A stretch of 26,000 bases of DNA from Labilithrix sp. (lineage in GTDB: Bacteria > Myxococcota > Polyangia > Polyangiales > Polyangiaceae). Under the pieces are notes generated by a model, which was not told the origin of the DNA, searched no databases, and saw only the letters and a list, made by a program, of their open reading frames with translations. The translations under genes and the position numbers were made by a program. Of this stretch, positions 1 to 26,000 are shown piece by piece. Position 1 is the first letter of the stretch. The number at the start of each line of letters is the position of its first letter. The stretch spans positions 1-26,000 of the forward strand of contig JAQBQL010000071.1 in NCBI GenBank assembly GCA_028287035.1, given 5' to 3'.

Positions 1-1385
1 CTCGGCGCGGGCGCCGGCGGACCTGACTTCGGCGCCGGCCCGGGGGCGGGCGGACCGGTGCGCGGCGCGGGATCCGGGGCGGGGCCGGGCGCCGGACCCT
101 GACGGGACGGCCCCTGCGGAGCGGCGCCGGGGCCGGACGGCGGACCCTGCGGAGGACCTTCCGCGCCGCCCATCATCGAGGGATCCATCTCGAGCCACAG
201 GGAGCGGCCCTCTTCGCCGAACGTCACACGGAACGCGGAGAGGAGACCGGCGCCGACCACGCCGCCGAGGTCGACGTCGAAGTTCTGGCGGTACTCGGTC
301 ATCGATGCGCCCTGCATCGCGGGGACCTGCGGGAGCTCCATCGTGCCGATCTTGAAGTACGGGAGCTGACCGAGCTTCATGTTCTGCGGAGCGCCCTGCG
401 CGCCGGTGAACTTCGACAGATCGGCGCCCGCCTTCTTCAGGTTCGCGTCGTCGAGGGCGAGCGGATAGAACGCCGACGAGTCCACGAAGAGGAGCGCGTT
501 GCCGTCCTCCTTCGTGTTCACCGCCGCGCGCATCACCATGCCGCCGCCGCGGACGTAGAACACCGGCACGCGCGTCGAGTCCGGGGGAGCCGCGGCCTCG
601 GCCTTGCGGACGACGAACTGCGAGCCGCGCCGGTCGAACGTCACGTGCATGTGGCGGAGCGCGTTGACGCCGATGAGCGCCTTGATCGGGGCGCCGAGCT
701 GGCGCGAGATCGCGCTGAGGTCGGTGGTGAGCGCCGGGACGTCCTTCACCTCGAGGCGGTCGCCGAAGCGCAGGTTCACCCAGGCCGGCTCGCGGCGGCT
801 CGCCGAGTCGATCATGAGCTCGCCCATGGCGGTCGCGACGAGCGCCAGGACGCGCTCGCCTTCGAGCTCCATCGGAACGATGAGCGCGGGGCCTGCCTGC
901 GGCATCTCGACGGAGGCGACGACGCCGCCCTCGATCGCGAACGGATGCCGGCCCTGGCCGCGGCGCGCGAGCTTCGCGACCTCGCGGGCCCAGGTGTCCT
1001 TCACGTTCGGGTCGCGGAGCATCTCCTCGAGATCGTCGGCGGCCTTCTCGATGTCGCCCGAGTACCAGTATGCGCGGCCGCGCAGGCCGCCGGCGTCGCT
1101 GCCGGGCAGGCCCTCGGTCAGCTTGATGGTCTCGAGGTAATCGAGCTTGGCGAGCGCGATGCGAGCGCCGAGGAGGCGCGTCTCCGGATCCTTGGGGGCC
1201 GCCTTCAGGGCTCCTTCGATGGCGGTCGTCGCGTCGTCGAGGTCGCCCGAGCGATAGGCGGCCTTCGCCCGCGCGAACCACTTGTCGGCGACAGGCGCTC
1301 GGCTCGAGTCGGGACCGCCGCACGCCGCGGTGGCGAGGAGGGATGCAACGAGAACGCCGAGGAGGGGAGCAGTGGTACGCGTCAT
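1..1385 (-). CDS. Lipoprotein with two degenerate aspartic-protease-like halves (partial, runs off left edge)
   Basis: The ATG at 1385 opens a signal peptide ending in a lipobox-like LATAAC, so the mature protein is probably a lipoprotein anchored at Cys22. A TPR-like helical stretch follows (about residues 30-125), then two retropepsin-like halves. Each half has a beta-rich start and an ALIGVNALRHMHVTFD-type or VVGAGLLSAFRVTF-type segment, as in clan AA aspartic proteases. Where active members carry D-T/S-G, these halves read MIDSAS and FVDSSA, so I infer a binding or structural role rather than proteolysis. The C-terminus is a long Pro/Gly/Ala tail (from about residue 400) that continues past position 1, so the true end is not visible. 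It lies 23 bp downstream of the exonuclease gene and is probably the last visible gene of the run starting at 4409. The fold call is by eye; the lipoprotein call is firmer. Confidence 0.75.
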   Translation of the reverse strand, partial: MTRTTAPLLGVLVASLLATAACGGPDSSRAPVADKWFARAKAAYRSGDLDDATTAIEGALKAAPKDPETRLLGARIALAKLDYLETIKLTEGLPGSDAGGLRGRAYWYSGDIEKAADDLEEMLRDPNVKDTWAREVAKLARRGQGRHPFAIEGGVVASVEMPQAGPALIVPMELEGERVLALVATAMGELMIDSASRREPAWVNLRFGDRLEVKDVPALTTDLSAISRQLGAPIKALIGVNALRHMHVTFDRRGSQFVVRKAEAAAPPDSTRVPVFYVRGGGMVMRAAVNTKEDGNALLFVDSSAFYPLALDDANLKKAGADLSKFTGAQGAPQNMKLGQLPYFKIGTMELPQVPAMQGASMTEYRQNFDVDLGGVVGAGLLSAFRVTFGEEGRSLWLEMDPSMMGGAEGPPQGPPSGPGAAPQGPSRQGPAPGPAPDPAPRTGPPAPGPAPKSGPPAPAP

Positions 1386-1408
1386 GAAGGTAGAGCTCGT
1401 CGATCGAA

Positions 1409-2284
1409 TCAAGGAGGAGTTGCGGTTGGTCGTTCGATCCGGAGGATGCGATCTGCCCGGAGCTCGCGGCGGCCGCGCCCGGGCAGCTGATAGCCGATCA
1501 CCCGTGGGGGGTCGAGCCCCGCGACGATCTCGACGAGGACCATCTCGAGCGCCTCCTGGGGGCGCGCGCGGGGGCGGTAAACCACGGTGACCGGCGCTCC
1601 TCCCGCGATGGCTTCGGTGCACTCTGCAAGAATCTGCTCGCGCGCTCGCCGCTCCGCGATGCGCACCTGCCAGACGTCGCGCGGCGTGCGCGGCTCGAGC
1701 GCCTCGACGCACTTCGTCCACACGAAACGGAGCGCCGCGACGTCCGCATCGGCGCGGTGCGCGCGCTCGTTGGTCAGGCCGAAGTGCACGCGCAGCGCCT
1801 CGAGCGAGTGCTTCTGCAGCCCGAAGGCCCGCCGCGAGAGGTTCAGCGTGTCGATGTAGAAGGGCAGCGGCATCGGACGGCCGGCGCGCGCCATCTCCGC
1901 CTCGAGGAACGCGACGTCCCACATCGCTCCATGCGCCACGAGCACCGCGCCCTCGAAGAGCCCCGCCACCTGCTGCGTGATCTCGCCGAACGTGGGCGAG
2001 CCGCGCAGCGCATCGGCGAAGATGCCGTGCACGTGCGCGTTGCCGACCTCGGCCGCCGGGACCTCGCCGGCGGCCGGCGCCTCGACCGCGACCGACTCGG
2101 GGCGGACGAGCGTGTGGAGGCGCCCCACCACCTCGCCGCCGACGACGCGCTCGACGCAGATCTCGACGACGCGATCGGCCGCCGGATCGAGGCCAGTCAT
2201 CTCGAGGTCGACGAACGCGAGCGGCGCCTCGGCGAGCGGCGCGTCCCACGGCGCGCCGGGCGCGGGCTGACCTCGGGACGTCAC
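1409..2284 (-). CDS. DnaQ-like 3'-5' exonuclease (DEDDh superfamily)
   Basis: This 291-aa protein carries an RNase T/DnaQ-type exonuclease domain in its first about 190 residues. The expected metal ligands are visible: Asp26 and Glu28 in FVDLEMTG, Asp123 in AHGAMWDVAFL, and His176 with Asp181 in ERAHRADAD, which is the DEDDh pattern. Such enzymes trim DNA or RNA 3' ends using two divalent ions. The roughly 100 residues after the domain are Arg/Pro-rich and I do not recognise them. There are no helicase, UvrC or polymerase domains, so it is a stand-alone exonuclease, not a polymerase III subunit by sequence alone. The start is GTG at 2284, 7 bp after the thiolase stop, which suggests co-transcription with the fatty-acid genes although no functional link is evident. 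Confidence 0.85.
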   Translation of the reverse strand: MTSRGQPAPGAPWDAPLAEAPLAFVDLEMTGLDPAADRVVEICVERVVGGEVVGRLHTLVRPESVAVEAPAAGEVPAAEVGNAHVHGIFADALRGSPTFGEITQQVAGLFEGAVLVAHGAMWDVAFLEAEMARAGRPMPLPFYIDTLNLSRRAFGLQKHSLEALRVHFGLTNERAHRADADVAALRFVWTKCVEALEPRTPRDVWQVRIAERRAREQILAECTEAIAGGAPVTVVYRPRARPQEALEMVLVEIVAGLDPPRVIGYQLPGRGRRELRADRILRIERPTATPP

Positions 2285-2291
2285 GCCGCGT

Positions 2292-3494
<1,203 letters not shown>

Positions 3495-3503
3495 CGGCGA
3501 AAC

Positions 3504-4409
3504 CTACTTCTCGACGGGCTGACCGTCGACCCACTTGTAGAAGCCCTCGCCCGACTTCTTGCCGAGCTTCCCGGCCCGCACCATCGAGCGGAGCAGGGGC
3601 GGCGGGCGGAACTGCTCGCCGACCTCCTTCGTGAGGTGATCGAGGATCGCGAGGCGCACGTCGAGGCCCACCAGATCGGTGAGCTTCAGCGGGCCCATCG
3701 GGTGCCGGTAACCGAGCTCCATGCCGCGGTCGATGTCGGCTGCGCTCGCGACACCCATCTCGAGCATGCGCATCGCCTCGACGCCGAGGATGACGCCGAG
3801 CCGGCTCGTCGCGAAGCCCGGCACGTCGCGCACGACGATGGGCGTCTTGCCGAGGCCGCGCACCACGTCGAGCGCGCGGGCGATGGTCTCGTCCGAGGTG
3901 CCCATCCCCTTCACGACCTCGACGAGCTCCATCACGGGCGGCGGGTTGAAGAAGTGGAGGCCGAGCGTGCGGTCGGCGATGCCGAGCTTGGCGCCGAGCT
4001 CGGTGATGGAGAGGGACGAGGTGTTGGACGCGACGATCGAGTGCGGGTCCAGCACCTCGAGGAGCGGGCGGAGCACCTCGAGCTTGAGGCTCATGTCCTC
4101 GGGCACCGCCTCGATGAGGAGGTCCGAGCCTTCCGCGGCGTCACGCGCGCTCGTGGCCGCGGAGAGCCGGCTCATCGTCTGGTGCCGCTGGTCACCCGTG
4201 ATCTTGCCCTTGCCGAGCTGCTTCTCGAGCTGGGCGCCGATGGCCTTGAGGGCGGCGGTGGCGCGGCCCTCCACGGCGTCGAAGAGCCGCGTGGTGTGAC
4301 CGCTCTGCGCACATACCTGGGCAATGCCCTGGCCCATCGTGCCGGTCCCGAGCACCGTGACGTGCAGGGATACGGTAGGAGGCCGCTTCTTCTCGGGTTC
4401 CGCGCTCAT
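3504..4409 (-). CDS. 3-hydroxyacyl-CoA dehydrogenase (NAD-dependent)
   Basis: This is a 301-aa, two-domain enzyme that oxidises 3-hydroxyacyl-CoA to 3-ketoacyl-CoA with NAD. The N-terminal Rossmann motif is VLGTGTMGQGIAQ. The catalytic His sits in LHFFNPPPVMELVEV, the usual HFFNP motif, and the C-terminal dimerisation domain contains the expected GRxxxxxLN-like region and GYRHPMGPLKLTDLVG. It is the single-function Hbd/PaaH type, without a fused hydratase. I place the start at ATG 4409, not at the upstream in-frame codon at 4508, because the extra 33 residues are not family-like and would overlap the divergent regulator. An AAAGGA stretch lies upstream of this ATG at a longish spacing. It is the first gene of the run with thiolase, and shares a divergent promoter region with the diguanylate cyclase. 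Confidence 0.95.
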   Translation of the reverse strand: MSAEPEKKRPPTVSLHVTVLGTGTMGQGIAQVCAQSGHTTRLFDAVEGRATAALKAIGAQLEKQLGKGKITGDQRHQTMSRLSAATSARDAAEGSDLLIEAVPEDMSLKLEVLRPLLEVLDPHSIVASNTSSLSITELGAKLGIADRTLGLHFFNPPPVMELVEVVKGMGTSDETIARALDVVRGLGKTPIVVRDVPGFATSRLGVILGVEAMRMLEMGVASAADIDRGMELGYRHPMGPLKLTDLVGLDVRLAILDHLTKEVGEQFRPPPLLRSMVRAGKLGKKSGEGFYKWVDGQPVEK

Positions 4410-4450
4410 CGTCGGGGTGCTTTCCTTTGTTTGGTGGGTCGGCGCGCGGG

Positions 4451-4461
4451 AGCATAGTCTA
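4451..4461. promoter_or_regulatory. Shared divergent -10 region between dehydrogenase and diguanylate cyclase genes
   Basis: The sequence AGCATAGTCTA contains TAGTCT on the plus strand (4455-4460) and, on the minus strand, TAGACT and TATGCT. The plus-strand hexamer predicts transcription from about 4467, two bases before the GTG at 4469, so that mRNA would be leaderless. The minus-strand hexamers predict starts near 4444-4449 and a leader of about 35 nt to the ATG at 4409. No convincing -35 is seen in either direction. This is prediction from sequence only. Confidence 0.45.
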
Positions 4462-4468
4462 AGCAGCG

Positions 4469-5914
4469 GTGGCACGGATCCTCCTGGTCGATGACAGCGC
4501 CAGCGCACGCGCGCTGATCGGGGTCCGCCTTCGTGAGCAGGGACACCACGTCATCGAGCTCGCGTCGGGGGCCGAGGCCGCGGAGCTCGCGCTCGCCGAG
4601 CCCTCCGACGCGGTGGTGACCGACCTCTGGATGTCCCCCATCTCGGGCCTGCAGCTGTGCCGGCTGCTGCGCGCCTCGGCGGTCACCGCGTCGACGCCCG
4701 TGGTGCTCCTCACCGCCTCCGACGACCGCCGCAATCGCTTCTGGGCGAAGCATGCGGGGGCGAGCGCGTACGTGACGAAGACCGAGATCGATCGCCTGAT
4801 CGACGTGCTCGACGACCTCACCTCCTCGCCGCCCACGCGGCCGCCGCCGTCGCCCGTCTCGGCCCCGCAGGTGGCGACGCGCGGGAACGTGCAGGAGCGC
4901 CTCTCGCAGCTGCTCGACGACTCGCTGTTCGAGTCGACGATCGCCGGCGAGGTGCGCGCGCTCTCCCAGAAGGCCGAGGAGCTCGAGCAGCTCTTCGAGG
5001 CGCTGTGCGCGCTCGCCTCGGACGTGGCCGGCTACCGCTGGCTCGCGCTCTCCACCGACTCCGCGCCGGCGCCCCAGACGAAGTACGCGACGCGCCTCTT
5101 CCTCCACACGCATCCGGACTGCCGCGAGGGAGCGGAGCGCGAGGCCCGCGAGGCGCTCGCCATCGCCCCGCCGCCCGAGCGCCGGAAGCCCGACGAGGGC
5201 GACGCGGTGGTCATCACCGACAAGCGCGCCGCGCATGCCGACTTCTCGTCGTCGCCGATCATCGAGCCGGTGCGCTTCGGCAGCCAGGGCATCGGCAGCC
5301 TGGCGCTCGCCCCGGCGCGGCGCGGCGCCTCCGTCGAGGACAAGCGGCTCGTCTCGATCATCGCGAAGGAGCTAGGCGGGCCGCTGCGCATGGCGGCGCT
5401 CGTCGCCGAGGCCCGGCGCCTCGCCTCGACCGACACGCTGACCGGCCTCCTGAACCGGCGCGCGCTCGTCGAGCGCATCGACAAGGCGCGTGCCGCCAGC
5501 GAAAAGCAGCTCTTTCCGATGAGCGTGCTCCTGCTCGACGTCGACCACTTCAAGAAGGTCAACGACACGATCGGTCACGACGCGGGCGACGCGGTGCTCC
5601 AGGGCGTCGCGAAGGTGCTCCTCGGGATCGCGCGGAAGAGTGACTTCGTCGCGCGGTGGGGCGGCGAGGAGTTCGTCCTGGTGCTGTCGTCGACCGCCGA
5701 GGCCGGGGCCCGCGTCGCCGCCGAGCGCGTGCGCCGCGCCATCGCCGACGCCCGCTATCCGCTGCCGAACGGGAGCGAGCACCGGGCGACCGCGTCAGTG
5801 GGGCTCGCGAGCGCCGAGGGCGTCGGCTGGGACCTGCACGATCTGCTGAGCCGCGCGGACAAGGCGATGTACTCGGCGAAGCACCGCGGCCGGAATCGCG
5901 TCGAGATCGCCTGA
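4469..5914 (+). CDS. Response regulator diguanylate cyclase (REC-GAF-like-GGDEF)
   Basis: This 481-aa cytoplasmic protein has three parts. Residues 1-115 form a receiver domain with acidic pocket Asp8/Asp9, phospho-acceptor Asp52 (VVTDLW), Thr82 and Lys104. Residues about 150-310 look like a GAF-type sensor. Residues about 320-481 form a GGDEF domain. The active-site motif is GGEEF (398-402), so it should make cyclic di-GMP from GTP. An RxxD inhibitory site (RKSD, 389-392) sits exactly five residues upstream, so product feedback inhibition is expected. Phosphorylation at Asp52 by an unknown histidine kinase would set activity, as in PleD-like enzymes. The start is GTG 4469, supported by the TAGTCT hexamer placing the mRNA 5' end next to it. 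It diverges from the fatty-acid run and converges on the next lipoprotein gene. Confidence 0.95.
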   Translation: MARILLVDDSASARALIGVRLREQGHHVIELASGAEAAELALAEPSDAVVTDLWMSPISGLQLCRLLRASAVTASTPVVLLTASDDRRNRFWAKHAGASAYVTKTEIDRLIDVLDDLTSSPPTRPPPSPVSAPQVATRGNVQERLSQLLDDSLFESTIAGEVRALSQKAEELEQLFEALCALASDVAGYRWLALSTDSAPAPQTKYATRLFLHTHPDCREGAEREAREALAIAPPPERRKPDEGDAVVITDKRAAHADFSSSPIIEPVRFGSQGIGSLALAPARRGASVEDKRLVSIIAKELGGPLRMAALVAEARRLASTDTLTGLLNRRALVERIDKARAASEKQLFPMSVLLLDVDHFKKVNDTIGHDAGDAVLQGVAKVLLGIARKSDFVARWGGEEFVLVLSSTAEAGARVAAERVRRAIADARYPLPNGSEHRATASVGLASAEGVGWDLHDLLSRADKAMYSAKHRGRNRVEIA

Positions 5915-5927
5915 GCGCGCCGGGCCC

Positions 5928-6950
5928 TCACGGGCATGTGACAGGAGCCTCGCCGGCGCACGCTTTGATCGGCGGCGCGGCCGGCGCGTGGCCGCCGATC
6001 GTGACTGGCACGAAGGTCGCCCCGACGGCGAACGAGAGCGCGTCGCAGGCCGCGCCCTTTCCGTCGAGCGTGGGCAGCGCGGGGACGTCGAGGGCCGCGC
6101 ACGTCTGCTGCTTCAACCCCGGGAACGCAGCACTGCCCTGGCAGATGCCGAGCGCGCCGAGCTGCTCGAAGATGCGCGGCGCCGTGATGCGGCCGACGAG
6201 CTGCGCCCCGGTGAGGACGAGGCCCTTGTCGCCCACCTTCGCGATCCGGCCGACGAGCTTCGATGCGCTCAGCGGGATGGTCACGATCGTGGTGGGCTGC
6301 GCGGCCTCGGCGCCGGTCGGGACCACGAGCCGCAGGTCGAGGTCGAACGTCGCGACGAGCAGCCCGCCCGCGACGTAGGCCGACGTGTCGAAGACCCTCG
6401 CGCCGAGATCCTGTGACGTGAGGAGCGATGCGTCGTCGACGAGGAACGCGCCGTCCTGGATGCCCGCGACGTTGTACGCCGACACCTTCACATCCGCGTC
6501 GTCCGGCTTGCCATCCCAGTCCTGCACGCGGAGCACGAGCCCGAACTGGCCGGTGTCGAGGGCGCTCTGCACGCGGCCGTCGGCGTCGGGCGGGAAGAGC
6601 AGGCCCAGGATCTTGCCGCCGGCGTTGTCGATGCCGGTGCTCGGCACGTCGCACTGCTGGTCGGTCGCGGCGACGTTCGTGCACGCGCGCTTCTCGGGAC
6701 AGGTGCAGAGACCGTCGAGGTCGTAGCCGAGCGGCGCGCCGCCGGCGGCCGCCAGGAAGCGCAGCTCGCTCATCGCGCCGACGAGCTCGCCCCCTGCCGT
6801 GACGGGTCCGCCGCTCGGACGCGCGGGGACGCGCTTTCCGCACGCCTTGTCCTCGTGGAAGCCGTCGTAGCTCACGAAGAGCGAGCACGCGCCGGTCGCC
6901 AGCGCCGCCGCCGCCATGGCGCTGACGGCGAACGCGTGCCAGGCCCTCAT
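5928..6950 (-). CDS. Predicted lipoprotein of unknown function
   Basis: From ATG 6950 this encodes about 340 residues beginning with a signal peptide (MRAWHAFAVSAMAAAALATG) and a Cys in ATGACS that fits lipid attachment loosely. I chose this start over an in-frame ATG at 6998 because the earlier one puts 16 polar residues before the signal peptide and runs up to the divergent gene. The mature part has scattered Cys pairs (LCTCPEKRAC, near residues 80-90, plus later single Cys) suggesting disulphides outside the cytoplasm, and alternating beta-type segments. I do not recognise a domain. It stands alone, converging on the diguanylate cyclase gene with a 13-bp gap and diverging from the FHA regulator. 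A TACGCT hexamer at 6966-6961 predicts a very short leader. Confidence 0.75.
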   Translation of the reverse strand: MRAWHAFAVSAMAAAALATGACSLFVSYDGFHEDKACGKRVPARPSGGPVTAGGELVGAMSELRFLAAAGGAPLGYDLDGLCTCPEKRACTNVAATDQQCDVPSTGIDNAGGKILGLLFPPDADGRVQSALDTGQFGLVLRVQDWDGKPDDADVKVSAYNVAGIQDGAFLVDDASLLTSQDLGARVFDTSAYVAGGLLVATFDLDLRLVVPTGAEAAQPTTIVTIPLSASKLVGRIAKVGDKGLVLTGAQLVGRITAPRIFEQLGALGICQGSAAFPGLKQQTCAALDVPALPTLDGKGAACDALSFAVGATFVPVTIGGHAPAAPPIKACAGEAPVTCP

Positions 6951-6960
6951 CCTGGCGGAG

Positions 6961-6966
6961 AGCGTA
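6961..6966 (-). promoter_or_regulatory. Predicted -10 (TACGCT) for the lipoprotein gene
   Basis: TACGCT on the minus strand would start transcription near 6954, four bases before the ATG at 6950. No clear Shine-Dalgarno lies upstream of that ATG, consistent with a nearly leaderless mRNA. The -35 is not evident. Confidence 0.35.
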
Positions 6967-6985
6967 CCAGAGACGTGCGCGGTGG

Positions 6986-6991
6986 TATCGT
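6986..6991 (+). promoter_or_regulatory. Predicted -10 (TATCGT) for the FHA regulator gene
   Basis: TATCGT places a start near 6998, three bases before ATG 7001. It lies back to back with the minus-strand TACGCT, so the two genes have separate, closely spaced divergent promoters. Weak by itself; it gains weight from the same spacing seen at other genes in the window. Confidence 0.35.
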
Positions 6992-7000
6992 GGGCCATCC

Positions 7001-8335
7001 ATGATGAAGAAGCCCGGCGAGGAAGGGCTCGCGACCATCGCGGAGCGTGCGCCCGAGCCCAGCGGTCCGGCGCCGATGTTCGTGCTCCGCGTGATGACCG
7101 GCAAGGACGCGGGCAAGACGCACGTGCTCGACTGGAACCAGACGCCCAAGGTCCACGTCGGCAAGAGCCCGCTCTGCGAGCTGCCCCTCGGCGACCTCCG
7201 CGTCTCGCGCCGGCACCTCGCGCTCGCGCCGTCCGGTCACCGGGTGCGCGTGACCGACCTCGACTCGACGAACGGCACGCGCATCGGCGGCGTCCGGATG
7301 ATCGACGCGCTCTGCGAGGGCGGGGAGGTCATCGAGATCGGCGACACGACCCTCAAGATCGTGAGCGCGGGACGCCTTCCCGCGGTGACGGCGCCGCCCC
7401 AGTACGCGTTCGGTCGCGTGCTCGGCCAGAGCGAGGGGATGCAGCGCCTCTTCGCGCTCGCCGCGAAGCTGAGCGTGTCGGGGCTGCCGCTGCTCATCGA
7501 GGGCGACACCGGCACCGGCAAGGAGCTCCTCGCGGAGGCCATCCACGAGAACGGCCCGCGGGCGGCCTTCGCGATGGTCGTGCACGACGCGAGCGCCTTC
7601 TCCGGCGAGGACGAGCTCGTCGCGCTGTTCGGACGCGCGGGTCAGCCCGGCGCCATCGAGCTCGCCAACGGCGGCACGCTCGTCATCGACGAGGCCTCGG
7701 CGCTCGGCGACGCGGCCCAGCAGCGCCTCGCGGCGTTCGTCGAGCGCGGCGTGCTCCAGCGCATCGGCGAGTCCCAGGCCTTCCGCACCGACGTGCGCAT
7801 CATCGCGACGTCGCGGCGCGACCTCGAGCGGCTCGTCCAGGAGGGCGTGTTCCGGGAGGAGCTGCTCTACCGGCTCGCCGGAGCCCGCATCGAGCTGCCG
7901 CCGCTCCGCGAGCGCGAGGGCGACCTCGACCTCCTCGCCCGACACTTCTGGTCCCTCTACGGAGGCGCCGGCGACCTGCCGCGCACGTTCGCCATGACGC
8001 TGGGCCAGCACGCCTGGCCCGGCAACGTGCGCGAGCTCGAGCACGCGGTGGCGCGGCGCATCTCGGTGGGCGACGAGCTCTCGGCGATGGTCCGGCCTTC
8101 GTCGGCGCCGCGGGCGGCCGCGGGCCGCGGGGAACAGGACTTCCTCGACGCGATCCTCGAGCTCGATCTCGCCATGCCCACCGCCCGGCAGAAGGTCATC
8201 GACGAGTTCGAGGAGCGGTACGTCACCCGGGCCGTCGCGCAGCACGGCGGCAACGTCTCGCGCGCGGCCGCCGCCTCGGGGCTGACGCGCCGCTACTTCC
8301 ACATGCTCCGGTCGAAGGCGCGCGATCGGCGCTGA
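7001..8335 (+). CDS. FHA-AAA+-Fis transcriptional regulator, enhancer-binding-protein-like but lacking GAFTGA
   Basis: This 444-aa protein has an N-terminal FHA domain (about 27-123) with the phosphothreonine-binding residues visible: GKSPLC, LRVSRRH (68-72) and DLDSTNGT (86-93). A central AAA+ domain (about 138-355) of the sigma-54 activator type follows, with Walker A GDTGTGKE (168-175), Walker B GGTLVIDE (224-231), an FREELLYR arginine region and WPGNVRELEH. The C-terminus is a Fis-type helix-turn-helix (NVSRAAAASGLTRRYFHML). The GAFTGA loop that contacts sigma-54 should lie between Walker A and B, but residues 209-219 read LFGRAGQPGAI and the motif is absent. It therefore may not activate sigma-54 RNA polymerase in the usual way. 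The Ser/Thr kinase gene lies 90 bp downstream and could supply the phosphothreonine signal read by the FHA domain. The start could also be the adjacent ATG at 7004. Confidence 0.93.
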   Translation: MMKKPGEEGLATIAERAPEPSGPAPMFVLRVMTGKDAGKTHVLDWNQTPKVHVGKSPLCELPLGDLRVSRRHLALAPSGHRVRVTDLDSTNGTRIGGVRMIDALCEGGEVIEIGDTTLKIVSAGRLPAVTAPPQYAFGRVLGQSEGMQRLFALAAKLSVSGLPLLIEGDTGTGKELLAEAIHENGPRAAFAMVVHDASAFSGEDELVALFGRAGQPGAIELANGGTLVIDEASALGDAAQQRLAAFVERGVLQRIGESQAFRTDVRIIATSRRDLERLVQEGVFREELLYRLAGARIELPPLREREGDLDLLARHFWSLYGGAGDLPRTFAMTLGQHAWPGNVRELEHAVARRISVGDELSAMVRPSSAPRAAAGRGEQDFLDAILELDLAMPTARQKVIDEFEERYVTRAVAQHGGNVSRAAAASGLTRRYFHMLRSKARDRR

Positions 8336-8413
8336 CGCTGGCGCCGGGGTAGCCGCGGGTGCGCAGGCGGCGAGGCCTCGCGCGGCGGCGCCGCGACGGA
8401 GGGCCCTGCGTGC

Positions 8414-8419
8414 TAGATT
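8414..8419 (+). promoter_or_regulatory. Predicted -10 (TAGATT) for the kinase gene, leaderless start
   Basis: TAGATT ends exactly seven bases before the GTG at 8426, so the predicted first transcribed base is the first base of the start codon. No Shine-Dalgarno-like sequence is present between them. This supports the GTG start of the kinase and predicts a leaderless mRNA independent of the upstream regulator. Confidence 0.5.
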
Positions 8420-8425
8420 TCGGGC

Positions 8426-9928
8426 GTGACTCCGTCACGCGTGCACGGCCCGTATGCGCTCTACGACGCCCTGCAGGCGCTCGGGTCGGGCGCGGCCGCC
8501 TCGGTGCACCTCGGCGTGGCCCGCGGAGCGACGACGTTGCCGGTCGCGATCAAGCGCCTTCATGCCGGGCAGGCGCGTCAGCCGGCAGCGGTCGCGCGCC
8601 TCCTCGACGAGGTGCGCCTCACGAAGAACATCGTGCATCCCAACGTGGTGCGCACGATCGACTTCGTGTCGGACGGCGAGGAGATGCTCGCCATCATGGA
8701 GTACGTGCACGGCGAGCCGCTGTCGCGCCTCCTCGGGGACGCGTCCGAGCACCGGCAGCCCATCCCCGTGCCGATCGCGGCGCGCATCGCCATCGACGTG
8801 CTCTGCGGTCTCGCCGCCGCGCACCAGGCGACCGACGCGGAGGGCCGCCCGCTCCTCCTCGTGCACCGCGACGTCACGCCCGAGAACATCCTGGTCGGTG
8901 CCGACGGGATGGCCCGCCTCATGGACTTCGGGGTCGCCAAGGCCGAGGGCCGCCTCCACGCGACGCACGACGGCGGCGTCCGCGGCAAGCTCGCGTACCT
9001 CGCGCCCGAGCAGATCGGCGGCGAGGTCTCGCCGCGCACCGACCTCTATGCGGTCGGCCTCGTGCTCTGGGAGATGCTCGTCGGCGTTCGCGCGATCACC
9101 GGCGAGAACGAGGGCGAGCTGCTCGTGCGCGCGCTCGATCCGCACGTGCCGCCGGCGAGCCATGCGCGCCCCGACGTTCCCCCGCTGCTCGACGCCGCCA
9201 TCGCGCGCGCGCTCGCCAAGGAGCCCGAGCACCGGTTCGCGAGCGCCACCGAGCAGGCCGAGGCCTTCCAGCGCGCGGCCGTGCTCGTCGCGAACGCCGA
9301 GGACGTGAGCGCCTGGGTCGGCGTTCATGGCGGAGCGCGCCTCGCGCTGCGGGCCGAGAACGTCAATGCGATGCTCGCCGCCGAGCACGGGGCGATCGCC
9401 CACGGGGCGCTCCTTGCCACCGCGCCCCCGGGCAGCTCGGTGGGCCGGCTGGTCGTGCCGGACGGCGCGTTCGATCCCGCGGCGTCCTATCCTTCGTACG
9501 GCGGCGCGCCGCTGCCCGCCGAGATCGAGGAAGAGGCGGAGCGCCCCGCGCTGCTCGGCCTCGCGATGATGGTGGCGGCGGCCCTGCTCGTCCTCGGGCT
9601 CGGCCTCATGTGGCGCGCGCGGAGCGAGCCGGCGCCGCCCACGGAGGCGGAGCTCGGCGCGATGCCCGCGCCCCTCGTGACGACGGTGACGACGGCCGTC
9701 GTCGCCGCGCCTACCGCGACGATCCCCGACGCCATCCCCGCGAGCGCGCTGCCCGCCGCGGAGCCGACCGGCGTCTCGCTCGTCGCCGCGCCGACCGGGG
9801 CGAGGCGGCCCGGCAACGCGGGGAGCGTCCCGACGACCAAGCGCGCCACGGCGCGGGCGAGCTGCGACCCTCCGTGGACGCTCGATGCGAACGGGATCCG
9901 CCGCTACGACCCGGCCTGCGTGAAATGA
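8426..9928 (+). CDS. Transmembrane Ser/Thr protein kinase (Hanks type)
   Basis: This 500-aa protein has an N-terminal cytoplasmic kinase domain (about 8-285) with all key motifs: Gly-rich loop LGSGAAASVHLG, Lys43 in VAIK, HRDVTPEN with catalytic Asp149 and Asn154, DFGVAK with Asp167, and LAPEQ. A juxtamembrane region follows. One transmembrane helix (about 376-396, LLGLAMMVAAALLVLGLGLMW) leads to an extracytoplasmic tail rich in Ala/Pro/Thr that ends in a small Cys-bracketed motif (CDPPWTLDANG, Cys480 to Cys498). I recall similar C-terminal motifs on other myxobacterial kinases, but cannot search here. The stop overlaps the next gene's ATG (ATGA), so the two are translationally coupled and the tail may work with that envelope protein. 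Likely outputs include the adjacent FHA regulator. Start is GTG 8426. Confidence 0.96.
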   Translation: MTPSRVHGPYALYDALQALGSGAAASVHLGVARGATTLPVAIKRLHAGQARQPAAVARLLDEVRLTKNIVHPNVVRTIDFVSDGEEMLAIMEYVHGEPLSRLLGDASEHRQPIPVPIAARIAIDVLCGLAAAHQATDAEGRPLLLVHRDVTPENILVGADGMARLMDFGVAKAEGRLHATHDGGVRGKLAYLAPEQIGGEVSPRTDLYAVGLVLWEMLVGVRAITGENEGELLVRALDPHVPPASHARPDVPPLLDAAIARALAKEPEHRFASATEQAEAFQRAAVLVANAEDVSAWVGVHGGARLALRAENVNAMLAAEHGAIAHGALLATAPPGSSVGRLVVPDGAFDPAASYPSYGGAPLPAEIEEEAERPALLGLAMMVAAALLVLGLGLMWRARSEPAPPTEAELGAMPAPLVTTVTTAVVAAPTATIPDAIPASALPAAEPTGVSLVAAPTGARRPGNAGSVPTTKRATARASCDPPWTLDANGIRRYDPACVK

Positions 9929-10758
9929 CGGGCGCCGGTCTCCGGTACGTGACGCGCGGCGCGGTGGCGATCGGGCTCCTCGTGACCCTGCCCGGCCGGG
10001 CGCACGCCGCGCCGACGCCGGCCACCAAGAAGCAGTGCATCGCCGCGGCCGAGAGCGCGCAGCAGCTCCGCGTGTCCGGCCACCTCCTCGACGCCCGGAA
10101 GGCCCTCGGCCAGTGCACCGCCGCGGCGTGCCCGGCCGTGGTCCGTCACGACTGCGGCGTCTGGCTCGAGGAGATCGACGCGGCCCTGCCGACCGTCGCC
10201 GTGAAGCTCGAGGACGACGGCGGCGACGTCCTCGCGGGCCGCGTGCTCGTCGATGGCGAGGTGCTCGCGCGCGGCGACGGTCGCGCGCTCCCCCTCGATC
10301 CGGGGCCCCATCGCTTCGTCTGGGCGCGGAGCGGCGGCGACGTGGAGCAGGAGCTCGTGCTGCGTGAAGGCGAGCGAAACCGCGTCGTCGTCCTGCGCGC
10401 GAGCGGCTCCGCGCCTCGCCCCGAGGTCGGCCCGCCGCCCGCCGACCACCACGCGCACCTCGGTCCGCTCCCCATCGTGGTGGGCGGCGCGGGCGTGGCG
10501 CTCGGCGTGGTGGCCGGCGTGCTCTGGGGCATAGGCCTCAACGACCGCGCGAACATGGTCACCGGGTGCGCCCGTACGCATGGCTGCACCGAGGACGAGG
10601 TGAGCGCGTCGCACGCGAAGCTCGTCGCGGGCGACGTGCTGATGGGCGCGGGCGTCGTGGCCGTCGCGGCGGCGGTGGTCCTCTACCTCACGCGCGATCA
10701 CGGGAGCCCGCCTGCCCCCGCCGGACCGGTGGGGATGCTGCCGGGGCTCGTCTTCTAG
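9925..10758 (+). CDS. Secreted/membrane PEGA-like protein coupled to the kinase
   Basis: This 277-aa protein starts at ATG 9925, overlapping the kinase stop by four bases. It has a signal peptide (cleavage near AHA-AP, residue 28), a short Cys-containing helical region (Cys38, 64, 69, 77), and a beta-rich segment (about 90-158) ending in LDPGPHRFVW and an ELVLREGERN stretch that resembles PEGA-type carrier repeats. Two hydrophobic helices (about 180-204 and 234-256) flank a loop with GCARTHGC (Cys215 and Cys221). This layout, short repeats plus a C-terminal helix pair around a Cys loop, is familiar from myxobacterial proteins next to kinases. I infer that it is an envelope partner or sensor for the kinase. 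Its TAG stop shares the palindrome CTAG with the stop of the convergent gene. Confidence 0.85.
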   Translation: MTGAGLRYVTRGAVAIGLLVTLPGRAHAAPTPATKKQCIAAAESAQQLRVSGHLLDARKALGQCTAAACPAVVRHDCGVWLEEIDAALPTVAVKLEDDGGDVLAGRVLVDGEVLARGDGRALPLDPGPHRFVWARSGGDVEQELVLREGERNRVVVLRASGSAPRPEVGPPPADHHAHLGPLPIVVGGAGVALGVVAGVLWGIGLNDRANMVTGCARTHGCTEDEVSASHAKLVAGDVLMGAGVVAVAAAVVLYLTRDHGSPPAPAGPVGMLPGLVF

Positions 10759-11168
10759 ACGCGCTCGGCGTCGAGGTCCGCCCAGATCTCGCCCGAGCCG
10801 CCGTCGATGGTGATCTGGTCGCCCTTCGACAGGACGAGATCGGTCTGCTCGCCGCGCGCCACGTCACGCCAGATGGACAGCTGGTTCTTCACGTAATCGA
10901 CGCGCATCGGCGCGCAGCTCGCGATGCACGGCTTGCCGAGCGTGCGCGCGACGATCGCCGCGTCGCCGGTGATGCCCCCGCGCGTCGTGACGATGCCGGC
11001 GCTCGCGCGCATCCCGGGCACGTCCTCGGCGGTCGTCTCGATGCGGACGAAGATGACGCTCTGACCCGCCTCGGCGAGGGCCACCGCCTCCTCGGAGCGG
11101 AACACGATGGCGCCCGTGGCCGTCCCCGGGCTCGCGCCCATCCCCTTTGCGAGCAGCGTCCGCGGCAT
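10755..11168 (-). CDS. Stand-alone PEP-utiliser swivel domain with Asp in place of the phosphohistidine
   Basis: This 137-aa protein is only the mobile phosphohistidine (swivel) domain of the pyruvate phosphate dikinase/PEP synthase family: GMGASPGTATGAIVF at the start, VRIETTAEDVPGM in the middle, then TTRGGITGDAAIVARTLGKPC. In active enzymes the last motif is GGMTSHAAVVAR and the His carries phosphate. Here the position is Asp (codon GAC, clearly read). Neither the ATP-grasp nor the TIM-barrel PEP domain is present. It cannot act as a normal dikinase; a regulatory, binding or partner-domain role is possible. The start ATG 11168 lies 4 bp after the stop of the membrane zinc-ribbon gene, which suggests tight co-translation. 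I rejected an in-frame upstream codon at 11225 because it adds an Arg-rich stretch inside the neighbour. Confidence 0.88.
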   Translation of the reverse strand: MPRTLLAKGMGASPGTATGAIVFRSEEAVALAEAGQSVIFVRIETTAEDVPGMRASAGIVTTRGGITGDAAIVARTLGKPCIASCAPMRVDYVKNQLSIWRDVARGEQTDLVLSKGDQITIDGGSGEIWADLDAERV

Positions 11169-11172
11169 CGGG

Positions 11173-12042
11173 TCAGCTCTCCTCGCTCGCCGGCGCGCGC
11201 TCGCTGTCGACCTCGTCGTCCCCATCCTCGTCGTCGTTCTCGTCCTGGCCGAGGGAGGTGCGAAGGTGCGCCAGCGACGCGCCGCACTTGCACTTCTTCG
11301 GCACCGAGCGCTTGAAGTAGACGCGCTCGCAGCGAGTGCAGATGCGCGCGTCCGGCTCGTACGAGATGAGCTTTCCGGTGATCGCGTCCTTCTTGCCGAC
11401 GACCTGCAGCGGCTCGAGCTCCACGATCATGCCCGCGGTCGGGGCCGCGCCTGGCAGCCCCTCGAGCACGTTGTCGGTGATGTCGACCGCCTTCGGGATG
11501 CGCGCGAGCGCCTCCTTCAGGATCCACCCGGCCGCCTCGGGATGCGCCTTCGCGGGCACCTTGAAGATCCACGCCGCGCCCGCCTCGTCCGTGCCGGTGA
11601 GGACGAGCGCGTGGGTGCCCGCCTCCCACACGATCTGCGTGATGCCCCACCAGGGCATGCGACGCACCTCGCCGCGCTCCATGGCGACACCCGGATCTCC
11701 GACGCGGAGCGGCGGCTCGCTGCTCGTGCCGAGCCAGATCGCGATGCCCAGCAAGACGGCCGCGAAGGCGATCATGTAGAGCGGGATCGCCTCCATCCGG
11801 ATCAGGTCGGCGGGGACCGGCGCGCCCTGCGGGTTGGCCGCGCGGAACTCCTCGGCGCCGCGCTTGAAGCCGTCGCTGTAGAGGTACGCCCAGGCGCCTG
11901 CGCCGAGGACCATCGCGCCGAGCCCGCCGAGCGCCCGCACGAGCCACGGGCTGTTCGCGCTGTGGGGCACGAAGCGGCGCTCGCTGCGCTTCGGGCCGCT
12001 GCGCTTCTTCGACGACCTTTTGCGTTCGCTCTTGTCGCTCAT
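11173..12042 (-). CDS. Two-helix membrane protein with C-terminal zinc-ribbon-like motif
   Basis: From ATG 12042 this is 289 residues. A very basic N-terminus (Lys/Arg/Ser-rich, about 1-25) is followed by two transmembrane helices (about 34-54 and 82-104) separated by a short loop. The second half is soluble and probably cytoplasmic, and includes CTRCERVYFKRSVPKKCKCG, giving Cys235, 238, 251 and 253: a CxxC-x12-CxC arrangement that looks like a small zinc ribbon. The C-terminal about 25 residues are strongly acidic (Asp/Glu). I do not recognise the family. A GTG at 12066 could extend it by eight residues, but ATG 12042 begins a natural basic leader. It sits between ruvA and the swivel-domain gene; the 4-bp spacing to the latter suggests the two products work together. 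Confidence 0.8.
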   Translation of the reverse strand: MSDKSERKRSSKKRSGPKRSERRFVPHSANSPWLVRALGGLGAMVLGAGAWAYLYSDGFKRGAEEFRAANPQGAPVPADLIRMEAIPLYMIAFAAVLLGIAIWLGTSSEPPLRVGDPGVAMERGEVRRMPWWGITQIVWEAGTHALVLTGTDEAGAAWIFKVPAKAHPEAAGWILKEALARIPKAVDITDNVLEGLPGAAPTAGMIVELEPLQVVGKKDAITGKLISYEPDARICTRCERVYFKRSVPKKCKCGASLAHLRTSLGQDENDDEDGDDEVDSERAPASEES

Positions 12043-12099
12043 CGGACGTGATCCATGAGCACCCACTACTAGCGCGAAACCGCCGCCCCGTCTCGGCCG

Positions 12100-12729
12100 C
12101 TACTTCTTGGCGAGGATCGCGAGGGCTTCCTTGAGAAGGTCGGCGAGGGTCCCGTCGTCGACGCGGGCGCCGAGCTGCTCGAGCGCGCGATCGGCCTCGG
12201 CCTGGCGGTACCCCATCGTGACGAGCGCGCGGCCGAGCAGCGCGCCGTTGTCGGTGAGCGGAGCGGAGGCCGCGGCCGGCGCCGCCGACGACCCGGCGGG
12301 CGAGCGCGCGCCGGCGCCCTCGAGGAGCGGCAGCTTGTCCTTCAGCTCGAGGAGGAGGCGCTCGGCGGTCTTCTTGCCGATGCCGGAGATCGCCGTGAGC
12401 TTGCCGAGCTCCTTGCGGGCGATCGCGCGGCCGAGATCCGGCGCGGGCAGGGCGCTCAGCACCTGGATGGCCGTCTTCGGGCCGACGCTGCTCACGCCGA
12501 TCAGCGTGCGGAAGGCGACGCGGTCACCGTCGGAGGCGAACCCGAACAGCGAGAAGATGTCCTCGCGCACGTGCGTGTGCACGAACAGCGTGACGCGTCC
12601 GTCCGCGTCGGTGGCGGCGCGGCCGATGGTGCCGAGCGGCACGACGACCTCGTAGCCGACGCCGTTCACGTCGACCACCGCGTTGCCGTCGTCTTCCTGG
12701 GTCACCCGGCCGGTGAGGCGCCCGATCAT
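12100..12729 (-). CDS. ruvA: Holliday junction branch-migration protein RuvA
   Basis: This 209-aa protein has the typical RuvA length and three-domain layout. Residues 1-62 form the OB-fold that begins MIGRLTGRV with VNGVGYEV. Residues about 70-135 carry the two helix-hairpin-helix motifs (LIGVSSVGPKTA and LTAISGIGKKTAERL). An Ala/Ser/Pro linker leads to the RuvB-binding domain III (about 160-209, ALVTMGYRQAEADRAL). RuvA tetramers hold four-way DNA junctions and recruit the RuvB motor in recombinational repair. ruvC and ruvB are not adjacent here; ruvA instead lies between a lipoprotein gene and a membrane-protein gene. A TAGAGT hexamer at 12743-12738 predicts transcription from two bases before the ATG, so ruvA may also have its own leaderless promoter. 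Confidence 0.98.
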   Translation of the reverse strand: MIGRLTGRVTQEDDGNAVVDVNGVGYEVVVPLGTIGRAATDADGRVTLFVHTHVREDIFSLFGFASDGDRVAFRTLIGVSSVGPKTAIQVLSALPAPDLGRAIARKELGKLTAISGIGKKTAERLLLELKDKLPLLEGAGARSPAGSSAAPAAASAPLTDNGALLGRALVTMGYRQAEADRALEQLGARVDDGTLADLLKEALAILAKK

Positions 12730-12737
12730 CGGCGGCT

Positions 12738-12743
12738 ACTCTA
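12738..12743 (-). promoter_or_regulatory. Predicted -10 (TAGAGT) for ruvA
   Basis: TAGAGT on the minus strand predicts a first base near 12731, two before the ruvA ATG (12729). The 23-bp gap to the preceding lipoprotein gene would also allow read-through, so this would be an internal promoter. No clear -35. Confidence 0.45.
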
Positions 12744-12752
12744 CACGAAACG

Positions 12753-13289
12753 TCAGTCGTTCTTCGCGCCCTGAGCGATCCACCGGCGGATGATGTCGCG
12801 GCGGTCGGCGGGCAGGGGCTCGAGCTCGCCCTTCGGCATGAGGCTCTGGCAGGTGCCGCCCGCGCACTGCGCGTCGAACGTGCACTGGCTGCCGTCCATC
12901 TTGTGCATCAGGTAGCTGCTGCCGGGGTCGCCCGGGGTCACGAAGGGCATCGAGGTCAGCTCGTCGCCCTTCACGTTCACGATCGACGCGTACGCCGCGG
13001 CCGGGTCGGCGCCGAGGAAGACGCCGTTCGAGGACCCGCTCTTCGCGCCGTGGCACGTGGAGAAGGCGCAGGAGCTCGCGAACACCGGCATCACGTCGGC
13101 CGTGAAGTGCACGACGGGGCTCTCCGCGTCGAAGCCCGCGGGCGGCGTGTACGCGGTGCAGCCCGACGAGCCCGAAGAGCCGGAAGAGCCCGACGACGAC
13201 CCCGACCCCGGATCGTCCTCCGGGCAGCCGGTGGTGAGCGCCGCGAGCGCGCCGCAGGCAACGAGCAGGAGAAGAGAAGACGAGCGCAT
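12753..13289 (-). CDS. Lipoprotein with cytochrome-c-like domain (CX4CH)
   Basis: From ATG 13289 this is 178 residues: a signal peptide ending in LTTGC (lipid-modified Cys22), a flexible Gly/Ser linker of SGSS-type repeats (about 27-44), then a small domain. The domain contains SSCAFSTCHG (Cys74, Cys79, His80) and ends in MPKGELEPLPADRRD followed by IIRRWIAQGAKND. The ending matches the C-terminal helix common in small c-type cytochromes and planctomycete-type cytochrome-like domains (MP...PL...I..WI..GA). The haem motif would be CX4CH instead of CXXCH, so haem attachment is uncertain. An extra CTFDAQCAGGTC insertion may form a disulphide. I chose the start at 13289 over 13307 because it begins the signal peptide. 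It lies in the run after the DUF2330 gene, possibly with its own TAGAGA promoter. Confidence 0.82.
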   Translation of the reverse strand: MRSSSLLLLVACGALAALTTGCPEDDPGSGSSSGSSGSSGSSGCTAYTPPAGFDAESPVVHFTADVMPVFASSCAFSTCHGAKSGSSNGVFLGADPAAAYASIVNVKGDELTSMPFVTPGDPGSSYLMHKMDGSQCTFDAQCAGGTCQSLMPKGELEPLPADRRDIIRRWIAQGAKND

Positions 13290-13297
13290 GGACGTTC

Positions 13298-13303
13298 TCT
13301 CTA
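13298..13303 (-). promoter_or_regulatory. Predicted -10 (TAGAGA) for the cytochrome-like lipoprotein gene
   Basis: TAGAGA predicts a start near 13291, two bases before the ATG at 13289. The final base is A, not the usual T. Lies in the 46-bp gap after the DUF2330 gene. Confidence 0.35.
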
Positions 13304-13335
13304 GCACCCGCGACGCTGCCGCGGACGGCCCTGCC

Positions 13336-14730
13336 TCAGCCCTTCTTCTTCGCGTTGGCCTTCGCCTTGGCCTTCACGATCGCGAGGGCGAGGAAGCCCG
13401 CGCCGAGGCCCATCCAGGCGGTGCCGGAGCGGGTCGGAGCGGTCGGGGACGTCGAGCACGAGAACGACTCACCGTTCGCGCTGGTGCGTGCGGCCGCCTC
13501 GCTGCGCGGCGCGGTGCCGACCGTGTCGCAGCCGTTGTACACGGGGCACTGCGGCTCGTTCAGCTCCTGCGTCACCTGGCGGATGTTGGAGAGGAGCGAC
13601 TGGTCGGCCGAGGCGGTGACCACGAGATCGGCGTTGAGCGCCGCGTGCGCGAGGTCGGAGCGGAGCCGGGTGATGCGCGCGGTCGAGGCGGGCACGCCGT
13701 AGAAGAGGGTCGCGAGGTCCTCCTCGCGCACCTGCTCGGCGGTCTTCGTGATGTTGCCGTCGGCGTCCTTCACGGGCAGGTAGGAGTCGTTCGCGGAGTC
13801 CGCGCCGCCGTAGCCGAACTTCACGCCGTACTCGACCTGCGACGGGCTCTGGAGCGTGGAGCTCTCGACCTCCCAGCCGCGGCCGGCGGAGGCGAGCGTG
13901 CGCTCGGCGCGGAGCTCGGTGTAGTTGCTCTTCGACTGCGTCCAGTCCCAGGTCAGCTCCTCGGCCTTGATCTGGAAGGTCGGGAAGTTCTGCGCCTCGT
14001 AGCGGCCCTCGCCGACGACCCACAGCGAGATGCCGACCACCGGGCCGGTGCCGGCGGCGACCATGCGGAGCGGGAGCACCGCGTTCGCGCCCTTGGTCGT
14101 GACGCGCACCGGGCGCATGTCCGTGACGTTCTTGCCGGGGATCAGCCTGAGGGCGAGGAAGTCGAAGTGCTCGGCCACGTACTGGTTCACGACCGGCTGC
14201 ACGTCGGCTGGGACGTTGAAGTTGTTCGTCGCGAGCCACGTCTGGAGGGCGTTCGCGTCCGTCGCCTTCAGCTGCACGGTCTCGTAGGGACCGACCGTCT
14301 CCTGCTTGATGATCGTGACGCCGGCATCCGCGACGCCGTCCGACGCGGACGTCGGAGCGCCGCCGAAGCCGCCGCGGTTGCAGGACGGCCCGGCCGGGCA
14401 GTTGAGCGGCGGCGAGACGATCGACGTCTGTGTGAGGCTGTCGAGGGTCTGGAAGACCGCGTTCGAGCTGAGCCCGACGTCGACCGAGCCGGAGATGGGG
14501 AGCACCCAGGCGAAGGAGGAGGGGCTGCCCGAGTACTTGATCTGGTCGTAGAGCGTCGACTGATCCTTGGCGATCGTCAGGATCATCCGGTGGTCGGTGA
14601 CGACCGTCGGGTTCTCGGACGGGGGTGAGAAGCAGCCGCCGCAAGCGCTCGCGTCGCGCTCGAAGGCGCCGAACGCGGAAGCCACCGTCAGCGCGGACAG
14701 GAGAGCAGTGATGGTTGCACGGGATCGCAT
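13336..14730 (-). CDS. DUF2330 family secreted/surface protein
   Basis: This 464-aa protein has a signal peptide ending at ASA, directly followed by CGGCFSPPSE (Cys30 and Cys33), the characteristic start of DUF2330 proteins. The VVTDHRMILTI and SSFAWVLPI segments that follow also fit that family. The biochemical function of DUF2330 is not known to me. More Cys pairs occur later (near residues 110-118 and in the CPVYNGCDT segment). The C-terminus has Cys425, a hydrophobic helix (about 437-452, MGLGAGFLALAIVK) and a Lys-rich tail (KAKAKANAKKKG), a layout that resembles a C-terminal cell-surface sorting signal such as MYXO-CTERM, though not a textbook match. It heads a five-gene minus-strand run and has a near-consensus sigma-54 site just upstream. 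Confidence 0.9.
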   Translation of the reverse strand: MRSRATITALLSALTVASAFGAFERDASACGGCFSPPSENPTVVTDHRMILTIAKDQSTLYDQIKYSGSPSSFAWVLPISGSVDVGLSSNAVFQTLDSLTQTSIVSPPLNCPAGPSCNRGGFGGAPTSASDGVADAGVTIIKQETVGPYETVQLKATDANALQTWLATNNFNVPADVQPVVNQYVAEHFDFLALRLIPGKNVTDMRPVRVTTKGANAVLPLRMVAAGTGPVVGISLWVVGEGRYEAQNFPTFQIKAEELTWDWTQSKSNYTELRAERTLASAGRGWEVESSTLQSPSQVEYGVKFGYGGADSANDSYLPVKDADGNITKTAEQVREEDLATLFYGVPASTARITRLRSDLAHAALNADLVVTASADQSLLSNIRQVTQELNEPQCPVYNGCDTVGTAPRSEAAARTSANGESFSCSTSPTAPTRSGTAWMGLGAGFLALAIVKAKAKANAKKKG

Positions 14731-14744
14731 GATGACCGGCGTAC

Positions 14745-14760
14745 AGCAGGGGTCGTGCCA
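14745..14760 (-). promoter_or_regulatory. Candidate sigma-54 (-24/-12) promoter upstream of the DUF2330 gene
   Basis: The minus strand reads TGGCACGACCCCTGCT, which matches the sigma-54 consensus TGGCACG-N4-TTGCW at 11 of 12 specified positions, with the GG and GC elements correctly spaced. The predicted first base is near 14734, four bases before the ATG at 14730. A promoter of this class would need an enhancer-binding protein and ATP, and could control the whole run down to 10755. Confidence 0.65.
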
Positions 14761-14932
14761 GCGTCATCGAGATCGCTGCCTGCCGCGGAATCACTCCGTA
14801 TTCGCGGGCCGCGCAGCCCGGTGTGCCGGTTGCCCGCCGGATGGCCCGGACGCATCGATCGGGGCCCGGCGCAGGGTGGCACAAGGATCGCCGGCGGGTG
14901 CGAGACCCGGCGCGGGGCTTCGAAACACGAAC

Positions 14933-14958
14933 GGCGCAGCACCCGGGGGTGCAGCGCC
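14933..14958 (-). terminator. Hairpin downstream of the glycosyltransferase gene, possible terminator
   Basis: GGCGCAGCACC and GGTGCAGCGCC form an 11-bp stem with one central mismatch and a four-base CGGG loop. On the minus strand it lies about 37 bases after the glycosyltransferase stop and is followed by a modestly T-rich stretch (GTTCGTGTTTCG). It would separate the module ending at 14995 from the DUF2330 run. The T tract is weak, so it may act with Rho or only protect the 3' end. Confidence 0.45.
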
Positions 14959-14994
14959 GCAAGCATGAAGCTCAAGCTAGGAACGGCGCGAGTT

Positions 14995-16464
14995 CTAGCC
15001 CGGCACGCTCGGGCGCGGCAAGAAAAAGGAGGGCCGCAGGGCGGCCGCGACGAGGAGGCAGAGCACCGGGGTCGCCACCACGTGGTAGCGGTCCTCGCCG
15101 AAGAAGATGGCGTGCGTGAGGACCGTGCTCGCGAGGAGCGTCGCGGCCATGAGCAGCGCCGGCGGCGCGGCGGGACGGCCCGGCAGAGGCAGGAACGGCA
15201 GGACGCTCGACGCGACCGCGATCGGCCAGAACGTCGGGCTGCCGGCGTCGAACGCGAGCCATGCGGCGACCACCGCGACGACGAGGAGGACGCCCTGCAC
15301 GATCCGCCCCGCGCGCCGGTCACCCGCGGCGCCCGCCGCACGACGTGCCAACGGCCACGCGACGAACGCGAGCGGCGATGCCGCGAGCAGGAGGCGATGA
15401 AGGAACGTGAGCGCGCCCCGCCAGCGGACGCGGCGCTCCTCGGGCCACGCCGCGGGCCGGGCCTCGTGGAGGTACTCGACCGCGAACGACTCGTGATCGA
15501 ACGTGAAGGCGAGCTTGGCCGGCACGAGCGACAGCCAGCGGCGCGGCGCGGCCTTCACGCTGGCGATCCCGTAGTCGAGCCAGCAGCGATCCTGCTGGAC
15601 CTGGCCGGTGACGTCGCGGCAGCCGTCCTCGGAGCGGAGCGTCTCGAAGCGGCCCGTCGCGCGCGGGAACGCGCCGATCGCGAGGTTCCAGCCGGCGTTG
15701 GTGCTGACGAGCGCGCAGCCGTCCATCACCGCGCAGTTCCGTGCCGTCCACGGAAGCACCGGGAGGAGCGTGGCCGCGCACGCGACGACCACCGCGATCG
15801 CGTACCGGCCGGCGCGCGCGACGCGCGGCTCGCGCTCACGATGCGCCACCGCGAGCGCGAGGAACGGCGCGCAGAGGAGAGCCTGCGGCCGGACCAGCAC
15901 GCCGAGGCCGAGCACGACGCCGCCGAGCGCGATGCCCCGGAGCGCCGAGCCGCGCGCGCGCGCCGTGAAGAGCGCGACCCAGAACGCCGCCAGCACGAGC
16001 AGCGCCGACAGCGGCTCCGTCATGAGCAACGCCCCGTAGAGGACGAGGCCGGGATGAACCGCGACGAGCGCCCCGGCCACCATCGCGCGGATGGGCGACA
16101 GCGCCTCGCGCGCGAGCAGCCACGTCACCACCGCGAGGAGCGCGCCGACGAGCGCATTGGCCGCCGCCGCGACGCCGTGCGTCGCCCCGAAGAGCCGGTA
16201 GAACAGCCCGAGGAACGCGCTGTAGCCGACCGGGTAGTGACACCACGGATGCCAGACGGCGTGCCCGTCGCGCATCACCTCGTCTGCGTACCCGAGCCCG
16301 CTCGCCAGGTGACGCGCGCCGAAGTCGTAGTAGTGACCGTCCCACACGGGCTCGCCGGCGAGCAGGCGCGCCGCCACGAGCCGGACCGCGAACGCGACGA
16401 CGAACAGCGCGACGCCGAAGACCGCCGTGCCCCGGCGGGCCGGCTCGGCGGCCCCCGCGCTCAC
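14995..16464 (-). CDS. Multi-pass GT-C glycosyltransferase (ArnT/PMT-like, GT39/GT83-type)
   Basis: This 489-aa integral membrane protein has about ten or more hydrophobic helices. After the first helix comes an extracytoplasmic loop with VWDGHYYDFG (Asp42, Asp47) and HPWCHYPVGYSAFLGLFYRLFG, the layout of lipid-linked-sugar transferases of the GT-C fold in which an early-loop Asp is catalytic. Near the C-terminus, FFGEDRYHVVATPVL resembles the family's conserved Arg/Tyr motif. Such enzymes move a sugar from a polyprenyl-phosphate donor to lipid A, protein or another acceptor in the envelope; the acceptor here is unknown. The start is GTG 16464, overlapping the TGA of the MinD-like gene (GTGA), so it is translationally coupled to it. 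The open frame continues upstream to 17661, but that part is antisense-frame noise within the MinD-like gene. Confidence 0.85.
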   Translation of the reverse strand: MSAGAAEPARRGTAVFGVALFVVAFAVRLVAARLLAGEPVWDGHYYDFGARHLASGLGYADEVMRDGHAVWHPWCHYPVGYSAFLGLFYRLFGATHGVAAAANALVGALLAVVTWLLAREALSPIRAMVAGALVAVHPGLVLYGALLMTEPLSALLVLAAFWVALFTARARGSALRGIALGGVVLGLGVLVRPQALLCAPFLALAVAHREREPRVARAGRYAIAVVVACAATLLPVLPWTARNCAVMDGCALVSTNAGWNLAIGAFPRATGRFETLRSEDGCRDVTGQVQQDRCWLDYGIASVKAAPRRWLSLVPAKLAFTFDHESFAVEYLHEARPAAWPEERRVRWRGALTFLHRLLLAASPLAFVAWPLARRAAGAAGDRRAGRIVQGVLLVVAVVAAWLAFDAGSPTFWPIAVASSVLPFLPLPGRPAAPPALLMAATLLASTVLTHAIFFGEDRYHVVATPVLCLLVAAALRPSFFLPRPSVPG

Positions 16465-18029
16465 GACACGTTCTTCTCGCGCATGCGACGCAGGTACGTG
16501 CGCTGGACGTGCGCCGGATCGAGCCGCAGGTACTTCGCGACCTCGGTGACGAAGCCGCGCACGTAGACGATGGCCGGGAGGTCGCCGTACGACTCCTCCT
16601 CGAGCGCCGCGAGGTGGGACTTCGAGATCTTCGTGCGCGAGCTGATCTCGCCGAGCTCGATGCCCTGCGACTCGCGCACCTTGCGGAGCAGCGGGCCGGT
16701 GAACTCGGTGTCGGGGCCGATCTCGCGTGCGAGCTCGCTCTGCAGCATCAGCTGCTCGGCGGCGAGCGCGGGCCGCGCGATCATGCTCGAGATCGCCGGC
16801 TCGTCGGCGTCCGGGAACATGGAGAGGTCGTAGGCGCGGCGGCGCACCGGATCGAGCAACGTGTCGTGCGCCTCCTCGATGCGCGCCTGCGACGCCTCGA
16901 GCTCCGCGTCGCCGACGAGCGAGGTCGTCGCGAGCCCGCCCGTCGCGTAGACCTCGCGCTGCCGCTTGTACGCGCGGCGGATCTCCTCGTCGTTCGAGGA
17001 GCGTCCGACGCCGAGCACCACGTAGTAGTCGGGGGCGCCTTCCGGGAGCGGCGGAGCGACGTGCACGATCTCCTGGCGAGCCGCGGTGAGCGCGACCACG
17101 CGGCGCGCGATGCGCTCGATGTTGCGCGCCGCCTTGGAGGTGGGGCTGTCGACGAGGAGCGGCTTCTTGCGGCGGACCGAGAGCCACACGGTGTCGTCGT
17201 TCTCGACCCAGCCGAGCTCGTCGAGCGCGATGCCGTAGTGGCGCAGGCACAGGGCGCTCATCGAGGTCGGCAGCTCGAGGTCGGTGCGCACGCGCGTCTG
17301 GTTGACGGCGAGGTAGAGGTGCATCCGCTTCGCCTCGGCCCACGCGAGCTCGGCGAGGCCGCGGTCGATCTTGGTGAGCGCCCGGATCAGCTCGAGGGGC
17401 GCGGGAAGACGCCCGATCTCCTTGATGGCGCGGTCGACGAGGCCGAGGCGGAAGCGGTCCCGGATGAGCGAACGACGGAGCCGGCGGCGGTAGGCGGCGC
17501 GCACGAAGCGGTACGTCGCCTCGATGGCGGGCGGCTCCGGCACGGTCACGCAGATCGCGAAGTCGGCGGCGAGCATCACGTCGAGCGCGAGGTGCGCGTG
17601 CCCCGGCCCCACGTCGACGACGAGGTAGTCGACGGGCAGCGACTTCAGGCGCGCGAGCCACCGGCTCTTCCGACCGGCGCGGAGCTGGAGGGGCGGCTCG
17701 ATCGCGTCGTGCGGGCCGGGCAGGATCGAGAGGCCGGGCACCGCGGTGGGCACGAGCGCCTTCATCAGCTCGTCGACGCTGCCGTCCAGCGAGATGGGCT
17801 GCGCGAGCGCCTGCACGCCGAACTGCACGTGCAGGTTGGCGCCCGTGGGGTCGATGTCGACGAGCGCCACGCTCTTGCCGAGCTGCGCGAAGTAGACGGC
17901 CAGGTTCTGCGCGATGAGGCTCTTGCCGACGCCGCCGCGGCCGCCGCCGATCGCGAGGAGCCGCCGGGCTCCGCGCACGCCTTCCAGGTGATCGAGCTCG
18001 ATCGAGGGCGGCGGAACGCTCTCCGTCAC
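16461..18029 (-). CDS. MinD-like ATPase fused to a J-like domain and a RodZ-type HTH
   Basis: This protein of about 522 residues has three modules. Residues 20-310 form a MinD/ParA-class P-loop ATPase: GGGRGGVGKS (28-37), DIDPTGANL (57-65), and VVDVGPGHAH (switch II, Asp138). The signature Lys of the deviant Walker A (KGGxGKS) is Arg31. Residues about 332-400 begin DYYVVLGVGRSSNDEEIRRAYK and end RRRAYD, clearly J-domain-like, but where HPD should stand the loop reads VYATGGLA. Residues about 445-505 form an HTH of the RodZ/HTH_25 type (RKVRESQGIELGEISSRTKI, then VYVRGFVTEVAKYL). There is no transmembrane helix. MinD-type ATPases usually position something at the pole, membrane or nucleoid. 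The start GTG 18029 overlaps the response-regulator stop and its own stop overlaps the glycosyltransferase start, so the three are made together. Confidence 0.9.
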   Translation of the reverse strand: MTESVPPPSIELDHLEGVRGARRLLAIGGGRGGVGKSLIAQNLAVYFAQLGKSVALVDIDPTGANLHVQFGVQALAQPISLDGSVDELMKALVPTAVPGLSILPGPHDAIEPPLQLRAGRKSRWLARLKSLPVDYLVVDVGPGHAHLALDVMLAADFAICVTVPEPPAIEATYRFVRAAYRRRLRRSLIRDRFRLGLVDRAIKEIGRLPAPLELIRALTKIDRGLAELAWAEAKRMHLYLAVNQTRVRTDLELPTSMSALCLRHYGIALDELGWVENDDTVWLSVRRKKPLLVDSPTSKAARNIERIARRVVALTAARQEIVHVAPPLPEGAPDYYVVLGVGRSSNDEEIRRAYKRQREVYATGGLATTSLVGDAELEASQARIEEAHDTLLDPVRRRAYDLSMFPDADEPAISSMIARPALAAEQLMLQSELAREIGPDTEFTGPLLRKVRESQGIELGEISSRTKISKSHLAALEEESYGDLPAIVYVRGFVTEVAKYLRLDPAHVQRTYLRRMREKNVS

Positions 18030-18856
18030 GAGAGCCCGCCGCGTCGCGAGGTGGGCCCGGGGGCGATCGAGCCCGCCTTGGCGAGCCGCGCGCGGCGGAG
18101 GAGCCCGAAGATGCGCGCCGCCAGCTCGGGCGCGCGGAACGGCTTCGGCAGGAAGTCGTCGGCGCCGCTGGCGAAGGCGTCGACCACGTCGCGCGACGTG
18201 GGCTGCCCGCGGCCGCCGCCCAGGAAGAGCACGGGCAGGGGACCGCGCGGGCCCCGGTGCAGCGAGCGCACGAACTCGAGCGGCTCCATGCCGGGCGTGT
18301 GGAAGTCGAGGACGAGGGCGTCGAACGTCGCGTCGAGCACGCGCTGCTCGGCCTCGGCGGCGGTGCCGGCGACCTCCACGAACATGCCGATGTCGGTGAG
18401 CATCTGCCGGAGCTCTTCCCGCGCGGCGTCGTCGTCGTCGACGAGGAGGATGCGCGCGCCGAAGGGCAGCCGGCTCGACTCGACCACGCTGGACGGCGGG
18501 TTGTCGTTGTCCGAGAACCCGATCGCGGGCGTCACCGGCAGCGGGAGGCTTGCCGGCGCCGCCACCGGGCGCGCGGCGCGCATGTGCTCGCTGCGCGACT
18601 CGCTGCGGGCCGCGACGAACTGGAGGAGGCGGTCCCAGTCGCGGCGTTCGAACGCGACGTGCGGGTCACCGGCCGCGCAGACCGCCCGGGCCGCAGCCGC
18701 GGTGGCCCGCCGCTTCGAGCCGATCTCGAAGATCGCGAGGATCCACTCCCCGTCGGTGACGGTCTCGCCCTCGGGCAGCGCAAGCGACCCGCGCGCGTCC
18801 CCGAGCGCGGCGGAGAAGCGGGCGATGTCTTCGAAACGAAAGACGACGCTGCGCAA
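18026..18856 (-). CDS. Response regulator with atypical N-terminal domain
   Basis: From TTG 18856 this is 276 residues. The first about 95 (VVFRFEDIARFSAALG and a beta-rich stretch) are an unidentified domain that loosely recalls divergent PilZ-type domains in myxobacteria; this is not secure. A Pro/Ala linker follows. Residues about 134-255 form a receiver: RILLVDDDDAAREEL (acidic pocket), phospho-acceptor Asp184 in LVLDFHTPGM, and Lys238 in FLPKPF. The conserved Thr/Ser at the end of strand 4 is Gly (VLFLGGGRG), which may weaken phosphorylation-driven switching. I chose the TTG at 18856 because a TAGAGA hexamer puts the mRNA start four bases upstream; another TTG at 18895 would add 13 unlikely residues. 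It leads the coupled module with the MinD-like and glycosyltransferase genes. Confidence 0.85.
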   Translation of the reverse strand: MRSVVFRFEDIARFSAALGDARGSLALPEGETVTDGEWILAIFEIGSKRRATAAAARAVCAAGDPHVAFERRDWDRLLQFVAARSESRSEHMRAARPVAAPASLPLPVTPAIGFSDNDNPPSSVVESSRLPFGARILLVDDDDAAREELRQMLTDIGMFVEVAGTAAEAEQRVLDATFDALVLDFHTPGMEPLEFVRSLHRGPRGPLPVLFLGGGRGQPTSRDVVDAFASGADDFLPKPFRAPELAARIFGLLRRARLAKAGSIAPGPTSRRGGLS

Positions 18857-18866
18857 GGTGAGAGCA

Positions 18867-18872
18867 TCTCTA
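18867..18872 (-). promoter_or_regulatory. Predicted -10 (TAGAGA) for the response-regulator module
   Basis: Minus-strand TAGAGA predicts transcription from about 18860, four bases before the TTG at 18856. It would drive the coupled genes down to 14995. Divergent from the TAAGCT element of the DsbA-like gene. Confidence 0.4.
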
Positions 18873-18927
18873 GTCGCCCCGGGCCCGCTGCGCAAAGCCC
18901 GCCGTGGCCGTTGTCCTCACGTGGTGG

Positions 18928-18933
18928 TAAGCT
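18928..18933 (+). promoter_or_regulatory. Possible -10 (TAAGCT) for the DsbA-like gene
   Basis: TAAGCT predicts a start near 18940, seven bases before ATG 18947. Weak on its own; listed because the spacing matches that at other genes here. Confidence 0.3.
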
Positions 18934-18946
18934 CCCGGCCGATCGC

Positions 18947-19903
18947 ATGGCTCTGAAAGCGCTAGTTGTCGGAATCGTTGGCTTTATCAGCCTCTCCCAG
19001 TCCATGTGTGGCAAGTCCACCACCGCCGAGGACCCGGCGAAGGACAAGCCCACGCCGGAGGTCGCGCTCGAGGGCGTGGACACGAGCGCGCTGACGCCGC
19101 GCGAGAAGAAGGAGTTCGGGACGTACGTCTCCGAGTTCCTCTCGCCGTGTCAGAACGTGCCGGTCAGCATCGCGCAGTGCATCCAGGAGAAGCGCGCGTG
19201 CGACCGTTGCCAGCCGGCCGCGAAGTACGTCCTGCGCGGCGTGAAGGACGGCATGACGCGGGATCAGGTCGAGAAGGCATACAAGGGGCGGTTCGATCCC
19301 TCCGGCGTGAAGAACGTCCCGATCGACGGCTCGCCCGTGCGCGGACCCGAGAGCGCGCCGGTCACGATCGTCGAGTTCGCCGATTTCGAGTGCCCGCACT
19401 GCGGCGAGGTCGCCCCGATCATCGACAAGGTGCTCGAGGCCCACAAGAACGAGGTGCGCTTCGCCTTCAAGTTCTACCCGCTCCCCAGCCATCCCCACGC
19501 CGAGATCGCGGCCCGCGCCGCCGCCGCGTCGATGGGCCAGGGCAAGTTCTGGGAGATGCACCACGCGCTCTTCACGAACCAGCGTCATCTCGAGCAGACC
19601 GACCTCGACAGCTACGCGAAGGAGCTCGGCATCGACGTGTCGCGCTTCCACGCCGACATGCAGTCGAACCAGACCTCGGACCGCATCGCCAAGGACAAGA
19701 AGCTCGGCGAGGACCTCATGATCGCCGGCACGCCGAGCATCTACATCAACGGCCGCGTGTACGACGGCCACCAGGAGCTCGGCGAGTGGGTGACCCAGGA
19801 GCTCGCCACGATCAAGGCAGGCGGCGGCTCGGCGCCGGCCCCCTCCGCATCGCCCTCGGCCGCTGCCTCCGCCTCCGCCGGCGGCCCCGCGCCGAAGAAG
19901 TGA
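18947..19903 (+). CDS. DsbA-like thioredoxin-fold protein with Cys-rich N-terminal module
   Basis: This 318-aa exported protein begins with a hydrophobic segment (MALKALVVGIVGFISLSQSM) followed by Cys21, which could be a signal peptide or a non-canonical lipoprotein anchor. Residues about 45-115 form a small Cys-rich helical module (SPCQNVPVSIAQC, ACDRCQPAAKYVL, then GMTRDQVEKAYKGRFD), whose tail resembles the CcmH-type helical hairpin. Residues about 120-290 form a DsbA-family thioredoxin fold with active site CPHC (Cys149, Cys152) and cis-Pro263 in AGTPSIYING. It should catalyse thiol-disulphide exchange in the periplasm. The last about 25 residues are a low-complexity Ala/Ser/Pro tail. The next gene starts one base after its stop, so they are probably co-translated, though an exonuclease partner is unexpected. 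The open frame extends upstream to 18257, but that part is not coding. Confidence 0.92.
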   Translation: MALKALVVGIVGFISLSQSMCGKSTTAEDPAKDKPTPEVALEGVDTSALTPREKKEFGTYVSEFLSPCQNVPVSIAQCIQEKRACDRCQPAAKYVLRGVKDGMTRDQVEKAYKGRFDPSGVKNVPIDGSPVRGPESAPVTIVEFADFECPHCGEVAPIIDKVLEAHKNEVRFAFKFYPLPSHPHAEIAARAAAASMGQGKFWEMHHALFTNQRHLEQTDLDSYAKELGIDVSRFHADMQSNQTSDRIAKDKKLGEDLMIAGTPSIYINGRVYDGHQELGEWVTQELATIKAGGGSAPAPSASPSAAASASAGGPAPKK

Positions 19904-19904
19904 C

Positions 19905-20645
19905 GTGAGCCGGTCCGTCTCCGACGGCTGCGGCTGCTTTCCGACGGGCCGGCACTACCCCGGGATCGCGCACCTCCTCAAGGTGCAGATCCGCGGGCTC
20001 GTCGCCGGCTTCGCGAACGACGTCCCGTGGGAGGAGCTCGACGTCGCGCTCCTCGACGTCGAGACGACCGGGCGCGACGCGTCGGTCGACCGCGTCGTCG
20101 AGGTCGGCATCGTGGTCGGCCGTCGCGGCGGGATCGTCGCCCGGTACAACTGGCTCATCAACCCGGGCATGCCCATCCCGGCCGAGGTGACCGCCATTCA
20201 CCACATCACGGACGAGATGGTGGCCGACAAACCGCGGTTCGAGGCGGTCGCCTCGGAGATCGCCAACGCGCTCCGCGGCTGCGTCCCGGCCGCCTACAAC
20301 GCGCTGTTCGACCGCGCGTTCATGCAGAGCGAGTTCTTCCGCGCGAAGGTCGATGCGACGGGCGTCCCGGCGCTGAGTCGCGAGGTCGAGTGGCTCGATC
20401 CGCTGGTGTGGGCCCGCGAGATCCAGGAAGGCGAGAAGTCCCGCTCGCTCGGTGACGTTGCGGCGCGGCTCGGTGTCGCGCTGGAGAATGCACACCGTGC
20501 CGAGGACGACGCCGAGGCGGCGCTCCGCGTCCTGTACGCGCTCGCCCAGGACTCGCGCATGCCTCGCGCATACGGCGCGATGGTCCAGGAGCAGCGGCGC
20601 ATCGCGCAGGTCCAGGCCGACGCGCGGCGCATGTGGCGAAGCTGA
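19905..20645 (+). CDS. DnaQ-like 3'-5' exonuclease (DEDDh), second copy
   Basis: This 246-aa protein carries one exonuclease domain (about 45-215) with all DEDDh ligands: Asp51 and Glu53 in LLDVETTG, Asp136 in AYNALFDRAFM, His197 and Asp202 in NAHRAEDDAEAAL. The IHHITDEMV segment is typical of the epsilon/PolC-like branch, closer to true DnaQ proofreading domains than the other exonuclease in this window (1409-2284). It could serve as a proofreading subunit or a repair/RNA-processing nuclease; sequence alone does not decide. The N-terminal about 40 residues (with CGCFPTG) are not recognised. The start is GTG 19905, one base after the stop of the DsbA-like gene. Confidence 0.9.
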   Translation: MSRSVSDGCGCFPTGRHYPGIAHLLKVQIRGLVAGFANDVPWEELDVALLDVETTGRDASVDRVVEVGIVVGRRGGIVARYNWLINPGMPIPAEVTAIHHITDEMVADKPRFEAVASEIANALRGCVPAAYNALFDRAFMQSEFFRAKVDATGVPALSREVEWLDPLVWAREIQEGEKSRSLGDVAARLGVALENAHRAEDDAEAALRVLYALAQDSRMPRAYGAMVQEQRRIAQVQADARRMWRS

Positions 20646-20653
20646 GAAAGCTC

Positions 20654-20703
20654 GGCGCTGACGCGTCCGACAAAAAGCTGTTTGGGGGGTGACGCGTCGC
20701 GCC
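20654..20703. promoter_or_regulatory. Paired GACGCGTC palindromes upstream of citrate synthase
   Basis: The perfect 8-bp palindrome GACGCGTC occurs at 20660-20667 and 20691-20698, 31 bases apart (about three helical turns). Flanks extend this to an imperfect inverted repeat (GGCGCTGACGCGTC and GACGCGTCGCGCC). The second copy overlaps the region where the -35 of the citrate synthase promoter would sit. It could be a repressor or activator site; a terminator for the exonuclease gene is less likely because the loop is long. Confidence 0.4.
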
Positions 20704-20711
20704 AGCTTCCC

Positions 20712-20717
20712 TAGACT
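20712..20717 (+). promoter_or_regulatory. Predicted -10 (TAGACT) for citrate synthase
   Basis: TAGACT predicts a start near 20724, leaving a leader of about 21 nt to GTG 20745 that holds a strong Shine-Dalgarno. Unlike most genes here, this one has a conventional leader. Confidence 0.45.
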
Positions 20718-20727
20718 CCCCGACCTC

Positions 20728-20734
20728 AAGGAGG
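20728..20734 (+). promoter_or_regulatory. Ribosome-binding site of citrate synthase
   Basis: AAGGAGG, a near-perfect Shine-Dalgarno, lies ten bases before GTG 20745 and fixes that start. It is the strongest such site seen in this window, in keeping with a highly expressed TCA-cycle enzyme. Confidence 0.8.
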
Positions 20735-20744
20735 CCCGAGCGCC

Positions 20745-22031
20745 GTGACCGAAAAGGTTGAATTCAAGCTGAAAGACTCGACGTTCGAGGCCCCCGTGAT
20801 CGAGGGCACCGAGAACGAGAAGGCCATCGACATCGCCAGTCTTCGCGCGAAGACCGGCCTCGTCACCATCGACCCGGCGTTCATGAACACCGCGTCGACG
20901 AAGAGCGCCATCACGTTCCTCGACGGCGAGAAGGGCATCCTCCGTTACCGCGGTTACCCGATCGAGCAGATCGCCGAGAAATCGCGGTTCGTCGAGACCT
21001 CCTACCTCCTCATCTACGGCGAGCTGCCGAACAAGCAGGAGCTCGAGCGGTTCTCCACGAACCTCACGCGTCATTCCTTGATCCACGAGGACATGAAGCA
21101 CTTCTTCGACGGCTTCCCGTCGACGGCCCATCCGATGGCCGTTCTCTCGTCGATGGTCTGCTCGCTCTCCACGTACTACCCGGAAGAGCACGACATCAAC
21201 GACAAGGAGAAGATGGACATCACCATCGCTCGCTTGATCTCGAAGGTCCGCACCATCGCGGCCTACGCGTACAAGCGCTCGATCGGCCAGCCGTTCATCT
21301 ACCCGCGCAACGACCTGAAGTACGCGGCGAACTTCCTCCACATGATGTTCGCGGTCCCCTCGGAGCCGTACGAGATCGACCCCGAGATCGAGAACGCGAT
21401 GAACCTCCTGTTCATCCTCCACGCCGATCACGAGCAGAACTGCTCGACCTCGACGGTGCGTCTCGTCGGCAGCTCGCGCGCGAACCTCTTCGCGTCGATC
21501 GCGGCCGGCATCCTCGCCCTCTGGGGCCCGCTCCACGGCGGCGCCAACCAGGAGGTCATCGAGATGCTGGAGAAGATCCAGGCGGACGGCGGCGACGTGA
21601 AGAAGTACGTCGAGCTCGCCAAGCAGAAGAACTCGAACTTCCGCCTCATGGGCTTCGGTCACCGCGTCTACAAGAACTTCGACCCCCGCGCGAAGATCAT
21701 CAAGGCGACGGCCGATACGGTCCTCGGGAAGCTCGGCATCAAGGACCCGCTCCTCGACATCGCCAAGGAGCTGGAAGAGGCCGCGCTCAAGGACAGCTAC
21801 TTCGTGGAGCGGAAGCTCTATCCGAACGTCGACTTCTACTCCGGCATCATCTACCGGGCCCTCGGCTTCCCGACGAGCATGTTCACCGTGCTCTTCGCGA
21901 TCGGTCGTCTGCCGGGCTGGATCGCCCACTGGAAGGAGATGATGGAGGACACCACCACGAAGATCGGGCGTCCGCGCCAGATCTACACGGGCGCGACCGC
22001 CCGCGAGTACGTCCCCATCGACAAGCGCTAG
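20745..22031 (+). CDS. gltA: Citrate synthase
   Basis: This 428-aa protein is a full-length bacterial (type I, hexameric-type) citrate synthase, which condenses acetyl-CoA and oxaloacetate at the entry to the TCA cycle. The catalytic residues are His264 in [10 protein letters not shown], His306 in [14 protein letters not shown], and Asp363 in NVDFYSG, almost the same numbering as the E. coli enzyme. The N-terminal beta domain ([21 protein letters not shown]) is present, so it is the long form. The GTG start is set by the AAGGAGG site. It would use acetyl-CoA released by the thiolase encoded earlier in the window. Its TAG stop shares a CTAG palindrome with the stop of the convergent prepilin peptidase gene. 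Confidence 0.98.
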
Positions 22032-23104
22032 AGCGCCCCGAACAGGGGCGAGAGCCGTGAAGCGATCCAGGGGCTGAAGAACAAGAGCTCCAGGCATCCC
22101 AGGATCAGGAACGGTCCGAACGGAAGGCGGGCACGAGGAAGGACGGTGACGTCCGCTTCGCTGCCCGCTTCTTCGTTGGCCTCCGGCTCGGCTGGCTCGT
22201 CCTTCCAGGCGACGCCGAACAGCCGGTAGAGGAGCTTCAGGAGGAACGGGTTGTTCTCGTCCTCGGTCAGCGGATCGGCGGCGAGCTCGCGCTGCGCCTC
22301 CTCGTCGCCAGCGGCGGCCGCGGCGCGGAGCTCGTCGACCTCCTTCTGCACGGCCTCGGGAAGCTTCGTCTCGATGCCGAGGAGCCGCGTGACGCCCGCG
22401 TAGACGGAGCCCTGGAGCGCGCCCGCGAAGAGCACGAACACCGCGCCCGGCCAGCCGAACCACGCGCCGGCGAGCGCGATGAGCTTCGCATCGCCCATGC
22501 CCATGCCCGTGCGTCCGAGGAGGCCCTTGTAGAGGAAGATGAAGGGTAGCCAGATCACGAGGAACCCGGTCGCCGCGCCGACGAGCGAGCTCGTGAGCGG
22601 CAGCCCGCGCAGCGTCGCGGTGACCACGCCGATGATGGTGCCCCCGATGGTGATCGAGTCGGGCAGGAACATGTGCTCGGCGTCGATGAACGCCGCCGCG
22701 AGGAGCCCCATGCAGAGGGCGAAGTCCGCGAGGTAGACGGCGATCGCGCGCGCCGCGGGCTCTTGCTCGGGCATCTGGAGGATGATGCCCTCGAGGATCG
22801 CGAGCGACAGCAGCCCGCCGATGAGCTCGACGAGCGGATACCGCGGGCTCATCTTGACGCCGCAGCAGCGCGCGCGGCCGCGGAGGAGGAGGTAGCCGAG
22901 GACCGGGATGTTGTCGTAGCCGCGGATCGGCTTTCCACAGCCCGGGCAGTGCGACGCGGGACGCACCACGCTCATCTCGCGCGGCACCCGGTAGATGACG
23001 ACGTTGAGGAAGCTGCCCCAGATGAGCCCGAAGAACAGCGCGAACCCGCGCAGCACCCAGACGGGGAACCAGGAGTAGAGCTCTGCGAGCGAGCCCAGGC
23101 CCAT
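22028..23104 (-). CDS. pilD: Type IV prepilin peptidase/methyltransferase
   Basis: This 358-aa, multi-pass inner-membrane A24-family aspartic peptidase cleaves and N-methylates prepilins of type IV pili and type II secretion. The N-terminal methyltransferase-associated loop has [24 protein letters not shown] and [15 protein letters not shown], with the two Cys pairs of the zinc-binding site. The catalytic Asps are Asp141 ([11 protein letters not shown]) and Asp205 (GMGDAKL). It is longer than the usual about 290 residues because of a charged, Ala/Glu-rich insertion of roughly 75 residues (about 250-325) before the last transmembrane helix. The start is ATG 23104, preceded by a GGGA; an adjacent GTG at 23107 is also possible. 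In a myxobacterium it would serve twitching-motility pili. The symbol is assigned by family, not by locus. Confidence 0.93.
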
Positions 23105-23128
23105 CACGAATGTCCCATCCGATCCGCG

Positions 23129-23134
23129 AGCGTA
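23129..23134 (-). promoter_or_regulatory. Predicted -10 (TACGCT) for the prepilin peptidase gene
   Basis: TACGCT predicts a start near 23122, an 18-nt leader containing GGGA before ATG 23104. Divergent from the TAGGTT element of the YciO-type gene. Confidence 0.35.
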
Positions 23135-23175
23135 ACATTCGCGCGCAGCCCGTCGCTAACTCGTGATCGCGGTGA

Positions 23176-23181
23176 TAGGTT
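23176..23181 (+). promoter_or_regulatory. Predicted -10 (TAGGTT) for the YciO-type gene, leaderless start
   Basis: TAGGTT ends seven bases before GTG 23188, so the first transcribed base coincides with the start codon. Supports that GTG and a leaderless mRNA. Confidence 0.5.
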
Positions 23182-23187
23182 CGCGCC

Positions 23188-23862
23188 GTGCTTCTCGAGA
23201 TCAACGCCGAACATCCCGAGCCGCGGAAGATCCGCCGCGCCGTGGACGCGCTCGAAGCGGGCGAGGTCATCGCCTACCCGACGGACACCGTGTACGGGCT
23301 CGGCTGTGACATCACCAGCAAGAAGGCCGTCGACCGGCTCTACCAGATCAAGGGGATGGATAAATCCCATCCGCTCGCGATCATCTGCCCGGACCTGTCG
23401 GAGATCGCGCGGTACGCGGTCGTCGACAACCAGGTCTACCGCGTCCTCAAGCATCTGCTTCCCGGGCCGTACTGCTTCATCCTCGAGGCAACGCGCGAGG
23501 TGCCGCGCCTCCTCCAGACCAAGCGGAAGTCGATCGGCATCCGCGTCCCTCATCATGCCGTCACGTGCGCGCTCGTCCGCGAGCTCGGCCGGCCGATCAT
23601 CTCGACCACCGCGCAGAAGCCCGGCGGCGACGATCCGTACGTCGACCCCAGCGAGATCGACGACGACTTCAAGGGGCTCGGGCTCGTCATCGACTCCGGG
23701 GCGGGCGGCCTCGTCCCGACCACCGTGGTCGACCTCATGGTGTCGCCGCCCCTCGTCATCCGCATGGGCGCAGGCCCGGTGGAGGACCTGACCGAAGAGG
23801 CGCCGCGCTCGCTCCGCGACGTGCGAAACCAGATGAAGCAGCTCAAGGCCGACCTGCGCTGA
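23188..23862 (+). CDS. YciO-type Sua5/YciO/YrdC family protein
   Basis: This 224-aa protein has one YrdC-like domain. IAYPTDTVYGLGCD, the PDLSEIARYAVVDNQ stretch, LLPGPYCFIL and TKRKSIGIRVP match E. coli YciO closely (I recall YciO's DLSELS, VDN, TFIL and KRKTIGMRVP segments). TsaC/Sua5 enzymes make threonylcarbamoyl-AMP for tRNA t6A using a KxR and SxN tetrad. Here the corresponding places read IKGMDKSHP (Lys55, with Met at the Arg position) and STTAQ (no SAN). It is therefore more likely the YciO branch, whose role is less clear, than the essential t6A synthase. It starts at GTG 23188, diverges from the prepilin peptidase gene and converges on thiD with a 10-bp gap. Confidence 0.88.
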   Translation: MLLEINAEHPEPRKIRRAVDALEAGEVIAYPTDTVYGLGCDITSKKAVDRLYQIKGMDKSHPLAIICPDLSEIARYAVVDNQVYRVLKHLLPGPYCFILEATREVPRLLQTKRKSIGIRVPHHAVTCALVRELGRPIISTTAQKPGGDDPYVDPSEIDDDFKGLGLVIDSGAGGLVPTTVVDLMVSPPLVIRMGAGPVEDLTEEAPRSLRDVRNQMKQLKADLR

Positions 23863-23872
23863 TCGGCGCGCC

Positions 23873-24730
23873 TCAGCCGGAGGCGCGGAGCACGAGCACC
23901 TTGAGGTCGCCGCCCACGTCGCGGAGGCGGCCGAGGGCGGCGTGATGCTCCTTCTTCGCCCACGTCACCGCCTCGAGCAGCGCGGCTCCGAGATCGGCGG
24001 CCACCGCCTCGTCGCTCACCGCGAGGCGGCCGGCGATGAGGGAGGCGAGCACGCACCCGCCGCCATGGAACGGCGGGAGGTCGAGGCGCGTTGCCTTCAG
24101 CTCGACGACGTCGGGCTTCTTCTTTCCGGCGATCCCGAGCACGTCGACCGCCTTCTTGCCGCCGAGGTGACCGCCCTTCAGGAGCACGCTGCGCACCCCG
24201 AGATCGAGCAGGGCGTGCACCGCGTCATGGGCCTCGTCGAGGCGCGTGACGCGGCGGCCGGTCAGCACCTCGGCCTCGGGCGCGTTGACCGTCACGAGCG
24301 CGGCGCGCGTGAGGACGCGGTCGCGCAGGACGGCGACGCCCTTCTCCTCGAGGAGGCGCGCGCGCCCGCGCGTCGGCACCATCACCGTGTCGACGACCGC
24401 CGGAAGGTCGCGATGGATCGCGAGAAAATCGCCGACCGCCGCCGCGTTGTCATCGGAGCCGAGGGCGCCCACCTTGATGGCGCGGACGCGCTGGTGCTTC
24501 ACGACCTCCGTGCATTCTGCAATCAGCTCCGCGCGGGCCACCGGCGTCGCGCCGCGCATGCCGGAGGTCGACTGGACGGTGAGGACGGCAAGCGCCGCCG
24601 CCGGGAACGCGCCCGCATGGAGCACCGCGCGCGCGTCGGCCAGGATGCCGGCGCCGCCTCCGGGATCCAGCCCGCCGATGGTGAGCACACACGGAAGCTT
24701 CCGCTTCTCTGATTTCTTGGCAGTTGCCAC
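23873..24730 (-). CDS. thiD: Hydroxymethylpyrimidine (phosphate) kinase-like protein ThiD
   Basis: This 285-aa ribokinase-fold enzyme resembles ThiD, which phosphorylates HMP and HMP-P in thiamine synthesis. The substrate loop IGGLDPGGGAGILADARAV corresponds to the usual GSDPSGGAGIQAD. QSTSGMRG, KVGALGS, VNAPEAEVLTG and LLKGGHLGG follow in family order. The catalytic Cys226 stands in FHGGGCVLAS, where typical enzymes read GTGCT, and the usual DPVM segment is VDTVMVP, so it is a divergent member. I set the start at GTG 24730, five bases after a CGAGGAG ribosome site; an upstream ATG at 24763 would overlap the divergent outer-membrane gene. No other thiamine genes are adjacent. Confidence 0.85.
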   Translation of the reverse strand: MATAKKSEKRKLPCVLTIGGLDPGGGAGILADARAVLHAGAFPAAALAVLTVQSTSGMRGATPVARAELIAECTEVVKHQRVRAIKVGALGSDDNAAAVGDFLAIHRDLPAVVDTVMVPTRGRARLLEEKGVAVLRDRVLTRAALVTVNAPEAEVLTGRRVTRLDEAHDAVHALLDLGVRSVLLKGGHLGGKKAVDVLGIAGKKKPDVVELKATRLDLPPFHGGGCVLASLIAGRLAVSDEAVAADLGAALLEAVTWAKKEHHAALGRLRDVGGDLKVLVLRASG

Positions 24731-24748
24731 CGTGACTCCTCGCGGGCG

Positions 24749-24756
24749 AGTATACG
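24749..24756. promoter_or_regulatory. Shared divergent -10 (GTATAC palindrome) between thiD and outer-membrane gene
   Basis: AGTATACG gives TATACG on the plus strand (24751-24756) and TATACT on the minus strand (24754-24749). The plus hexamer predicts a start at about 24763, at the ATG 24762 of the outer-membrane gene. The minus hexamer predicts about 24742, giving thiD a 12-nt leader that contains CGAGGAG. Confidence 0.5.
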
Positions 24757-24761
24757 CGGCC

Positions 24762-25439
24762 ATGAGGCGTAGTGCCGTCGCGATGCTCGCTGTCCCGGCG
24801 CTCGTGGCGTGTACGGGGTGGGCCGGCGACGCACGCGCCCAGTGCGTCGACGAGGAGCTGAAGCAGGATCTGGTGGGCGGGCGGCACTACCGCGGCGTCC
24901 AGGATCGCCTGTTCACGAAGGCTTTCCGCCACGAGCTGTCCGGGATGGGCGGCTATTACGGCGCCGACCTCTACTCCTCGAGCTGGCTCGTCGGCGGCGC
25001 CTACACGTTCCACTTCAGCGAGGATCTGGGGCTCGAGGCGAGCGCCCAGTGGACGCGCTTCCGCACGGCGGTCACGGACACCTACGAGCGCCGCTACCCG
25101 CAGGTGCAGGTCGAGGAGCGCACGAACCGCCCCGGACACCTCTACTTCGGGCACCTCGTGTGGAGCTTCGCCTACGGCAAGCTGCGCTGGATGGGCGGCG
25201 GCATCAGCCGCTTCGACTTCAACGCCGCGCTCGGCGCCGGCGTCACCGACGACTCCACGTCGCAGGGGCTCACCGGCAGCTTCGGCTTCGGCACCAAGTG
25301 GTACTTCGGCAAGTGGTTCGCGCTCCGGCTCGACGTGCGCGACCACATCCTGCGCGAGACGCTCATCGGCGAGGACCACCTCGTCAACGACATCCTCGTC
25401 ACCGGCGGCTTCAGCGTGTTCGTGCCGTTCGGCGGCTGA
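24762..25439 (+). CDS. Outer-membrane beta-barrel protein, myxobacterial type
   Basis: This 225-aa exported protein has a signal peptide with two possible endings: signal peptidase I after DARA, or a lipobox LVAC at Cys17. The mature chain begins near CVDEELKQDLVGGRHYRGVQDRLF and then consists of alternating, aromatic-rich beta strands (GGYYGADLYSSSWLVGGAY, YFGHLVWSFAYGKLRW, FGTKWYFGKWFALRLDVRDH) ending in GGFSVFVPFGG, typical of an eight-stranded outer-membrane barrel. The start and strand pattern fit the outer-membrane beta-barrel domain family common in myxobacteria (TIGR04565-like, from memory). Its role is unknown, possibly structural or gliding-related. The ATG 24762 is supported by the TATACG element. 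The open frame runs upstream to 24246, but that part is antisense to thiD. Confidence 0.87.
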   Translation: MRRSAVAMLAVPALVACTGWAGDARAQCVDEELKQDLVGGRHYRGVQDRLFTKAFRHELSGMGGYYGADLYSSSWLVGGAYTFHFSEDLGLEASAQWTRFRTAVTDTYERRYPQVQVEERTNRPGHLYFGHLVWSFAYGKLRWMGGGISRFDFNAALGAGVTDDSTSQGLTGSFGFGTKWYFGKWFALRLDVRDHILRETLIGEDHLVNDILVTGGFSVFVPFGG

Positions 25440-25461
25440 GCGCGCTCGGGAGATCGCTCAG
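25436..25461. terminator. Hairpin in the convergent gap, possible bidirectional terminator
   Basis: CTGAGCG (25436-25442) and CGCTCAG (25455-25461) form a 7-bp stem with a 12-base loop. Both stop codons of the two convergent genes lie within its arms. There is no T tract on either side, so termination by this hairpin alone is doubtful. Confidence 0.3.
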
Positions 25462-25817
25462 GAGATCGCGTAGAGGAGCAGCGCGAGGGCGGCCGGGCCG
25501 GCCTGCAGGAACGCGATCCGCTTGTTGACCGTGGCGCCGCCGAAGAGGCCCGCGACGACCACGCAGCCGAGGAAGAACATCGTGACCGGCCGCGCGAGCG
25601 GCGGCGCGGCGACGAGGCCCCACACGATGCCCGCGACCAGGAACAGGTTGTAGAGACCCTGGTTCATGGCGAGCGCCGCCGACTCCTTCGCGAAGGTCTC
25701 GGTGGTGTTGAACGTCTTCCGCCCGAGCGGCTTCGTCCAGAACACCATCTCGAGCACGGCGAACCAGACGTGCTCCACGGCAACGAGGGCGGCGAGGGCG
25801 AGGGCGGCGATGTGCAC
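25458..25817 (-). CDS. DUF1304 family membrane protein
   Basis: This 119-aa protein has four predicted transmembrane helices and very little outside them. The first helix and loop (VAVEHVWFAVLEMVFWTKPLG), the RKTFNTTETFAKESAALAMNQGLYN segment, and the FLVAGIVWG helix match the DUF1304 family as I know it. Function is not established; no catalytic motif is obvious apart from conserved His and Glu in the first helix (EHVW). The start is GTG 25817, which coincides with the first base predicted from the TAGGCT hexamer at 25829-25824, so the mRNA is probably leaderless. It converges on the outer-membrane protein gene. Confidence 0.88.
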   Translation of the reverse strand: MHIAALALAALVAVEHVWFAVLEMVFWTKPLGRKTFNTTETFAKESAALAMNQGLYNLFLVAGIVWGLVAAPPLARPVTMFFLGCVVVAGLFGGATVNKRIAFLQAGPAALALLLYAIS

Positions 25818-25823
25818 GGGCGA

Positions 25824-25829
25824 AGCCTA
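25824..25829 (-). promoter_or_regulatory. Predicted -10 (TAGGCT) for the DUF1304 gene, leaderless start
   Basis: TAGGCT on the minus strand ends seven bases before GTG 25817, so the predicted first base is the start codon itself. Confidence 0.5.
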
Positions 25830-25889
25830 CCGTGGACGTGTGGGTGGAACGAGCTTCATCGATTTGGGATCCGCGCGCAGGTTTTCCCC

Positions 25890-25895
25890 TAGAAT
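25890..25895 (+). promoter_or_regulatory. Predicted -10 (TAGAAT) for the right-edge secreted-protein gene
   Basis: TAGAAT predicts a start near 25902, four bases before GTG 25906. It is the closest match to the standard -10 consensus in this window. A weak TTGGGA about 20 bases upstream is a poor -35. Confidence 0.45.
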
Positions 25896-25905
25896 CGGCG
25901 GCACC

Positions 25906-26000
25906 GTGCGAGCCCCAGCGCGTTTCCTCTCCGCGGTCGTCATCGCGGGCCTCACCAGCCTCGCGACGCTCGCCGTGGCCCAGCGCGGCGGCCGGCCCGC
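25906..26000 (+). CDS. Start of a secreted protein (partial, runs off right edge)
   Basis: GTG 25906 opens a frame that stays open to the window end. The 31 visible residues are a signal peptide: RAPAR, a hydrophobic core (FLSAVVIAGLTSLATLAV) and a probable cleavage at AVA-QRGGRP. Nothing can be said about function. The TAGAAT hexamer just upstream supports the start. Confidence 0.6.
   Translation, partial: MRAPARFLSAVVIAGLTSLATLAVAQRGGRP

Follow-up and report, generated by a model that had tools for sequence, protein, structure and literature searches.

A MinD-J-HTH protein and an ArnT-fold membrane glycosyltransferase are encoded as a conserved, co-inherited gene pair in Polyangiales, with a response regulator as a lineage-specific extension

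The window, by which we mean the whole 26,000-nucleotide stretch of Labilithrix sp. DNA that was analyzed, carries a run of three genes on its minus strand. The first (18026-18856) encodes a response regulator (RR) in which an unassigned N-terminal domain of ~130 residues is followed by a receiver domain (residues 136-249, 18110-18451; Pfam PF00072 Response_reg, 62.7 bits); its TTG start at 18856 is backed by relatives whose alignments begin at that very residue, which in one of them is Met. The second (16461-18029) encodes a 522-residue MinD-J-HTH protein (MDJ) made up of a MinD/FleN-like NTPase domain (residues 22-318, 17076-17966; Pfam ParA, 57.6 bits), a J-like domain lacking the HPD motif (residues 334-401, 16827-17030; DnaJ PF00226, 30.6 bits), and a RodZ-type helix-turn-helix domain (residues 447-508, 16506-16691; HTH_25, PF13413, 71.4 bits). 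The third (14995-16464) encodes a 489-residue ArnT-fold GT-C membrane glycosyltransferase (GT; Pfam PMT_2, 45.8 bits). A preliminary description of the locus had reported the same three reading frames, which we confirmed from the sequence and its translations, and its domain calls agree with Pfam.

The two exact GTGA stop-start overlaps that it had also reported are there as well. The RR stop TGA and the MDJ start GTG both fall within the GTGA at 18026-18029 (18029-18026 in reading direction), and the MDJ stop TGA and the GT start GTG both fall within that at 16461-16464 (16464-16461). Because 4-nt NTGA overlaps are an ordinary junction type of compact operons, a single pair of them is weak evidence, and the fixed order and ratio of translation once read from them cannot be inferred. 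Chance overlap, on the other hand, is ruled out by the conservation of the junctions across relatives. The MDJ-GT junctions of 62 relatives would allow a 4-nt overlap in 27 cases, an 8-nt overlap in 10, and a 1-nt overlap in 1, with a gap of 0 to 30 nt in 19 and other arrangements in 5; a start allowing a 4-nt RR-MDJ overlap is present in 12 of the 17 relatives that have RR. Downstream of GT lies a gene for a DUF2330 protein (13336-14730, minus strand), found there in several close relatives too.

Of 7996 candidates scored, 1677 were MDJ homologs, and the nearest named relatives of the window are Labilithrix metagenome-assembled genomes (MAGs). Our named-genome set (Labilithrix, Polyangium, Sorangium, Minicystis, and others; treated as Polyangiales) comprised 70 loci, of which 69 are true relatives, a Paraburkholderia J domain (L070) having been dropped as unrelated. 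Once three loci in which the sequence ends inside MDJ (L062, L065, and L068) are excluded, 66 have an intact MDJ end, and in 62 of them GT lies directly behind MDJ in the same orientation. Three of the four nonadjacent loci have an ortholog-level GT match elsewhere in the genome, ortholog level being a cut of our own choosing at 399 bits or above, with the next matches at 334 bits or below. The genome of L056 has MDJ together with a paralog-level GT match only (279 bits), and MDJ and GT are unlinked in three genomes (G199, G200, and G202). A profile search of 188 Myxococcota genomes, hereafter the phylum sample, gave the same picture: all 14 genomes with a strong MDJ (>700 bits) have GT, and in all 16 genomes with an ortholog-level GT, that gene stands directly behind MDJ, in G131 by a fragment only (an N-terminal GT piece of 231 bits adjoins MDJ, and the remainder matches on another contig). 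The MDJ and GT protein trees are also largely congruent. The conserved unit is the MDJ-GT pair, which is co-inherited and often overlapping.

The triplet fared differently. Its conservation had been set beforehand as the test of the proposed three-gene system, and RR was detected ahead of MDJ in only 17 of the 69 loci; 66 of the 69 offer 600 bases or more of upstream sequence, and a diverged RR under the tblastn threshold could escape the count. The conserved triplet is rejected on this count. What stands of the original proposal is a module in which a membrane sugar transferase accompanies a MinD-family protein, a pair that passes the same test; the third member is a lineage-specific extension of it. 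Sixteen of the 17 RR-bearing loci stand at 59 to 86% MDJ identity, and the remaining one, L026, at 55%. RR, where present, might supply an added phospho-input, and its phospho-Asp is absent in L019 and L026. In the window's own receiver, FLGGGRGQP occupies a stretch in which relatives usually have L[ST] and are gapped by 3 residues, so that an insertion replaces the usual Ser/Thr of the phospho-switch. Elsewhere in the window, a row of signalling genes on the plus strand (4463-9928) encodes a receiver-GGDEF protein, an FHA-sigma54 activator, and a Ser/Thr kinase.

GT has the GT-C fold of the ArnT/PMT type, at 15% identity. Its motif WDGHYY (residues 41-46, 16327-16344) falls in the predicted first extracytoplasmic loop, and Asp42, which sits after the first helix of the model, is invariant in 60 of 60 aligned GTs. 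We take this residue to be the equivalent of the ArnT catalytic Asp; by analogy with ArnT and PMT, it is the probable catalytic residue. Low identity, four Cys residues invariant among the aligned GTs, and linkage to MDJ set GT apart from ArnT and the protein O-mannosyltransferases. Divergent from the operon in the window, a plus-strand gene (18947-19903) encodes a DsbA-like thioredoxin protein in which a lipoprotein-like signal was seen by eye, and a divergent DsbA-like gene is likewise present in 31 of 61 relatives with sufficient upstream DNA, an observation that may be set beside the invariant Cys residues; ORF g18962 is a shadow ORF of this gene. Many of the same genomes (G003, G006, G009, G045, G049, G069, G083, G101, G114, and G174) also encode, at a distance from MDJ, a second and more remote GT-C relative (about 285 to 334 bits).

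The N-terminal part of MDJ has a MinD-type fold and resembles FleN, FlhG, and BcsQ. The deviant Walker A motif with its signature Lys, KGGxxK[S/T], is replaced in the window by RGGVGKS (residues 31-37, 17919-17939), which has Arg at the signature position. Among the 61 readable GT-linked copies, that position holds Arg in 59, Cys in 1, and Ser in 1, and all 61 retain both the P-loop Lys and Asp60; these counts have to be read knowing that the 70 loci were found with the patterns GGGRGG[VA]GK and [RK]PALAAEQL, by which the signature Arg and the P-loop Lys were partly selected. (The residue counts and the HTH counts below omit L071-L080, which overlap genomes already in the set or the sample.) The phylum sample is free of this bias. 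Its 16 GT-linked copies, all of them read, have Arg at the signature position in 14 cases, Cys in 1, and Ser in 1; the P-loop Lys persists in 15. The remaining copy (L171, in G123) has Ala there; its P-loop, TGGRGGAGAS, has lost both the signature Lys and the P-loop Lys and comes near the BcsQ pattern. Of the 61 GT-linked copies, 21 no longer have the Walker B residue Asp139. In other lineages, the fused copies that stand without GT present another picture, with the signature Lys in 17 of 17, yet the P-loop Lys missing in 9 of 17; to judge by sequence, these nine (among L081-L099) are apparent pseudo-ATPases. The canonical GGGKGGVGK is the usual form in split MinD proteins. Six R-type MDJs were scored as fused without GT (L026, L052, L056, L059, L015, and L041), the last two because their GT matches are short and so fall below 200 bits.

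These residues suggest that most MDJs probably bind ATP, although the loss of the Walker B Asp in 21 of 61 copies and of the P-loop Lys in L171 means that ATP binding may not be general, and they make canonical hydrolysis-driven cycling doubtful. They also bear on the earlier view of MDJ as a spatial ATPase, in which a phospho-driven MinD/ParA-type switch would put GT at a cell pole. The MinD fold that this view assumed is real, and there are precedents to which it could appeal. McdA type 1, which differs from MDJ in domain architecture and in partner, positions carboxysomes although it is reported to lack the signature Lys (PMC8262871), and BcsQ is described as polar in E. coli (PMC5727187). 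The BcsQ analogy is the sole pointer to a pole; no feature of the sequences points there, and polar placement is unsupported. Nor is a Min-type oscillator supported: the signature Lys is absent in every GT-linked copy read, Walker B and, in one copy, P-loop residues are lost, and no membrane-targeting helix was apparent by eye in the stretch from the MinD part to the J domain or at the ends of split MinDs. With RR found in a minority of relatives besides, we consider a phospho-driven polar switch very improbable.

A nearer parallel is BcsQ. MinD-family proteins are known as partners of membrane machines such as flagella and cellulose synthase, and MDJ, too, is a MinD-like partner encoded with a glycosyltransferase (62 of 66 loci). 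It falls short of the BcsQ family itself, scoring 56.3 bits against the TIGR03371 cut-off of 157.85. The signature position is occupied by Arg in BcsQ (RGGVGTT) and by Ser in McdA, as given in Table 1 of PMC9178275. The lost signature Lys, as in a BcsQ that serves cellulose synthase, makes a role for MDJ as an assembly partner plausible. The two differ in that BcsQ lacks the P-loop Lys whereas MDJ mostly keeps it, in the J-like and RodZ-type domains that MDJ adds, and in the partner, which is a GT-C enzyme for MDJ and the processive synthase BcsA for BcsQ of the E. coli-type Bcs system.

The J domain in the window lacks HPD. Matches to the J domain were found in 137 loci, and the motif occurs in just three of them, L131, L132, and the unrelated L070; an Hsp70 co-chaperone role is rejected on these grounds. 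The best PDB match of the HTH is RodZ of Thermotoga maritima (2wus_R, E = 7.1e-5), whose HTH binds MreB (PMC3599482; PMC13327600). Changing F60 of E. coli RodZ to Ala lowers its interaction with MreB (PMC6946637). MDJ Tyr489, which aligns with F60, is invariant across all 124 sequences compared, and every one of these also has Phe or Tyr at position 493 (Phe in the window); by alignment both positions lie at the RodZ helix that binds MreB. Because these aromatics are also kept in J-HTH proteins without GT, they speak to MDJ rather than to the pair, and they may reflect folding rather than MreB binding. MDJ shares with RodZ an HTH_25 domain in which the MreB-contact aromatic is conserved, but differs in having no transmembrane-like stretch with it and in its fusion to MinD and J domains: past residue 320, no 19-residue Kyte-Doolittle window exceeds 0.9, and the best window of the protein (1.78, starting at residue 145) lies inside the MinD fold. 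Strong MreB matches were found in all 14 genomes tested, and each of the 8 genomes examined for it encodes a separate HTH_25 protein that does have a transmembrane-like stretch.

Another reading is that of a regulator, with MDJ acting through its C-terminal HTH on DNA, as an ATP-dependent antiactivator in the manner of FleN or as a DNA-binding controller of envelope genes, and RR and GT as co-regulated targets. We think this unlikely, since the HTH is of the RodZ type, by both its Pfam score and its best PDB match, and the three-gene run includes no FleQ-like activator. MDJ differs from FleN and FlhG in having lost the signature Lys and gained the J and HTH domains. A general flagellar FlhG role is rejected: a Flagellin_N match is present in 8 of 14 MDJ genomes and absent from 6, several of which are draft MAGs, though they include a complete Minicystis and a complete Sorangium chromosome.

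We also fetched further loci, 20 where the match was long and 40 where it was mostly split. Nineteen of the 20 are single-ORF fusions (L100 is split), and GT adjoins only 2 of these 19 (L083 and L084). The 40 split-match loci have MinD and J-HTH in separate adjacent genes, except that L131 and L132 yielded J-HTH alone and L137 meets a contig end; no GT lies beside the split loci fetched. The simplest history that these sequences suggest is an old two-gene module that underwent fusion and was then joined by GT in Polyangiales and a sister lineage. As fused and split loci elsewhere are mostly without GT, the first job of MDJ would have been other than GT service.

This raises the question of whether the two genes work together at all. 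MDJ might keep an older housekeeping role, such as RodZ/MreB shape control, with an unrelated GT co-transcribed behind it since the ancestor of the group, in which case the two would share expression and no mechanism. The greater age of MDJ, the recurrent neighbors of the split form described below, and the three genomes in which MDJ and GT are unlinked fit such an arrangement. Against it stand adjacency in 62 of 66 loci despite varied junctions and throughout the phylum sample (16 of 16), the congruence of the trees, and the loss of the signature Lys in GT-linked copies versus its retention in 17 of 17 fused copies without GT in other lineages. A passenger GT is possible on this balance, and we would not call it probable.

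We lean, tentatively and at somewhat short of even confidence, toward MDJ as a BcsQ-like assembly or positioning partner of GT, perhaps docked on MreB; that the MDJ fusion usually stands head to tail with GT suggests that it steers or assembles that enzyme. MDJ and GT would then form a functional unit. GT would be an inner-membrane enzyme that acts on the periplasmic side and passes a polyprenyl-phosphate-carried sugar to its acceptor, and MDJ a cytoplasmic ATP-binding partner that assembles, stabilizes, or places it, as BcsQ does for cellulose synthase. The RodZ-type HTH may dock MDJ on MreB or on a membrane-anchored RodZ-like protein, so that GT would be active where the cell elongates. Points against a BcsQ-like partner are that L056 has MDJ with a paralog-level GT only, that 17 of the 19 fused loci from other lineages have no GT next to MDJ, that ATP binding may not be general given the residue losses above, and that the HTH aromatics are shared with J-HTH proteins lacking GT. 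If the pair does work as proposed, it would offer a two-gene test system for the placement of glycosylation along the cell body.

A more specific version, which we put forward as a long shot, is that MDJ is a soluble, MinD-fused RodZ-type adaptor coupling a lipid-linked-sugar transferase to MreB filaments, which would keep the deposition of a periplasmic or surface glycan in step with elongation. Such an adaptor would have arisen by fusion of two older adjacent genes and given up its signature Lys when the enzyme joined; if true, it would amount to a second client arm of the elongasome. The matches listed in our search of the open-access full-text literature included neither the MinD-J-HTH architecture nor a link of a MinD-family protein to GT-C enzymes or RodZ-type domains. 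The split, fused, signature-Lys-lost, and P-loop-lost forms would serve as natural intermediates for tracing the evolution of the MDJ-GT pair, if it works as proposed. The split MinD and J-HTH module (L101-L140) looks ancestral and occurs with recurrent neighbors in many Myxococcota; in the annotated loci, these neighbors carry SelA, pseudouridine synthase, Cu-oxidase_4 (presumably PgeF-like), Rho, and RF-1 domains, and a gene adjoining the split pair encodes what we take from its sequence to be an HNH endonuclease.
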